A DNA stretch of 64,000 nucleotides from Corynebacterium alimapuense (GTDB taxonomy: Bacteria > Actinomycetota > Actinomycetes > Mycobacteriales > Mycobacteriaceae), in assembly GCF_003716585.1 (NCBI RefSeq), contig NZ_PTJO01000004.1, positions 62,001-126,000 of the forward strand. The letters are read 5' to 3'. This document shows, piece after piece, positions 1 through 64,000 of this stretch (the first letter of the stretch is position 1; every line of letters starts with the position of its first letter). A program made the translations under genes and the position numbers. The notes below the pieces were generated by a model. The model saw nothing but the letters and a program-made list of their open reading frames with translations, did no database searches and was not told the DNA's origin.

Positions 1-616
1 ACTCTCGAAGTACCCTGCCTGGGTTAACCACCGAATTGCGTTCAGGAGATAGTTGCTCAAGCTCAGTGTCGACGATCGCGGCAAACGCCTCGAGTCGCTG
101 GCGCACCAAATCTGAATCCTCCTCTAGTAGATCAAGGACCGTGCTAATCACGGTGACCGCGCGGGCCGGAGAAGCACCCAGAGCAGAAGGCAGCGCGGGG
201 ATAACGACGGTGTCAGTTGGGGCGTCATCCACCAGCGGTCCGCGGGCAGGGCCAGCTAGGACGCTAAAAGCGCCGCGTCGAGAAGCAATATTTAACGCAT
301 TGAATCCCGCGGGATCCTCCGCCCGATCGCTGACAACGACAACTACATCCAGCGCACCCACATAGCCGGGGAGCACGTCAGTGATCACAACTGCTAATCG
401 CAGCGGGCTCCGCATTCGGACCACGAATCGTGCGGATGCCAAGGAAAGCGCATCTGTCGCAACAATGATCAGACTACGGGGAGATAGTCCATGTAGATCC
501 GCACACTGATCAAGGACGCCGCTGATCGCACGAATCTGTGCCCCTTCGTGCGCGACATCGTAGAAAGACACAGCTTCCCGGTCATAGCCGGAACCGTCCA
601 TATAGCTTGAATCCAT
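1..616 (-). CDS. TobH-like protein, partial (C-terminus off the window)
   Basis: The reading frame opens with ATG at 616 (MDSSYMDGSGYDREAVSFYDVAHEG...) and stays open to the window edge, giving about 205 residues with no stop. An in-frame TAG lies shortly upstream, so the start can only be this ATG or the GTG two codons before it. The order TobH-like gene behind phosphomannomutase, DUF3499 and whiB2 is the usual actinobacterial arrangement, where a SIS-like 'TobH' protein lies between manB and manA. The hydrophobic strand segments (SLIIVATDALSLAS, LDVVVVVSDRAEDP) fit a sugar-isomerase-like fold. The function is not established; a role in mannose-phosphate metabolism is inferred from context. 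The gene probably continues into manA beyond the window. Confidence 0.75.
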   Translation of the reverse strand, partial: MDSSYMDGSGYDREAVSFYDVAHEGAQIRAISGVLDQCADLHGLSPRSLIIVATDALSLASARFVVRMRSPLRLAVVITDVLPGYVGALDVVVVVSDRAEDPAGFNALNIASRRGAFSVLAGPARGPLVDDAPTDTVVIPALPSALGASPARAVTVISTVLDLLEEDSDLVRQRLEAFAAIVDTELEQLSPERNSVVNPGRVLRE

Positions 617-649
617 GACCACTACGATAGTGGCCTATCAAAAGTAAGG

Positions 650-2017
650 TCAGGAACGGATAACGCCGAGAATCTCAGCGACCAGCTCAGCGACTTCTTC
701 GCTGGTAGGTGCCTCGACATTCAAGCGCAACAACGGTTCAGTATTAGACGCCCGCACGTTGAACCAGGCGTTGGTGCCTTTGAGCTCCACGGTGACCCCG
801 TCAAGGTGGTCGATTGACTCAATCCGATCTGCGAAGGCATCGAGAACTGCCTGAGTGCTAGCCGCCTGATCATCGACGGTCGAGTTAATCTCGCCGGAGG
901 CCTCATACCGATTGTAAATGGCCATCATCTCGCTCATCGTTGCTTCTTGGGCGCCCAATGCTGCCAAGACGTGCATAGCCGCGAGGATGCCCGAGTCCGC
1001 ATTGAAGAACTCAGTGAAGTAGTAGTGCGCGGAGTGCTCCCCACCAAAGACCGCCCCGGATTCTGCCATCTGCGCTTTGATGAACGAATGCCCCACTCGG
1101 GTACGAACTGCAGTGCCACCGTTTTCGGCAATAATCTCGGGAACCGTTTTAGAGGTAATGAGATTGTGGATGACTGTCGCCCCTGGGTTAGTGACCAGGT
1201 AGCGCTCTGCGACGATCGCACAAATCGCCGAGGGGCTGACCGGATCGCCCTTTTCATCGACGACGAAGCACCGATCGGCGTCACCATCAAAGGCCAGACC
1301 GATATCCGCTCCCTGCTCGACAGTGAAGCGCTGCAGATCCACCAGGTTCTTGGGATCGAGAGGGTTGGCTTCGTGGTTGGGGAAGGTTCCATCCAGCTCG
1401 AAGTAGAGCGGACGGATATCGAGCGGGAGGTCGCGGAACGCCTCGGGGACGGTATGCCCACCCATACCGTTGGCAGCATCAACGGCGACTACTAGCGGCC
1501 GGATCCCAGAAAGATCAACCAGCTGCCGTAAATAAGCGCCATAATCAGCCAGGATATCGCGAGAAGAGACCTTCCCAGTGACGCCGTCGTAGGGTTCAAC
1601 GCCTGAGACCATGAGATCGATAATCTCGGCCAACCCAGTGTCTTGGCCGACTGGACGTGCGCCGGAGCGGCACATCTTGATGCCGTTGTATTCAGCCGGG
1701 TTATGCGAAGCGGTAAACATCGCACCGGCACAGTCCAAGGTGCCGGAGGCAAAGTAGAGCTCGTCAGTCGAGTTCAGCCCCAGCATCACCACATCAAGCC
1801 CTTGGGCCGTCACTCCCTCAGCAAAGGCTTCAGCCAACGCAGGAGAAGAAGGTCGCATGTCGTAGCCGATAGCTACTTGGTTCTCGCCTTCCGCCCTTAA
1901 CAAGGAGGCGAAAGACGCCCCCACATCCCGAATGAAATTGGCGTCAATATCGCGGCCAACGACGCCACGGACGTCGTATGCCTTGATTACGGAAGTCACT
2001 GATTCACGGGTACGCAT
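650..2017 (-). CDS. manB: Phosphomannomutase/phosphoglucomutase
   Basis: Interconverts mannose-6-P and mannose-1-P in the cytoplasm, feeding GDP-mannose for lipomannan and lipoarabinomannan. At 455 residues it has normal family length. The phosphoserine loop TASHNP is at residues 102-107 (Ser104) and the Mg-binding loop DGDADR at 244-249; the sugar-binding segment GEHSAHYYF follows near residue 325. A GAAAG-type ribosome site precedes the ATG. It sits 33 bp upstream of the TobH-like gene and next to the mannose guanylyltransferase locus, which supports the mannose assignment. Family members often also accept glucose phosphates, so substrate breadth is not decided by sequence. Confidence 0.93.
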   Translation of the reverse strand: MRTRESVTSVIKAYDVRGVVGRDIDANFIRDVGASFASLLRAEGENQVAIGYDMRPSSPALAEAFAEGVTAQGLDVVMLGLNSTDELYFASGTLDCAGAMFTASHNPAEYNGIKMCRSGARPVGQDTGLAEIIDLMVSGVEPYDGVTGKVSSRDILADYGAYLRQLVDLSGIRPLVVAVDAANGMGGHTVPEAFRDLPLDIRPLYFELDGTFPNHEANPLDPKNLVDLQRFTVEQGADIGLAFDGDADRCFVVDEKGDPVSPSAICAIVAERYLVTNPGATVIHNLITSKTVPEIIAENGGTAVRTRVGHSFIKAQMAESGAVFGGEHSAHYYFTEFFNADSGILAAMHVLAALGAQEATMSEMMAIYNRYEASGEINSTVDDQAASTQAVLDAFADRIESIDHLDGVTVELKGTNAWFNVRASNTEPLLRLNVEAPTSEEVAELVAEILGVIRS

Positions 2018-2116
2018 GGGTTTGGGCCGCTTTCTATTCGCTCGGTAGACAACTCATAAGTGCCCAGATCTTAGCGGGGCGACTAATCCTAAGATCTTAC
2101 TCTGGACGCACGTGCA

Positions 2117-2569
2117 TCAGCCGTCGAGATCCTCATCATTATCTTCGTTGGACCTGACCACACGTAGATGAGAACGTCGCTGCTGCCGCGCTTCAGCGAT
2201 CCTTCGAGTGTTATGGACCGGATGATTAGAGGTGTTGGGATCAGCATGATCATCGGGTTCAATATTCACGGCCGAGGGGCCTTCGGATTCAACCAGCCCG
2301 CTGGTCACCCGCCCGGCTTCTCGCACTGCCTCGGCGAGCGCGGTGAGGTCTTCATCATCGTCAATATCGATGTGGTTGACTCTCAGCATCTCCCATCCGA
2401 GTGGGGCGGTTATCTTCTCAGCGTGATACTCGCAGAGATCCCAACTATGTGGTTCTGCAGCAGGCGCCAAGGGGCCAACTACTGCAGTCGATTCTGCATA
2501 GGCATACGTCATGGTGGCGACGGCAGGCTTACCGCAGCCGGGACGGGAACAACGACGAAACTGGCTCAC
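2117..2569 (-). CDS. DUF3499 family protein
   Basis: A 150-residue actinobacterial protein of unknown function. The N-terminal half holds a probable metal site: C7 and C12 in RRCSRPGC, then C46 and H49 in the segment LCEYH. The C-terminal part is acidic and ends in a basic then Asp/Glu-rich tail, likely disordered. The start is GTG with no clear ribosome site; a TAGACT box ends 8 bases upstream, so the mRNA may be leaderless. The gene is a standard neighbour of manB and whiB2 in corynebacteria and mycobacteria. No function is proposed. Confidence 0.88.
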   Translation of the reverse strand: MSQFRRCSRPGCGKPAVATMTYAYAESTAVVGPLAPAAEPHSWDLCEYHAEKITAPLGWEMLRVNHIDIDDDEDLTALAEAVREAGRVTSGLVESEGPSAVNIEPDDHADPNTSNHPVHNTRRIAEARQQRRSHLRVVRSNEDNDEDLDG

Positions 2570-2657
2570 GATAGGGAAGTCTAAACCTGTTCTTGAGATT
2601 TTGGTAGCCCACCGCGCGCCTCCGCCGCTAAAGGTCAGAGAAATCTAGGCTCAAACC

Positions 2658-3113
2658 ATGCACACCAAGCCATTCCGCGATCGACACGGACGAGGGTTAC
2701 GTGGTCCATTTTTGCCGATGGCCGCACCGCGCCACCGCAGTCGACGCGAAGCTTTCGACGTCGCGGTACTCGAGGCTTACTCCCCTATCCAGCACAGCTA
2801 TCCAGAACAACTAGAAAACCTAGACCTTGCAGTAGATACCGTGCCTCGAATGCGACTACGCGCTGATATGACGGTATTGCCGGATGAGATTATCGCCGAC
2901 GGCCCGATACCACTCGGAAGAGTCATTCCTGCTGGCATTGATTCAGCAGGGAGGCCGACTAGGGCCCGACTAGTTGTCTTTCGTATGCCGGTTGAACAAC
3001 GCGCCACGACCATCAGGGAAAGAGAGGAGCTGTTGACTACAATTCTCACTGCTCTGGTTGCGCAATATCTTAACCTCGACCCTCAAGATATTGACCCTAG
3101 GTTCCAGTGGTGA
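2658..3113 (+). CDS. Zincin-like metallopeptidase-family protein (Rv3259-like)
   Basis: 151 residues, divergent from DUF3499. The position between DUF3499 and whiB2 and the overall sequence match the small proteins annotated as metallopeptidase family (zincin_1/DUF1025) in actinobacteria. Conserved-looking blocks are HRSRREAFDVAVLEAY near the N-terminus and the terminal LVAQYLNLDPQDIDPRFQW. No HExxH zinc motif is present where the family usually has it (REELLTTILTALVAQYL here), so peptidase activity is doubtful. It is convergent with whiB2, with 11 bp between the stops. Confidence 0.75.
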   Translation: MHTKPFRDRHGRGLRGPFLPMAAPRHRSRREAFDVAVLEAYSPIQHSYPEQLENLDLAVDTVPRMRLRADMTVLPDEIIADGPIPLGRVIPAGIDSAGRPTRARLVVFRMPVEQRATTIREREELLTTILTALVAQYLNLDPQDIDPRFQW

Positions 3114-3124
3114 CTGCTAAATTC

Positions 3125-3442
3125 TCAGCCGAGCAAGCGCTTGAGGCGACGGCGTTCACGATCTGAGAGTCCGCCCCAAATTCCGAACCGCTCATCATGT
3201 TCAAGAGCGTATTCCAGACAATCATCTCGCACGGAGCAGGCCTGACAAATGCGCTTAGCTTCGCGGGTTGAGCCACCCTTTTCCGGAAAGAATGCCTCCG
3301 GGTCAGTCTGTGCACAAAGCGCTTGATCCTGCCACTCCTGTTCAACAACCCCAAAAAGGTCATCGAGAGTTAACTCCAGTGCCGACCCGGCCGCACGGCC
3401 GCTTCCGCCACGGAGAATGGCGTTCTTGTTCTCTTTGTCCAC
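3125..3442 (-). CDS. whiB2: WhiB2-type iron-sulfur transcriptional regulator
   Basis: WhiB proteins carry a 4Fe-4S cluster and modulate sigma-factor-dependent transcription; the WhiB2/WhmD branch acts in cell division. The four cluster cysteines are at 43, 66, 69 and 75 (C...CxxCx5C), followed by the family signature GIWGG and a basic tail RERRRLKRLLG. I start at the GTG at 3442 (105 residues) because GGAGAAGGGGAC sits directly upstream; the frame could extend to a GTG at 3496 (123 residues) but that has no ribosome site. Genomic position beside DUF3499 and the mannose genes matches the whiB2 locus of other actinobacteria. Confidence 0.92.
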   Translation of the reverse strand: MDKENKNAILRGGSGRAAGSALELTLDDLFGVVEQEWQDQALCAQTDPEAFFPEKGGSTREAKRICQACSVRDDCLEYALEHDERFGIWGGLSDRERRRLKRLLG

Positions 3443-3679
3443 GCCTGTCCCCTTCTCCGCTTTGGACCTAGTTACTGTTCTTAAGAGATTAGACACGGAT
3501 CGCTAAATATCGTCAACCCATAAACTCAGGATTTCCGTTCGGACTTGGCTTTATCCATGTCAACTTTCACATAGGTCACTTCAGTAACATGATAGACAAG
3601 ATGGGGGGAGCGTGTGGGGGTACTAGATATAGCGAAGCAAAGAAGTCTGGCAACTATTCCAAGGTTTCACGGCGTGTCA
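3443..3679. other. Intergenic region, whiB2 leader
   Basis: 237 bp lie between the whiB2 start and the end of the guanylyltransferase gene. It should contain the whiB2 promoter and a long leader if the GTG at 3442 is used. I see no clear terminator for the guanylyltransferase gene and no convincing gene in any frame. Confidence 0.4.
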
Positions 3680-4762
3680 TCACGCATCCGAAGAGAATCG
3701 GACACCATTGTCCGGAATAACCACGCCCGGCCACACCCGCATGCCACTTTTGAGCTCACATCTGGCCCCAATATGGGCACCCTCGCCAATGACACACCCC
3801 TTGATCCGGGCATTGGCACCGATCCGAGCGCCCGCAGCAATAATCGAATCCTCAATGACCGCACCTGGCTCGATGGTCACGCCTTCAAACACCACTGTTC
3901 CATCCAAACGGCAACCAGCACCGATTTCAGAACCTCTCCCGATAGATGTCCCACCAAGGAGAATAACCCCGCCGGCTACTCCCACGGAAGCCTCAACTAA
4001 TGATTCTCCGGTACGCCCCTCAAGCAGAGGCGAATGGACTACGCCGCGAACTAGATCTGAAGAGCCACGGACGAAGTCACCCGGCCGACCCATATCGCGC
4101 CAATAGGCATGGTCAACATGCCCATACACTCGACTTCCGGAAATCAAGAGCTGGGGGAAAGTCTCTCGCTCAACAGAAACAACCTTCTTCGCAGGGATTG
4201 CCTCAACAACTTCACGCCGGAATACATAACAGCCAGCATTGACCTGATCAGTAGGCGGATCCTCAGTCTTTTCCAGAAACTCCAGCACTCGACCATCAGT
4301 ATCGGTAGGAACACAACCAAATGCCCGAGGGTCCGAGACCCGAACCAGATGCATGGTCACATCCGCGTTCTTAGATTCATGAGTCTCGAGGATCGCGTTA
4401 AGGTCAGTACCTGCCAGAACGTCACCATTAAAAACCATGACGGTCTCATGCCGCAGACGATCGTAGACGTTTCGGATGGCGCCACCAGTACCAAGAGCTT
4501 CTTCTTCTACGACGTATTCGATCTCTAGGCCCATCTCAGAGCCATCTCCGAAGTACTCCTCGAACACCTCAGCTCGATAAGAGGTGCCAAGCACGACATG
4601 GGTGATACCTGCAGCCTTGATTCGGGCCAATAGGTGTTGAAGGAACGGATAGCCGGCCGTAGACAACATGGGCTTAGGGGTGTTCACAGTCAACGGGCGC
4701 AGCCTAGTGCCACGACCTCCGACCAAGATCACTGCGTCGGTCTGAGCGGGATTAGCTTTCAT
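3680..4762 (-). CDS. manC: Mannose-1-phosphate guanylyltransferase (GDP-mannose pyrophosphorylase)
   Basis: Makes GDP-mannose from mannose-1-P and GTP. The N-terminal nucleotidyltransferase domain shows GGRGTRLRPLT at residues 15-25 and a later FNGDVL metal-binding block; the C-terminal third (about 265-350) is a left-handed beta-helix of hexapeptide repeats (IGRGSEIGAGC, IAAGARIGANARIKG, IGEGAHIGARCEL). I use ATG at 4762 (360 residues), which overlaps the end of wbbL and has GAAAGGAAAA upstream, rather than the GTG at 4786. Sequence alone cannot fully exclude a glucose-1-P thymidylyltransferase, but the manB neighbourhood favours mannose (mycobacterial Rv3264c-like). Confidence 0.88.
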   Translation of the reverse strand: MKANPAQTDAVILVGGRGTRLRPLTVNTPKPMLSTAGYPFLQHLLARIKAAGITHVVLGTSYRAEVFEEYFGDGSEMGLEIEYVVEEEALGTGGAIRNVYDRLRHETVMVFNGDVLAGTDLNAILETHESKNADVTMHLVRVSDPRAFGCVPTDTDGRVLEFLEKTEDPPTDQVNAGCYVFRREVVEAIPAKKVVSVERETFPQLLISGSRVYGHVDHAYWRDMGRPGDFVRGSSDLVRGVVHSPLLEGRTGESLVEASVGVAGGVILLGGTSIGRGSEIGAGCRLDGTVVFEGVTIEPGAVIEDSIIAAGARIGANARIKGCVIGEGAHIGARCELKSGMRVWPGVVIPDNGVRFSSDA

Positions 4763-5657
4763 TCTCAGGGTTTTCCTTTCGATCACGTGCTTGCCGAACG
4801 GCGAGTAGGCCTCGTGCCTTCAGCCCCGCGCGCAAGGCGAGCCGGACAGGTGTTTGCCACCAGTGCGGCAACCTATCCGCTTGGAAGCGATAAGCAGATT
4901 CATGATGGGCGGGCAACATCGTCTCGGGATGCTCTCCAGCAGCATGCCCCTTGGCGTGGGTAATCACCGCATCCGGGCAGAATATATTGAGGTACCCAGC
5001 GCGGGAGAATCGATCTCCAAGATCCACATCTTCCATATACATGAAGTAGCGCTCATCAAAGCCGCCTACTGCATCGAAGGCGTCCCAGCGAACCAGCAAA
5101 CAAGATCCAGATAACCAGCCTGCGATGCGTTCCGAGTCCATGTCTTGTGCATCTCGGTACGACCGAGTCCACGGATTAGTTGGCCATACCGAGCTCAACA
5201 GCGCATGTCCCACTCCGTTTCTCAACGTGGGAACTGCGCGTGCTGAGGGGTAGACCCCACCATCGAGTTCTTCAATCCGCGGACCAATCGCAGCTGCTTT
5301 AGGCCATCGTCGAGCGCAAGCGATCAACGCATCGATCGCGCCCGGAGAAAATACGACATCAGGATTGGAGATCAAAAAGAACTCAGGATCAATCTCACCT
5401 GCATCTCGCAGCGGTCGAAGATGCCGGGCGGCAAGGTTAACTGCGCTGCCGTAGCCGAGGTTTCCGCCGGTAGACAGAAAATCAACCCCCGCGTACTGCT
5501 CTGCAGCTGCTTCAGGAACCCCGTCAGTTGAGCCATTGTCTGCGAGGACAACAACGGCACCGCTTTCGCAGGATTCGGGGATACTCTCGAGGAAGGCGGC
5601 AAGATGCGGCCCAGGGGAATAGGTCACCGTGACGACGGCGAACGGCAAAGTAGTCAC
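4752..5657 (-). CDS. wbbL: Rhamnosyltransferase of the arabinogalactan linker, GT2 family
   Basis: Predicted to transfer rhamnose from dTDP-rhamnose to decaprenyl-PP-GlcNAc, forming the linker between peptidoglycan and arabinogalactan. The 301-residue GT-A domain has DNGSTDG at 40-46, GGNLGYGSAVN near 64-74, the NPD metal-binding triplet at 98-100 and GGFDERYFMYMEDVDL near 198-213. The start is GTG at 5657, with no ribosome site and a TATGCT box 9 bases upstream, so it may be leaderless. It overlaps manC by 11 bp. Mycobacterial wbbL1 has the same neighbours. rmlD, adjacent in mycobacteria, is absent here. Confidence 0.88.
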   Translation of the reverse strand: MTTLPFAVVTVTYSPGPHLAAFLESIPESCESGAVVVLADNGSTDGVPEAAAEQYAGVDFLSTGGNLGYGSAVNLAARHLRPLRDAGEIDPEFFLISNPDVVFSPGAIDALIACARRWPKAAAIGPRIEELDGGVYPSARAVPTLRNGVGHALLSSVWPTNPWTRSYRDAQDMDSERIAGWLSGSCLLVRWDAFDAVGGFDERYFMYMEDVDLGDRFSRAGYLNIFCPDAVITHAKGHAAGEHPETMLPAHHESAYRFQADRLPHWWQTPVRLALRAGLKARGLLAVRQARDRKENPENES

Positions 5658-5712
5658 AATAGTGACAGCATACTGACGCCCCTCAAGACTCCGCTACGCC
5701 ACACCGATAGCC

Positions 5713-5725
5713 TAAACTGCATTCT
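5713..5725 (+). promoter_or_regulatory. Putative -10 box of a leaderless LCP transcript
   Basis: TAAACT at 5713-5718 ends 7 bases before the GTG start of the LCP gene, and there is no Shine-Dalgarno sequence in between. This spacing fits transcription starting at or next to the start codon. The divergent wbbL gene has the same arrangement. Confidence 0.4.
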
Positions 5726-7300
5726 GTGAGTGATAAGTACCGTCGTGTTCGCGACATCCAGGCAGCCCCGCCTACCGCACCATCGATCCGCCAAGCCGGT
5801 CCGATGCCGGTCAAGGTGATCCTAGCTCTGCTGTCAACGTTGGTACTTTTGGTATCTGCACTGGGATATACCTCGGTCGGAAGACTCGGCTCAGAGGTAG
5901 CTTCCGCAGGCAACCTCGCGCTCGGCGGGGGCGAAGGAACGACAGGGCAGACAGAGGACGGCGCCACGGATATTTTGCTGGTCGGCTCGGATTCTCGAAC
6001 TGATGCCCAAGGAACTCCGCTTTCTCAACAAGAGCTCGAGCGGTTGAACGCTGGTGTCGATGACGGGGAAGAAAACACCGATACCCTCATGGTCATTCGA
6101 GTTCCTAACGACGGGTCCTCAGCCACAGCCGTGTCTATCCCTCGAGATACCTATATCAATGATGACACTTTCGGAAATCTCAAAATCAACGGCGTATTCG
6201 CCGCGCACAAAGCTGCGGAGATGGAGGAACTCGTCGAGGAGGGCGCCGAAGACCTAGAGGCGGCAGAGGCCCAAGCGACCGAGGCCGGACGCCAAGGCTT
6301 AGTAAAGGCTGTCACCGATCTCACAGGCATTGAGGTCGATCACTTTGCTGAAATCGGACTCTTTGGCTTCGTCCTACTCACTGACGCTGTCGGAGGAGTT
6401 GAAGTCTGTCTCAATGAAGCCGTCGATGATGAGTTCTCCGGTGCTCAGTTCCCAGCCGGAGTTCAGACACTCGATGGCACCGAAGCTCTTGCGTTCGTAC
6501 GCCAACGCCATGGCCTGCCTCGCGGAGATCTCGACCGTATTGTGCGCCAGCAAGCTTTCATGGCTTCCTTGGTCAATCAAACACTCGCTGCTGGAACCCT
6601 CACCAATCCGTCGAAGCTCTCCGATATTTCAACTGCAGTAGAGCGCTCTGTGGTCATCGACGAAAACTGGGACATCCTCTCTTTCGCCACGCAGCTAGCT
6701 AATCTCGCGGGCGGCAATGTCATCTTCACTACTATCCCGGTGACCTCAATCGACGGCGTAGGTGACTACGGAGAATCCATCGTCACCGTCGATGTCGATG
6801 AAGTACACGAGTTCATGGATGATCTCCTCAGCCCGGCTGAGAGCACTGAGTCTTCCGAGGCATCCACGAGCACGGATAGTCCCGAGGCCCAAGCAGCGGG
6901 TACTGAAATCATGGTCCTCAATGCTGGCCAGACCTCAGGGCTAGCCGGCGGAGTCGGCGCGTTCTTGGAAGAAGACGGCTTCGATATCGTCGAGGTCACC
7001 AATGCCCAACCCGGGGTCTATTACAGCAGCCAAATTGTCGCCGCAGACGCCGATGACCCAGCAGCAATCTTGCTGGCAGAACAGCTTGGCGGACTGCCCA
7101 TCACCACCAATGACGGGTTGGATACAGACACCATCATCGTCGTCGCCGCAGATGATTATGATGGCCCACAATCGACCACGACCACCGGCCCCACCGCCGT
7201 CGATGAAGACCCCGTAGGAACTCCCGGCGCCGAGCTGGGCGAAGACCCGATTGCGCCAGAGATCGATGCTGGCGGAGATGGCCCGCAGTGCGTAAACTAA
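5726..7300 (+). CDS. lcpA: LCP (LytR-CpsA-Psr) family cell-wall glycan ligase
   Basis: LCP proteins attach lipid-linked wall polymers, here presumably arabinogalactan, to peptidoglycan on the outer face of the membrane. The 524-residue protein has a short basic cytoplasmic N-terminus, one membrane segment at about 28-49, the LCP domain at about 80-300 (DILLVGSDSRTD; NTDTLMVIRVPNDG; SIPRDTY; FVRQRHGLPRGDLDRIVRQQ) and a C-terminal LytR_C domain at about 390-480 after a Ser/Thr-rich linker. The tail is acidic and Pro/Gly-rich. It is divergent from wbbL, as in mycobacteria (Rv3267). Its stop codon overlaps the stop of the opposing SDR-TspO gene. Confidence 0.92.
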   Translation: MSDKYRRVRDIQAAPPTAPSIRQAGPMPVKVILALLSTLVLLVSALGYTSVGRLGSEVASAGNLALGGGEGTTGQTEDGATDILLVGSDSRTDAQGTPLSQQELERLNAGVDDGEENTDTLMVIRVPNDGSSATAVSIPRDTYINDDTFGNLKINGVFAAHKAAEMEELVEEGAEDLEAAEAQATEAGRQGLVKAVTDLTGIEVDHFAEIGLFGFVLLTDAVGGVEVCLNEAVDDEFSGAQFPAGVQTLDGTEALAFVRQRHGLPRGDLDRIVRQQAFMASLVNQTLAAGTLTNPSKLSDISTAVERSVVIDENWDILSFATQLANLAGGNVIFTTIPVTSIDGVGDYGESIVTVDVDEVHEFMDDLLSPAESTESSEASTSTDSPEAQAAGTEIMVLNAGQTSGLAGGVGAFLEEDGFDIVEVTNAQPGVYYSSQIVAADADDPAAILLAEQLGGLPITTNDGLDTDTIIVVAADDYDGPQSTTTTGPTAVDEDPVGTPGAELGEDPIAPEIDAGGDGPQCVN

Positions 7301-8751
7301 CGCCGTTTTGACCGGCCACGGTTGAGCACAGCAATAGAGGTGCTCAAGACCGTGGCAAATCCGGTCCACATCGCATAGGGAGCTAAGACCACACCACGCT
7401 GTGGTGATGAATTCCAAGCTCGTCGTACTACATCGGCTGAGCTGACTGCGAGAATTCCGGCACCTGCCGCGGCTAGGTTAAGTCGACCGGACCGGAAAAA
7501 CAGAGCAGACCAGCTGGCGTTGAGTGCCAGATTCGCGGCTAATGCCCGCTTGAAGGTCATTGAGGATCCAAGATCTTTTTCTTCTGCATCCGCGATCACT
7601 AACGCGGAAATCACGGCGATATCTGCGTAAAGAGCCGTCCAGACAATCGGAAACAGGCTAGCTGGTGGTTGCCATTCGGGCTTATCAAGGCTCCGAAACC
7701 AACTGTCCTGTGGATTCGTCAGAAGCGTGCCGAAGGCCGCACAGGCTGTCACCGCCCCGGCAGTCTTCAACAAGGTACGGCGCCAACGACGGGTATCCAG
7801 ATGCTTGGTCGCCGCTAGGATGGCTTCCTCGAAGCTCTGGTTGCCTCCCGGGTGCGTGCCCACTTCCTTTTCGAGGTCACGTTCTTTAACAACGGTGTCG
7901 GTAAGCAGGCTGGCGATTAGAGGAGCTGCGATCTTCTCTCGGACAGAGGTGACCAAGGATATCCATTGAGCAGCGGTATTTGGGGTGACTACTGGAAGGG
8001 TTATTATCAGCCGGCGCGGCAACCCAAGCACCCGAGCATGGCAGCGCAGCATTTCTGCATAAGCCATCGTGTCAGGACCTCCAATATCGAAGGTGCGATT
8101 TTGCTCGGTTGGCAGCTCCGCGGCAGCCACCAGATAGTGCACCGCGTCGCGAACGCTGATTGGAGTGATCTGATTGCTGATCCAATTGGGGCCAAGTGCT
8201 CCAGGTAAACGCTCCGACAAATGGCGCAGCATGGCGAAAGAAGTCGAGCCGTCACCGAGCACAACACCGGCTTGGAGGACTGCGGTAGGTACACCGGAAT
8301 TCAGCAGAATCTCGCCCACTTCGACGCGGGAAGCCAAGTGTTTCGAGAGCTTTTCTTCAGCTGGATGCAAGCCACCCAGGTAGATGATTCGTGCCACGGA
8401 TCGGGAATGTGCCGCGTCGGCGAAACCTTGGGCCATAGACCGTTCGAGATCCTGAAAGTCCGCTCCGGTCCCCATCGAATGAAGCAGATACCACGCTACG
8501 TCAATGCCTTCGAGTGCAACCATCAGATCATCCGGATCTGAGGCATCTCCCTCAAAGACTTCTACTTGACCAGGTCCGGCTACCCCATCAACAATGTGCC
8601 TGGCCCAAGAAGATTCTTTTGCCTTCTTCCGACTGCGAGAAAATGCTCGTACCGCCCAGCCGTCCTCGATGAGTTGTTGGATAACCTCACCACCGACATA
8701 ACCTGTCGAGCCCGTCACCAGTGCGTGTCTGATCGAATTACCTTGGACCAT
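7297..8751 (-). CDS. SDR (NAD(P)-binding) - TspO fusion protein
   Basis: A two-part protein of 484 residues. Residues about 1-290 form an atypical extended SDR domain with the Rossmann motif VTGSTGYVGGEV and YLLHSMG/IIYLGGLHP blocks, as in complex-I-assembly-like NAD(P)H-binding proteins. After a linker, about 320-480 is a TspO/MBR-like membrane domain: LDKPEWQPPASLFPIVWTAL, then LNLAWS-like LNASWSALFF, with several hydrophobic helices. I start at ATG 8751, with AGGAGG 6 bases upstream, rather than the TTG at 8757. It begins 86 bp behind crtEb on the same strand. TspO proteins bind porphyrins and isoprenoid-type ligands and affect carotenoid genes in Rhodobacter; a carotenoid or tetrapyrrole role here is inferred. 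Confidence 0.8.
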   Translation of the reverse strand: MVQGNSIRHALVTGSTGYVGGEVIQQLIEDGWAVRAFSRSRKKAKESSWARHIVDGVAGPGQVEVFEGDASDPDDLMVALEGIDVAWYLLHSMGTGADFQDLERSMAQGFADAAHSRSVARIIYLGGLHPAEEKLSKHLASRVEVGEILLNSGVPTAVLQAGVVLGDGSTSFAMLRHLSERLPGALGPNWISNQITPISVRDAVHYLVAAAELPTEQNRTFDIGGPDTMAYAEMLRCHARVLGLPRRLIITLPVVTPNTAAQWISLVTSVREKIAAPLIASLLTDTVVKERDLEKEVGTHPGGNQSFEEAILAATKHLDTRRWRRTLLKTAGAVTACAAFGTLLTNPQDSWFRSLDKPEWQPPASLFPIVWTALYADIAVISALVIADAEEKDLGSSMTFKRALAANLALNASWSALFFRSGRLNLAAAGAGILAVSSADVVRRAWNSSPQRGVVLAPYAMWTGFATVLSTSIAVLNRGRSKRR

Positions 8752-8837
8752 GGTCAACCTCCTGCAACTGAGTTTGGGACCGCCAGTCTAGAGAGATACG
8801 GGCCTACCCGGTGTTTTAGGAAACCAGACGAATGTTC

Positions 8838-9698
8838 CTAGCCGAAAAACACCCATACCAATGACATGGTCACGATCGCACCGACGAGATAATTCAGCCA
8901 AAGGAATACCCGCCAAGAACTGTTCGCATCTTCGCAGGTGGCATCAGAGATATTCCAAAAACGCAGAGTGTTGGCGACATAGCCCAGACCGGCAATGCCG
9001 ACAATCCAACCGGGGGCTGGCAATGCGAACAGCAGCAGAGCTGCCACCAAGTAGGCAGCAGCTGCCAAGCGAGTGGTGATTCGAGCGCCAAAGGCGGTAG
9101 CAATCGAGCTCAAACCACCTTCGCGGTCGGCGCGAACGTCTTGAACGGCGCCGAGCGCATGGCTGGCCATTCCCCAAAGGAAGAAGGCACCAGCGGCGTA
9201 CCAAAAGTACTGGGAGGTATCGGCGTCCAAGATGGTTGCGCCGACAATCGCTGGGGTGACGAAGTGGGTTGAGGAGGTAATCGAATCAATTAGTGGGCGT
9301 TCTTTGAAACGCATCGGTGGCGCAGAATAGGCAACTACCGCGGCCATCGCAACGGTCAACCAGATCGCTGAGATCCAGGTTCCAGTGGCATACATCACCA
9401 CCAAGAATGGAATGGTGGTCACCGCAGAAGCCCAAAGCAAAGGCGCGTGCATCGATTTCGGTAAGACGGCGCCTTCGACCCCGCCTTTACGAGGATTACG
9501 AATATCGGATTCATAATCAAAAACATCGTTGATGCCATACATGGCGATGTTGTAAGGAATGAGGAAAAAGACCACACCGACCCAGAACAACCAGTCCGTG
9601 CCCCCGCCGGAAAGCAAGTAAGCCAGACCGAAGGGGAAGGCAGTGTTGACCCAGCTGATGGGCCTTGAAGCGGCCAGAATATTGCGGAGAACGGTCAC
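8838..9698 (-). CDS. crtEb: Lycopene elongase (C50 carotenoid prenyltransferase, UbiA family)
   Basis: Adds two C5 dimethylallyl units to lycopene, giving flavuxanthin, the precursor of decaprenoxanthin. It is an integral membrane UbiA-type enzyme with the allyl-diphosphate motifs NDVFDYESDIRNPRKGG and DVRADREGGLSS. I start at GTG 9698 (286 residues): AAGGAAGGGA lies upstream, the start overlaps the crtYf stop in a GTGA, and the N-terminus then aligns with the C. glutamicum enzyme as I recall it (about 287 residues). The longer ATG at 9722 is the alternative. Last of the overlapping crt genes. Confidence 0.92.
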   Translation of the reverse strand: MTVLRNILAASRPISWVNTAFPFGLAYLLSGGGTDWLFWVGVVFFLIPYNIAMYGINDVFDYESDIRNPRKGGVEGAVLPKSMHAPLLWASAVTTIPFLVVMYATGTWISAIWLTVAMAAVVAYSAPPMRFKERPLIDSITSSTHFVTPAIVGATILDADTSQYFWYAAGAFFLWGMASHALGAVQDVRADREGGLSSIATAFGARITTRLAAAAYLVAALLLFALPAPGWIVGIAGLGYVANTLRFWNISDATCEDANSSWRVFLWLNYLVGAIVTMSLVWVFFG

Positions 9699-9988
9699 TG
9701 CGGTGGTCCCTTCCTTGTCCATAGTGCCGGGATGATCAAAGCTACGAAGATGGCATAGAAGAAGTCCTCAATAGGGACGAGACCAACTTGGATACCAAGA
9801 CGTTGAGCATCGCCATAGCCGACGAGTTCTGCCCAGATCATCAGGTTGTCAAAAATCGCGGTGAGTACCAATAGAACTGCACCCACGATGGCAGTCACTG
9901 CCAGCTGCCGGGGCACTGCATTGCGGTGTAGCACCCACAAGATGAGAGCAAGGATGAGAAACGGCAGGCTGATAAGCAGGTAGGTCAT
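9695..9988 (-). CDS. crtYf: C50 carotenoid epsilon-cyclase subunit CrtYf
   Basis: One half of the heterodimeric membrane cyclase that closes the epsilon rings of decaprenoxanthin from flavuxanthin. 97 residues with three hydrophobic helices; the segment PIEDFFYAIFVALIIPALW carries the PxE(D)xxF motif typical of CrtY-type heterodimeric cyclases. ATG overlaps the crtYe stop as ATGA, and its own stop overlaps crtEb, so translation is likely coupled. Confidence 0.9.
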   Translation of the reverse strand: MTYLLISLPFLILALILWVLHRNAVPRQLAVTAIVGAVLLVLTAIFDNLMIWAELVGYGDAQRLGIQVGLVPIEDFFYAIFVALIIPALWTRKGPPQ

Positions 9989-10335
9989 GCTGACGCCCCC
10001 CGTTCGACGCGAGCGTCGAGAAGCAATCGAACCCCAGAGGTGAGATTGATGGTGAGATAGGTCAGGAAGAAGAGAAACAGCGGCTCTTCCAAGGGCATCT
10101 CCGGCGCAAGCTCAATGCCCGTCATATAAGCGGAGCCGCCCCGAAAGAATGATCCGGTCACGATGCCCAGAAGATCCCAGACCAAGAAGGCTCCGACAAC
10201 TCCGATACTCAGCAGTGCCGCGCGGCGGGCGTCGAAAAAGAAGGCCAGCCGCCACCGCCAGTCACAGAGCAGCATGCTCAAGAGGCTGAAGGCCAAAATG
10301 ATTAAGTACAAAAATGGTAGTAGCTGATCACCCAC
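9985..10335 (-). CDS. crtYe: C50 carotenoid epsilon-cyclase subunit CrtYe
   Basis: Partner of CrtYf in the heterodimeric carotenoid cyclase. 116 residues, three to four membrane segments, with the family motif in PEMPLEEPLFLFFLTYL (PLEE...F). The GTG start overlaps the last 8 bp of crtI and the stop overlaps crtYf by 4 bp. Membrane location and pathway are taken from the well-studied C. glutamicum decaprenoxanthin genes. Confidence 0.9.
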   Translation of the reverse strand: MGDQLLPFLYLIILAFSLLSMLLCDWRWRLAFFFDARRAALLSIGVVGAFLVWDLLGIVTGSFFRGGSAYMTGIELAPEMPLEEPLFLFFLTYLTINLTSGVRLLLDARVERGASA

Positions 10336-11938
10336 GGATATCGCCGGAATCAGGTTCGGGCAACGCTGCTGGGTCGCTATCGCCGTGGATGCGCTTGATG
10401 ACGTTTTCCGCTGAAATCAGGCACATGGGCACGCCCACCCCAGGCACCGTCGTCGCCCCAGCATAATAGAGGTTATCCACCTTTGATGAGGTGTTGCGCC
10501 CTCGGAAGAAGGCCGATTGGCGCAGCGTATGAGCCGGGCCGATGGAACCGCCCCGCCAAGCGTTATAGCGCTCGGAAAAGTCTGCCGGTCCCACAGTATG
10601 TCGAGCGACGATCCGCTCAGCTAGATCCGGAATATCCGCCCACTCAGAAATTTGGGTGATAGCAGCATCGGCGATGGCCTCGACCGCCAGAGATCCCTCG
10701 TCACGGAAGGTATCTCCGTGGCCAAGCGACTCGGCAGCGGGAACCGGAATCAGAATAAAGAGGTTTTCATGTCCTTCTGGAGCTACGTCAGGATCGGTGA
10801 TCGACGGCATCGAGATATAAATCGATTGGGATGAATCCAGCGGCCGTTCCGATCGAGGTCCGTCAAATACCGCGGAGAAGTCCGTCGACCAGTCGTCGCT
10901 AAAGAGCAAGTTATGGTGAACCAACTGCGGGAGTTTTCCGCGAACCCCCAGCATGACCAAAACGGTGCCAATTCCGGGGTCTCTAGAAGCAAAGTACTTC
11001 TCCGGATAGGTGCGCAATTTAGTAGGCAGCAAGTGGTTTTCCGTGTGATGTAAATCGGCGCCAGAGACTACGATATCGGCGGTAATCTCTTCGAGCTTGC
11101 CTTCCGAGCTGTGCACCCGCACGCCGGTTGCCTGGGTCTTTCGCCCATTCTTCTCCGTAAGAATGGCGGTGACTTCAGTGTTAAGACGTAACTGCACGCC
11201 CTGTTCCAGTGCCAACCGGTGGAATGACTCAATTACTGAAGTGAAACCACCGATCGGGTATTTCACACCCAAGGTGAGGTCAGTGTGGCTCATCAGATGA
11301 TAAAGCGCCGGAGTGGTCTCTGGGCGAGAAGAAAGGAACACCGCCGGATAAGTCAGAATTTGGCGCAGCCGAGTGTCCTGGAATCGTTTATTCACAAAGT
11401 CCTCGAGGGACTGGGTGAGCAGCTTGGTGAGCTGACCTGCACGTTCACGGACGTCACTATGGACGAACGGACCGAGCGAAGAGAAGGTTGTATAGAGGAA
11501 CCTATCGAGCGCGATCTGATAGGCATCACCGGCACTATCCAAGTAATCAACCAGGCCTTGGCCTGCCCCGGGCTCAATTTCTTCGAAGAGCTCCGCGGCT
11601 GCATCTACCCCGCTGGGAACATCCACTGGCCCGTATTTCTCCGGGAAGACCCGATAGGCCGGGGTTAAATCGACCAAGTTCAACTGTTGCTCAGAGGTTG
11701 TGCCCAACAGCCGGTAGAAATGATCGAAGGCTTCCGGCATGAGGTACCACGAGGGACCGGTATCCCACCGAAATCCGGGTTGATCAGCAACGACGAGATC
11801 GCCGGCGCGACCGCCAACAGTGTCAATCTTCTCGACCACGGTGACCTGTACGCCCTCTTTGGCAAGGAGTGCTGCAGTGGCCAAGCCAGCAACGCCAGCT
11901 CCGATCACGACGGCGGTCTTGGGAGTGCGATTGCTCAT
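10328..11938 (-). CDS. crtI: Phytoene desaturase
   Basis: FAD-dependent desaturase converting phytoene to lycopene at the membrane. 536 residues from ATG 11938. N-terminal dinucleotide fold VVIGAGVAGLATAALLAKEG, the substrate segment GFRWDTGPSWYLMPE, and the C-terminal CrtI signature near NLYYAGATTVPGVGVPMCLISAENV. An ATG at 11944 overlaps the crtB stop but is almost on top of the AAAAGAAGG ribosome site; the ATG at 11938 has better spacing. Positioned as in the C. glutamicum order crtB-crtI-crtYe-crtYf-crtEb. Confidence 0.95.
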   Translation of the reverse strand: MSNRTPKTAVVIGAGVAGLATAALLAKEGVQVTVVEKIDTVGGRAGDLVVADQPGFRWDTGPSWYLMPEAFDHFYRLLGTTSEQQLNLVDLTPAYRVFPEKYGPVDVPSGVDAAAELFEEIEPGAGQGLVDYLDSAGDAYQIALDRFLYTTFSSLGPFVHSDVRERAGQLTKLLTQSLEDFVNKRFQDTRLRQILTYPAVFLSSRPETTPALYHLMSHTDLTLGVKYPIGGFTSVIESFHRLALEQGVQLRLNTEVTAILTEKNGRKTQATGVRVHSSEGKLEEITADIVVSGADLHHTENHLLPTKLRTYPEKYFASRDPGIGTVLVMLGVRGKLPQLVHHNLLFSDDWSTDFSAVFDGPRSERPLDSSQSIYISMPSITDPDVAPEGHENLFILIPVPAAESLGHGDTFRDEGSLAVEAIADAAITQISEWADIPDLAERIVARHTVGPADFSERYNAWRGGSIGPAHTLRQSAFFRGRNTSSKVDNLYYAGATTVPGVGVPMCLISAENVIKRIHGDSDPAALPEPDSGDIRG

Positions 11939-11940
11939 GC

Positions 11941-12864
11941 TCATCCTTCTTTTCTACGGTTAATCCGCGGTGCACTAGCCAGCGCGCGGGCAGTAATAAC
12001 GGCCTTGGTTCGACGGGGCACACTGATGCGCTGAGTACTCAGTTCTGCGGCAGGAGTCGCGGCCAAGCGCTCGGTGAGTTCGGCGAACAAGCCAGTAGCG
12101 GCCAGCACACCTGCACGAGCAGAAATCGGCAGCAGCGGAATAGCTTTTCGAGCATGTTCGAGATCATCACGGATATCAGCGATGAGTCTGTCTTTGTGCT
12201 GTTCGTTCAGACCGTCCTCCCCCATACCGGGGAAATAGATCCGCCCCAGCGTCATGGAGTCCTCCCCTAAGTCACGGAGGAAATTGATCTTCTGGAAAGC
12301 AGCTCCCAGCGCACGCGCACCAGATTCCAAACGAGCCCGCTCATCTTTGGTGACCGGATTGTCCACGAGGAACACAGACAAACACAACAGGCCGATGACT
12401 TCTGCCGAGCCATAGACATAGTCCTCGAAACTGTCTGGGTCATAAGTGGTCTGGCTCAAGTCACGCCGCATGGATGAGAAAAACGCCCGTACATGCGCAG
12501 GATCGAAATCACAGCGCCGCGCGGTGCAGCCATAGGCATGGAGGACGGGATCGACGTCGAAACGCTTGTGTGGTGCGCCCAAGACTGCTTGTTCATAGGA
12601 ATCAAGAAGATCCGAAGCTACCTCACGAGAGTGCCCTGCAGCCTCAGCCGTTCCATCGACGATTTCATCGGCGATTCGCACCATGGCATAAAGATTGCGG
12701 ATATCAGTGCGAATTGCCTTTCCCAATAAACTGGTAGCCAAGGAAAAGCTGGTGGAATACGCAGTGATTACCGTGCGGGCAGCTTTCACCGACATCCGAT
12801 CATAACGGTCGAGATAATCCACCATCACCGGATCTGACTTGGGTTCGTGTTCAGGAATGTGCAT
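11941..12864 (-). CDS. crtB: Phytoene synthase
   Basis: Condenses two geranylgeranyl diphosphates to phytoene. 307 residues from ATG 12864, which has AAGGA upstream and overlaps the end of crtE by 14 bp; a further ATG exists at 12879. The two Asp-rich motifs of the squalene/phytoene synthase family are visible: AMVRIADEIVDG and INFLRDLGEDSMTLGRIYFP. Cytoplasmic or membrane-peripheral. Unlike C. glutamicum, no MmpL-type transporter gene separates crtE and crtB here. Confidence 0.94.
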   Translation of the reverse strand: MHIPEHEPKSDPVMVDYLDRYDRMSVKAARTVITAYSTSFSLATSLLGKAIRTDIRNLYAMVRIADEIVDGTAEAAGHSREVASDLLDSYEQAVLGAPHKRFDVDPVLHAYGCTARRCDFDPAHVRAFFSSMRRDLSQTTYDPDSFEDYVYGSAEVIGLLCLSVFLVDNPVTKDERARLESGARALGAAFQKINFLRDLGEDSMTLGRIYFPGMGEDGLNEQHKDRLIADIRDDLEHARKAIPLLPISARAGVLAATGLFAELTERLAATPAAELSTQRISVPRRTKAVITARALASAPRINRRKEG

Positions 12865-13819
12865 GCAGCATTCCTTCAATGCGGTTGGTCATATCGTGCA
12901 AGCCAGCACGAATACCTAGGTCCAGATCGCTCTCATCAATCAATACGCGAGCAAGATTGAGATGATTTTGTCCCTCTTCCACTACATCTCCTACAGCTCC
13001 CGCTACCGCAGCCGAATCAGCTCCTGAACGGTCTTCCAAGCGCATCGTCATCAGGGTCATTCGCCCATGCACGATATCGCCACCTGTCGATTTACCGGTC
13101 GCGGAACTGTCTCCGACAGAACCGGCAATATCGTCGGCAGCTTGGAAAGCTCGCCCGAGTTCAAAGGCAATAGGCTGCATCGGTGCCGGGTCACGGCCAG
13201 CGGCCAAGGCGCCAAGCTTCAGTGGAGCTCCGAAACTATAGTCACTGGTTTTGAGATGATTGCTTAGGCGAACCAACTCAAGGTCTGGGACGTTGCCGTC
13301 CGAGTGCGCAACATCGAGGATCTCACCTGTAATGGTCTCCTCCACTGCCGAAGTCAGGATTCGCAGGCCGCTACGCAACATCGCATCATCTAGGGAAGAA
13401 TCTAAGAGCAGTTGAACTGCTCGGTTTAAACCCAAATCACCGGCAGTGATGGCGATCGAGGTACCCAAATGAGGGTCACCGTATTCATCACGGACCAGAG
13501 CGTGGATGGTTGGTACCCCACGTCGAGTATCATCGCGATCGATTATGTCATCATGGATAAGGAAAGAACCGTGTAAAAGGTCCACACAAGCACCAAACGC
13601 AGTGGCTGCGCTTAGCTGTTGACCTGTTACTTCACCAGCAGAGATATGCACAAGAGCAGATCTCAGGTGCTTTCCTCCTAGTGCAGAGGTGGCCACTCCT
13701 TCTCGTGCTAGCTCCAAGAGACGTGGGTTCCCAGGGACCGGATCCCCGGAAGCAGCCAAAAACTCCTCGAGCAAGCTCAACGAGACAGCAACTCGACGCT
13801 TAACCTCGGAACTCATCAT
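12851..13819 (-). CDS. crtE: Geranylgeranyl diphosphate synthase
   Basis: Chain-elongating trans-prenyltransferase supplying C20 diphosphate for carotenoids. The first Asp-rich motif is DDIID at residues 90-94 (counting from 13819), the second is DDIAG in FQAADDIAGSVGD. The frame is open to 13999, but that 60-residue extension lies inside the GT2 gene and looks unlike the family. I use the ATG-ATG pair at 13819/13816, which overlaps the GT2 stop and has GAGGTG upstream, giving 322 residues. Confidence 0.92.
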   Translation of the reverse strand: MMSSEVKRRVAVSLSLLEEFLAASGDPVPGNPRLLELAREGVATSALGGKHLRSALVHISAGEVTGQQLSAATAFGACVDLLHGSFLIHDDIIDRDDTRRGVPTIHALVRDEYGDPHLGTSIAITAGDLGLNRAVQLLLDSSLDDAMLRSGLRILTSAVEETITGEILDVAHSDGNVPDLELVRLSNHLKTSDYSFGAPLKLGALAAGRDPAPMQPIAFELGRAFQAADDIAGSVGDSSATGKSTGGDIVHGRMTLMTMRLEDRSGADSAAVAGAVGDVVEEGQNHLNLARVLIDESDLDLGIRAGLHDMTNRIEGMLHAHS

Positions 13820-14598
13820 CCCAGCACCTCTTTCATTTTCGGTCCCAGCAACCCCCGTCGTGCTAATCGACGGTGTGGTGGATGGTTGCGCCATCCGCGC
13901 AAAATAGTGTGCATTCCTCGCTTGAAACGGACAATAATCTGCTGCACGCCATGAAGCGGACGAGGATCGGTCTCCAACGTCAAATCTGGTTGAAACCACA
14001 CCGTCTCATCGGGACGAACCTCGAAGGAGATCTGCATGTCTTCATGAGAATAGACATCAGCGGAATCAACTGAGTCGCGAATACCCTGCCACCAGTCAGC
14101 GCGCACCGAATAGTTGGTCCCGAACAATGGGTAATGGCCCAATGCTGAACCCACACTATTACGGTAGGCCCCTAGATAGGCGCGACTGAGAAAATCTCCC
14201 GCACGACCAGGAATCTCAAACCGAGCGGTCCCGGTTACTCCCACGATACGACGTCCCGGAGAGCTATCTGCAGCATTCCAAGCGGCATGCAGCCGAGCAA
14301 TGAAATCAGGAGGAAGAATGACATCTGCATCAGTACGCAGGAAAATGTCGCCCTCGGCGGCATCGAAACCGGTACGGGTAGCCCAGGTTATTCCCCTCCG
14401 AGATTCTGTCACCACCCTGGCGCCAGCTGCTTGAGCGATAGCTGCCGAATCATCGGTGGATCCGTTATCCACGACGATCACTTCATCAGGCAAAATCTGT
14501 TGTACAGCCAAGGAGTCAAGGCACCGCTTCAACAAGTCTGCGTCATTAAGGCATGGAATAACGACGCTAATAGTTCGATTAAGAACAGGATCGGGCAC
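13816..14598 (-). CDS. GT2-family glycosyltransferase, candidate carotenoid glucosyltransferase
   Basis: 260 residues with a GT-A fold: SVVIPCLNDADLLKRCLDSL, VDNGSTDDS near residue 43, and RTDADVILPPDF (DxD) near 90. No membrane anchor is obvious. Starts at GTG 14598 with GGAGAG upstream and is the first gene of the crt operon, its stop overlapping crtE. In C. glutamicum a GT2 enzyme (CrtX, cg0730) glucosylates decaprenoxanthin, so operon membership makes this a strong candidate for the same role. The acceptor is inferred, not shown by the sequence; a general wall glycosyltransferase is the alternative. Confidence 0.75.
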   Translation of the reverse strand: MPDPVLNRTISVVIPCLNDADLLKRCLDSLAVQQILPDEVIVVDNGSTDDSAAIAQAAGARVVTESRRGITWATRTGFDAAEGDIFLRTDADVILPPDFIARLHAAWNAADSSPGRRIVGVTGTARFEIPGRAGDFLSRAYLGAYRNSVGSALGHYPLFGTNYSVRADWWQGIRDSVDSADVYSHEDMQISFEVRPDETVWFQPDLTLETDPRPLHGVQQIIVRFKRGMHTILRGWRNHPPHRRLARRGLLGPKMKEVLG

Positions 14599-14753
14599 GC
14601 GAGGACTCTCCGGTCGAAGAATAGAATCTAGATTATGAATACAGGCGAGAATACCAGTGCGAAAGAAACTCGCTCCCGCGACTGAAGAACTACCCCCGAA
14701 CCCACATCATCCGAACCTTCCCCAGTTTCAGAATCTGCCTACGATGGGAAGGC
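14599..14753. promoter_or_regulatory. Divergent promoter region, crt operon / TIGR03089 gene
   Basis: 155 bp between the GTG of the GT2 gene and the ATG of the TIGR03089-type gene. It must hold the promoter of the whole crt operon. AT-rich TAGAAT-like stretches occur around 14620-14640. I see no clear long palindrome that would mark a MarR (CrtR) operator, and no crtR-like regulator gene lies nearby. Confidence 0.4.
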
Positions 14754-15407
14754 ATGGAGCTTCTCGCACATCTGCTCAAATCTGATCCCGCTAGCCCGCG
14801 ACTGACGGTCTACAACGAAGCCACCGGAGCTCGCCTTGATTTTTCCGCCCAGACACTCGACAACTGGGCGTCGAAAATCGGCAACATGCTGCTGGAGGAA
14901 CTCGATCTCGAATCCGGGTCAGTAATCCATCTGGACCTGCCGGTCGGCTGGCAGGCCGCCACAATCGTGCTGGGTGCATTGGCCGCTGGCATCGATTATC
15001 GGATGGGGGTAGCGCCAGATACCGAGACGGAGGTCGTTTTCACCTCGCCGGAGCGGTTTGAGAATTACAGCGGCATAGAGGTCGTTGTGGTCACTGATGA
15101 CCCCTTTGGTCGAGGTGTCGTGGAATCCGGAGGTCAGTTACCTGTCGGAGCAATCGATTTCGGCCCTACCGTGCGCTTCTACGGCGATCAGTTCTTTGGT
15201 CCGGCCCCCTCGCTTATCGACGTCGTTTCCTCCCCCAGCACTCCAGAACGCCTGCTCTCTACCGGCTGGCATGACGTTGAATCAATGCATCGCTGTGTAT
15301 TGGCACCCTTGGCAGCCGGAGGCTCCGCCGTGGTGGTTAGCGGATTAGCTGGCGCCAAGCGGCTCGATGAAATCGCTGCGGCAGAGAAAGTCACCGCTAG
15401 GCTCTGA
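14754..15407 (+). CDS. TIGR03089 family protein (AMP-binding-enzyme-like)
   Basis: 217 residues resembling the N-terminal part of acyl-CoA synthetases: RLTVYNEATGARLDFSAQTLDNWASKIGNML followed by LDLPVGWQAATIVLGALAAGIDY. It is much too short for a complete adenylating enzyme and lacks the AMP-binding P-loop (SGTTG) and C-terminal domain. Small actinobacterial proteins of this type normally sit beside the LCP gene, which here is 7.4 kb away across the crt block. Function unknown. Confidence 0.75.
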   Translation: MELLAHLLKSDPASPRLTVYNEATGARLDFSAQTLDNWASKIGNMLLEELDLESGSVIHLDLPVGWQAATIVLGALAAGIDYRMGVAPDTETEVVFTSPERFENYSGIEVVVVTDDPFGRGVVESGGQLPVGAIDFGPTVRFYGDQFFGPAPSLIDVVSSPSTPERLLSTGWHDVESMHRCVLAPLAAGGSAVVVSGLAGAKRLDEIAAAEKVTARL

Positions 15408-15444
15408 TTCGGGGATAGAAACAGCGTCGATTATTGCAATAGAG

Positions 15445-15489
15445 CTGGCTGACATGTGGCTGGCCGACATGTGGCTGGCCGACACGTGG
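15445..15489. repeat. Three tandem 15-bp units
   Basis: CTGGCTGACATGTGG, CTGGCCGACATGTGG and CTGGCCGACACGTGG follow one another without gap, differing by one base each step. The array lies in the 214-bp gap behind the TIGR03089-type gene. The unit length is a multiple of three, but no convincing gene covers it. Confidence 0.85.
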
Positions 15490-15621
15490 CGGCGGACAGC
15501 AAACCTCATCCCAGTTTCAGCATCACTCTCGAACATATGAGCAAGCTGTGAAAGTTCTATGTCTTGGCTTATTTCTAGTGTTATTCCTGTCAGTTAGATC
15601 CCGTCTTTCTCAGGAGTAACC

Positions 15622-16221
15622 ATGAACACACCTCAGCCCTTCGACCCGAACGCTATGGCTGCCCCGTACCCCGCCGTAGAGCCACCCAAGAAGAAGAAAA
15701 AATGGCCCTGGATCGTCGGTGGCATCGCTGTTGTGGTCGTAGCCACCAGCGTATTCGGAGGAGACTCCGAGGAAGCCACATCCACGGCTGGTAACGCGGG
15801 CTTCGTAGAATCCGACGATGCCGTAGTCGATGCTGCCGCTGAAGAAACCGCCTCAGCCACCGATGTCGGTCTCAGCGAGACCGCGGAGTCCGACGGAATG
15901 ATGGTCACTGTCTCTAACGCACGGTTTGCAAGCAGTATCCTCTCTGACTACTTATGTGCTGATGCAAACTTGTCCAACCAATCTGACTCTGCACAGGGCT
16001 TCTCCCAGTTCGATTTTGAGCTCTACAAGCCCAATGGCGTCATCGCCAACACCACCTTCCCAGGCCTCGATATCAAAACCTTGGAATACGCAGATCTTGC
16101 ACCAGGTGGTACGACTGACGGGGCTATTTGTTTCGACAGTGATGGCGCACCCGGTGAATACAAGATCGAATACTCCGGCGGCCTCTTTGCTGACCCGTTG
16201 ACCTGGAGCTTTACTCTCTAA
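15622..16221 (+). CDS. Membrane-anchored secreted protein with DUF4352-like domain
   Basis: 199 residues: a Pro-rich cytoplasmic N-terminus ending in a Lys cluster (PPKKKKK), one membrane segment WPWIVGGIAVVVVATSVFG at about 30-48, an acidic Ala/Glu linker to about 80, then a beta-rich extracellular domain with two cysteines (C113 region YLCADANLSNQ and AICFDSD) like DUF4352/telokin-like domains. It has AGGAG before the ATG. Monocistronic, with a terminator hairpin about 100 bp downstream. The role is unknown; the domain type is common in Gram-positive surface proteins. Confidence 0.75.
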   Translation: MNTPQPFDPNAMAAPYPAVEPPKKKKKWPWIVGGIAVVVVATSVFGGDSEEATSTAGNAGFVESDDAVVDAAAEETASATDVGLSETAESDGMMVTVSNARFASSILSDYLCADANLSNQSDSAQGFSQFDFELYKPNGVIANTTFPGLDIKTLEYADLAPGGTTDGAICFDSDGAPGEYKIEYSGGLFADPLTWSFTL

Positions 16222-16320
16222 ATCGGAATTCACCTCAAAAACCAACGAAGGTCTCGTGGGGGCAGCCTTAGTTTCGGTTGACGTTGCTAGGTGCACTTGG
16301 AATTCCGCCCCATCAAAGCT

Positions 16321-16368
16321 AAAGCCTCCCCTCCCAGCCACAATGGCATGGGCGTGGAGGCTTTTCTT
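16321..16368 (+). terminator. Terminator hairpin behind the DUF4352-like gene
   Basis: AAAGCCTCC at 16321-16329 pairs with GGAGGCTTT at 16356-16364 and is followed by TTCTT. The loop of 26 bases is long. It lies between convergent genes, so it may serve both. Confidence 0.55.
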
Positions 16369-16416
16369 ATGCTCTGTTCGCGGATCCGACCGGGTTTTGG
16401 AAAACAACCTGCACTC

Positions 16417-16917
16417 TCAGGACTGCCCCCCTGGCACCTTCCTATCCTTAGCTGCACCATCTAGCTCAGAAGAGATTCTCTCCCGAAAGCGACGCCAAAC
16501 AATCCGGAGTACCGAGTGCGGCAAAGCGATACCCTCCCGCAAGATCATCCACGCCTGGATCCCACAGGGAGTCCGGGAGGAGATCACTTCAACCGGGATA
16601 GCTAGATGCCAGGCCCATAGGCGAGTACGCCACACATGAAAATCGCTGGTGACTACAGTCCACAGTTGAGTATCAGGCACCAGGATCTTGGCATTCTCAA
16701 GATTCTCATTGGTGCTGGTGGCTGCCGATTCTAGGAGAATCCGTCGTGCATCCACGCCTTGCGCTACCAACCAATCGCACATTGTCTCTGCTTCCCCTTG
16801 TCCAGAGACAACAATGCGGGACTGATCTGACAGCGTCAGAGCTTTCAGTAGGCGCCCCCGGAGAATACGACTTGGTTGACCATCTTGCACACGTGCCCCG
16901 AGAACCAGAATGGTCAT
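16417..16917 (-). CDS. YdcF/SanA-like DUF218 protein
   Basis: 166 residues. The DUF218 pattern is clear: MTILVLGARVQDGQPS, RIVVSGQGEAETM, ILLESAATSTNENLENAKIL and VVTSDFHVWRTRLWAWHL. Such proteins occur as membrane-linked envelope factors (ElyC, SanA) but this one has no obvious membrane segment. I start at ATG 16917; a TTG at 16926 is the outer alternative. It directly follows the 147-residue membrane protein gene (9 bp gap) and is the last gene of a three-gene operon. Biochemical activity unknown. Confidence 0.75.
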   Translation of the reverse strand: MTILVLGARVQDGQPSRILRGRLLKALTLSDQSRIVVSGQGEAETMCDWLVAQGVDARRILLESAATSTNENLENAKILVPDTQLWTVVTSDFHVWRTRLWAWHLAIPVEVISSRTPCGIQAWMILREGIALPHSVLRIVWRRFRERISSELDGAAKDRKVPGGQS

Positions 16918-16926
16918 GCTGTTCAA

Positions 16927-17370
16927 CTATAGGTACGACTGTGCTTTCAGACGAAGTGCGTCAGCATTCGATACCGCATCGATCTGCTGACTCGGAGTAC
17001 TGGCTACCTCAAGGAGTTCATGAGTAGCTCTGAGCTGAAGGTGAATGCTCTCGGCCAATTGCTCTTTACCTTCTAATGCGGTGCCGATCCCTTTGGTCAG
17101 CATCAGGCTGTCCCAACGAATTATGGTTTCAGACAAATCAAACGAGGCATCTTGGACCAGCGCCTCGAGCTCATCTTCAGCGGCCCGATACTGCTGATTA
17201 CTATTGTGTGCCTTTAGAGCTTCCACGAACAGGCTGACGCCAAAGAAGAGTCCTACCAGTGGAACAACAATTGCCAGCGCCCAAAGCGCGACGCCCACGA
17301 TCCAGAGCAGTGCCCCCAAGATGAGGATTCCGCCGATAGCCATGGCACATCCGGAGTTCTTGTTGTTCAT
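16927..17370 (-). CDS. Two-helix membrane protein, function unknown
   Basis: 147 residues from ATG 17370, which overlaps the upstream stop as ATGA; a GTG at 17388 is possible. Two hydrophobic helices (about 9-30 and 33-52: MAIGGILILGALLWIVGVALW and LAIVVPLVGLFFGVSLFVEAL) are followed by a helical, charged cytoplasmic region with coiled-coil character (YRAAEDELEALVQDASFDLSE). Not recognised as any family. Middle gene of the operon ending in the YdcF-like gene. Confidence 0.65.
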   Translation of the reverse strand: MNNKNSGCAMAIGGILILGALLWIVGVALWALAIVVPLVGLFFGVSLFVEALKAHNSNQQYRAAEDELEALVQDASFDLSETIIRWDSLMLTKGIGTALEGKEQLAESIHLQLRATHELLEVASTPSQQIDAVSNADALRLKAQSYL

Positions 17371-17663
17371 GAGTTCAGCCACATCCACATAGCGTCAGCA
17401 AGCAAGTAAATGAAATAGCCGGCCAGCAAGCCTACGATGATCACGGCAAAACCAGAGATCACTGAAACGAGAGGATTACCTTCTGCTCTGTTGTCCAAGT
17501 TCTGAGAGATTTTCTTCATCAAAGCACTCACGGTTGCACGATCGGCGTCAGTAACTGCCAGCCGCCGTTGAACTCTCAGCCACTTGATATCGCTCACAGT
17601 AGACTCAAAACTCTTATCAATCTGCTCTTGGCGCTTTTCCACGCTGTCTTCGGGAAGGCTCAT
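17367..17663 (-). CDS. Small tail-anchored membrane protein, function unknown
   Basis: 98 residues from ATG 17663 (108 if the GTG at 17693 is used). Charged helical N-terminal part (DSVEKRQEQIDKSFESTVSDIKWLRVQRRLAVTDADRATVSALMKK, quoted in pieces: DSVEKRQEQIDKSF and IKWLRVQRRLAVTDADRATV) and one C-terminal membrane helix (VISGFAVIIVGLLAGYFIYL). Neither start has a good ribosome site, and an inverted repeat sits between them. Overlaps the next gene by 4 bp, so the two membrane proteins are probably co-made. Confidence 0.6.
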   Translation of the reverse strand: MSLPEDSVEKRQEQIDKSFESTVSDIKWLRVQRRLAVTDADRATVSALMKKISQNLDNRAEGNPLVSVISGFAVIIVGLLAGYFIYLLADAMWMWLNS

Positions 17664-17706
17664 AAAAGTCAGACTATCGTGACCGGATGACACGATAGTC
17701 TGACTT
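17663..17706 (-). terminator. 16-bp perfect inverted repeat behind purE
   Basis: AAGTCAGACTATCGTG (17666-17681) and its exact complement (17691-17706) flank a 9-base loop. Read on the minus strand the stem ends in TTTTA, so it can act as a weak intrinsic terminator or attenuator for purK-purE. It lies directly before the ATG of the small membrane operon. Confidence 0.65.
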
Positions 17707-17786
17707 CTAGAACGAATCAGCGAAGAATGCCCTTGTCCTCCGATGGGGAGCCGAGCTCATGATTCGACGGCATCACTGAAGCCGAT

Positions 17787-18287
17787 TTATCCTTCTAGCA
17801 GCTTGCGCCGTAGAGCCTGATCCTTGGCCTCAACCTCTTCGGCCATTTTCTCTTGGTAGGCAGCCATTCTTTCGATCAGGACGGGGTTGCCCGCGCCGAG
17901 AATTCGAACTGCCAACAATCCGGCGTTCTTTGCTCCACCGATGGAGACCGTAGCTACCGGCACTCCGCCAGGCATCTGGACGATGGAGAGCAAAGAATCC
18001 AGACCGTCAAGATCTTTGAGCGCACGTGGAACACCGATCACGGGCAGAGGTGTCGCGGCAGCCACCATTCCGGGTAAGTGGGCCGCGCCGCCAGCGCAGG
18101 CGATAATCGTCTGCAGCCCGCGTTCATGAGCGGATTTGGCGTAGGCGAGCATCTTTTCCGGAGTGCGGTGGGCGGAGACAACCCCGACCTCGAACGGAAC
18201 CCCGAACTCTGCGAGTACCTCAGCGGCAGGTTCGACGGTAGGCCAATCCGAATCCGAACCCATGATCAGGCCGACGAGAGGTTTCAT
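17787..18287 (-). CDS. purE: N5-carboxyaminoimidazole ribonucleotide mutase
   Basis: Converts N5-CAIR to CAIR in purine synthesis. 166 residues, normal length. GSDSD at residues 10-14 and the SAHRTP loop at 39-44 form the active site; the later [11 protein letters not shown] loop is also typical. It lies 252 bp downstream of purK, which makes its substrate. ATG preceded by AAGGAGCAC. Confidence 0.96.
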
Positions 18288-18375
18288 GTAAGTGCTCCTT
18301 GGTTTCGCAGGTTTTCTTTCCGGGCTAACACCTGGTCATTGTGCCAGAGCAAGCAGCAGCCGTCGGAACTAGTCT

Positions 18376-18514
18376 GGAGGCGTATTTTCTCACTTCCCAG
18401 AATATGCGGCGCTTCCGTGAACAGGGAAAATACGCCTCACTCAGATAGCTCACTGTGAGAAAATACGCCTCGGACCAAATCCAGCACCAAATCCAGCGCC
18501 AAATCCAAATCCAA
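18376..18514. repeat. Inverted and tandem repeat cluster between purK and purE
   Basis: GAGGCGTATTTTCTCAC at 18377-18393 is exactly complementary to 18455-18471, and a third partial copy (GAAAATACGCCTCAC) lies at 18426-18440. Right behind are three 12-bp tandem units of the form CCAAATCCAGCA at 18475-18510. The block fills most of the 252-bp purK-purE gap. The 61-base spacer is long for a simple terminator. Confidence 0.8.
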
Positions 18515-18539
18515 AGCACGCCCCAGACTCGATCAAGCC

Positions 18540-19760
18540 CTAGCCCACGTGCCCATCAGCCCACCGGGCATGAACGAGATAATCGGCGCACAACTGCGCC
18601 TCCCGACGAGTCATATCGACATCGTCTCCACTGAGGTTAATGTGACCGATCTTGCGCCCAGGCCGATGAGTCTTGCCGTAGAGGTGAATCTTCGCACCCG
18701 GGAAACGGGTCCACACTCCAGCCATGCGCTTGGCCATGGGAAGTTCTGGATCGCTCTGGCCACCAAGAACATTTGCCATGACGGTGACCTGGGAGTTCAG
18801 AGCCACAGATCCCAACGGGTAGTCGAGTACTGCCCGGAGATGCTGTTCGAATTGGCTGGTCACGCAGCCGTCTTGAGTCCAGTGGCCGGTGTTGTGCGGG
18901 CGCATGGCCAGCTCGTTGACGGCAATATCTGGCTGCCCGGCAGAATCGGCGAACTCGAATAGCTCCACGGCCATCACGCCGGTGACTTCGAGTTCCTTTG
19001 CAATGGTCTGGGCCAGTTCTACTGATCGCTGGGCGAGCGCCTCCGAAATTCCCGGCGCGGGGGCTACCGCCTCGGTGCAAATTCCGTTGGTCTGCACCGA
19101 TTCGACTACCGGCCAGGCAACGATCTCTCCGGAAGGGCTCCGGGCCACCATGGCGGAGAGCTCTCGAACCAGTGCTACCTTCTTTTCTGCCATGAGCGGA
19201 GTACCGGCAGCCAACAGCTTTTCGACGAGCGCGCTCAGCTCGTCCTTATCCGTGGGGAACCAGACTCCGTGCCCGTCGTATCCACCTCGGCGAGCCTTGA
19301 TGCAGACGGCACCGCCGACGGCGTCGAAAAAGGCTCCGGCATCCTCGACTGATTCGATAGCCGCAAACGGCGGCACTGGGGCGCCAATTTCCCGGAGGCG
19401 CTTGCGCATGACCAATTTGTCTTGCGCGTTGACCAGGGCTTCTGGCCTGGGCTGAACATTAATGCCTTCAGCAATCAAAGCCAGCAGATGTTCAGTAGGA
19501 ACATGCTCATGGTCAAAGGTCACTACGTCGGCGCCTTGGGCAACGCGCCGGAGATCATCGAGATTGGTGTAGTCGCCGATAAAAATATCCGCGCTCACCT
19601 GCGCCGCGGATGAGCCCGAAGCACCGGCTAATAGTCGGATGGACTGGCCGAGCTCGATGGCTTCGGTCTGCATCATCCTGGCAAGCTGCCCATCGCCGAT
19701 GACGGCGACTACGGGCATTCCTGGAACATGGGCACTGGGGTTACCTGCGGTGTCAGTCAC
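18540..19760 (-). CDS. purK: 5-(carboxyamino)imidazole ribonucleotide synthase
   Basis: ATP-grasp enzyme carboxylating AIR to N5-CAIR. 406 residues. N-terminal VAVIGDGQLARMM, the ATP-grasp lysines and glycine loop in CIKARRGGYDGHGVW, and the C-terminal NELAMRPHNTGHWT catalytic block are all present. Starts at GTG 19760. Works with PurE encoded downstream on the same strand. Confidence 0.95.
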   Translation of the reverse strand: MTDTAGNPSAHVPGMPVVAVIGDGQLARMMQTEAIELGQSIRLLAGASGSSAAQVSADIFIGDYTNLDDLRRVAQGADVVTFDHEHVPTEHLLALIAEGINVQPRPEALVNAQDKLVMRKRLREIGAPVPPFAAIESVEDAGAFFDAVGGAVCIKARRGGYDGHGVWFPTDKDELSALVEKLLAAGTPLMAEKKVALVRELSAMVARSPSGEIVAWPVVESVQTNGICTEAVAPAPGISEALAQRSVELAQTIAKELEVTGVMAVELFEFADSAGQPDIAVNELAMRPHNTGHWTQDGCVTSQFEQHLRAVLDYPLGSVALNSQVTVMANVLGGQSDPELPMAKRMAGVWTRFPGAKIHLYGKTHRPGRKIGHINLSGDDVDMTRREAQLCADYLVHARWADGHVG

Positions 19761-19788
19761 GCGCTCAACTATAGCCAGCCCCTCAACT

Positions 19789-20262
19789 TCACCAGTAGCG
19801 TGCCTGGGTCGGAGGTAGTGAGGACTCGATGAGAGAGGTCACCTTTTTGGCTCGGGGAATACCTGAGAAATACAACGGACGCGGCAGACCCTGAATGCTC
19901 AAGGAGATCGCGTTGCGACGCCGCTGAATCGTCCGGATGTCGCGCAACGGGATCGAATCGACTGGGGCTCGAAAGCCCTCGGCGCGAACAATCAACCGGC
20001 GGTCGGTGAGCATAAAACGACGACGACGTGACCGCAAAAGTGGCAAGACAAAACGCCAGGTAGCCAACGCAGCCCAAACCCAGACGACGCTGTTGCGCAG
20101 GCGAATATCTACTAACTGTTCTGGCCGGTCAAGCCAGCCGATAGCCATCCAACATAGTCCGGTAATCAGGATCAGTTCCAAGACTGGGAAGGTTAACGCG
20201 CGCAGTGGTGAGGTCAGATCGACGCGCACCACTTCTCCCCTAGCTGGTCGAAACTGTCCCAT
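19789..20262 (-). CDS. PH-domain-like membrane protein
   Basis: 157 residues with two membrane helices at about 20-40 and 55-75 and a C-terminal bacterial PH-like region (RFMLTDRRLIVRAEGF...VDSIPLRDIRTIQRRR...). This matches the small two-helix actinobacterial proteins found beside purK and birA. Function unknown. ATG with weak ribosome site; 28 bp upstream of purK. Confidence 0.75.
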   Translation of the reverse strand: MGQFRPARGEVVRVDLTSPLRALTFPVLELILITGLCWMAIGWLDRPEQLVDIRLRNSVVWVWAALATWRFVLPLLRSRRRRFMLTDRRLIVRAEGFRAPVDSIPLRDIRTIQRRRNAISLSIQGLPRPLYFSGIPRAKKVTSLIESSLPPTQARYW

Positions 20263-20285
20263 GCCGGGTCATCCTACCAATCTCT

Positions 20286-21050
20286 TCAGTAGTCGCTATC
20301 TGTTCGGCGCAGGTGGGTGACGTCCCCAGCGGAGAGTCGGTGGTTGTCGCCGCGATCGTCGATAAGCTCAAGCAAGCCGTCTGTGCCAACCCCGGTCACC
20401 GAGCCCAGCAGCGTGCCTCGAGGGGTTTCTACGCGCACCTGTTGGCCAATGGAGGAGCAGACCAATCGGTAAGACTCCATCAGTTTCGGATCGTGCTCAA
20501 GCCATTGCTCTAGACGACGATGCAGTGCAGTTAGAACCGCAACAGCAAAATCCTCCCGACCTACGTCGATGCTCTCGAGCGTCAAGGAGGTAGCGTGCGC
20601 GACCGGCAGTTGCTCACGGGTTAGGGAGACATTGACACCGATCCCGATGACTACACGGGGATCATCGGGTAGCCCTGCAGCTTCCAGCAAGATGCCGGAG
20701 AGTTTGCGACCGTCGATAAGCACGTCATTTGGCCACTTCAGTGTGGCCGGATCGAGCACATCGGACAGCGCCAGTCCAGCGACCAGGGGAAGGGTGCCCA
20801 GCCGATCAAGCTCATCGAGCGCTGGTCGAAACAGTATTGAGACGATCAATTGAGTTCCAGGCGGAGCCGTCCAGGTTCGACCTAGGCGTCCATGTCCACC
20901 GGTCTGATGCTCGGCAAGCAGGACACTCAGATGCGGCGAATCGGCATCTCTGAGCAGGTCATCATTGGTTGATCCGGTGGTCTCGATCCACCGGAGATGG
21001 GCGTATTGAGGAAGGCGTTGGCGAAGTCGCTGCGAAGTATCCTGATCCAC
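20286..21050 (-). CDS. birA: Biotin-[acyl-CoA carboxylase] ligase
   Basis: Attaches biotin to the lysine of the EAMKM motif in AccBC and pyruvate carboxylase, both encoded in this window. 254 residues, without the N-terminal HTH of E. coli BirA, so a ligase only. Biotin and ATP sites: TTGSTNDDL, GHGRLGRTW, LKWPNDVLIDGRKLSGIL. GTG start at 21050. Divergent from accD1. Confidence 0.95.
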   Translation of the reverse strand: MDQDTSQRLRQRLPQYAHLRWIETTGSTNDDLLRDADSPHLSVLLAEHQTGGHGRLGRTWTAPPGTQLIVSILFRPALDELDRLGTLPLVAGLALSDVLDPATLKWPNDVLIDGRKLSGILLEAAGLPDDPRVVIGIGVNVSLTREQLPVAHATSLTLESIDVGREDFAVAVLTALHRRLEQWLEHDPKLMESYRLVCSSIGQQVRVETPRGTLLGSVTGVGTDGLLELIDDRGDNHRLSAGDVTHLRRTDSDY

Positions 21051-21249
21051 GAACGTGAGCCTAGCTGGAAATGACTTTCCGATGACTCGATGGTGGCGTG
21101 CGGATGACTATTTCCGATGGGGCGACACTATTGATCCATAATTTATTTGGGATAGAAAACGGTTTCACCTGCAATAATGCTAATTGTGAGACGCATCACA
21201 TAGGTTTCGTTGTGGAAACTAGCGCTTTATCGGTCTACTATTCCCAAAC
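21051..21249. promoter_or_regulatory. birA / accD1 divergent promoter region
   Basis: 199 bp. TTTCCGATG occurs twice (near 21074 and 21111), and an AT-rich stretch (GCAATAATGCTAATTGTGA) lies nearer accD1. In C. glutamicum accD1 is repressed by FasR; I could not identify a FasR box with confidence. No gene is apparent here. Confidence 0.35.
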
Positions 21250-22881
21250 ATGACCATTTCCTCACCTTTGACGGACCTATCCGATCTCACCAACGTGACC
21301 ACCACCGCTGGCAAGATCGCTGATCTCAAGCGCCGCCGGGCCGAGGCCACCTACCCCATGGGAGAAAAGGCCGTTGAACGCGTCCACTCCCAGAACCGGC
21401 TCACCGCCCGCGAGCGCTTGGACTACCTGCTCGACGAGGGCTCCTTTATCGAGACCGACATGCTCGCCAAACACCGGACCACAGACTTTGGCATGGGTAA
21501 GAAGCATCCGACCACTGACGGCATCGTCACCGGCTGGGGCACCATCGATGGTCGCGAGGTCTGCATCTTCTCCCAGGATGGCACTGTCTTCGGCGGTGCT
21601 CTCGGCGAAGTTTACGGCGAGAAGATGATTAAGGTCATGGACTTGGCGGTCACCACCGGCCGACCGCTGATCGGCCTTTATGAAGGCGCTGGCGCCCGAA
21701 TCCAAGACGGCGCAGTATCCCTCGACCAGATCGCCCGCACCTTCTACCAAAACATCCACGCCTCTGGCGTAGTCCCGCAGATCTCGGTCATCATGGGCGC
21801 ATCCGCTGGTGGCAATGCTTATTCCCCGGCACTGACCGACTTCGTCGTCATGGTCGAGAAGACCTCCAAGATGTTCGTTACCGGGCCGGACGTCATCAAG
21901 ACCGTCACCGGTGAGGAAATCACTCAGGAAGAACTCGGCGGCGCGTCCACCCACATGTCCACCGCCGGCAACTCGCATTTCACGGCACAATCCGACGAAG
22001 AAGCTCTCGACTGGGTCGGCGACCTGGTTAGCTTCTTGCCCTCCAATAACCGCTCCTTGGCCCCACTGGAAGATTACGAAGGCGACGAGGGAGCAGTCAG
22101 CAACAACCTCACCGCCGATGATCTCAAGCTCGACGGAATCATTCCGGACTCCCCTACGCAGCCCTACGATGTCCGCGAAATCATCCAGTGCCTCACCGAT
22201 GACGGCGAGTACTTGGAGATCCAAGCCCAGCGAGCTGAAAACGTCGTCATCGCCTTCGGCCGCATTGAAGGACAATCTGTCGGATTCGTAGCTAACCAAC
22301 CGGCTGTCTACGCCGGCTGCTTGGACATCGATTCCTCAGAGAAGGCCGCCCGCTTTATCCGCACCTGCGATGCCTTCAACATCCCCATCGTCATGCTTGT
22401 CGACGTCCCCGGCTTCCTGCCCGGAGCCGGCCAAGAGTACGGCGGAATTCTCCGCCGCGGAGCCAAGCTGCTTTACGCCTATGGCGAGGCCACTGTCCCG
22501 AAGATCACCGTCACCATGCGCAAGGCCTACGGCGGGGCCTACTGCGTCATGGGTTCCAAGGGCCTCGGTGCCGATGTGAACCTAGCCTGGCCCACCGCTC
22601 AGATCGCCGTGATGGGTGCCGCTGGCGCTGTCGGATTCATCTACCGCAAGGAGCTCAAAGAAGCCCACGAGAAGGGCCTCGACGTCAATGAACTGGCCAA
22701 GTCCTTTGAGCGTGAATACGAAGATCACATGCTCAATCCCTACAAGGCCGCTGAACGAGGACTCATCGACGCGGTAATCCTGCCGAGCGAGACTCGCGGA
22801 ATGATCGCTCGTAATCTGCGCCTTTATAAGGACAAAAACGTCAGCCGTCCGGCTCGCAAGCACGGTAATATCCCGCTGTAG
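21250..22881 (+). CDS. accD1: Acyl-CoA carboxylase beta subunit (AccD1/DtsR1 type)
   Basis: Carboxyltransferase subunit that moves CO2 from biotinylated AccBC to acetyl-CoA. 543 residues, the length of C. glutamicum DtsR1. Oxyanion-hole glycines in [10 protein letters not shown] (N domain) and [15 protein letters not shown] (C domain); the conserved end RKHGNIPL. Followed by a terminator and then a paralogue. Between birA and the second accD, as in C. glutamicum; there DtsR1 is the form needed for fatty acid synthesis. Confidence 0.93.
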
Positions 22882-22900
22882 ATTCAGCCTCAAGCCAGTT

Positions 22901-22942
22901 CCCCCGCGCACCCCTCATAAAGGGGTCCGCGGGGACTGTTTT
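22901..22942 (+). terminator. Terminator between the two accD genes
   Basis: CCCGCGCACCCC pairs with GGGGTCCGCGGG (one mismatch) around a short AT-rich loop, followed by GACTGTTTT. It suggests accD1 is mostly transcribed alone and accD2 has its own promoter (TAGACT near 22965). Confidence 0.7.
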
Positions 22943-22976
22943 CATAGACCAGCATGACACCCTAGACTAGAGGACT

Positions 22977-24527
22977 ATGACTTCCATCTCCCCTGATCTC
23001 ACCACCACCGCCGGAAGGATCGCCGACCTGCGTTCCCGTTTGGCGGAGGCTGTGACCCCGGTTGGGACCGATGCGCTCGAGGCTACCCATGCCTCAGGCA
23101 ACCGCACCGCCCGTGAACGAGTGCTCCACTTACTCGATGAAAATTCCTTCGTCGAGACTGACGCTCTCGCACGCCATCGCTCCACCGAGTTCGGTGCAGA
23201 AGCAAAGCGTCCGCTGACCGATGGTGTGGTGACCGGCTATGGCACCGTGGCTGGCCGCAAGGTATGCGTCTTCTCTCAGGACTCCACCGTATTCAATGGT
23301 TCACTCGGTGAGGTCTACGGCGAAAAGATCGTCAAGATCTACGATTTGGCGATTAAAACCGGTGTACCGATCATCGGCATTCACGAAGGCACTGGCGCTC
23401 GAGCAATCGAAGGCATCGTCGCCTTGGCGTTGAATGCCCGCATCCTCGCGCGCACCACTACGGCCTCCGGGCTGATCCCTCAGATTGCAGTGATCACTGG
23501 GCACACCGAGGGAGTTCACGCGCTGCCACCGGTACTCGCTGACTTGCTGGTCATGGTTGAGAACCAGTCCAGCCTGCAGATGGCAACCCCGGATGTCGTG
23601 GAAAAGGTCACCGGCATTGAATCCACCCCAGAATCCTTGGGCGGGGCGTTAATCCACGCAGAAACCTCCGGCACCGCACATGTCACGGCTCCAAGCGATA
23701 CCGCGGCACTCGAATTAATCCGAGACCTACTGGCGTTCCTGCCTGCTAATAACCGGGCAGAAGCTCCCCGCGAGCCAGCTGAGACCTCCCTAGAGATTTC
23801 AGAGACCGACCACGAACTCGATTCTCTGGTCCCGGACTCGGAGAAACAAGCTTATGACATCCATGAGGCCATCAACCGGATTGTCGATAGTGCGGAGTTC
23901 CTTGAGCTTCAATCGCGTTTCGCCACCAACATCGTCACCGGTTTCGGCCGTATCGAAGGCCGGTCAGTAGGCATCATCGCCAATCAACCGACTGAACTAG
24001 CTGGTTGTCTTGACCACGCTGCCGCGGAAAAAGCTGCCCGCTTCATCCGTACCTGCGATGCCTTCAACATCCCTCTCATCGAGTTCGTAGACTCTCCTGG
24101 CTTCCTGCCTGACCAAGATCAAGAGCACAACGCAGTGCTGCGACGTGGCGCAAAACTAGCCTTTGCCTATGCTGAAGCCTCAGTCGGAAAGATCACGGTG
24201 ATCGTCCGTAAGGCCATCGGCCCAGCCTACGTCCTCATGGGTTCAAAAGACCTCGGAGCAGACCTAGTATTTGCTTGGCCCACCGCCGAGATCGCAGTTG
24301 CTGAGGCGCCGGCCGCTGTTGCAGCTATTCACTCTAAGACTGACGATGCAGCGATTGCTGCATATGCGGAGAGCCACCTCAATCCCTACTTGGCTGCCGA
24401 ACGTAGCCTGGTTGACGCGGTCATCCCGCCTTCTCACACTCGGGCCCGGATCATCGAGGGGCTCCGTCTCCTCGATCGCAAGGTCCTCATGACCCCGCCC
24501 AAAAAGCACGGAAACATCCCGCTGTAA
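22977..24527 (+). CDS. accD2: Acyl-CoA carboxylase beta subunit, second copy (AccD2/DtsR2 type)
   Basis: Paralogue of the preceding gene, 516 residues, sharing the N-terminal layout (TTTAGRIADLRSRLAEA) and the same C-terminal KKHGNIPL. The N-domain oxyanion region reads EGTGARAIEGIV and the C-domain AIGPAYVLMGSKDLGADL, so one of the glycines is replaced (GGAY to GPAY). This hints at a different acyl substrate or weaker activity. Ribosome site AGAGGA. It probably forms an operon with accE and maf. Confidence 0.9.
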   Translation: MTSISPDLTTTAGRIADLRSRLAEAVTPVGTDALEATHASGNRTARERVLHLLDENSFVETDALARHRSTEFGAEAKRPLTDGVVTGYGTVAGRKVCVFSQDSTVFNGSLGEVYGEKIVKIYDLAIKTGVPIIGIHEGTGARAIEGIVALALNARILARTTTASGLIPQIAVITGHTEGVHALPPVLADLLVMVENQSSLQMATPDVVEKVTGIESTPESLGGALIHAETSGTAHVTAPSDTAALELIRDLLAFLPANNRAEAPREPAETSLEISETDHELDSLVPDSEKQAYDIHEAINRIVDSAEFLELQSRFATNIVTGFGRIEGRSVGIIANQPTELAGCLDHAAAEKAARFIRTCDAFNIPLIEFVDSPGFLPDQDQEHNAVLRRGAKLAFAYAEASVGKITVIVRKAIGPAYVLMGSKDLGADLVFAWPTAEIAVAEAPAAVAAIHSKTDDAAIAAYAESHLNPYLAAERSLVDAVIPPSHTRARIIEGLRLLDRKVLMTPPKKHGNIPL

Positions 24528-24539
24528 GGAGCACCGATC

Positions 24540-24764
24540 ATGACCTCCCCCACCCAGAAGCCGCTGTTCCACGTTCTCAAAGGAAACCCCGACAGCACTG
24601 AGCTAGCCGCATTAACTGCTGTGTTGACGTCTTTGGCCGCCCAGCAGTCTGCCAAGGCCGCTGATACCCGCACGGAACGCAACATGTGGGGTCGCCCAGC
24701 AGATCGTCTGCAGCGCACCACTCTCTATAACCCCAACGCATTCCAAAACGTCACGTTCTACTAA
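24540..24764 (+). CDS. accE: Acyl-CoA carboxylase epsilon subunit
   Basis: Small subunit that helps AccBC and AccD assemble in actinobacteria. 74 residues with the family pattern PLFHVLKGNPDSTELAALTAVL and the C-terminal WGRPADRLQR block. AAGGAG precedes the ATG; 12 bp behind accD2. Its stop overlaps the maf start by one base (TAATG). Confidence 0.93.
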   Translation: MTSPTQKPLFHVLKGNPDSTELAALTAVLTSLAAQQSAKAADTRTERNMWGRPADRLQRTTLYNPNAFQNVTFY

Positions 24765-25357
24765 TGCGTCTGGTTCTGGCCTCCGCGTCCCCCTCACGGC
24801 GGATGATCCTCAACTCTGCGGGTGTGCAGCCGTTGCTGCGTCCAACCCAAGTCGACGAGGAAGCGATCGCTGCTTCACTAGGGAATGCCCCCGCGGGAGA
24901 AGTCGTCGCCGCCCTGGCACAAGCAAAAGCAGATGCCGTAGCAGCGGAGTATCCCGACGATGTGGTCATCGGAGGCGATTCCATGTTATTGCTTGGAGAC
25001 AAACTCCAAGGTAAGCCGCTGACGGTAGAAAACACCATTCAACGCTGGCGAGAACAAGCTGGAGCCACTGCAGAACTGCTCACCGGACACTGCATCATCT
25101 ACGGTGAGCAGAGAGTGCTCGAGACGACTCGCACCACCGTCACATTCGCTGAGGCTTCCGAGACTGACATCATCGCTTACGCGCGTTCTGGAGAACCGTT
25201 GCACTGCGCCGGCGCTTTCACCCTCGAAGCACTTGGCGGCTGGTTCATTGACCGCATCGAGGGCGATCCCTCGTCTGTCATTGGACTATCACTGCCGCTG
25301 CTTCGTCGAGCTCTCTATTCATTCGGGCTCGATGTCAGTCAGTTCTGGGAGAGCTAG
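24764..25357 (+). CDS. maf: Maf-like nucleoside triphosphate pyrophosphatase
   Basis: Hydrolyses non-canonical or modified nucleoside triphosphates. 197 residues. N-terminal LASASPSRRMILNSAG, the central GGDSMLLL (family SADTVV position) and KPLTVENTIQRW, and the C-terminal GDPSSVIGLSLPLL are all in place. Starts one base inside the accE stop. The stop overlaps the stop of the opposing acyltransferase gene. Confidence 0.92.
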   Translation: MRLVLASASPSRRMILNSAGVQPLLRPTQVDEEAIAASLGNAPAGEVVAALAQAKADAVAAEYPDDVVIGGDSMLLLGDKLQGKPLTVENTIQRWREQAGATAELLTGHCIIYGEQRVLETTRTTVTFAEASETDIIAYARSGEPLHCAGAFTLEALGGWFIDRIEGDPSSVIGLSLPLLRRALYSFGLDVSQFWES

Positions 25358-27477
25358 AGGAACTCTCGGATTTCCTCCCACAGAAGGGGCTTGAGCGACA
25401 GCGTGTAGGCGTTCGACAAGTGATTGCTGTCCCGATACACGTAGAGATTGCCGATGATCGGGGGGCAGAATCCATCCGCGCAGTACCAAACCGAGGTATC
25501 TACTGCCTTCATGTTAGGAAGCGGATCTAGGTACTGAGCCGATGGGTCTATAGGTTGGTAATACTCATCAAAAAACAGGCCACATGCATCGCTATCTTCC
25601 AGATCCATCATGCACAGCGGAACTGACAGCGGAGAGCCATCTGGGAAAGTACGCCACGGGTTGTCCCGCAATCCAACGAAGGGAATACCTTCATCTGCTA
25701 GAAATTCCCAGAAAGACAGGTAGGACTCGGGGACTTGTTCAATACGCCCCGAAGTCTCGACCCAAGGCCGAGTTGTGGTGGAAATGACTAAATCTGGGTC
25801 TGCTTCCGCCAGCCTGTCAATAACCTGCTCGTTGAACGAAATGCAGTCCTCAGAGAACACACCATCGCGCTCTTCCGCAAAAGTCGGGCAGCTCTGTCGC
25901 AGTAATGGAACGATCCGGAAACCATTTTCTCGTCCCAGCTCGTCGAGCGGGGTGATCCATTGGTCGGCATGCGAGCCACCGGTGAGGTAGACATCACGAT
26001 CTGCCTCCAGATCGCCGTACATACACTCTTCACCGCGTTCATCGACCCGCAGGAGAGTTGGGTCATCACCGAAGCGCGAAATACAATCGTCTCCCCAGAT
26101 CTTCGATCCCATCGTCTCCAGCAGAGCTGGGTCAGGCTGAGCTTCAGCCTGCGGGACAGCTGCTCCGCTAAGCGCTAGTGCACCGGGGTAGACCACCGGA
26201 TCTAAGGAAACGCCACCGACAGCGTTTAAACGCGCCTGCCAAAAAGCCTGACCTGCCAACATCCCAATCAACGCTAGCGTTAGCACTGCCCCGGCAATCG
26301 CTCTTGCCACCGGAGCACCACCTGCCATGAGTTCCTTCTTGGCGCTGGCGGCACGAGCCTCTCCATGGACTGGACGTTTGGCGTGCTGCCGCAGAGGCAT
26401 TTCTACTAGCCGGTGAGTCACATCTGCCAAGACCAAAGACACGGCAAGTGTGCCCAGCCCTAACAGCAAGTCTGGTTCTGGTTGCTCCCATACGAGCAGA
26501 GTGATGATCAGAAGCGGCCAGTGCCACAGATACAGGGAATAGGCGATATCACCCAGCCAACGCATACTCCGATGAGCCAATACTGTCGAGAGACGTCCAT
26601 AACCACCACTGAGGATGATCAGGACCGCACCACCGACTGGGTAGAGAGCGGCTGGACCGGGGAACACTGCTGCGCCGTTGAAGATCACTCCGGTGCTCAG
26701 CACCATAGCCAATCCCACCCAGGTCAGCACTGCTCGCAAGCGACCAGGGAACACAATGTGCTTTGCATAAAGTGCTAGGACTCCACCAAGAGTCAACTGC
26801 CACATTCGAGTCCACGTGGAGTAGTAGTTCAACGACTGATCAACCGCAGACAGCCACCACGCGTAGGCAAATGAGATCACCGTAACCGCGATCAAAGCAG
26901 GTCCGACGAATTTCATTAGGTCATATCCGGCGCGACGCACCCAGATAATAGTCATCGCCAGCGCTATGGCCAGCAGATAAAACTGGCCTTGAACTGACAT
27001 GGACCACAGATGCTGCAATGGGCTCACAAGGTCAGAGGCGACGTTATAATCCGCGTCCTGCCAGATCAATTCCCAGTTCTGATAATAAAGGAGACTTGCA
27101 GTGAATTGATCTGCGATGGGCACTCGACGCAGCTGTGGCACCATAAACCAGCCAATCGCCGCGGTAGCCACTAGCACGAGGATCAGCGCTGGCAGCAGCC
27201 TTCGAATGGTCCGCCAGATCGGCCACCAAGGATTGACTGAAGCGTTTGCCCGCGAGGCATAGCGCAGTTGGGAACCTAAAAAGAAGTAGCCCGACAGCAG
27301 CAAAAACACATCAACGCCGCCAGAGACTCGACCGACAAAGATGTGGAAGATCACCACAAATGCGATCGCGATGCCCCGCAGACCATCAAGATCATAGCGA
27401 TAAGACACCGAAGAAGGCGTTGCCCCTAAGGTCTTATTCGTCTCGGTGGTTCCGGTGGTGGTCACCCGCATAGTCAT
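25354..27477 (-). CDS. Membrane O-acyltransferase (Acyltransferase 3) with C-terminal SGNH domain
   Basis: 707 residues. About ten membrane helices in residues 25-400 form the acyltransferase-3 domain (YDLDGLRGIAIAFVVIFHIFVGRVSGGVDVF, quoted in part: DLDGLRGIAIAFVV, GGVDVFLLLSGYF; later SMRWLGDIAYSLYLWHWPLL). From about 450 an extracellular SGNH domain follows with GGSHADQW (GDSH position, Asp replaced by Gly) and DSNHLSNAYT carrying the catalytic Asp/His. OafA/YrhL-type proteins acylate surface glycans; the substrate here is unknown, with arabinogalactan or a lipoglycan as candidates. GAAGGGG before the ATG. Confidence 0.9.
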   Translation of the reverse strand: MTMRVTTTGTTETNKTLGATPSSVSYRYDLDGLRGIAIAFVVIFHIFVGRVSGGVDVFLLLSGYFFLGSQLRYASRANASVNPWWPIWRTIRRLLPALILVLVATAAIGWFMVPQLRRVPIADQFTASLLYYQNWELIWQDADYNVASDLVSPLQHLWSMSVQGQFYLLAIALAMTIIWVRRAGYDLMKFVGPALIAVTVISFAYAWWLSAVDQSLNYYSTWTRMWQLTLGGVLALYAKHIVFPGRLRAVLTWVGLAMVLSTGVIFNGAAVFPGPAALYPVGGAVLIILSGGYGRLSTVLAHRSMRWLGDIAYSLYLWHWPLLIITLLVWEQPEPDLLLGLGTLAVSLVLADVTHRLVEMPLRQHAKRPVHGEARAASAKKELMAGGAPVARAIAGAVLTLALIGMLAGQAFWQARLNAVGGVSLDPVVYPGALALSGAAVPQAEAQPDPALLETMGSKIWGDDCISRFGDDPTLLRVDERGEECMYGDLEADRDVYLTGGSHADQWITPLDELGRENGFRIVPLLRQSCPTFAEERDGVFSEDCISFNEQVIDRLAEADPDLVISTTTRPWVETSGRIEQVPESYLSFWEFLADEGIPFVGLRDNPWRTFPDGSPLSVPLCMMDLEDSDACGLFFDEYYQPIDPSAQYLDPLPNMKAVDTSVWYCADGFCPPIIGNLYVYRDSNHLSNAYTLSLKPLLWEEIREFL

Positions 27478-27550
27478 CTATCCCCTTCAAACTCCACTAC
27501 AGACTACACATCCCAGGTTCATTACCTAGACGCAGCTAGAGTGGGAAGGC

Positions 27551-27964
27551 ATGGAATTAAACGACATGTTGGCACCACCGCCAGTCCAGCTCCCAACAGA
27601 TCCGGCCACAGGTCTTGATCTTTCATCCCCGGCCACCGCACTCGCCCACCCTGAGAGCCCTTTGGTCTGGGCGGCAAAAGCTGAACAGGCGCTAGAAGAC
27701 GCAGTCTCGGCTGAACAACAGCTCATCGCCTATGCCTTCGCCAGAACCGGATACCATCGTTCGCTCGATCGCCTTCGTGCAAATAAATGGAAGGGCTGGG
27801 GCCCTGTGCCGTGGTCACATGAAGCAAATCAGCCAGTACTGCGGGCAATCGCAGCACTGGCTCGAGCGGCCGCTCTCATTGGGGAACAGCCTGAGTATGA
27901 CCGGTGCCGTCAGATGCTCTCTGATGCAGATCCGGAATCAGTAGATCTACTGATTCCATCCTGA
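27551..27964 (+). CDS. DUF3151 family protein
   Basis: 137 residues, soluble, all-helical. Family features: MLAPPPVQLPTDP at the start, a helix-rich centre with LVWAAKAEQAL and FARTGYHRSLDRLRANKWKGWGPVPW. An actinobacterial protein of unknown function, typically found alone. Divergent from the acyltransferase gene. Confidence 0.88.
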   Translation: MELNDMLAPPPVQLPTDPATGLDLSSPATALAHPESPLVWAAKAEQALEDAVSAEQQLIAYAFARTGYHRSLDRLRANKWKGWGPVPWSHEANQPVLRAIAALARAAALIGEQPEYDRCRQMLSDADPESVDLLIPS

Positions 27965-27992
27965 CGCAGCCCTAGCCACTAGTTCAGCAGAT

Positions 27993-29045
27993 CTAGACGG
28001 CTTCGATCCGGGAGATAGCTTCCTTAGCTACCTGCTCCTGGATACCCATGTCTAGCTCTGAGGTAAAGCCGACGCAGGAGCAGTTGATCTCGCCCAGTAC
28101 GTAGTCATCGGAGCCGTCTTCGCCATCAGCCAGCATAAAGTCGGCAGTCCAGATCAGCGGGATGTTATCTCCACCGAGCTTTTCTGCGATGACCGGACGT
28201 GCAGCTGCGAATAGATCGACGAGTTCCTGCCAAGCCTCTGGCTTGTCATAGGTGTACTTAGCGCCAGAAAACAGGGTCGCGGAGAAGTTGTCTCCACCAG
28301 CAGCCGGCTTCTTATGAATGACAAACACCGGGTTCGGGCCGACCAAGAGGATACGGATCTCGCCTTCAACGATGCGCGGCATGAAGCGCATATCTACGAG
28401 CATGCCATTGTCACCGATGATGTACTGATCACAGAAATCCATGAACTCCGAGAGCTCACGGACCTCAGTGTGGTTATCCACTGCCTCGGTGCACTTGATC
28501 TTGGTGTCCAACGGCAACGCGGTGCCCGGCTCAACCGAGGCAGCCAGTGCTCGGTCCTCGATCTGGACACGCCAGATACCGGAGCCCGTGGAACCACGGT
28601 TCTGCTTAAGCACTCGCTCGCCGTAGGACAGGGAGACCGGGAAGGTCTGGTGGAAGGATTCCACATCGTAGTATGCGGAAGTGTCAGTCGGCACCAGATC
28701 AGTGTCGTTGAGCTTGACCAGCGCGTCCTTAGCGCCGTAAGCCATCATCTCCTCCGGCGTAGACATACCTACCAAGCCAGCCTCCGACAGACGGGAGAGC
28801 AGCTCAAAGTAGCCTTTCTCGCCACCGGGAATATTGCCCGGGTTGACGCGGGAGATGTATCCGCCAAAGTTCTCAGAAACATAAGAGAACAGATCTTCGG
28901 TCCACTCAGGGCGATAGAAAACAACCTCAGAGTCCCAGCCAGCATCTTTGATCGCGTTCACGACGGGCATGGTATCCCGGCGGTGGCCATCGATGTGCTT
29001 ATCGGATCCGCCCTCGACCTCGAAGACGACAATTGCCTTGTTCAA
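27993..29045 (-). CDS. Cj0069 family, ATP-grasp-like protein
   Basis: 350 residues from TTG 29045, chosen because GAAAGGTGA lies 6 bases upstream; the frame is open to 29168 but that extension looks non-coding. The fold appears ATP-grasp-like: a glycine-rich loop after a lysine (VLKQNRGSTGSGIWRV), a later MRFMPRIVEGEIRILLVG strand block and GEINCSCVGF, which matches the ExN metal-binding end of ATP-grasp enzymes. ATP-grasp enzymes ligate carboxylates to amines or thiols; the substrate is unknown. Monocistronic, between DUF3151 and a rhodanese gene. Confidence 0.75.
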   Translation of the reverse strand: MNKAIVVFEVEGGSDKHIDGHRRDTMPVVNAIKDAGWDSEVVFYRPEWTEDLFSYVSENFGGYISRVNPGNIPGGEKGYFELLSRLSEAGLVGMSTPEEMMAYGAKDALVKLNDTDLVPTDTSAYYDVESFHQTFPVSLSYGERVLKQNRGSTGSGIWRVQIEDRALAASVEPGTALPLDTKIKCTEAVDNHTEVRELSEFMDFCDQYIIGDNGMLVDMRFMPRIVEGEIRILLVGPNPVFVIHKKPAAGGDNFSATLFSGAKYTYDKPEAWQELVDLFAAARPVIAEKLGGDNIPLIWTADFMLADGEDGSDDYVLGEINCSCVGFTSELDMGIQEQVAKEAISRIEAV

Positions 29046-29050
29046 GAAAT

Positions 29051-29069
29051 TCACCTTTCGAAAGGGTGA
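29051..29069 (-). promoter_or_regulatory. Inverted repeat covering the ribosome site of the Cj0069-type gene
   Basis: On the minus strand TCACCCTTTCGAAAGGTGA forms a near-perfect palindrome (one bulged base) that includes the Shine-Dalgarno GAAAGGTGA. In mRNA it could form a 7-bp hairpin with a TCGA loop that hides the ribosome site; in DNA it could be an operator. Confidence 0.45.
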
Positions 29070-29259
29070 AGGCACTAAAAGAGCCTCCGGAAATAGTGAT
29101 TCCTTTGTAATTCTAAGGGACCCCTGTGTCCTGCGCGTGGCGAGCAAACACTCAGTTACCAAGGACACATTTCAAATGGCCAAGTGACCATTCCGGCGAT
29201 TCAAGCACTACCCTTGGGACAATCTCGAAACTATTGCCCAACAGAAAGGCCCGATCGAC

Positions 29260-30129
29260 GTGACCGTTCCATTCGATCCGTTCCCTCCATTCCAGGAGTA
29301 TGCCCGCCCCGAACGTCTCGTCTCCGCTTCTTGGCTCTCCGCCCGCCTGGGCACCCCAGGACTGCGCGTAGTCGAATCCGATGAGGACACGCTGCTCTAT
29401 GACATTGGACATCTGCCTGGGGCGGTGCGCATTGACTGGAAGCACGATCTCAACGATCCGATTACTCGAGACCTGGTAGACGGTGAGGCCTTCTCCCAGT
29501 TGATGCGAGATAAGGGCATCAATCGCGATGACACCGTGGTCATCTACGGTGACCAATCCAATTGGTGGGCTTCCTATACATTGTGGGTCTTCGAAATTTT
29601 CGGCCACGCAGATGTCCGACTACTCGATGGCGGGCGAAATGCTTGGATGGCAGAAGAGCGCGATACCTCTTTCATCGTCCCCGAGTTTCCCAAATCCAAT
29701 TACCCCAGCGTCGAACGCAATGACACTCAATACCGCGCATTGGTTACTGAAGTACTCAGCGCCATCGATGCAGAGACTATTATCGACGTCCGCTCCCCCG
29801 ATGAGTTTGCAGGAGTCGCCGAGACTACTGACTACCTGAGCTGTGGGCCAGCGCTTCGTTCTGGGCACATTCCCTCAGCGAAAAACTACCCATGGACCGA
29901 CACAATGCATCCTAATTCTCGGTTCCGATCTCGGGCAGATCTTGAGCAGATCTACGCCGGGCTCGATCCACATGGAGAGACCTTCACCTATTGTCATCTG
30001 GGAGACCAATCCAGCCATACTTGGTTCACGTTGAAGTACCTTCTTGGATTCAAAAATGTCCGAAATTATGACGGCTCATGGGCAGAATGGGGCAACATGA
30101 TCCAAATGCCCATCAGTCGTGGCGAATAG
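29260..30129 (+). CDS. thtR: Thiosulfate sulfurtransferase (tandem rhodanese)
   Basis: 289 residues with two rhodanese domains (about 20-135 and 160-285). The catalytic cysteine is C245 in the loop CHLGDQS; typical actinobacterial enzymes have CRIGERS, so the two arginines that bind thiosulfate are replaced here (R to H, R to Q). Sulfur donor may therefore differ. GTG start with AGAAAGG upstream. Located before accBC, as in C. glutamicum. Confidence 0.9.
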   Translation: MTVPFDPFPPFQEYARPERLVSASWLSARLGTPGLRVVESDEDTLLYDIGHLPGAVRIDWKHDLNDPITRDLVDGEAFSQLMRDKGINRDDTVVIYGDQSNWWASYTLWVFEIFGHADVRLLDGGRNAWMAEERDTSFIVPEFPKSNYPSVERNDTQYRALVTEVLSAIDAETIIDVRSPDEFAGVAETTDYLSCGPALRSGHIPSAKNYPWTDTMHPNSRFRSRADLEQIYAGLDPHGETFTYCHLGDQSSHTWFTLKYLLGFKNVRNYDGSWAEWGNMIQMPISRGE

Positions 30130-30306
30130 CACGCCCACTTTAACCTGCGGAAATAGCATTCTCGTCATCATTTTTCAAAGAAAATCTCAGACCTGACGAA
30201 ATGCTCACGTTTTTGTGTGCAAGAATAGTCTGCATGCGTCGCGAGGCCGCCGAAAAAGGGCGGACCGGCGCGACCTACATTCGCAGCACATGAAAGGGAT
30301 TCCCCA

Positions 30307-32079
30307 GTGGCAGTTGAGACCAAGAAGATCACGAAGGTCCTCGTGGCCAACCGCGGCGAAATCGCCGTCCGCGTGATCCGAGCCGCCAAGGACGCAGGTA
30401 TCGCCAGCGTCGCCGTATACGCGGAGCCTGATGCTGACGCCCTGTTCGTCGGTCTAGCCGATGAGGCTTTTGCACTCGGCGGCCAAAATTCCGCCGAGTC
30501 TTATCTCGTCATCGACAAAGTCATCGACGCCGCTATCAAAGCTGGCGCTGACGCCATCCACCCCGGCTACGGATTCCTCTCCGAAAACGCCGACTTCGCT
30601 CAGGCTGTCATCGATGCGAACTTAATTTGGATCGGCCCCTCCCCGAGCTCGATTGCAGATCTCGGAGATAAAGTAACCGCCCGTCATATCGCAGAGCGCG
30701 CCAATGCTCCCATGGCACCCGGAACCAAGGATCCGGTGGCCAATGCCGAAGAGGTCGAGGCCTTCGCTCGGGAACATGGTTTGCCGATCGCAATCAAGGC
30801 AGCTTTCGGCGGCGGCGGTCGCGGGATGAAAGTCGCTTATTCGATGGACGAGGTCAGCGATCTCTTCGAATCCGCTACTCGTGAAGCCGTCTCGGCTTTC
30901 GGCCGCGGCGAGTGCTTCGTTGAGCGTTACCTCGACCGTGCTCGCCACGTCGAGGCACAGGTATTGGCCGATCAGCACGGCAACGTCGTGGTCATGGGTA
31001 CTCGTGACTGCTCCCTGCAGCGACGTTTCCAGAAACTAGTCGAAGAGGCTCCTGCTCCTTTCCTCACCGAAAGCCAGCGCACAGAGATCCATGAGTCTGC
31101 CAAAGCGATTTGCCGAGAGGCTGGCTACTACGGGGCTGGAACCGTGGAGTACCTAGTCGGAGCAGATGGCTTGATCTCTTTCCTTGAGGTCAATACTCGC
31201 CTACAGGTCGAGCACCCGGTCACCGAGGAAACCACCGGTGTCGATTTGGTCCGGGAGCAGTTCCGCATCGCTGAAGGACAGAAGCTGCGCTTCACCGAAG
31301 ATCCGACTCCGCGTGGACACGCCTTCGAATTCCGCATTAACGGTGAAGACCCAGGCAACAATTTCATGCCCACCCCTGGCGTCATCACTGCCTACGCACA
31401 GCCGGATGGCCCAGGCGTACGCGTTGATTCTGGAGTACGCAATGGTTCGGTCATTGGCGGTCAGTTCGACTCCATGCTGGCCAAGCTCATTGTCACCGGC
31501 GAAACTCGCGACGAAGCTCTCTCTCGTGCCCGTCGCGCACTCGCTGAGTTCACAGTCGAAGGAATGCCGACGGTTCTGCCCTTCCACCGCCACATTGTTG
31601 CCAATGATGCGTTCATCGGCGACGGTGAGTCTTTCGAGGTTTACACCAAGTGGATCGAAGATTCCTGGGATAACCCGCTCGAGGCTTTTGTCGATCCGGC
31701 AGACGTGGACGAAGAAGATGCCATCCCGGCACACCGCGTGGTCGTTGAGGTCGACGGCCGTCGCGTCGAGATCTCCCTGCCAGGAGACTTCGCACTAGGT
31801 GGCGGCTCAGCTTCCAAGAAGAAGCCCAAGAAGCGCCGCACCTCCGGTGGCGCTGGAGGTGCTTCCGGCGATGCTATCGCAGCACCCATGCAGGGCACTG
31901 TCATCAAGGTCGACGTTGAAGAAGGAACCGAGGTCACTGAAGGCGACATCGTCCTAATTCTCGAGGCTATGAAGATGGAAAACCCCGTCAAGGCACACAA
32001 GTCCGGCACCGTCACTGGACTGACGGTAGAAGCTGGCGCAGGCGTAACCAAGGGTCAGGTACTACTCGAAATCAAGTAG
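30307..32079 (+). CDS. accBC: Acyl-CoA carboxylase alpha subunit (biotin carboxylase + BCCP)
   Basis: 590 residues. Biotin carboxylase domain at about 8-450 ([52 protein letters not shown]), a basic linker ([12 protein letters not shown]), then the biotin carrier domain with EAMKMEN and biotinylated Lys556. Supplies carboxybiotin to AccD1 and AccD2. GTG start at 30307 with GAAAGGGAT upstream. Strong terminator directly behind. Confidence 0.96.
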
Positions 32080-32090
32080 CTGTCTGCTCA

Positions 32091-32141
32091 AACCTCAAGA
32101 GGGCTCCCACACATCATGTGGGAGCCCTCTTGAGGTTTTTT
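32091..32141 (+). terminator. Strong intrinsic terminator of accBC
   Basis: A 21-bp perfect stem (32091-32111 with 32117-32137; inner part GGGCTCCCACA/TGTGGGAGCCC) with loop CATCA, followed by TTTTTT. It ends at the stop codon of the convergent PadR gene and may serve both directions. Confidence 0.95.
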
Positions 32142-32739
32142 AAGATTTTCGATCTGAAATTTCCATGGCCGCGCGATCTAGAATCGACACCACCCAATCG
32201 GCATCTTGATCATCTGCCTGCCGCACTACTTCACGGAGACGGCGCATAGCTGCGCGGCGTTTCAGATGAGAATCTTCCGATAGCCCTGGCGTCCGATAGC
32301 CATTGAGAATTTCTCCCCACTCTTCCTGGCGCTGTGCAACCAGAGTGTGACCCTCTTCGGTGAGAGTTGCCATCTTTCGCCCTTCTGCAGCGCTGATACT
32401 AATCAAGCCTTCATCTTCGAGCATGCTCAAACACGGATAGACAGCTCCCGGGCTAGGCACCCAATGTTCGTCTGTGCGGGCGCTCATGGTTGAGATGATC
32501 TGATATCCATGCATCGGAGATTCTGCTAGCAACAGCAAGATGACGCTACGTAAGTCTCCGCGGCCGGCACGCCCGCCGCGACCTCGACCATGCCCACGCC
32601 CCTCGCCGTGACCGTGACCGTGGCCGCGCCCCTCGCCATGGCCGTGCGAGCCTCCACGATGGAAGTGACTACGACGTCCTGCTCGAGCACCGTGTCCCTC
32701 GTGGTGATCTTCGCAGTGATTATTGAGTGTATGGCTCAT
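32140..32739 (-). CDS. PadR-family regulator with His-rich N-terminus (YqjI-like)
   Basis: 199 residues from ATG 32739 (GGAAGGTG upstream). Residues 1-60 are low complexity and extremely rich in His, Gly and Arg (GHGHGHGEGRGHGRGRGG), then a PadR winged helix: LRSVILLLLAESPMHGYQII, SPGAVYPCLSMLEDEGLI, followed by a C-terminal helical region. E. coli YqjI has the same plan, a metal-binding His-rich N-terminus on a PadR domain, and responds to nickel/iron; similar metal sensing is inferred. Duplicated AACGATATATC sites overlap its own promoter. Alternative: the His/Arg tail could bind nucleic acid. Confidence 0.85.
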   Translation of the reverse strand: MSHTLNNHCEDHHEGHGARAGRRSHFHRGGSHGHGEGRGHGHGHGEGRGHGRGRGGRAGRGDLRSVILLLLAESPMHGYQIISTMSARTDEHWVPSPGAVYPCLSMLEDEGLISISAAEGRKMATLTEEGHTLVAQRQEEWGEILNGYRTPGLSEDSHLKRRAAMRRLREVVRQADDQDADWVVSILDRAAMEISDRKS

Positions 32740-32778
32740 GGTCTGCACCTTCCGTGAAGATTAACTAGCGACAAGGCT

Positions 32779-32817
32779 AACGATATATCTATAAATGCTT
32801 CATGTCAACGATATATC
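32779..32817 (-). promoter_or_regulatory. Promoter and two operator-like repeats of the PadR gene
   Basis: AACGATATATC occurs at 32779-32789 and 32807-32817, 28 bp apart; each contains the palindrome GATATATC. On the minus strand TTGACA (complement of 32803-32808) fits a -35 box, with the distal repeat on the -10 side. This placement suggests autorepression. Confidence 0.6.
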
Positions 32818-32892
32818 GCAAAGGAGGTCTTTACATTCTCCCATCAGAGATCCTCCGGGAAAGCTGCTCATCACAGCGCCCACCCACCACCA

Positions 32893-32942
32893 GTACAAAA
32901 ACTCGAACGCCTCCTCGTACTTAGTGCGAGGAGGCGTTCGAG
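32893..32942 (-). terminator. Terminator of pyc
   Basis: An 18-bp perfect stem (32898-32915 with 32925-32942; core CGAACGCCTCCTCG) with a 9-base loop, followed on the minus strand by TTTTTG. It lies 22 bp behind the pyc stop. Confidence 0.93.
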
Positions 32943-32964
32943 TTGGTGAGTTATAAAAAGCGAG

Positions 32965-35900
32965 CTAGCTGATCACGACGATCAGGTCTCCGCCCTCAAC
33001 CTTTGTGGCTTGGGCAAGAGCGACCCGTTCGATAGTGCCATCGATGGTGGCGGTGATGGTCGCTTCCATCTTCATCGCCTCGATGATGGCGACGGGGTCA
33101 CCAGCCTTCACTTCATCGCCGACCTTGGCAGTGACACTGACCACGCCAGCGAATGGTGCTGCGACATGTCCGGTGATGCTGGCATCGGCCTTCTCTGCGG
33201 AGGCTGTAACTGACTCCACGGAGCGGTCACGGACCTTTACCGGGCGGATCTGACCGTTGACGTTCGCGACCACCTGACGCATACCCTTGGCATCGGGCTC
33301 TCCGACGGCGTCGAGTCGTACCACCATCGGTGGTGTTTCGGTATCGGAGGCAAAGCGAATAATGCTCTCCTCGCCTTCCTTGAGACCGTAGAAGAACACG
33401 CGATCCTCCAGCGCGGAGGTATTACCGAACTGGCGACGATGCTCAGCGAACTCAGCAGCCTGCTTGGGGAACAACAGATTGTGCAGTGTGTTGCGGCGGG
33501 TCCAGCGGTCATCGCTCTGCAGCTTTTGTGCGGCATCGTCAGAAACCTCAGCGAGCTTATGCTGACGATCGCCACGACCAGCGAGAGCCTTCTCACGCAG
33601 CAACGGCCAGCCACCGGGCGGGTTGCCCAAATCTCCACGCAGGAAATCGATAACGGAGTCCGGGATGTCATAGCGCTGAGGATCGCTAGCAAAGTCGGCC
33701 GGATCAACGCCAGCGCCGACTAGGTGCAGCGCCAAATCGCCAACGACCTTCGAGGAAGGAGTGACCTTGGTGGGACGCCCCAGCATATCGTTGACAGCGG
33801 CGTAATAATCCTCAATGAGCTCGAACCGATCTCCCAGACCCAGCGCCTTAGCTTGCGTACGCAAGTTAGACAACTGACCACCCGGAATCTCGTGCCGGTA
33901 AACACGACCGGTCGGACCGGGCACACCAGCTTCGAACGGAGCGTAGAGCTGACGGACTGCCTCCCAGTAGGGTTCCATGTCTGATACCGCATCCAGGGAT
34001 AAACCAGTGTCGCGATGAGTATCTGCGAAGGCCGCGACAATCGCAGACAAGGATGGCTGCGAGGTTGTGCCTGCCAGAGGTGCAGAGGCGCCATCGACAG
34101 CGTCAGCGCCAGCCTGTGCTGCTGCGAAGTAGGTAGCCAGCTGGCCGCCTGCAGTGTCATGGGTGTGCACATGGACGGGAAGATCAAACTCGCGGCGCAA
34201 AGCGGTAACCAACTTCGTGGCCGCTGCCGGACGCAGCAGGCCCGCCATGTCCTTGATCGCTAGAACGTGGGCACCGGTGCCCACAATCTCCTCAGCCAGT
34301 CGGAGGTAGTAATCCAGCGTATAGAGCTCTTCCTTGGGATCAAGCAAGTTGCCCGAGTAGGCCATGGCAACTTCTGCCACCGTAGTGTTGGTCTCGAGCA
34401 CGGCATCGATGGCCGGACGCATCTGATCAACATCATTGAGGGCATCGAAGATGCGGAAGATATCAACGCCAGAATCGGCGGCCTCATTAACGAAAGCTCG
34501 GCATACCGAATCCGGGTACGGGGTATAGCCGACGGTGTTTCGCCCACGCAACAACATCTGAATATTGACGTTAGGCATAGCCTCGCGCAGGGAATCTAGT
34601 CGCTGCCACGGATCCTCATAGAGGAAGCGCATCGCCACATCATAGGTAGCACCGCCCCAAGCTTCGACCGAGAGCAACTGCGGGGTCAATCGGCCTACGT
34701 GCTGGGCTGCCGCAACCAAAGCAGAGGAACGAATACGGGTAGCAAGCAGCGACTGATGCGCATCGCGGAACGTGGTGTCCGTGACAGCGAGTGCATCCTG
34801 TTCGCGCAAGTTCTGGGCGAACTTTTTCGGTCCGAGATCACGCAGGAGATCGCGAGAGCCGCGAGGCATAGGAGCATCGCTGGCGGGGGGAAGCTTGCGC
34901 TGAGGACGAACCTCCGTGGGACGCTTTCCATGCGGGTGGTTGACTGTGACATCAGCGAGGTAGTCGAGGATCCGACCCGGCTCGTCGTCAGCCGGTGGAG
35001 CTGCTAGCAACTGGCTGTGCTCCGCAATGAAGCTAGTAGCGATGCGCTTGTGCTGGAAATCTTCCTCGCGCAACAGCGCCCGCAGGAAGCCGATATTGGT
35101 GGCCACGCCGGAGACGGTGAACTCATTGAGCGCACGCTGAGCACGGGCGACAGCAATATCGAAGGTGGCACCACGACAGGTCATCTTGACCAGCATGGAG
35201 TCGAAGTTCGGTGAGATTTCGCCGCCGAGAGAAGCCGCGCCGTCGAGACGCACGCCGGCGCCACCCGGCGAGCGGTAGGCAGTGATGGTTCCGGTATCCG
35301 GGCGGAAATTATTCGCCGGATCTTCGGTGGTGATGCGGCACTGCAAGGCCGCGCCATGAAGCTTGATCTTGTCCTGGGTCAGACCCAGTTCCTTCAAGGT
35401 CGCACCGGCAGCAATATTCATCTGCGCCTTGACCAAGTCGATGGAAGTAACTTCCTCAGTAACAGTGTGCTCAACCTGAATACGCGGGTTCATCTCGATG
35501 AAGACATGGTTGCCCTTCTCATCGACGAGGAACTCCACGGTGCCAGCGCCGTAGTAGCCGATCTTGCGACAGAAGGCCACTGCATCTGCACAGATCTGAT
35601 CCCGCAGTTTCGGGTCCAGGTGCTGAGCAGGCGCGATTTCTACAACCTTCTGATGGCGACGCTGCAAAGAGCAATCGCGCTCAAAGAGGTGGATGACATC
35701 TCCGCTATGGTCACCGAGGATCTGAACCTCAATGTGCTGCGGGTTAATCACCGCACGCTCTAGGTAGACGTTGCCGTCACCGAATGCTGCCGCAGCCTCA
35801 CGAGAAGCTTCAGCTGCTAGCTGTGGCAGCTCCTCCGGGGTACCAACGAAGCGCATTCCGCGCCCGCCTCCACCGGCCACTGCCTTAACGAAAATCGGAT

Positions 35901-36378
35901 AGATGAAATCTGCGGAGGCCTTGACCAAAGTGTCAATATCGGTAGAAGGCTCAGAGTCCTGCAGAACCGGCAGGCCAGCAGCCTTCGCAGCCTCGACCGC
36001 CGCGGACTTGTCGCCGGTGAGATCTAGCGTCTCCGGAGAAGGACCGATGAAAGTAAGCCCATTCTCGGCGCATTCGCGAGCCAGCTGGGCATTCTCCGAA
36101 AGGAAGCCATAACCGGGGTAAACGGCATCAGCGTGAGTCTTTTTCGCTGCACGAATGATCTCATCAATATCGAGATAGGCCTTGACTGGAGAACCCTCGG
36201 TTCCGATGCGAACGGCTTCGGAGGCGAAGGAACGGTGGAATGAATTGCGGTCTTCGAGCGGATAAACCGCGACTGTTGCGGATCCGGTCTCGAAGGCTGC
36301 GCGGAAGGCGCGAACGGCGATCTCACCGCGGTTAGCGACGAGCACCTTATTGAACGCCGGCAGGCTGGTTGTAGCCAC
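32965..36378 (-). CDS. pyc: Pyruvate carboxylase
   Basis: Biotin enzyme making oxaloacetate from pyruvate, the main anaplerotic step. 1137 residues from GTG 36378 (GGAAAGGA upstream); the frame runs on to 36579 but the extra 67 residues look non-coding, and C. glutamicum Pyc is about 1140 long. Order: biotin carboxylase ([28 protein letters not shown]), carboxyltransferase (DTTFRDAHQSLLATR; IKDMAGLLRPAAATKL), biotin carrier with EAMKMEA and Lys1103. Biotin attached by BirA. Confidence 0.96.
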   Translation of the reverse strand: MATTSLPAFNKVLVANRGEIAVRAFRAAFETGSATVAVYPLEDRNSFHRSFASEAVRIGTEGSPVKAYLDIDEIIRAAKKTHADAVYPGYGFLSENAQLARECAENGLTFIGPSPETLDLTGDKSAAVEAAKAAGLPVLQDSEPSTDIDTLVKASADFIYPIFVKAVAGGGGRGMRFVGTPEELPQLAAEASREAAAAFGDGNVYLERAVINPQHIEVQILGDHSGDVIHLFERDCSLQRRHQKVVEIAPAQHLDPKLRDQICADAVAFCRKIGYYGAGTVEFLVDEKGNHVFIEMNPRIQVEHTVTEEVTSIDLVKAQMNIAAGATLKELGLTQDKIKLHGAALQCRITTEDPANNFRPDTGTITAYRSPGGAGVRLDGAASLGGEISPNFDSMLVKMTCRGATFDIAVARAQRALNEFTVSGVATNIGFLRALLREEDFQHKRIATSFIAEHSQLLAAPPADDEPGRILDYLADVTVNHPHGKRPTEVRPQRKLPPASDAPMPRGSRDLLRDLGPKKFAQNLREQDALAVTDTTFRDAHQSLLATRIRSSALVAAAQHVGRLTPQLLSVEAWGGATYDVAMRFLYEDPWQRLDSLREAMPNVNIQMLLRGRNTVGYTPYPDSVCRAFVNEAADSGVDIFRIFDALNDVDQMRPAIDAVLETNTTVAEVAMAYSGNLLDPKEELYTLDYYLRLAEEIVGTGAHVLAIKDMAGLLRPAAATKLVTALRREFDLPVHVHTHDTAGGQLATYFAAAQAGADAVDGASAPLAGTTSQPSLSAIVAAFADTHRDTGLSLDAVSDMEPYWEAVRQLYAPFEAGVPGPTGRVYRHEIPGGQLSNLRTQAKALGLGDRFELIEDYYAAVNDMLGRPTKVTPSSKVVGDLALHLVGAGVDPADFASDPQRYDIPDSVIDFLRGDLGNPPGGWPLLREKALAGRGDRQHKLAEVSDDAAQKLQSDDRWTRRNTLHNLLFPKQAAEFAEHRRQFGNTSALEDRVFFYGLKEGEESIIRFASDTETPPMVVRLDAVGEPDAKGMRQVVANVNGQIRPVKVRDRSVESVTASAEKADASITGHVAAPFAGVVSVTAKVGDEVKAGDPVAIIEAMKMEATITATIDGTIERVALAQATKVEGGDLIVVIS

Positions 36379-36561
36379 TGTATGGGTCCTTTCCAAAGGT
36401 GATACAAGTTGAGGTAAACGATATTTGTCCGCGAATCCGGCACAATCGAAAGACAGATTCCAGAGCAATAGACAACTAATCCTGAGAGACATCAAGAATG
36501 CCTCCCAGAAAATTCGGCGTCTCCCGGGCGGGGCGACACCTATGGTTAGACCACAGCCAGA
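36379..36561. promoter_or_regulatory. pyc upstream region
   Basis: About 180 bp between the prpC terminator and the pyc start, expected to hold the pyc promoter. No palindrome or gene that I can support was seen. Confidence 0.35.
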
Positions 36562-36609
36562 ATCAAAAACACGGGCCACATCACTATAACCATAATGATG
36601 TGGCCCGTG
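36562..36609 (-). terminator. Terminator of the prpDBC operon
   Basis: CACGGGCCACATCA (36570-36583) pairs exactly with 36596-36609 around a 12-base AT-rich loop; on the minus strand TTTTTGATT follows. It lies 35 bp behind the prpC stop. Confidence 0.93.
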
Positions 36610-36644
36610 ACACTAGCGTGGAATTATACTCATGTTTCCCAACG

Positions 36645-37799
36645 TCAGCGCTGCGCGATTGGGGTGACCTCGCGCTGCTCAGAACCGTTGTACGCAGACA
36701 ATGGACGGATCAAGGAGTTGTTCTCGTACTGTTCGACGATGTGAGCAGTCCAGCCAGCCACACGCGCCAAGACAAACAGCGGAGTAAAGAAATCAACCTC
36801 GAAGCCCAACAGGTAATAGGCGGGCCCGGCGGGGAAATCAAGGTTGGGCTTAATGCCAGTGCGCTCGTCCATGGCGACAGCCATGTTCTCGTACATCTCA
36901 ACCCACTTGCCTCCATCATGGCGCTCTGCCAGTGCACGGAAGGAAGCCTCCATCGACGGCACTCGACTGTCACCGCGCTTGTAGACGCGGTGGCCAAAGC
37001 CCATGATGACGTCTTTATTGTCCAGGGTGTTGTTAATCCAGTCCGCGGCTTTGGCTGGGTCGTCGATTTCGAGCATCGTATGCATGACGAACTCGTTGGC
37101 ACCGCCATGCAGCGGACCCTTCAGCGCACCGATTGCGCCGGTGATTGCGGAGTAGACATCCGAACGCGTGGAGGTAATCACTCGGGCAGTGAAGGTAGAG
37201 GCGTTGAAGGAGTGCTCAGCGTAGAGAATCAGGGATTTCTCAAAGTCACGAACATCCTCGGGATTGCTCGCCGGGGAGTCCTCTCCCACGCCAAAAGCCA
37301 TCGACAGGAAGTTCTCCGCAACGCCCTTATCCGGATCTGGGGCGACAATATCTAGGCCTTGGCGACGTCGAATATCCATCGCGACAGCCATCGGCAACTG
37401 AGCAAGCAGGTGGTGCCCGACATTGAAAATGTGCTCAGAATCAGTAGTGAAGGGCTCTACATCTTTGGTACCCATGTAGGACACTGCGGTCCGAAGAACG
37501 TCCATGGGATGGCAGTCCTTAGGCAGCGAATGGATCAACGCAATCAGACCTGGGTCCAAGGAACGGTGGGAGCGACCCTTGCGGTTGAACTCCTCCAGCT
37601 GCTCAGCTGTGGGCAGTTCCCCTTTCCACAGCAGGTAGAAGACTTCTTCGAAGGAGCAGTGCTCGACTAGATCCTGAACCGCGTAGCCGCGATAGGTCAG
37701 GGAGTTGGTCTCTGGCATGACCTTGGAGACTCCGGTGTAGTCGGCGATGACGCCGTTGAGGCCCTTGCGGACGTCCTGGTTTTCGGTGGCGTTAGACAT
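36645..37799 (-). CDS. prpC: 2-methylcitrate synthase
   Basis: Condenses propionyl-CoA with oxaloacetate. 384 residues of the citrate synthase family: GGANEFVMHTM (His), MGFGHRVYKRGDSR, and the C-terminal RPLSAYNG. I use ATG 37799 because AAAGGGG is well spaced from it; the ATG at 37808 overlaps the prpB stop but sits on the ribosome site. Citrate synthase activity as a side reaction is known for such enzymes. Third gene of prpDBC. Confidence 0.93.
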   Translation of the reverse strand: MSNATENQDVRKGLNGVIADYTGVSKVMPETNSLTYRGYAVQDLVEHCSFEEVFYLLWKGELPTAEQLEEFNRKGRSHRSLDPGLIALIHSLPKDCHPMDVLRTAVSYMGTKDVEPFTTDSEHIFNVGHHLLAQLPMAVAMDIRRRQGLDIVAPDPDKGVAENFLSMAFGVGEDSPASNPEDVRDFEKSLILYAEHSFNASTFTARVITSTRSDVYSAITGAIGALKGPLHGGANEFVMHTMLEIDDPAKAADWINNTLDNKDVIMGFGHRVYKRGDSRVPSMEASFRALAERHDGGKWVEMYENMAVAMDERTGIKPNLDFPAGPAYYLLGFEVDFFTPLFVLARVAGWTAHIVEQYENNSLIRPLSAYNGSEQREVTPIAQR

Positions 37800-37804
37800 G
37801 GTGC

Positions 37805-38722
37805 TCATCCCCTTTCAGAAGGATTCTGGTAGGTGAAAATCTGCTGATCAAAAGCGTTGTACTCGGAGTAGCGAAGGAGCTCATAGAGTCGGGATCGGTG
37901 CTGCATCCGTCCAACCCACTCGGTCTGAGTTCCGGTCTCAGCGATATCTGCCAGTGCATCTTCTACCTGACCCATCGCGATCCGCAGGGTGGTCACGGGG
38001 TAGATGACGGCGTTATAGCCAAGGCCCTCCAGCTGCGAGGCAGACAACAGCTCGGTTTTGCCAAACTCAGTCATATTCGCCAGCAATGGGACATCGACGG
38101 CGGCGCGGAACTTCTCAAAATCGGCTGGTGTGTGCAGCGCTTCGGTGAAGATCAAGTCGGCGCCGGCATCGGCGTAGGCCTTGGCACGTTCGATGGCCGA
38201 GTCGATGCCTTCGACTCCGGCGGCGTCGGTACGCGCACAAATCACGAAACTGTCGTCGCGGCGTTCCTTGACTGCGGCGCCTATTCTGCGCAGCATCAGT
38301 TCGGTGGGAACTACCTCTTTGCCGTCCAGATGACCACAGCGCTTGGGGTTGACCTGGTCTTCTAGGTGACAGCCGGCAATGCCAGCATCTTCGAGGGCCG
38401 CGACAGTGCGAGCTGCCGACATCGGCTCACCGAATCCGGTGTCCGCGTCGACTAAGACGGGAAGATCGGTGGCCCGGGCGATCTGACGGGAACGTCCGAC
38501 GACTTCGTCAAGGGTGGTCAATCCGATGTCCGGCAAGGCCAGATCAGCAGCGACAACTGCGCCAGAGATATAGACACCTTCGAAGCCGGCGTCTTGGACC
38601 GCGCGTGCCACCAGCGGGGAGAACGCACCGGGTAGGCGCTGGATCTTTCCGGAGTTCAAACCGTCACGAAATGCTTGTCGACGCTGGGTGGGGGTGACTG
38701 TAGAAGAAAATAGTCCACTCAT
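37805..38722 (-). CDS. prpB: 2-methylisocitrate lyase
   Basis: Splits 2-methylisocitrate into pyruvate and succinate. 305 residues with the TIM-barrel signatures VLVDADTGFGEP, the catalytic loop DQVNPKRCGHLDGKEVV (KRCGH) and FTEALHTPADF. The ATG overlaps the prpD stop (TAATG), and its stop is next to the prpC start. Confidence 0.95.
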   Translation of the reverse strand: MSGLFSSTVTPTQRRQAFRDGLNSGKIQRLPGAFSPLVARAVQDAGFEGVYISGAVVAADLALPDIGLTTLDEVVGRSRQIARATDLPVLVDADTGFGEPMSAARTVAALEDAGIAGCHLEDQVNPKRCGHLDGKEVVPTELMLRRIGAAVKERRDDSFVICARTDAAGVEGIDSAIERAKAYADAGADLIFTEALHTPADFEKFRAAVDVPLLANMTEFGKTELLSASQLEGLGYNAVIYPVTTLRIAMGQVEDALADIAETGTQTEWVGRMQHRSRLYELLRYSEYNAFDQQIFTYQNPSERG

Positions 38723-40233
38723 TAGAACAGCCCCCCGGAGATCTTCGGTGCCCGGTTCAGGACGTCCTGCTCAAGCTCAATGTTGAGCTCGGAGAGGTCA
38801 GTGAGCGACTCGGTGTTTTCTGCCGCGGCAAGGAAGCGGTCCTGTTCCTCCTTGGACACAACTCCCTCGGCCAGCGTGCGGAACTTGGCAATGTACTGCT
38901 CCCGAGCAAAGGGACGCGCGCCCAGCGGGTGGGCATCTGCCACTGCCAGTTCGTCCTCAACGACCGTGCCATCAGCGAAAGTAACTACTGCTCGGGCACC
39001 GAAGGCCTTCTCCGCAGGATCAGTGGAGTGGTAACGACGGGTCCACTCAGGATCCTCAACGGTGGAGATTTTGTTCCACAGCTCGATGGTGGCCGGCTGG
39101 TTGGCGCGCTCGGGAGCATAAGAGCGCTCATGATGCCAGGCGCGATCCTCGAGGGCTACGGCGAAGATGTACATGATCGAGTGATCGAGCGTCTCACGAG
39201 AAGCAGTGGGATCGAACTTCTGTGGATCATTGGAGCCGGTGCCGATGACGTAGTGAGTGTGGTGGCTGGTATGCAGGACGATCGAGGCAATGTCCTTGGT
39301 ATCCAGACCCTGCTCGGCAAAACGGTCGCCCATCCGCCGGGCTAGGTCGATCGGGGCCTGGGACTGGTACTCCGCCGAGTGCTCCTTGGTGTAAGTATCC
39401 AGGATTCCGCGCTTTTCTTCGCCTTCACCTGGCAGCGGGACGGTATAGATGTGATCCGGACCGGAGAGCAGCCAGGCGATGACGCCGTCTTCGCCTTCCC
39501 AGATCGGGGCGGGAGCACCTTCACCATGCATCGCGCGGTCAACGGCCTCGATGGCCATCTTGCCGGCAAAGGCTGGAGCGAAGGCCTTCCAGGAGGAGAT
39601 CAGACCTTTACGGGACTGACGGGTAGCGGTGGTGGTGTGCAGCGCCTGACCGATGGCTTGGTAGGTGGTATCCGCATCCAGGTCCAGCAGGGTACCGATG
39701 CCGGCCGCGACCGAGGGGCCGAGATGAGCGACGTGATCGATCTTGTGCTCATGCAGGCAGATTCCACGAACCAGGTCCACCTGAATCTCATAACCGGTGG
39801 CCAAGCCTCGGATCAGTTCCCGGCCGCCCTTGCCCGCCTGCTGAGCAGCAGCCAAGATCGGCGGGATGTTGTCGCCGGGGTGGGAGTATTCTGCAGCTAG
39901 GAAAGTGTCATGGAAGTCGAGTTCACGAACAGCAGTGCCATTGGCAAGAGCTGCCCATTCAGCCGAGTAAGTACCTGGAAGGCCGAATACGGAGGCGCCG
40001 CCTTCAGAAACCGGACGTGCTGCAGCCATCGCTCGAGCAGAAGTGACGGGGCGGCGAACCACGGATGCTGCAGAGACTGCAGCGTTATCGATGATGCGAT
40101 TGATGATCATCTCTCGGGTCTCCGCGGGGACCTCAACCGGGTCAACGGCGACGCGGGCGATTTTGTGGGCGAGATGGTCCTCGTAGGGAAATTCTTCGGA
40201 GGATCGGTGGGTGTGCACGGTGTGGTTAATCAT
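38722..40233 (-). CDS. prpD: 2-methylcitrate dehydratase
   Basis: Dehydrates 2-methylcitrate to 2-methylaconitate. 503 residues of the MmgE/PrpD family: [23 protein letters not shown] (quoted in part [18 protein letters not shown]), [23 protein letters not shown] region, and [16 protein letters not shown]. First gene of the operon, divergent from the PrpR-type regulator. Confidence 0.94.
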
Positions 40234-40413
40234 GGCGCTGGTCTGGCTCCCTCTCTATGCGTCGAACGTGATGTGAGTCTCCCATCACACTAACGAGAAT
40301 TGAGTGTCAGCAGTCACAGCAATGTTTGTGTAAAGTAGTGGCATTAGATCTACTCTTTTGCAAAATCTGTGAAAACTGCAGTTCAAGAAGACTTTCCTCA
40401 AAGGAGGACGCAC
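40234..40413. promoter_or_regulatory. prpD/prpR divergent regulatory region with TTTTGCAAAA site
   Basis: TTTTGCAAAA at 40356-40365 contains TTTGCAAA, the site described for PrpR and RamB regulators of mycobacteria and corynebacteria. It lies 48 bp before the regulator's GTG. The placement fits control of both prpDBC and the regulator itself. Confidence 0.65.
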
Positions 40414-41736
40414 GTGAGTAAGCACTTTGCGGGGGCAGCGATTCGCACGCTTCGACGGGGGCACAACCTCACCCAGCAAGACATGGCAAGACGGCTCAAC
40501 CTCTCAACTAGCTATCTCAATCAGCTAGAAAATGATCAGCGCCCCCTCACTGTCACCGTTTTGATGTCGCTGTCGACCAACTTCGACGTCGACCCAGCGT
40601 TCTTCTCCCCCGACCGCCACGCGCGCACCGTCTCAGAACTGCGTGACGCCTTCCCCACCGTCCCCGACCAACAGCTCGCCGATCTAACTGCTCGCTACCC
40701 AGACTTAGTCACCCAAGTTCTCGATCTAGCTGAGCGCTCTCCATCTGGAAGAGAAAAGGGACCATACAGCCTGGTGCGGGACTTCTTCTATGAGGCCCAC
40801 AACTACATCGATAGCCTCGACCGGTTAGGGGAGGAATTAGCCAGCAGGCTCGGCGAGCCTCAGTTGCGAGTGACTCGCCTGGCTACCGCGCTCGATCTCG
40901 ATCTGGGAGTAAGCGTCCGTTTCCGCAAGATCACCTCCGGGCCCAGGAGGATCTTCCACCCAGAAACTCGCGAACTGCATCTGCGCACCGGGTTAAGCGA
41001 GGCGCAACTGACCTTCGAGCTCTCCTTGCAATACGGACTGCTTGCCCATTCGGAGCTGTTCAACGAACTGTCCAGTCCGCTGCCCACGGAAGAATCCCGA
41101 GGCATTGCACACTTGGCGTTGGCTCAGTACTTTGCGGCGGCGGTAGTCATGCCCTATGAGGTCATCTTGTCGACGGCCGAGTCCACCCGCTATGACATCG
41201 ACCGACTCGCAGACCACTTCGGAACTGGCTTCGAGACCACCTGCCACCGATTATCCACTCTGCAACGCCCTGGCGCTCGAGGAGTTCCATTCTTTTTCGT
41301 TCGCACCGATCGGGCGGGAAATATCTCAAAAAGACAGTCGGCCACCGGTTTTCATTTCTCTCGAACCGGCGGTTCTTGCCCACTGTGGGTTATCCACCGC
41401 GCCTTCGAGACACCAGGCCGTGTCACCCGCCAAGTGGCGAGCATGCCAGATAACCGCAATTATCTGTGGATCGCTCGCACTGTCCAAGATCAACTACGCG
41501 GATTCGGCCAACCCCGCAAGGAATTCGCGGTAGGACTTGGCTGCGATCTCGACCAAGCCGAGCGGCTGATCTACGCGAATGGACTAGACCTGTCGCCTGG
41601 CTCAGCCACCCCCATCGGCCCAGGCTGCCGAGCGTGTTCTCGACAGCACTGTCCCCAACGAGCGTTCCCCCAGGCTGGAAAAAAAGTCCTAGTCAACCTT
41701 GACGCAACAGTGGACGAATCCTATGCCACCTACTAA
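40414..41736 (+). CDS. prpR: PrpR/RamB-type propionate and acetate metabolism regulator
   Basis: 440 residues from GTG 40414, which has AAAGGAGG upstream (the ATG at 40369 has none). N-terminal XRE helix-turn-helix (IRTLRRGHNLTQQDMARRLNLS; STSYLNQLENDQRPL, quoted in parts), a central IrrE/ImmA-like region, and a C-terminal DUF2083 domain with the cysteine cluster GCRACSRQHCPQRAF, proposed as the iron-sulfur site in mycobacterial PrpR. Short-chain acyl-CoAs are the usual ligands. Probably activates the divergent prpDBC. Confidence 0.9.
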   Translation: MSKHFAGAAIRTLRRGHNLTQQDMARRLNLSTSYLNQLENDQRPLTVTVLMSLSTNFDVDPAFFSPDRHARTVSELRDAFPTVPDQQLADLTARYPDLVTQVLDLAERSPSGREKGPYSLVRDFFYEAHNYIDSLDRLGEELASRLGEPQLRVTRLATALDLDLGVSVRFRKITSGPRRIFHPETRELHLRTGLSEAQLTFELSLQYGLLAHSELFNELSSPLPTEESRGIAHLALAQYFAAAVVMPYEVILSTAESTRYDIDRLADHFGTGFETTCHRLSTLQRPGARGVPFFFVRTDRAGNISKRQSATGFHFSRTGGSCPLWVIHRAFETPGRVTRQVASMPDNRNYLWIARTVQDQLRGFGQPRKEFAVGLGCDLDQAERLIYANGLDLSPGSATPIGPGCRACSRQHCPQRAFPQAGKKVLVNLDATVDESYATY

Positions 41737-41737
41737 A

Positions 41738-43147
41738 TCACTCCAGATCATCGTGAGCGACTAGGCGGCGCGCGGCCTCCGTAATCGATCCCGACAGTGA
41801 AGGATAGACAGCAAAGCTCTCCGAGAGCTGCTTAACCGTGAGGTTATTAGATACTGCAACCGAGATCGGCAGGATCAGTTCGGAAGCGGAAGGAGCGACG
41901 ATAACTCCGCCGATAACCAGCCCTGAGTTCCGACGGCAGAACAGCTTAACGAAACCGTGCTTAAGCGAACGCATCTTGGCACGCGGATTAGATTGCAAGG
42001 GCAAGACGACTACGCGAGCCGATACCTCACCGGCATCGACCTGAGCGTGAGTGATACCAACAGCCGCAATCTCGGGGCGAGTAAACACCGCGGTAGCCAC
42101 TGTCTTCAGCCGGATCGGGCTAACGCCTTCTCCGAGCGCGTGGTACATCGCTAGGCGTCCCTGCATCGCAGCCACAGAAGCCAAGGGGAACAAATCACTG
42201 CAGTCACCGGCAGCATAAATGCCGGAGACATTGGTCCGAGAAACTCGGTCCACTCGGATATGGCCCGAGGGGGTGGTCTCCACACCAACGTTTTCCAAAC
42301 CCAAGCTTGCAGTCGAGGGGACCGAACCAATCGACATCAGAGCATGAGAACCGAGGATCTCACGACCATCAGTGGTTTTAACCGAAACACCACCATCAGC
42401 AGTTCGAGTAACAGATTCCACGCGGGCATGCTTTTCCAGAGAAACGCCACGCTGAGCAAGCACATGCTCCAGCACGTCTGCAGCATCCGCATCATCATGG
42501 GGAAGGATTCGATCACGGGAAGCGACCATGGTGACCTTCACTCCCAACTCAGCGAAGGAAGAAACGAACTCAGCACCAGTGACACCTGAGCCGACCACGA
42601 CGAGGTGCTCCGGAGTTTCGGTGAGGTTGTAGACCTGCTGCCAGGTCAGAATCCGCTCCCCATCCGGCTGCGCGGCGGGCAGGACTCTCGGGTTAGCACC
42701 GGTAGCGATGAGCACTAACTCGGACTCGAGCTTTTCCTCAGTCCCGTCAGCTTTGACCGCAATGATGTCGTGGCACATGTGCTCACGCTGGCTTTTTGCA
42801 AAATGCGCGCGGCCCTTGATCGTGCGCACGCCTGCCCGATCGAGCTGGACCTGAATATCCTCAGATTGCTCAGTAGCTAGGGTTCGGACACGATTGTTGA
42901 GAGCCGTAATATGGATACGCGCACGACCCAAAAGGCTGTTAAGCCCCATGTCATCAGCTCGCCGAAGATCTGTCTTGATGCCAGTACCAGCGATAAAAGA
43001 CTTCGATGGGACGGAGTCAAGCAGAACCGAAGAACCACCTGCACCCTGATCCTCGACCAAGGTGACGTCCGCACCATGTTTAATTCCGGCAAGTGCCGCC
43101 TCGTAGCCGGCGGGGCCGCCTCCAATGATGACGATCCGCTTGTTCAA
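41738..43147 (-). CDS. lpdA: LpdA-like NAD(P)H:quinone dehydrogenase
   Basis: 469-residue flavoprotein of the disulfide reductase family. FAD motif IVIIGGGPAGYEAALAG and NAD(P) motif VVVGSGVTGAEFVSSF are present. The redox-active cysteines are both replaced: residues 37-48 read GGSSVLLDSVPS, where lipoamide dehydrogenase has GGTCLNVGCIPS (Ser40 and Ser45). This matches mycobacterial LpdA (Rv3303c), which reduces quinones rather than disulfides. TTG start supported by GGAGGAGA. Convergent with prpR. Confidence 0.88.
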   Translation of the reverse strand: MNKRIVIIGGGPAGYEAALAGIKHGADVTLVEDQGAGGSSVLLDSVPSKSFIAGTGIKTDLRRADDMGLNSLLGRARIHITALNNRVRTLATEQSEDIQVQLDRAGVRTIKGRAHFAKSQREHMCHDIIAVKADGTEEKLESELVLIATGANPRVLPAAQPDGERILTWQQVYNLTETPEHLVVVGSGVTGAEFVSSFAELGVKVTMVASRDRILPHDDADAADVLEHVLAQRGVSLEKHARVESVTRTADGGVSVKTTDGREILGSHALMSIGSVPSTASLGLENVGVETTPSGHIRVDRVSRTNVSGIYAAGDCSDLFPLASVAAMQGRLAMYHALGEGVSPIRLKTVATAVFTRPEIAAVGITHAQVDAGEVSARVVVLPLQSNPRAKMRSLKHGFVKLFCRRNSGLVIGGVIVAPSASELILPISVAVSNNLTVKQLSESFAVYPSLSGSITEAARRLVAHDDLE

Positions 43148-43231
43148 GAGGTCTCCTCCACGCTGGGCTCGGTTTTATGAATGCATCAGAATAACGCACC
43201 ATTTAACACAACTGGTCTCCGAGTCTAGTAC

Positions 43232-44440
43232 CTAGGACAAGAAGTCGCTGCCGGGGGAAGATTCTCCAGGAACCTGACCAAATTGTTCAACTACAGAGGC
43301 GAAAAGTCGAACACCGACTCCAATGGAACGTTCGTCTACGACCAAATCACCCTGATGCAGATCATGGGATGGACCATTCCCAGTCCCACAACCCAATCTG
43401 GCCATTGATCCGGGCACGTGCTCGAGGTACCAGGAAAAGTCCTCGCCGCCGGAAGACTGTGGTGCATTAATGACCGACTGTGGATCAACGGAACGTGCTG
43501 CGTCGACGAGCAAAGCGGTGGCCACATCGTCGTTGATCACCGGCGGCACACCGCGCAGGTAGTCCAATTCATATGAACAGCCAGTAGGTGCCAGTATTTG
43601 AGCGATCAGCTCCTCCATGAGTGTCTGAATCACCCGCCAAGTAGCGATATCCGCAGTGCGTATCGTGCCAGCGACGATTCCGGATTCTGGGATTGCATTG
43701 GGGGCATGGCCAGCATTAATGGAGCCAAAAACCAGTACTGTGCCGGTCCGCGGGTCTACTCGACGAGACAGTAGTCCAGGCAATTCAGTGATGACCTTGC
43801 CCAGAGCATAGACCACATCAGCCGTCAGATGCGGACGCGAGGAATGCCCACCAGGACCCGTGACTTTTAGAGTGATCACATCTGCAGCAGAAGTAATCGC
43901 TCCGGTCCGGACCCCGATTTTGCCTACTCGGAGCTTCGGCTCCACGTGCACGGCAAAGATGGAACCAACATCTTTCAATCCACCCCATTCGATGACTTGG
44001 CTGGCGCCACCATCCATCACTTCTTCGGCTGGCTGGAATAGGACCCGGATGCCGTGATTAAGCAGGTGCGCGTTATCCGCTAGCGAACAAGCCAAGGCCA
44101 GTGCCACAGTCGTGTGGACGTCATGTCCACAAGCATGAGCGACACCGGGGACAGTGGAAGCAAAATCTAAACCAGTCACCTCAGTCACTGGCAATGCGTC
44201 CATATCCGCACGAAATGCCAGACGATCACCGCCGCTGGGACCAATATCGACCATCAGGCCAGTGCCCGGGAATCGTACTGGCGACAAACTATGAGCACGC
44301 AAAGTGTGCTCAACGAAGTCCGTAGTAAGAAACTCCTTGTGCGAAAGCTCAGGATGCGAGTGAAAATGGCGACGCCAACCGGTCACCTCTTCACCGTGGA
44401 CGCGCAGCCACTCGTCGACGCGTGCGGCAATACCCTTCAC
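43232..44440 (-). CDS. M20-family amidohydrolase
   Basis: 402 residues. Metal-dependent aminoacylase/carboxypeptidase pattern: WRRHFHSHPELSHKE, FRADMDALPVTE, HACGHDVHTTVAL, LFQPAEEVMDGG. These place it with N-acyl-amino-acid or IAA-amino-acid hydrolase-like enzymes; C. glutamicum has such genes at this locus. Start GTG 44440 with AAAGGA. The substrate cannot be read from the sequence. Confidence 0.88.
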   Translation of the reverse strand: MKGIAARVDEWLRVHGEEVTGWRRHFHSHPELSHKEFLTTDFVEHTLRAHSLSPVRFPGTGLMVDIGPSGGDRLAFRADMDALPVTEVTGLDFASTVPGVAHACGHDVHTTVALALACSLADNAHLLNHGIRVLFQPAEEVMDGGASQVIEWGGLKDVGSIFAVHVEPKLRVGKIGVRTGAITSAADVITLKVTGPGGHSSRPHLTADVVYALGKVITELPGLLSRRVDPRTGTVLVFGSINAGHAPNAIPESGIVAGTIRTADIATWRVIQTLMEELIAQILAPTGCSYELDYLRGVPPVINDDVATALLVDAARSVDPQSVINAPQSSGGEDFSWYLEHVPGSMARLGCGTGNGPSHDLHQGDLVVDERSIGVGVRLFASVVEQFGQVPGESSPGSDFLS

Positions 44441-44528
44441 GGAATTAGTCCTTTCCAGCTGGTCATAACTCCCAAAGCCTACCCGCCTGCCCCCGGTCAG
44501 ATGTCATCAGGCTGATCGAGGAGGATGC

Positions 44529-45002
44529 CTATCCCCCGCTTCTATGCCCATCTTCACCTTCGGTTTCATCTTGATCTTCATCCTCGATGTCCTCCCAGGC
44601 CGTGGTGACTGCATAGCGCGGAGGTTCCTCCGGCTTCCCATGGTGGATATAGGAAGCTGCGAATGGCAGCGTATCCCGCCCATCGGCTGGCCAAGTGATT
44701 TCAATGCCCAGCTGCTGTGACGCGCAAATATCCTCAATATGGTGGCCACCCCCTGGCAGCAAAACTGCAGGCGGGATATCCAGAGCCGCAGCCAAGCGAT
44801 AGATCGTAGACAGGCGCGGGTCGGTGGCATTATTGGAGTTATTCTCGTTGCGCTCAATATTAGAGATGGAGTTTCTCGTCATCCCCACCAATTCGGCGAG
44901 CCGTTCTTGGCTCAATCCCCGCATTCGACGCAGGTCACGCAGGTTCTTTCCAAGCCGATGACCATAGCTGGGCCACGGCTTCCACTCGCTCCTGCGTTTC
45001 AT
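44529..45002 (-). CDS. XRE-family transcriptional regulator
   Basis: 157 residues. HTH at about 17-70: GKNLRDLRRMRGLSQERLAELVGMTRNSISNIERNE (quoted in parts LRRMRGLSQERLAELVGM, NSISNIERNE), then LSTIYRLAAALDIPPAVLLPG. The C-terminal half has no recognised domain and ends in an acidic stretch (WEDIEDEDQDETEGED). Two CCCAC-N4-GTGGG palindromes lie in front of it. It precedes the M20 amidohydrolase by 88 bp and could control it. Confidence 0.82.
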   Translation of the reverse strand: MKRRSEWKPWPSYGHRLGKNLRDLRRMRGLSQERLAELVGMTRNSISNIERNENNSNNATDPRLSTIYRLAAALDIPPAVLLPGGGHHIEDICASQQLGIEITWPADGRDTLPFAASYIHHGKPEEPPRYAVTTAWEDIEDEDQDETEGEDGHRSGG

Positions 45003-45014
45003 TCCTCCACGGTG

Positions 45015-45051
45015 CCCACGCTAGTGGGAGTTCACCGCCCACTACAGTGGG
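45015..45051 (-). promoter_or_regulatory. Paired palindromes CCCAC-N4-GTGGG before the XRE gene
   Basis: CCCACGCTAGTGGG at 45015-45028 and CCCACTACAGTGGG at 45038-45051, centres 23 bp apart, about two helical turns. They fill the 73-bp gap between upp and the XRE gene and are likely autoregulatory operators. Confidence 0.65.
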
Positions 45052-45075
45052 CAAAAATTGGAGGCTAGACAAACA

Positions 45076-45711
45076 TTAGAGGTCGATATTGCGCGGTCCG
45101 TAGAGTCGATCGCCAGCATCACCAAGACCGGGCACAATGTAGGCATCTTCGTTGAGAGAAGGGTCAATGCAGGCAGTGACTAGCCTTACCGGCAGGTCGG
45201 AATGTGCCAATGCATCCACTCCTGGCTGCGCAGAGACCATGCAGATAGCGGTGACATCGGTTGCTCCACGATCGGCAAGCAAACGGAGAGCGTGCAGCAA
45301 CGAACCGCCGGTGGCCAGCATTGGATCAACGACAAATACCGTACGACCAGATAGATCATTCGGAAGTGCTTCCAAATAGGGAACCGGCTCATGAGTTTTC
45401 TCGTCGCGAGCAAGTCCGATGAATCCCACCTGGGCATCAGGGATCATCGACAGCGCCGGATCAATCATTCCCAGGCCCGCACGAATCACCGGCACAATGA
45501 TCGGCGGGTTTTCCAACCGAATGCCTTCTGCCATCGCCACTGGCGTCTGACAATCAAACCGCTCGATTTTCAGGTCTCGAGATGCTTCATAGACAAGCAT
45601 TGTTCCCAGGTCAGCGAGAGCAGCACGAAACGCAGTGTTATCGCTTCGTGCATCTCGCATAATGGTTAGACGAGAAGCTGCAAGCGGGTGATCTACCAGA
45701 GTGATATCCAT
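45076..45711 (-). CDS. upp: Uracil phosphoribosyltransferase
   Basis: Makes UMP from uracil and PRPP. 211 residues from ATG 45711, matching the C. glutamicum protein in length and start ([15 protein letters not shown]). PRPP loop [17 protein letters not shown] and uracil loop [13 protein letters not shown] are present. The frame could start earlier, at 45744, but without support. Confidence 0.96.
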
Positions 45712-45786
45712 AGCCACCATGGTAGACGGATGCTCCCAATCCAAAACCCGGCAACTCCCATAATGGTCCTCGTCTTCTAGCTATCA

Positions 45787-46063
45787 GTCACTATTGACTC
45801 ACCCACGGCTCAAATACGCTCACCAAGCACTTCTGAGCGTTGGCGCCGTGACTACGGCGAAGACAACGCAGTACTCAACGCAATCAGGGCCATCAACAAT
45901 GCGGAAACTCGAATCCACCTGCTCAACGCTGAGTCTGCCGACCTTGCCGCCGAAGAACAACGGCTGTCGTGCCTATGGCGGTAACTACGCTTTCACTTCT
46001 GTGGATGCACAGGGTCGCTCCTACGCCAAGATCGATTGCACCACCAAGGCCCAGATTGGCTAA
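45787..46063 (+). pseudogene. Possible frameshifted gene remnant
   Basis: Two frames look protein-like in turn. One reads DYGEDNAVLNAIRAINNAET...LLNAESADLAAEEQRLS and hits a stop near 45990; the other continues CRAYGGNYAFTSVDAQGRSYAKIDCTTKAQIG to a stop at 46063. Together they resemble the end of a coiled-coil plus small domain broken by one frameshift, with no start codon or upstream part. Lies in a 400-bp gap before the ESX-like gene. Family not recognised. Confidence 0.35.
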
Positions 46064-46113
46064 GAAATCATCAACTGGGGAACCACGCTGAAGCTCGCCC
46101 AGTCCAATAGGGC

Positions 46114-46395
46114 ATGAGAACTTTAGATTTTGACCCTGCTTACGCTTGGACACTCACTGGCGATCTCTACGATGCTGCCGGTCGAATTCCCACCACCCCC
46201 ACCATTGAGGTTGCCCCTTCTCCGACGTTGGAACGATTCACGGCGGCGCTTGCTCGGGCACTGGCGGGCGTCGATAAGCAAACATTTAGCGTCCACGACC
46301 GAGCGCGAGTGCTTGCGGAAGAATCCTCCGCGCATATAGACACCGCTGTGGGGGCCGATCAAGACCTCGGGGCTGCGCTGGGCCGGCTGACATGA
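46114..46395 (+). CDS. Small ESX/WXG100-like protein
   Basis: 93 residues, helical, without signal peptide. The C-terminal half (LERFTAALARALAGVDKQTF...ARVLAEESSAHIDTAVGADQDLGAALGRL) has the helix pattern of ESX-secretion-associated proteins of the EspC/DUF2580 type. Ribosome site AGGG. It overlaps the NlpC/P60 gene by 4 bp (ATGA), so the two are likely made together. Classification is an inference from shape and context. Confidence 0.6.
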   Translation: MRTLDFDPAYAWTLTGDLYDAAGRIPTTPTIEVAPSPTLERFTAALARALAGVDKQTFSVHDRARVLAEESSAHIDTAVGADQDLGAALGRLT

Positions 46396-47273
46396 GAGAG
46401 ATCTTCACCGCGATGAGCACTATCGCGGAGCTGGCACCACCTGGCATTCCCACAATCTCGATGGATCCGTTGCCGGATTTTCACACCGCCGATCCGTTAG
46501 CGACACTACTCACCGGTGATTCCAAGGGAGGCGCCCAGCTGATTGAGGTTGCCACGGCGATCAGCGGTGATAGAGAACAGATCACCCAGTTAGTCGACCA
46601 CGCCAGAGTCCTCATTGAAGCTATCCAGCACGAACTGATCACGTTAGCTAAAGAGCTGCTCCACCAAGCTCTGCCACTGCTCCCGGGAGTCCTCTCGCCA
46701 ATTCCTGGAATGCAGACCTCGACGCTTCTCCAGCTATCGCAGTTGGGAGACTCCCTCCTTCAGGTCGCCGCCAATCGGGTATCCACGCTGGTCTTGGAAC
46801 TCGAGCCAATGGCTGTCCAACTCGACCAGATCGCCGACGCCGATCACGCTGGGCAACTGGGACCTCCAGTCGAGGCTGAGCTTCAACCGGCTGCTTTCTC
46901 CACCACCGAAGAATCACCTGCCTCGGTAGATGGATCAGGCCAGGCTGCGGTCGCTGCGGCGCTGGACCAAGTGGGAACCCCCTACGTATGGGGTGGGACC
47001 TCCACCAGTGGCTTTGATTGCAGTGGGCTGACGCAATGGGCTTGGCGACAAGCTGGAGTGGAACTCCCACGGCTAGCTGAGGATCAAACTGTTGGTCAGC
47101 AAGTTACTGCAGAAGAGCTCATACCTGGCGATCTAGCAGTCTGGGACGGCCATGTGGCGATGTATGCCGGTGATGGGCAGATCGTCGAAGCCGGAGATCC
47201 TGTGCAGACTAATCCGCTGCGCACCACGAACATGGGCATGGCCTTCCAAGGGTTCTGGCGGCCGACAGGATAA
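46392..47273 (+). CDS. NlpC/P60 peptidoglycan hydrolase without signal peptide
   Basis: 293 residues. N-terminal 150 residues are helical (LIEAIQHELITLAKELL; QLGDSLLQVAANRV), then a short linker and an NlpC/P60 domain at about 185-293. Catalytic residues: C210 in SGFDCSGLTQW, H254 in DGHVAMYAGDG, E266 in IVEAGDP, a C-H-E set as in mycobacterial RipA. It should cleave stem peptides in the wall, yet there is no Sec/Tat signal. Coupling to an ESX-like gene suggests another export route. Confidence 0.8.
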   Translation: MREIFTAMSTIAELAPPGIPTISMDPLPDFHTADPLATLLTGDSKGGAQLIEVATAISGDREQITQLVDHARVLIEAIQHELITLAKELLHQALPLLPGVLSPIPGMQTSTLLQLSQLGDSLLQVAANRVSTLVLELEPMAVQLDQIADADHAGQLGPPVEAELQPAAFSTTEESPASVDGSGQAAVAAALDQVGTPYVWGGTSTSGFDCSGLTQWAWRQAGVELPRLAEDQTVGQQVTAEELIPGDLAVWDGHVAMYAGDGQIVEAGDPVQTNPLRTTNMGMAFQGFWRPTG

Positions 47274-47304
47274 ACGCGCTAGCAGTTGGGTAGAATCGCT
47301 GGCC

Positions 47305-48534
47305 ATGAGCAACCGTGCGATCATTCCTGTAAAACTGTCTCTGACCAAGGGAGATTTCTACACCCTCTGGGCTCCGACGTGGAAGGAGCACGGCGAAGAA
47401 TGGCAGGCTTTCCTCGGCGATGACGATCACGTCTTAGTGTTTTCCTCCTCGGCGGATCTGCTGACCTACTTAGAGTCCGCTAAACCCCACGACCTTTCCT
47501 CGCATCCGAAATGGAAGGCCTTCGAAGCAGGATCGGCCGACCGCGTAGTGCCAGGCAGCAAGGATGAGTACGACATCATCGGCGCCCCTGCGCTATTGGC
47601 TGGCCGTGCTTCCTACGAAAGCGTCGATGCCCTAGCCCGGATCTTTGCCATCACCCGCAGCCTGGCAGAGGTCACCACTGCCAAAGATGCAGTGCTATTT
47701 TTCGCTTCCCACTCCGTGCTCAGCAACGTCGCGCGTGGCTATGAGCACTACGCCGGCGAACACGGACCTGGTGAATGGTCAGCAGTAGGCCGCACCGTAT
47801 TGAGCAACTGGGCAAAGGTCGTTTCAGCTCTGGATGAACAAGTTCGAGTCGTCGAGGTTGATTCCGAACTATCAGCAGATGCTCAAACGCGTATCGACGA
47901 AGCCGCGACGGCTGCTGCGGCAGCCAAAGAGCAGGCCGAAAAAGCTGCGCAGAAGGCAGCCGAACAAGCAGACCCTTATGACTCCACCGACTGGGCCTCC
48001 GCAGGAATCGACCCGGTAAAAATCACCATCCAGGGCAAATCTGTTTACACGTTGCGAACCTACGTCGACGGTGCCCCGCAGTTCCTGGGCCGTTTCGGAG
48101 AAATGTTCACCTTCCCCACGCCTAAGCAGCTGGTGCGGTGGATAGTAGAAAATGACGAGCACGACCTTGCTCGCACTGCCACGTGGGAGGAGCTCATGAT
48201 CGCGGCGAACGCCGGCGAACTAGAGATCCAAGTCCATCCGGTCAACTCTTATTCTTACTCAGGGCTAGTAGCTGATATCTCGAAGGGCCCGGAGGCCGTA
48301 GACACTGAGCAGATGTCCCGTGGCTATGAACTGTTCGCCGATGCTGCCGACTGGGCCAGTGATGATTCCTTGAACTCATTCTTCTTGGCTCACCCGCGCA
48401 TGCAGGACTACATTTCCTACATGCTCGGTTCTACGGGTTCCTCCGGGTATGTGCCTTCTAAGCCCTACACTGACCATGCCGAGGGCTGGAAGCAGCTCGA
48501 AGAAATCCTGATCAAGCGCTTCTCTAAGTTCTAG
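47305..48534 (+). CDS. Conserved corynebacterial hypothetical protein
   Basis: 409 residues from ATG 47305. Soluble and acidic. Two similar halves: each contains a 'WxxF...HVLVFSS(S)ADLLTYL' or 'FLGRFGEMFTFPTPKQLVRWI' block followed by a helical part, separated by an Ala/Gln-rich coiled coil (DEAATAAAAAKEQAEKAAQKAAEQAD, quoted in part AAAAAKEQAEKAAQKAAEQA). This suggests internal duplication. No family recognised and no function proposed. It is convergent with the ADA-like gene. Confidence 0.75.
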   Translation: MSNRAIIPVKLSLTKGDFYTLWAPTWKEHGEEWQAFLGDDDHVLVFSSSADLLTYLESAKPHDLSSHPKWKAFEAGSADRVVPGSKDEYDIIGAPALLAGRASYESVDALARIFAITRSLAEVTTAKDAVLFFASHSVLSNVARGYEHYAGEHGPGEWSAVGRTVLSNWAKVVSALDEQVRVVEVDSELSADAQTRIDEAATAAAAAKEQAEKAAQKAAEQADPYDSTDWASAGIDPVKITIQGKSVYTLRTYVDGAPQFLGRFGEMFTFPTPKQLVRWIVENDEHDLARTATWEELMIAANAGELEIQVHPVNSYSYSGLVADISKGPEAVDTEQMSRGYELFADAADWASDDSLNSFFLAHPRMQDYISYMLGSTGSSGYVPSKPYTDHAEGWKQLEEILIKRFSKF

Positions 48535-48574
48535 TGTTGATTATTCGCTGAGCAGCCGGAGAATACCTCTTGGG

Positions 48575-49597
48575 CTATTCCTCGACTGGGTCAGCGAGTT
48601 CTTCATAGGCCGGAAGGATAACCGTCTCCAAGAGATGCTGTCGTTGTTCTTGGTTAAGAAATGCCGCTTCAACCGCGTTAACCGTGAGATCGAAGAACTC
48701 CTCCGGGCCATAACCAAAGGTCTCAGTTAACGCCAAGAACTGCTCGGTCAACGACGTCACCGAACGGTCGCCAGTATTAACGGTGCAGGTAAATCCCAGC
48801 TGTTGCAGCAGCGGAAGCGGGTGGTCCCCCAGCTGCTCAGCTGCTCCACGCTGGGCTTCCACGCTCGGCGCCGTTTCAACCGTGAGATGGCGATCTCGCA
48901 CCCACGCCGAGATCTTGCCTGGGACGATCCCTTCCATATCTACCCCGAAGTCATCGACCAACCGAGGCGCGTTTCCCAGCCTGGTAGCACCCAATTGGAT
49001 GGCTTCTCCCACGGACTCGATGCCTGCGTCCAATCCAGATTGAATGCTGAAGGCAACGTAGTTTTCCCGCAACGCACGGAAGGCTTCTGCATGAGGTGCC
49101 AATGAATGCCTCTCTTGATCGCCGGAGACACTGAAACCGACGATGATCGGGCCAGACATCGACACGGCTAGGGCCGCGACGTCGTCAAGCACTCCCCCAG
49201 CACGGCTGGCATTGAGAATAAGGCGAGTATCGACGTTGGGGTGTGCCCTATGGGCGGCCTCGACTCCAGTAATGGCGCAATCTACGGCTTCTTGGAGAGT
49301 CAGACCCCCATCAGTGTGGAGCTCAGGGGAAAAGCGCAGCTCCGCATAAACGACATTATCGGCGGCAAGATCTGCCACACTCTGGGCGATTCCTGCGGCT
49401 ATGGCATCTGGGGTGTTCAACTCAGAGAGATTAGCCCCGAGTTCTCCGGTCAAGCTTGCTTCAAGATCATCGAGAATCAGGACTTTGGGCAGCTGTTTGA
49501 GCAGGTCGTGGGTGAGAGCTTTATGCTCCGGGCTGATGGCTGGAGTGTCATGCATGCCAGCCATATTAACCGGGAGTCCAAACTTGTCGTTTGTCAT
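48575..49597 (-). CDS. Adenosine deaminase-like protein lacking catalytic residues
   Basis: 340 residues from ATG 49597 (AAGG upstream; the frame is open to 49651). The whole barrel aligns by eye with mycobacterial Add, for example VVYAELRFSPELH and TFGYGPEEFFDLTVNA. But all metal and catalytic positions are changed: HxH is LILDD, the HAGE segment is QSGL, GHG is GNA and the NTDxP region is NTGD. It cannot be a normal zinc deaminase. The locus near upp matches that of add in mycobacteria. Possible non-catalytic or new activity. Confidence 0.8.
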   Translation of the reverse strand: MTNDKFGLPVNMAGMHDTPAISPEHKALTHDLLKQLPKVLILDDLEASLTGELGANLSELNTPDAIAAGIAQSVADLAADNVVYAELRFSPELHTDGGLTLQEAVDCAITGVEAAHRAHPNVDTRLILNASRAGGVLDDVAALAVSMSGPIIVGFSVSGDQERHSLAPHAEAFRALRENYVAFSIQSGLDAGIESVGEAIQLGATRLGNAPRLVDDFGVDMEGIVPGKISAWVRDRHLTVETAPSVEAQRGAAEQLGDHPLPLLQQLGFTCTVNTGDRSVTSLTEQFLALTETFGYGPEEFFDLTVNAVEAAFLNQEQRQHLLETVILPAYEELADPVEE

Positions 49598-49683
49598 GAA
49601 TACCTTGCTGTTATCTGTTGGCTCGGCGACGTTGCTACTAGCCGCCATCACCCCAGTATCCGCAGCCTTCGGAAGATCGGTTC

Positions 49684-49863
49684 CATGGCCGAAACGGGCT
49701 GCAGCGCTAGGGATTGGTTGATCCCAGGCATCATTGCCGTGATCGGCGTGGGCGTTTTATTACTCACCGCACTTGCGTTCTCTATCCGCACTAAAAGTGT
49801 CCTCGGGATAAACACAGCCACAACTAGGTGTCAGTACGCTGCTGGTTTCGGCTCTCGCATCTG
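49684..49863 (+). CDS. Possible small single-pass membrane protein
   Basis: 59 residues (MAETGCSARDWLIPGIIAVIGVG...), with one membrane helix at about 13-33 and a polar tail. GGAAGA lies about 10 bases before the ATG. It is divergent from the ADA-like gene and convergent with the RDD gene. Short, not recognised, and could be chance. Confidence 0.35.
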
Positions 49864-49877
49864 ACTTCCTGGATGGT

Positions 49878-50756
49878 CTATTTTGTGCGCTTGCGCGTTA
49901 CCTCGACGCCTGCCCATCGATCATGGGAACCAATGTTTCCAGTTTCCGGCTTGATGGAGCTACCGATGGCAATCATGCCCACGAATGCGATGAGCCAACC
50001 GATTCCTGGGACTAATCCAGCGATCCGCCACCAATAGCGTTTGGCCGATTGTTCAAGCGAAGGCTTGGCTCCGGTTTTCACGTCTCGGACCTCATAACCG
50101 AACAAATGTTTCACAGGGGTGGCACCAGTGTAGGACTCAAAACCAATGAAATACGCAATGCCGACAAGCGAAAGCAGCAAACCTGATAAGGCATCATTGG
50201 AGGATAAAACCACCCCCGCAATCGAGCCCAGCGCGGTCGCTGCCATGGAGTCCAACACCATCATTCCTAAACGCAGTTTCGCATCGGGGCGATCTTGGGT
50301 GGGCACCGAGGGCGAAGAGTAGGGCTGGCTCACGGGCAGCCCCGCGGTGGGCCCAGTGGGCTGGGAGAAGGAGATTCCGGAAACCCCAGGGGAAAACCCA
50401 GTTGGCGTCTGTGGCAGTGCTGGCTTCGGCGGCTCAGGCTGTGGTATCGGCTGCTGCGTCGGCTGTTGACCTAGTAGTTGGGCATCAGGAAAAGATCCAA
50501 AGTTGGCCAAATGCTCTAGCTCTTGCCAAGAGACTGCTCTACCGGTAGCCAGTGCAGCATCATAGCCATTGCGTCTGCCTTCATCGGAGAGAACGGCATA
50601 GGAAATCTGCAGATTACGACGTTGAGAGTCGGATACCGGAACTCCGTTGTTCTCTAATCTCGCATCGCGGCCCAAGATAAGTAGCCCGAGTTCAGCACAA
50701 GATAAATCTCGGTCGAGCCCTAGGGATTGGTAGAGGCTGAAATTCGGGGTGGTCAT
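49878..50756 (-). CDS. RDD-family membrane protein with J-like N-terminus
   Basis: 292 residues. Residues 1-75 look like a degenerate J domain (SLYQSLGLDRDLSCAELGLLILGRDARLE...ISYAVLSDEGRRNGYDAALATG; no HPD). A Pro/Gln-rich linker follows (about 95-155), then an RDD domain with three or four membrane helices (RLGMMVLDSMAATALG; GATPVKHLFGYEVRD; WWRIAGLVPGIGWLIAFVG). RDD proteins are of mixed and mostly unknown function; some are ion exchangers. Confidence 0.8.
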   Translation of the reverse strand: MTTPNFSLYQSLGLDRDLSCAELGLLILGRDARLENNGVPVSDSQRRNLQISYAVLSDEGRRNGYDAALATGRAVSWQELEHLANFGSFPDAQLLGQQPTQQPIPQPEPPKPALPQTPTGFSPGVSGISFSQPTGPTAGLPVSQPYSSPSVPTQDRPDAKLRLGMMVLDSMAATALGSIAGVVLSSNDALSGLLLSLVGIAYFIGFESYTGATPVKHLFGYEVRDVKTGAKPSLEQSAKRYWWRIAGLVPGIGWLIAFVGMIAIGSSIKPETGNIGSHDRWAGVEVTRKRTK

Positions 50757-50859
50757 CTCAAGTCCTTCCGATGCGTTGTCACATGAGCTGGTGCGCTGTT
50801 TAAAGGATTGAGGAGCTGTCGCACCTTCGATATATCAAGTCTAGCTACTCGAACTATCT

Positions 50860-51945
50860 CTATTTTCTCCGAATAAGGGCAATCAATCCAGCCCCCAAGG
50901 CGCCAAGTGCCGCACCAATCCCGAGTGCCGCACTATTTCCGACAATGGGAGCCGGCGTGAGTTCCTGACGAACCCGGATAATCGCAGGATCAGGTATCGG
51001 CGCTTCCATCAGCTCCATAGATGCACTATCAGTGGCTGCCCACGCGGAAGCGTACATCAGGATTCGCCACGTGAAATAGAGGACAACCATTAAGCCAATA
51101 ATCGGGCCAAAGGTAGCGCCAGCGGGGTTGGAAAGTGCATTGGAGAAAAAGACCGAACCGAGCTGTTTAACAGCTTCAAAACCGACTGCGCCCAAGAACG
51201 CCGCTTGCAGACCCGGCTTCCGGGGGACCTTCGTGCGAGGCAAATAAAACACCATCCAGGCCATCACGAGAAAATTAGCCAAGATGCCAACCACCAGAAC
51301 GACTATGAAAGTAATCCAGGAGATACCCGGGATATCTCCCAGCCCGATGAGATTGAGTAGTTTTCCAGCCAAGTCTGCGTTACCCACTGCGGTAACAGCA
51401 AAAGCGATGCCCAGTGCCATAAGCAGACCGAATAGTCCCAGCAAGTCACTGGTTTTATTCCGAAGAAAGCTCCCGACGGCGGTCGGGTCTACCTTCCATA
51501 TTTTGGATACTCCGTAGCGCAGGTTATGCATCCACCCCAGACCAGACCACAAGGTGACCACTAGGCCGACGCCTGCGACGGCACCACGCTGTTCAATGGC
51601 GGTATCGAGGATATCGTTGACGAGGTTTCCCATTTCGCCTTCGACTGTGCTCGCGATTTGTTCTTGTAGTTCAGTTAAAAGTTCCGGACTGCGGGCCAAA
51701 AAGGTAGCGATGGCGGCAACCACCAGCATGAGAATCGGGAAGATGGATAGCACCGAAAAATAGGTGATTCCCGCAGAGTATTGATTTCCGCCCATGCTGG
51801 AATAGCGTTCGTGCATCCGCATCACATGATCAATGGTCTCCGAGCGCTCGCGGAGTTTTCCCACCATTCCAGGCTCGTCCTGGTGAGATCGCTCGATTCC
51901 GTAGTCATCGACGTACCGAGGATCAGATTGGGTACTGGTGGCCAC
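50860..51945 (-). CDS. YihY/BrkB family inner membrane protein
   Basis: 361 residues with about six membrane helices. Family pattern: AAGITYFSVLSIFPILMLVVA-like GITYFSVLSIFPILMLVVA, LWSGLGWMHNLRYGVSKIW, and FGPIIGLMVVLYFTWRILMYASAW. Once called ribonuclease BN, now regarded as membrane proteins of unknown role. Acidic N-terminus and a short glycine/alanine-rich end helix. Upstream of trpS in reverse; spacing 108 bp. Confidence 0.9.
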   Translation of the reverse strand: MATSTQSDPRYVDDYGIERSHQDEPGMVGKLRERSETIDHVMRMHERYSSMGGNQYSAGITYFSVLSIFPILMLVVAAIATFLARSPELLTELQEQIASTVEGEMGNLVNDILDTAIEQRGAVAGVGLVVTLWSGLGWMHNLRYGVSKIWKVDPTAVGSFLRNKTSDLLGLFGLLMALGIAFAVTAVGNADLAGKLLNLIGLGDIPGISWITFIVVLVVGILANFLVMAWMVFYLPRTKVPRKPGLQAAFLGAVGFEAVKQLGSVFFSNALSNPAGATFGPIIGLMVVLYFTWRILMYASAWAATDSASMELMEAPIPDPAIIRVRQELTPAPIVGNSAALGIGAALGALGAGLIALIRRK

Positions 51946-52052
51946 AAGAGGTCCTTCCCATTGGGTCTCAAGTCACATCAGGTCAGTGGCCTACCAACGG
52001 TAGACAACTCGCAGATCTGCCGCATCCTAATCGATCAAGAATTGATTGTGGA

Positions 52053-53090
<1,038 letters not shown>

Positions 53091-53109
53091 TCAGTCTAGT
53101 CCGCTACCC

Positions 53110-53152
53110 AAAAAACGACACCAGAAGGGGCTTATTGATCCTTCTGATGTCG
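53110..53152 (-). terminator. Terminator of the small membrane protein gene
   Basis: CGACACCAGAAGG (53116-53128) pairs with CCTTCTGATGTCG (53140-53152), one mismatch; on the minus strand TTTTTT follows. It separates the 64-residue gene from trpS. Confidence 0.9.
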
Positions 53153-53182
53153 CTTATCGACGCTCGGTGCAAGCTGGGGGTG

Positions 53183-53377
53183 TTATTTGCCCAGCTTCCG
53201 GGAGGTTGGGCTGAAAACATCCAGCCAGATTGCCACTGCAGTGACGATAAGGGCACCGCCGACTGCCATAACGAGGGCGGCGACAATTCCCAACACGTCC
53301 TCGCCAACGTCGAGGTACCAGAAATAACCCGCGGCCAAAATGACACCACCGAGGATCAGAGAGATGAATGCGCGCAT
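53183..53377 (-). CDS. Small two-helix membrane protein
   Basis: 64 residues from ATG 53377 (GAAGTGGA upstream; an ATT/GTG-side extension to 53404 is unlikely). Two hydrophobic helices (FISLILGGVILAAGYFWYL and VLGIVAALVMAVGGALIVTAVAI) joined by a short acidic loop. Not recognised. Own terminator behind. Confidence 0.7.
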   Translation of the reverse strand: MRAFISLILGGVILAAGYFWYLDVGEDVLGIVAALVMAVGGALIVTAVAIWLDVFSPTSRKLGK

Positions 53378-53445
53378 GTTCAATCCACTTCTTTTATAAA
53401 TCACGACACCGACAGAGTTCTTAAAGGATTTTAGCAGGGGGTAGG

Positions 53446-54288
53446 TTAACGCAAGTCTGAAACCGGCTCGGCAACTCCATCTGGTTCATCGTCCGGCTCA
53501 TCATGCGACTCCCAAGCTTGGAGACGATCTTGAGCATCACGGCGATCCTCTAGCAGCGAATAGCGCGAGCTATCGAGAAAAGTACGACGCCTGGCGGTTC
53601 GCATTCCGCGCCGCAACCTTCCGTAGGACAGACCAAGTCGTGGTCTAACGCTTGGTTCTTTGTCTTGGTAATCGAATACCGGCAGACTCATCCCGAAGAA
53701 CATGGCAATGACGCGAACTACGAAGGTTACCGTGAGGGTAATCATGATGACCCAGTTCTCTGGGAGTCCAAGTTCCAGCAAACCGATGTAGATGGTGGTC
53801 GCCAAAATGGCGATCGATGCGTACAACTCCTTGGAAAACACCAATGGCACTCGGTCAGACATCAAGTCACGCAGCACGCCACCCGATACGCCGTTGACCA
53901 CTGCTGCCACACAGGCGATGACGAAACCATGACCGAGTCCGAGCGCGACTTGAGTGCCCAGTACGGAGAAGGTGGCCAAGCCGATTGCATCCATCAGGAG
54001 GAACAACCTCCGGAAGTGGTGCATAAGAAACGACAAAGACACTGTGATGATCGCGGCTATCACCACGATAATCAGATAGATCGGCTCTTCGACCCACGTT
54101 AATGGGTAGGAATCCAGCAAAATATCACGGATGGTGCCACCGCCAAGGGCAGTCAACGCAGCCAGCGCGATGACACCAAATAGGTCCATTCGCTGTTGTC
54201 CGGCCGACAACGCAGCGGCCACTGCCTCGGCAACGATGCCGATGACGAACAAGGCCGTGAGCAATTGCACGGTATCGATGGCATCCAT
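53446..54288 (-). CDS. TRIC/UPF0126 family cation channel-like protein
   Basis: 280 residues. Two repeated three-helix units, each with a glycine-rich turn: ALGGGTIRDILLDSYPLTWV and VNGVSGGVLRDLMSDRVPLVF. This is the YadS/YicG pattern of prokaryotic TRIC channels. A charged C-terminal tail (RRGMRTARRRTFLDSSRYSLLEDRRDAQ, quoted in part) is cytoplasmic. Ends in an acidic stretch. Downstream of the exonuclease gene by 4 bp. Confidence 0.88.
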   Translation of the reverse strand: MDAIDTVQLLTALFVIGIVAEAVAAALSAGQQRMDLFGVIALAALTALGGGTIRDILLDSYPLTWVEEPIYLIIVVIAAIITVSLSFLMHHFRRLFLLMDAIGLATFSVLGTQVALGLGHGFVIACVAAVVNGVSGGVLRDLMSDRVPLVFSKELYASIAILATTIYIGLLELGLPENWVIMITLTVTFVVRVIAMFFGMSLPVFDYQDKEPSVRPRLGLSYGRLRRGMRTARRRTFLDSSRYSLLEDRRDAQDRLQAWESHDEPDDEPDGVAEPVSDLR

Positions 54289-54292
54289 GCCG

Positions 54293-55192
54293 CTACCGGT
54301 AGCTCACGTTAAGCGGTGCATGATCGGACCAGCGAGTCTCCACACTTGAGGCACGATCAACCCAGGAGCGTTCCGCGCGCTCCAACATCGCACCAGTGGC
54401 CGCCTGATAGTCGATCCGCCACCCAGCGTTGTTGTTAAACGCCTGTCCACGGAAGGTCCACCAGGTATAGGGCCCTTCCCCTTCTGGCTGCAATCGTCTG
54501 CCAACATCAAACCAGCGCGGTTGGGCTGCGGTGCCACGCACGTCTCGACCGGCATAATCCACGACGCCGAAGTAGTCGCCCAAGCCAGGCTTTTCCTGTG
54601 GTTGTTCATCCGGAAATACGCCGAAAACCGAATCCATGAAGTCTCGTTCCTCGGGCAAGAATCCAGATTTCTTCCGATTAGTCTTCCAATTTTTCAGATC
54701 TTCCCGACGGTGACAGATATTCCAATCTCCACCGATGACCATCTCTGGGTAGGTCTCAGCTCGATCATCGAGCACCTGGGAGAATTCATCGAGAAAACGG
54801 TACTTCTCATCTAGCTTCTCCGTACCTGCAGATCCCGAAGGCAAATAGAGGGAGGCCAGGCGAACTTGGTCGAGTGAGCCTTCGATCCATCGGCCAGCAT
54901 CGGGGAAAGAACCGAAGCCGATCCGAACATTTTCCAGGGGGCGGCGCGAGAGAATTCCCACCCCAGCCCGTCCCTTCGCAGCCGCTGGGGCACCGACATA
55001 GTGCCACCCTTCCGCCAAGACTGGGGCCAGCGCAGCTTCGGTCTCTTCGATGGTCGCACGCACCTCTTGCAAGAGGACGACGTCCGATCCGGAGTCTCGA
55101 AGCCAACCCAGCATGCCGGGGTTTTCATCATTGCGCTGTTTGACTGCCGCGCGGATGCCGTTGACGTTGACAGAAGTAATGGTGAGGGTCAT
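54293..55192 (-). CDS. xthA: Exodeoxyribonuclease III
   Basis: 299 residues from ATG 55192. Apurinic/apyrimidinic endonuclease and 3' exonuclease in base excision repair. SVNVNGIRAA (N-terminal metal-binding Asn), DVVLLQEVRA (Glu), GGDWNICHRREDL (D/N) and the C-terminal WSDHAPLNVSY (Asp-His) are all present. The frame extends to 55222 but with poor start context. Confidence 0.94.
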   Translation of the reverse strand: MTLTITSVNVNGIRAAVKQRNDENPGMLGWLRDSGSDVVLLQEVRATIEETEAALAPVLAEGWHYVGAPAAAKGRAGVGILSRRPLENVRIGFGSFPDAGRWIEGSLDQVRLASLYLPSGSAGTEKLDEKYRFLDEFSQVLDDRAETYPEMVIGGDWNICHRREDLKNWKTNRKKSGFLPEERDFMDSVFGVFPDEQPQEKPGLGDYFGVVDYAGRDVRGTAAQPRWFDVGRRLQPEGEGPYTWWTFRGQAFNNNAGWRIDYQAATGAMLERAERSWVDRASSVETRWSDHAPLNVSYR

Positions 55193-55226
55193 ATGCCTAA
55201 CCATATCGGCGAGCCGAAGCAATCAT

Positions 55227-56426
55227 TCAGCGGGTCTGTCGCCGCCGAAGAAAAAAGGCTGGGATCCAGATCATAATCGCTGCCATGGCAAGAAGAGCGC
55301 CGGCTAAAGCAGGCGCGGAATAACTGAAGCCAGCAGCAATAACCACTCCACCGATGGCGGCACCTGAGGCATTGGCCAGGTTGAGCGCAGAGTGATTCAA
55401 CGCGGCGGCCAAGGTTTGCGCGCGACCTGCCACATCCATGAGTCTGATCTGGAGACTAGGTACTAGGGCTGCCCCGAAAAAGCCGATGAGGCCAAAGTTG
55501 ATGGTGCCTGCAATCGGGTTCACAGAAGTCAGATAGAAGCCGACCAAGACCACCGCGATCATCACCAAGGCAAAGAGAATGCCAAACTCCAAGTTTCGAT
55601 CTGCCAATCGTCCGCCAAACCAGTTGCCACAGACCGAGCCAACTCCGTAGACCATCAGCACCAGCCACATCCATTCTGCCCCCAGCCCGGCGCGTTCGGT
55701 CATCGTCCAGGAAATGTAGGTGTACACGGCAAACATGCCGCCAAAACCGACGGTGCCCATCGCTAACGTCAACCAGACTTGAGACCGAGCCAATGCGCTG
55801 AGCTCAGTCCGGGCATCCGTGGGTGCCATTTGCGTCATATGGGGCATCAAAAACCAGAGAGCGCCGATGGTGACCACGCCAATCGCGGTAACCAGGACGT
55901 AGGCCGCCGACCAGCCAAGCGTCTGTCCCAGCGCCTGGGCGGCTGGCACACCGATCACGGTAGCTACCGATAGTCCCATGCCGATAAACGCAATGGCGCG
56001 GCCGCGCTGCCCTGCTGGAGCCATGGAGGCTGCAGATAGACCAGCAACGGAGAAATAGGCGCCATGTGGCAGCCCGGCAATCACACGGGCGGCGAGGAGA
56101 AGCTCATAGTTATCTGCGAATACCGAGAGCAGGTTACCGAGGGTGAAAAATGCCATAAGGATCAACAGCAGCCGCCGGCGTGGGACTAAGCCAGTTACTG
56201 CGGTGATCAAGGGCGCACCGACTACTACGCCGAGGGCGTAGGCCGTGATGATGTGTCCTGCTTGGTCCTCGGAAATCTGGAAATCGTCGGCGATCATGCT
56301 CAGTAGCCCCATGGACACAAACTCAGTGGTACCAATACCGAATCCGCCCAAGGCCAAGGCCACCATAACGATGATGCGGCGGCGCTCAGAGATTGCGGTC
56401 TGGATGGGCACTGGACGACGCGTCAT
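55227..56426 (-). CDS. MFS transporter (AraJ/drug-efflux type)
   Basis: 399 residues from ATG 56426 with GGTGAGAAC upstream; twelve predicted helices. N-terminal LGGFGIGTTEFVSMGLLSMIADD and the helix 4-5 region AAGLPHGAYFSVAGLSAASM-like GLPHGAYFSVAGLSAASM are typical of DHA1 transporters of the AraJ/YdhP group. Substrate unknown. Divergent from the iron uptake operon. Confidence 0.88.
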   Translation of the reverse strand: MTRRPVPIQTAISERRRIIVMVALALGGFGIGTTEFVSMGLLSMIADDFQISEDQAGHIITAYALGVVVGAPLITAVTGLVPRRRLLLILMAFFTLGNLLSVFADNYELLLAARVIAGLPHGAYFSVAGLSAASMAPAGQRGRAIAFIGMGLSVATVIGVPAAQALGQTLGWSAAYVLVTAIGVVTIGALWFLMPHMTQMAPTDARTELSALARSQVWLTLAMGTVGFGGMFAVYTYISWTMTERAGLGAEWMWLVLMVYGVGSVCGNWFGGRLADRNLEFGILFALVMIAVVLVGFYLTSVNPIAGTINFGLIGFFGAALVPSLQIRLMDVAGRAQTLAAALNHSALNLANASGAAIGGVVIAAGFSYSAPALAGALLAMAAIMIWIPAFFLRRRQTR

Positions 56427-56560
56427 TGTTCTCACCGACAGCACACTAGTCGCCTCCAGCGGCCACATCCTACCGAGCGTCTAAGGAGCAATGTGCCCGT
56501 CCTCACTCTATGAAAGAACAAGCATCGAGGTCTCAGTTGACACGGCAATCAAATGCAGTG

Positions 56561-56579
56561 TTAAGTGAGCCTATCCTTA
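56561..56579 (+). promoter_or_regulatory. DtxR-box-like site of the iron operon
   Basis: TTAAGTGAGCCTATCCTTA agrees with the 19-bp DtxR consensus at 14 positions by my count. It lies 38 bp before the GTG of the siderophore-binding lipoprotein, where DtxR repression under iron sufficiency would be expected. Confidence 0.65.
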
Positions 56580-56616
56580 CCATGTAGAGCTGATTGAACC
56601 ATCGAAAGAGGTCTCC

Positions 56617-57684
56617 GTGCGCCTTGCCAAAACACTCTCTGCCTTCACCGTCGCGATCCTCACTGCAACGGCATTAACCGCCTGCTCTTCTACCGAGACC
56701 GATTCAACAGGCGCTGCCGACGCCGTCGACACCGATGTTGCCAGCAACCCTGCGGATCCAGCTGACTTCCCTGTCACTGTCTCCCATGCTTTCGGAGAGA
56801 CCATTATCGAGTCGGTTCCAGAACGGATCGCAGCCGTCGGCTGGGCTAATCACGAAGTGCCATTGGCTTTGGGCGTGGTTCCAGTCGGAATGTCCAAGGC
56901 TACGTGGGGCGACGATGATGACAATGGCATCTTGCCCTGGGTAGAAGATGAACTAACACAGCTAGATGCTGGTACACCAGTGCTTTTCGACGAAACAGAT
57001 TCAATTCCCTTCGAACAAATAGCAGATACCAGCCCGGATATCATTCTTGCCGCTTATTCCGGAATCACTCAAGATGACTACGACCAGCTTTCCAAGATTG
57101 CCCCGGTCGTTGCCTACCCTGATCAGCCGTGGAAGACCTCCCTCCAAGAAATGGTGGAACTAAACTCAGTCGCTCTGGGCTTGGAACAAGAGGGAATAGA
57201 GCTCAACGATAATCTCGAGGAAGAGATCTCCTCGACTTTCGATAGTTTTCCTGCACTTCAAGGAAAAACTGCCCTTTTCACCTCATTCGGTGGAGAAACA
57301 GACCAGAGCACCGTTGGTTTCTACACCGAGCAAGACCCGCGTGCAGGATTCCTTGCCGATATCGGACTAGGAGTACCTGAAGTAGTCCAGGAAGCCAGCA
57401 TTGACAGTGACAGCTTCTGGGAAGAAGTCTCCGCTGAGAATCCCGAGCTATTCGACGACGTCGATTTGCTCGTCTCCTATGGCTCCGCCGATCCCGCGGT
57501 CAACGAAGAAACCCTTGCTTCGATGCAGGAGGACCCACTTCTGAGCCGTATCCCCGCGATTAGCAACGGCAATGTTGCTTTCCTGCCCGAAGGCCCATTG
57601 GCGGCGTCTTCGAATCCTTCCCCCTTGAGCATCCCGTGGGGTCTTCAGGACTACCTAGAGCTCCTCAACTCAGCTGCTGAATAG
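56617..57684 (+). CDS. Iron-siderophore ABC transporter, substrate-binding lipoprotein
   Basis: 355 residues. Lipoprotein signal with lipobox LTAC at about residues 20-23, an acidic Thr/Asp linker, then two lobes of the FepB/FhuD/FecB type (PERIAAVGWANHEVPLALGVVP; DIILAAYSGITQDDYDQLSKIAPVVAYP, quoted in part). GTG start with AAAGAGG. Binds ferric siderophore outside the membrane and hands it to the permease pair encoded next. Confidence 0.93.
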   Translation: MRLAKTLSAFTVAILTATALTACSSTETDSTGAADAVDTDVASNPADPADFPVTVSHAFGETIIESVPERIAAVGWANHEVPLALGVVPVGMSKATWGDDDDNGILPWVEDELTQLDAGTPVLFDETDSIPFEQIADTSPDIILAAYSGITQDDYDQLSKIAPVVAYPDQPWKTSLQEMVELNSVALGLEQEGIELNDNLEEEISSTFDSFPALQGKTALFTSFGGETDQSTVGFYTEQDPRAGFLADIGLGVPEVVQEASIDSDSFWEEVSAENPELFDDVDLLVSYGSADPAVNEETLASMQEDPLLSRIPAISNGNVAFLPEGPLAASSNPSPLSIPWGLQDYLELLNSAAE

Positions 57685-57692
57685 GCACCTAC

Positions 57693-58757
57693 GTGCTCAC
57701 CAACACCACAGTTGCCCAAGAGCGCGCAACTGACCTAGAAGCTGACGCAGCCCCAACCCGTAAGGGAACGGGCCGCAAAGTGAGCCTTCTACTTTTGTTG
57801 CTTGGACTCCTGATCCTGGCCTGTTTTTTGTCAGTGGCCTACGGCGCACGCGATATCACTTTTGCCGATGCCCTGGCCGCTTTTCAAGGAAATCTAGACA
57901 CGGTTGAGCAGGCTGCGGCCTATCAACGCATCCCGCGCACGGTCTTAGGCCTATTGGTCGGCGCTGCGTTAGCGGTATCCGGGCTGACTATGCAAGCGGT
58001 AACTCGAAACCCCCTCGCAGATCCTGGCATATTCGGAGTACTGGCTGGGGCGTCCTTGGCAGTAGTCATTGGAATTGCCTTTTTCGGGATGCGTGACCCA
58101 GTAGCCACGATGATCGCCTCAGTTTTTGGTTCAGCGGTTGCTGCAGCATTCGTCTACACCGTGGGTTCGCTAGGACGAGCCGGTGCCACTCCCCTGAAGC
58201 TAGCCCTCGCCGGGGCTGCCACCTCAGCTGCGTTGACATCATTAGTCACCGCAGTAATCCTGCCGAGATCCGCAGTCATGGACTCTTTTAGATTTTGGCA
58301 GATTGGTGGAGTAGGCGGTGCGGAGTGGCACCAGATTGGATTAGGTATTCCGTTTCTGGCCTTCGGAGCATTCATCTGCTGGGCAAATGCCAGCGGAATG
58401 AACTCATTGGCACTGGGAGATAACGTCGCCATTGGACTCGGCCAACACGTTCTACGTACTCGCCTTTCCTCCTCCGCTGGAGCAGTGATCCTCTGCGGGG
58501 TAGCAACAGCTATGGCTGGCCCGATAGCTTTCATCGGACTGATAATTCCCCATATGTGCCGATTGATTATCGGTACAGATCACCGTTGGCTAGTGCCGAT
58601 GTGTGCCTTGGCTGGGGCAGTTCTGCTCGTTCTAGCCGACACCTTGGGCCGAGTGATCGCCCCACCCAGTGAGATTGCCGTTGGCATCATCACTCCGCTC
58701 ATCGGGGCTCCGCTATTTATCTGGATCGTTCGCCGACAAAAAGTACGTGACCTATGA
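57693..58757 (+). CDS. Siderophore ABC transporter permease (FecCD family)
   Basis: 354 residues, about ten helices. FecCD signatures RIPRTVLGLLVGAALAVSGLTMQAVTRNPLADPGI (quoted in part NPLADPGIFGV) and GPIAFIGLIIPHMCR. GTG start. Overlaps the second permease by 4 bp. Confidence 0.94.
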   Translation: MLTNTTVAQERATDLEADAAPTRKGTGRKVSLLLLLLGLLILACFLSVAYGARDITFADALAAFQGNLDTVEQAAAYQRIPRTVLGLLVGAALAVSGLTMQAVTRNPLADPGIFGVLAGASLAVVIGIAFFGMRDPVATMIASVFGSAVAAAFVYTVGSLGRAGATPLKLALAGAATSAALTSLVTAVILPRSAVMDSFRFWQIGGVGGAEWHQIGLGIPFLAFGAFICWANASGMNSLALGDNVAIGLGQHVLRTRLSSSAGAVILCGVATAMAGPIAFIGLIIPHMCRLIIGTDHRWLVPMCALAGAVLLVLADTLGRVIAPPSEIAVGIITPLIGAPLFIWIVRRQKVRDL

Positions 58758-59803
58758 CCACCAGCACCTCACTTTCACAGCAAGCAGCACAACTGCGTTC
58801 CGCTCGTATTACACGTTCGCGCCATCACAAACGAGTCACCGCATTATTGGCTGCAGCGCTAGTTCTTATTTTTGGGATGTCCCTCATGATTGGGGAGACC
58901 TTCTATCCGCCCATGGATGTGTTGAGAGCAATCTTCGGGCAACAAGTACCGGGTGCTTCCTACACCGTCAACGAACTGAGGCTGCCACGGTCATCACTAG
59001 CAGTCATCGCTGGTCTCGCCTTTGGTATGTCTGGGATAATCTTCCAAACGCTGCTTCGCAACCAACTAGCCTCCCCAGACATCATCGGTATTTCCTCCGG
59101 CGCCGGAGCAGCTGGAATCGTCGGCATTGTCATCTTCCAGCTACCGCAATCCACCGTGTCAGTCTTGGCGCTGGTCGCTGGATTAATTGTCGCCGCGGGG
59201 ATCTATTTATTGTCATTGCGCGGCGGATTCTCTGGTACTCGGTTGATCTTGATCGGGATCGGGATGGCAGCGATGCTGCACTCGGTAGTCACCTACACCT
59301 TGTCGCAAGCTGCGGCTTGGGATCTCAGTACTGCCACTCGTTGGCTCAGCGGCTCGCTCAACGGTGCTACTTGGGAACGAACTATCCCCGTCCTCATCAC
59401 CGTAATCATCGCGCTACCTATCCAGCTATTGTTGTCTAATCGATTAGCCGTGCTTCGGTTGGGCGATGCGCAGGCAATCGGATTGGGCCTGCGTGTCAAC
59501 GTCGTCCGGGTTGTAGTTGTCGTAGGCGCTGTTGCCCTCATTGCCGTGGCCACCGCGGCCTGCGGCCCCATCGCCTTCGTAGCATTAATGTCCGGTCCGA
59601 TCGCTGCCCGCTTAGTCGGCCCGGGCGCCCCCTTGGTAGTGCCCGCAGGATTAATAGGGGCACTACTGGTCATCAGTTCCGACTTGATTGGCCAGTATTT
59701 GTTGGGGACTCGCTACCCCGTAGGCGTGATCACCGGCATTCTCGGTGCTCCCTATCTCATCTATCTGCTAGTCCGTTCAGATTCGAAAGGAAGTGCCTTG
59801 TGA
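58754..59803 (+). CDS. Siderophore ABC transporter permease (FecCD family), second
   Basis: 349 residues. RLPRSSLAVIAGLAFGMSG, NQLASPDIIGISSGA and GPIAFVALMSGPIAARLVGPG mark the FecCD fold. Forms a heterodimer with the preceding permease. ATG overlaps the first permease and the stop overlaps the ATPase start. Confidence 0.94.
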   Translation: MTTSTSLSQQAAQLRSARITRSRHHKRVTALLAAALVLIFGMSLMIGETFYPPMDVLRAIFGQQVPGASYTVNELRLPRSSLAVIAGLAFGMSGIIFQTLLRNQLASPDIIGISSGAGAAGIVGIVIFQLPQSTVSVLALVAGLIVAAGIYLLSLRGGFSGTRLILIGIGMAAMLHSVVTYTLSQAAAWDLSTATRWLSGSLNGATWERTIPVLITVIIALPIQLLLSNRLAVLRLGDAQAIGLGLRVNVVRVVVVVGAVALIAVATAACGPIAFVALMSGPIAARLVGPGAPLVVPAGLIGALLVISSDLIGQYLLGTRYPVGVITGILGAPYLIYLLVRSDSKGSAL

Positions 59804-60621
59804 GCTTTTCGCACGCTCTCACAGCAGAGGATATTAGCCTGGGCTATCGCGATCGCATGGTGGTCGAGAATCTTAGTCTTGAAGTACCACCAGGCAAGAT
59901 CACCTCCATCGTCGGCCCGAATGGCTGTGGTAAATCTACGCTGTTAGCTGCGCTATCACGTCTGATCTCGCCGCACTCTGGTCAGGTATTTCTCGATGAT
60001 CTTCAGCTCTCTGAGCACCCAGCCAAGAAACTGGCACGCACCCTCGGGTTGCTTGCTCAAGGTCCGGTAGCACCAGATGGAATCGTCGTCGCTGATTTGG
60101 TCGGTCGTGGCCGTACGCCATATCAAGGCATGTTCGGCCAATGGTCAGCCGATGATTATGAAGCTGTAGCCGAAGCGCTTGCTATCACCGGTTTGAGTGA
60201 TCTAGCCGAACGCAGCGTCGATGAGCTCTCCGGCGGACAGCGTCAACGGGTGTGGATCGCTATGGCACTGGCCCAAGACACCGACATTCTGCTTCTAGAT
60301 GAACCAACCACCTTCCTCGATCTCTCCCACCAACTCGAGGTCTTAGATCTGCTCGTCGATCTCAATATGACTCGCGGCACCACCATCGTGATGGTTCTAC
60401 ACGATCTAAACCTGGCGGCTCGATACTCTGACCACCTATTTGCGTTAAAAAATGGTCAAATTCTCGCCTCGGGAACTCCTACGGAAGTAGTCACTGAGAA
60501 TACGGTCAAAGAAGTTTTTTGCCTCGATTCCCGAGTGATGCCAGATCCAGTCTCTGGCTGTCCGATGGTGATGCCGATCGGCCGCCACCATGTGAACATC
60601 TCATCTACGACCATGAACTGA
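59800..60621 (+). CDS. Siderophore ABC transporter ATPase (FepC type)
   Basis: 273 residues. Walker A GPNGCGKSTLL, signature LSGGQRQRVWIAMALAQ, Walker B LLLDEPTTFLDL and the switch His in VLHDLNLAAR. GTG start inside the end of the second permease gene. Drives the two permeases above. Confidence 0.96.
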   Translation: MSFSHALTAEDISLGYRDRMVVENLSLEVPPGKITSIVGPNGCGKSTLLAALSRLISPHSGQVFLDDLQLSEHPAKKLARTLGLLAQGPVAPDGIVVADLVGRGRTPYQGMFGQWSADDYEAVAEALAITGLSDLAERSVDELSGGQRQRVWIAMALAQDTDILLLDEPTTFLDLSHQLEVLDLLVDLNMTRGTTIVMVLHDLNLAARYSDHLFALKNGQILASGTPTEVVTENTVKEVFCLDSRVMPDPVSGCPMVMPIGRHHVNISSTTMN

Positions 60622-60634
60622 GGCAGTAAAAATT

Positions 60635-61552
60635 ATGGGATACCAACCTTTCCGGGTCACCGTCAAAGACCATCACCGAGTGTCACCACATTTCATTCGG
60701 GTGACCTTCGCTGGAGAGCAACTGGCAGATTTCGGTCCGGCCGGAAATGCCTACGACCTGCGGATCAAACTGCTCTTTCCCAATGCATCAGGAGAGCTAC
60801 CTGACATCCCCGCCGGGGCCAATTGGTACGAGGCTTGGTGCTCGCTTCCGGAATCAGAGCGTGGTCCGCTACGAACTTTCTCCGTCCGAGAGCTCACCCG
60901 CAGCGCCCAAGAGACCACGTTGACTGTTGATTTCGTCAACCACCTCGGCGATGAGGATCTTGGTCCCGCCGCCACTTGGGCGCTACACGCCAGCGCAGGT
61001 GATGAACTCATCATTATCGGTCCCGATCTCAACGATGATTCAGGAAGCGGCATCGAGTTCGCTCCCACAAGCAGCCGCCAAGTCAGGCTCTTTGGCGATG
61101 AGACTGCAGCCCCAGCAATCGCTCGCATTTTGGAAGACCTACCCGACGATGCTTACGGGGAAGCCACCATCGAGGTTCCCATTTCAGCAGACATCCTCAA
61201 TATCGCAGCCCCTGAAGGAGTCCTAGTGCGCTGGGTTCCCCGGAATGGCTCAGAACATGGCTCTAGGCTCAAACAAGCCTTGAGCGACCTACTTGGGCCA
61301 GCCAATGAAGCTACCCCGGCACCGGTAGCAACAGAACAATCCCCGCTAGTGTGGGAAACCCCACGTTTCTCCGCAAATGGTGAGCCAATCATCGCGAAAC
61401 AGGAGCATCAGCACCGCCCCTACTACTGGATTGCTGGGGAATCCGGGATGGTTATCTGCCTGCGCCGACAGCTCATCCGCGGGCATGGAATAGACAGGTC
61501 GAATGTCTCCTTCATGGGATATTGGAAACACGGGGTAGCAATGGGTGGGTGA
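60635..61552 (+). CDS. Siderophore-interacting protein (ViuB/YqjH-type reductase)
   Basis: 305 residues. FAD-binding region with RTFSVREL and an NADPH-binding-like C-terminal part ending YYWIAGESGMVICLRRQLIRGHGIDRSNVSFMGYWKHG (quoted in part IAGESGMVICLRRQLI; SFMGYWKHG). Releases iron from imported siderophores by reduction in the cytoplasm. Last gene of the iron operon, 13 bp behind the ATPase. Confidence 0.92.
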   Translation: MGYQPFRVTVKDHHRVSPHFIRVTFAGEQLADFGPAGNAYDLRIKLLFPNASGELPDIPAGANWYEAWCSLPESERGPLRTFSVRELTRSAQETTLTVDFVNHLGDEDLGPAATWALHASAGDELIIIGPDLNDDSGSGIEFAPTSSRQVRLFGDETAAPAIARILEDLPDDAYGEATIEVPISADILNIAAPEGVLVRWVPRNGSEHGSRLKQALSDLLGPANEATPAPVATEQSPLVWETPRFSANGEPIIAKQEHQHRPYYWIAGESGMVICLRRQLIRGHGIDRSNVSFMGYWKHGVAMGG

Positions 61553-61588
61553 CCCCATCATTAGCCCCCACCGCCTCCCTTAAAGTAG

Positions 61589-63859
<2,271 letters not shown>

Positions 63860-63879
63860 CCCTAGGCGCGAGATATCAC

Positions 63880-63923
63880 GCGCAAAGCCCCCTAGTGAGA
63901 ATTTTCACTAGGGGGCTTTGCGC
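63880..63923 (+). terminator. Hairpin behind icd
   Basis: A 19-bp perfect stem (63880-63898 with 63905-63923; GCAAAGCCCCCTAGTGA inside) around a 6-base loop. No T-run follows on the plus strand, so it may act as a bidirectional terminator or transcript stabiliser. It starts 20 bp behind the stop. Confidence 0.8.
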
Positions 63924-63943
63924 TGCCCAATATCCACCGTTTC

Positions 63944-63957
63944 AGACCGCTTGGTCT
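63944..63957. promoter_or_regulatory. TetR-type operator-like palindrome
   Basis: AGACC-GCTT-GGTCT followed by AATTATATT, a possible -10 region. Such palindromes are typical for TetR-family operators. The controlled gene would lie beyond the window; the short ATG frame here ends after 8 codons. Confidence 0.4.
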
Positions 63958-64000
63958 AATTATATTCATGGCCCTGAACAGGCAAAACTAGGCTTTTACC

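Follow-up and report, generated by a model that had tools for sequence, protein, structure and literature searches.

Gene, locus and fold

The DNA analysed, referred to here as the window, is a stretch of 64,000 nucleotides from Corynebacterium alimapuense. On its reverse strand, at 48575..49597, lies a gene for a relative of adenosine deaminase (ADA, encoded by add), which we term the pseudo-adenosine deaminase gene. Translation from the ATG at 49597 gives a protein of 340 residues, and an alternative GTG start at 49651 gives one of 358. The reading frame is open from end to end from this first GTG (48575..49651, reverse strand), and the ATG, which is preceded by AAGG, is the better-placed start. 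Directly upstream on the same strand is a gene assigned by Pfam to the RDD family of membrane proteins (49878..50756), and beyond it lies a gene of the BrkB family (50860..51945, reverse strand). On the other side a convergent SatS-like gene is found (47305..48534, forward strand), for which 240 of 242 genomes of the genus give a match.

The gene order upp - nlpC - satS - [ADA] - (RDD) - brkB - trpS is common to intact copies and to those that have lost catalytic residues (dead copies, defined below). Within 4 kb flanks of 100 loci from the genus, brkB was present in 99, satS in 95 and upp in 72, and in 94 satS directly adjoined the ADA gene. The initial annotation had placed the gene at the usual add locus near upp, and this is what was found; given the shared order, this is add inherited by vertical descent and not a gained paralogue.

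The annotation had also described an adenosine deaminase relative free of frameshifts, with which the open frame, the profile match and the structural model all agree. Pfam A_deaminase (PF00962) matches the protein with 130.9 bits (E 7e-38, cut-off 27), in an alignment which begins only at profile position 64. Seven NCBIfam adenosine deaminase models also match, and all of them score under their cut-offs; the best, NF006847, gave 243 bits against an equivalog cut-off of 412, and TIGR01430 gave 114.1 against 216.55. The AlphaFold model (pLDDT 90.3, pTM 0.88) is a complete ADA-type (beta/alpha)8 barrel which superimposes on mouse ADA with a Z score of 38.3 and an rmsd of 1.8 over 290 residues. 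Confidence is low for residues 1-19, in the region of the N-terminal arm. The alignment behind the model consists mostly of intact enzymes, so that the model speaks for compatibility with the fold and not for the fine geometry of the pocket.

The closest relatives of the window copy are L112-L114, with up to 61% identity, and no relative above 63% identity was found among 242 Corynebacterium genomes. A check for another add gene in the same genome (2.29 Mb, 99.9% complete) gave no second A_deaminase match.

Loss of the zinc and catalytic residues and of the lid

We take the zinc ligands to be the two histidines of strand 1, the histidine of HAGE and the first aspartate of NTD, and the catalytic residues to be the glutamate of HAGE and the histidine of GHG. 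In an alignment of 180 rows the window protein keeps none of these six; H, H, H, E, H and D of the intact enzyme are L, D, Q, L, N and G. This confirms the earlier statement that every catalytic and zinc residue is replaced, with the motifs as first written. The remnants could all be located in the alignment on the reverse strand. The strand-1 zinc motif HDHLDG has become LDDLEA (residues 42-47, 49457..49474), HAGE has become QSGL (residues 186-189, 49031..49042), LGHG has become LGNA (GNA for GHG being residues 208-210, 48968..48976), and NTDN has become NTGD (residues 274-277, 48767..48778), with glycine in place of the catalytic aspartate.

In the window protein 40 residues separate strands 1 and 2, compared to 80-89 in all 29 intact relatives; the helical lid that covers the active site is therefore missing. 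The loss lies at approximately residues 48-61 (49415..49456, reverse strand) and shortens the spacing of the two strands by about 40 residues relative to intact Add. The earlier description of the barrel as intact thus holds for the barrel itself, which is complete in the model, and fails for the molecule, which is not. In the main set of 66 dead copies the spacing is 20-43 without exception, ie the lid is gone throughout. The degenerate copy L211, outside that set, has a spacing of 75.

Zinc ligands supplied by other residues had been named beforehand as a finding that would speak against a pseudoenzyme. No conserved set of His, Asp, Glu or Cys residues in the place of the ligands was found at the mouth of the barrel in the dead set, and a substitute zinc site is rejected on that ground.

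Distribution of the dead copies

The window protein matches 161 of the 242 Corynebacterium genomes, leaving 81 with no match. Residues were read in 146 of the 161 (sets of 100, 40 and 6 genomes, the other 15 being left out), and in 83 of these the copy keeps four or fewer of the six residues; such copies are called dead here. The set of 100, most of them read with their flanks, was collected in order of similarity to the window protein, from the best match down. It contains 19 copies with all six residues, four with five, and 77 with four or fewer (17 with none, 29 with one, 12 with two, five with three and 14 with four). Among the 40 further genomes, picked as likely intact, 35 have all four motifs and none has four or fewer residues. 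Six very diverged copies, found by profile, keep none of the six. Outside these sets, 79 of 80 named relative loci (L032-L111, mostly Mycobacterium) keep all six residues, the exception being L032, from a Corynebacterium metagenome genome; ten of the 80 were included in the tree and in the 29-row intact set used for comparison. Excluded were L209, a second region of one genome, and L001-L031, which are places fetched again later. The 66-row set used for conservation leaves out L251, L264-L268 and, from the tree, the 11 dead copies that diverge most; all of these are treated apart.

In an A_deaminase search of the genus each genome with a dead copy gave a single match, fragments of a single gene, or nothing above threshold, and those listed therefore have no second, intact add. 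One matching open reading frame was present in each of the 66 loci of the main set and in 210 of 212 loci overall, the exceptions being L209 and L210, both outside the 66. The first, at a contig end in genome G221, is a partial dead-type match with a frame of 73 residues and 68% identity to the window protein; the main copy of that genome lies elsewhere, and the genome has four SatS matches. The second (G162) is an add gene of intact type that runs over two frames, which may reflect a frameshifted pseudogene or an error of assembly. The dead copy of G215 has a TAG within its match.

Course of the loss

A quick tree placed the main dead set beside the intact copy L128, with a support of 96 for the set and 93 for the set with L128. 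A second dead set of 11 long-branched copies has an unsure position, long branches meeting where it joins, and L128 falls between the two sets. In a more careful tree of 51 rows the deep forks had support below 80 and were drawn open, and two changes of state were needed; an AU test did not reject a single clade of dead copies (p 0.25). The dead form may thus have arisen once, or possibly twice.

The catalytic residues were lost stepwise along the tree, and copies with six, five, four, three, two, one and none of them exist. The least altered dead copies (L113, L114, L116, L125 and L127) have lost the glutamate of HAGE and the aspartate of NTD and retain the four histidines. Two of them, L113 and L114, belong with L112 to the nearest kin of the window copy, all three keeping four residues, whereas in the window copy none of the six remains. 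In a small clade apart from these (L147, L153 and L160) only the aspartate is gone, with NTDN changed to NTGS and HDH, HAGE and GHG kept, and one or two motifs are missing in each of L308, L309 and L311. The site was therefore damaged more than once. The NTGS motif is also seen in L304 and L305.

Selection on the dead copies

Rates were estimated by YN00, with NG86 as fallback, for pairs aligned over 200 residues or more at 68% identity or higher, with dS of 0.05-2. The pairs were made disjoint by greedy choice and are not phylogenetically independent. For 25 disjoint pairs of dead copies the median dN/dS was 0.126 and the highest 0.389; for nine disjoint pairs of intact enzymes the values were 0.144 and 0.251. 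The highest value in all 151 dead pairs within the dS range was 0.451. At the same dead loci (13 to 24 pairs for each gene) dN/dS was 0.066 for satS, 0.033 for upp, 0.051 for brkB, 0.032 for trpS, 0.161 for the RDD gene and 0.133 for nlpC. The dead gene consequently evolves faster than the first four and at a rate like that of the intact deaminase, RDD and nlpC.

Relaxed selection in relatives had been named in advance as evidence against a retained gene, and in the relatives that could be paired it was not seen. The claim that the gene is kept is accordingly upheld by the family median and by the newly conserved positions described below; this is evidence at the level of the family, the window gene having no relative above 63% identity and its own dN/dS lying outside the estimate.

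Shift of constraint within the barrel

The two ends of the barrel have fared differently. The mean conservation of the catalytic mouth, taken as the positions where the barrel strands end C-terminally, falls from 0.91 in the intact enzymes to 0.53 in the dead set, while that of the opposite end is hardly altered (0.76 and 0.73). Three regions, all encoded on the reverse strand, are better conserved in the dead copies. The N-terminal arm (residues 17-35, 49493..49549), with P19, I21, S22, P23 and K26, has a mean conservation of 0.65 in the dead set and 0.41 in the intact, and the C-terminal helices (residues 283-335, 48593..48751) have 0.74 and 0.64. Residues 262-271 (48785..48814) contain QQLGFTC, in which Q265 and Q266 reach 0.97 and G268 reaches 1.00; the commonest residues at these three positions account for only 0.31, 0.38 and 0.59 of the intact enzymes. 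These gains occur in a set which is the more divergent overall, with a mean identity of 0.49 compared to 0.57 for the intact enzymes.

Counting a position as gained when its conservation was at least 0.8 in the dead set and at most 0.6 in the intact one, we found 28 gained positions, among them P19, I21, S22, P23, K26, W232, Q265, Q266, G268, E300, F302, L328 and E332, and 49 positions which had lost conservation. The count is unweighted, and a weighted table gave the same main positions. The mouth holds 21 of the 49 lost positions and one of the 28 gained (Fisher p 0.00016). Close pairs, in which alignment error is small, displayed an inverted pattern of constraint: dead pairs differ at 106 of 921 positions in the mouth and 65 of 1319 in the C-terminal helices, and intact pairs at 7 of 360 and 87 of 477, respectively. 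The strands of the model alone served to define mouth and bottom, whereas the helix region was picked after the gained positions had been seen. Some intact copies already carry the conserved residue at several of the gained positions. The main dead set matches a median of 26 of the 28, the intact L128 matches 17, the other intact copies 2 to 14, and the 17 most divergent dead copies 4 to 19. Taken with the low dN/dS, the 28 newly conserved positions and the inversion in close pairs lead us to reject recent decay.

Neighbouring genes

The RDD gene is present in 57 of the 66 loci of the main dead set and in none of the 19 intact-enzyme loci of the genus. An obligate partnership is rejected, because the gene is missing from one dead branch (L125/L130/L134/L180/L183) and is found in 11 of the 60 loci whose genomes match the ADA weakly or not at all; the association may come from common ancestry. 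Visual inspection suggested a J-domain at the N-terminus of the RDD protein, but Pfam gave none at an E value of 1 or less.

Obligate dependence on SatS was likewise rejected, as its matches, in 240 of 242 genomes, do not depend on the presence of the ADA gene; SatS persists where that gene is absent and therefore does not need it. In PMC6333443, mycobacterial SatS is described as a cytoplasmic chaperone for SecA2-dependent export, and the sapM gene of M. tuberculosis, whose product is a SatS client, lies directly before satS in one operon. In the window a gene with an NlpC/P60 domain (46392-47273, forward strand) holds the place directly before satS, as in 90 of 100 loci of the genus. By analogy with sapM, its product may be a candidate corynebacterial SatS client.

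Genomes without the gene

Sixty loci beside satS were read, 53 from the 81 genomes with no match and seven from genomes with a weak match; brkB was in view in 58. The gene was present in six of the seven, and in the 53 no ADA relative was found beside satS, no profile hit being better than E 2. As genomes of the genus do without it, the gene must be dispensable on evolutionary time scales; it is useful but, with 81 of 242 genomes lacking a match, not essential.

In 19 of the 60 loci the add slot beside satS is occupied by one family of open reading frames of 234-294 amino acids (L213-L219, L221-L224, L234, L235, L249, L252, L255, L259, L270 and L271). The idea that these are ADA shrunken still further was dropped, since none gave an ADA-profile hit at E 10 or less, and the one protein scanned, that of L235, belongs to the VIT1 family of transporters (Pfam E 8e-62).

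The genome of the window encodes one PF02578 protein, of a family which we understand to have reported adenosine deaminase activity, and two nucleoside hydrolase homologues, so that the loss of Add may not have cost the cell its purine salvage. Corynebacterium glutamicum, included as a control, was absent from the control genomes listed with A_deaminase and gave matches in the PF02578 and nucleoside hydrolase searches.

Interpretation

The fold is kept and all six residues are gone. Together with the distribution in the genus, the orthologous position, the low dN/dS of the family and the newly conserved positions, this sustains the initial view of a pseudoenzyme and suggests a dead form of long standing which is common across Corynebacterium and maintained by selection. 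The reading which we prefer, with a probability of roughly 0.55, is that of a lidless pseudo-deaminase, descended vertically from add, which would bind a partner, probably a protein, through the face made by the N-terminal arm and the C-terminal helices, and which would act as a non-catalytic scaffold or regulator. A corynebacterial add gene would have been passed on vertically, and one ancestor, or possibly two, would have lost the catalytic aspartate, the glutamate and the lid, after which the histidines would have eroded at differing rates in different species. Selection would then have retained the compact lidless barrel with its conserved arm and helices. Binding of a partner is proposed because the mouth is eroded, the lid is missing and the arm-and-helix set is newly fixed. 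From sequence and secondary structure the gained arm and helix positions would form one surface, but their conservation could also mean that they stabilise the fold after loss of the lid. By position only, SatS, the RDD protein and BrkB are the first candidates for the partner.

The same observations bear on other explanations. The low dN/dS and the inverted constraint make it unlikely that the gene is decaying, that zinc is bound at a replacement site or that the family shares a nucleoside pocket. ADA barrels are nucleoside pockets by descent, and an open, lidless pocket might bind a nucleoside or another small molecule without turnover, the conserved face being compatible with an output surface that passes on the signal. 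The initial annotation had mentioned nucleoside binding, which finds no backing here: the mouth has lost most of its conservation (0.91 to 0.53) and is the most different region in close dead pairs (106/921), and with the lid gone in all 66 copies one ligand for the whole family is hard to reconcile with the data. We therefore think such a sensor unlikely. Ligands peculiar to single lineages would still be compatible with an eroded mouth, and the regulatory function mentioned in the same place may apply.

A new catalytic activity, built from other residues of the barrel, might be suspected from the conserved polar residues E86, D216, D235, H259 and E300, each present in 66 of 66 dead copies. 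Three of them (E86, D216 and D235) are also present in 29 of 29 intact enzymes and H259 in 28 of 29, and are more likely structural. Barrel enzymes usually keep their active sites at the strand ends, where no conserved cluster of His, Asp, Glu or Cys was seen, and we regard a new activity as improbable. Slow decay, in which the enzyme became unnecessary and the gene persists as a long-lived relic, is about equally improbable. It would fit the gradual disappearance of the catalytic residues along the tree, the lack of a match in 81 genomes and the stop in the G215 copy, but not a median dN/dS near that of intact add, nor a single matching frame in each of the 66 loci; and a relic would lose conservation, not gain it at 28 positions with constraint inverted. 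That the metal site was rebuilt from other residues and the protein is still a deaminase is highly improbable: the acidic D43, D44 and D277 lie near the old site in the window copy, but their positions are not conserved in the dead set, the glutamate of HAGE and the histidine of GHG have become leucine and asparagine, and the lid is missing.

To return to the scaffold or regulator that we favour, the role of its C-terminal face in binding a protein may, more tentatively, have arisen while the enzyme was still active, before lid, zinc and catalysis were shed to leave a pure scaffold at one locus. The intact L128 matches 17 of the 28 later-fixed positions, which fits a second role acquired before catalysis was lost; common ancestry by itself could produce as many matches.

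Relation to known systems and significance

The nearest comparison is with mycobacterial and other actinobacterial Add (NF006847, PF00962), which shares the barrel and the locus by upp and satS (mycobacterial loci L042-L044), the window protein having 35-39% identity to the rows from outside Corynebacterium. The window protein differs in the absence of the lid and of all six zinc and catalytic residues, and in its 243 bits against the cut-off of 412. Eukaryotic ADA1 is an active zinc enzyme. It has the same fold (1w1i, Z 37.7) and, by the title of that entry, its barrel is also a protein ligand, binding CD26/DPP4; the window protein, unlike ADA1, has no zinc residues. ADAT3 is of the cytidine-deaminase fold, unrelated to ADA. 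As the structural subunit of the ADAT2/3 tRNA deaminase (PMC7713142), a member of a deaminase family that serves a structural purpose, it offers a parallel to the role proposed for the window protein, but the genome of the window encodes no active A_deaminase partner. Inactive metallopeptidase homologs (reviewed in PMC11266112) are relatives of zinc enzymes acting by protein-protein contacts; they are from different families, and here the dead form occupies the enzyme's own locus. In PMC11898615 the term adenosine deaminase refers to the tRNA-specific enzyme. In the literature searched, subscription papers and preprints aside, no title or start of an abstract described a dead ADA family in Corynebacterium.

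Pseudoenzymes have mostly been described as additional members of a family in which an active enzyme is also present. The pseudoenzyme as such is a known kind, and what is new is a family of ADA pseudoenzymes which replaces the enzyme at its native locus, with many intermediates. Members of the dead family pass the Pfam adenosine deaminase cut-off, so that they may be annotated as deaminases, placing a step of purine salvage in genomes which do not have it. The existence of intermediates with six to no residues makes it testable whether the new function came before or after catalysis was lost. If the proposed course is true, the path from a bifunctional enzyme to a pure scaffold would be readable across one genus at one fixed locus.
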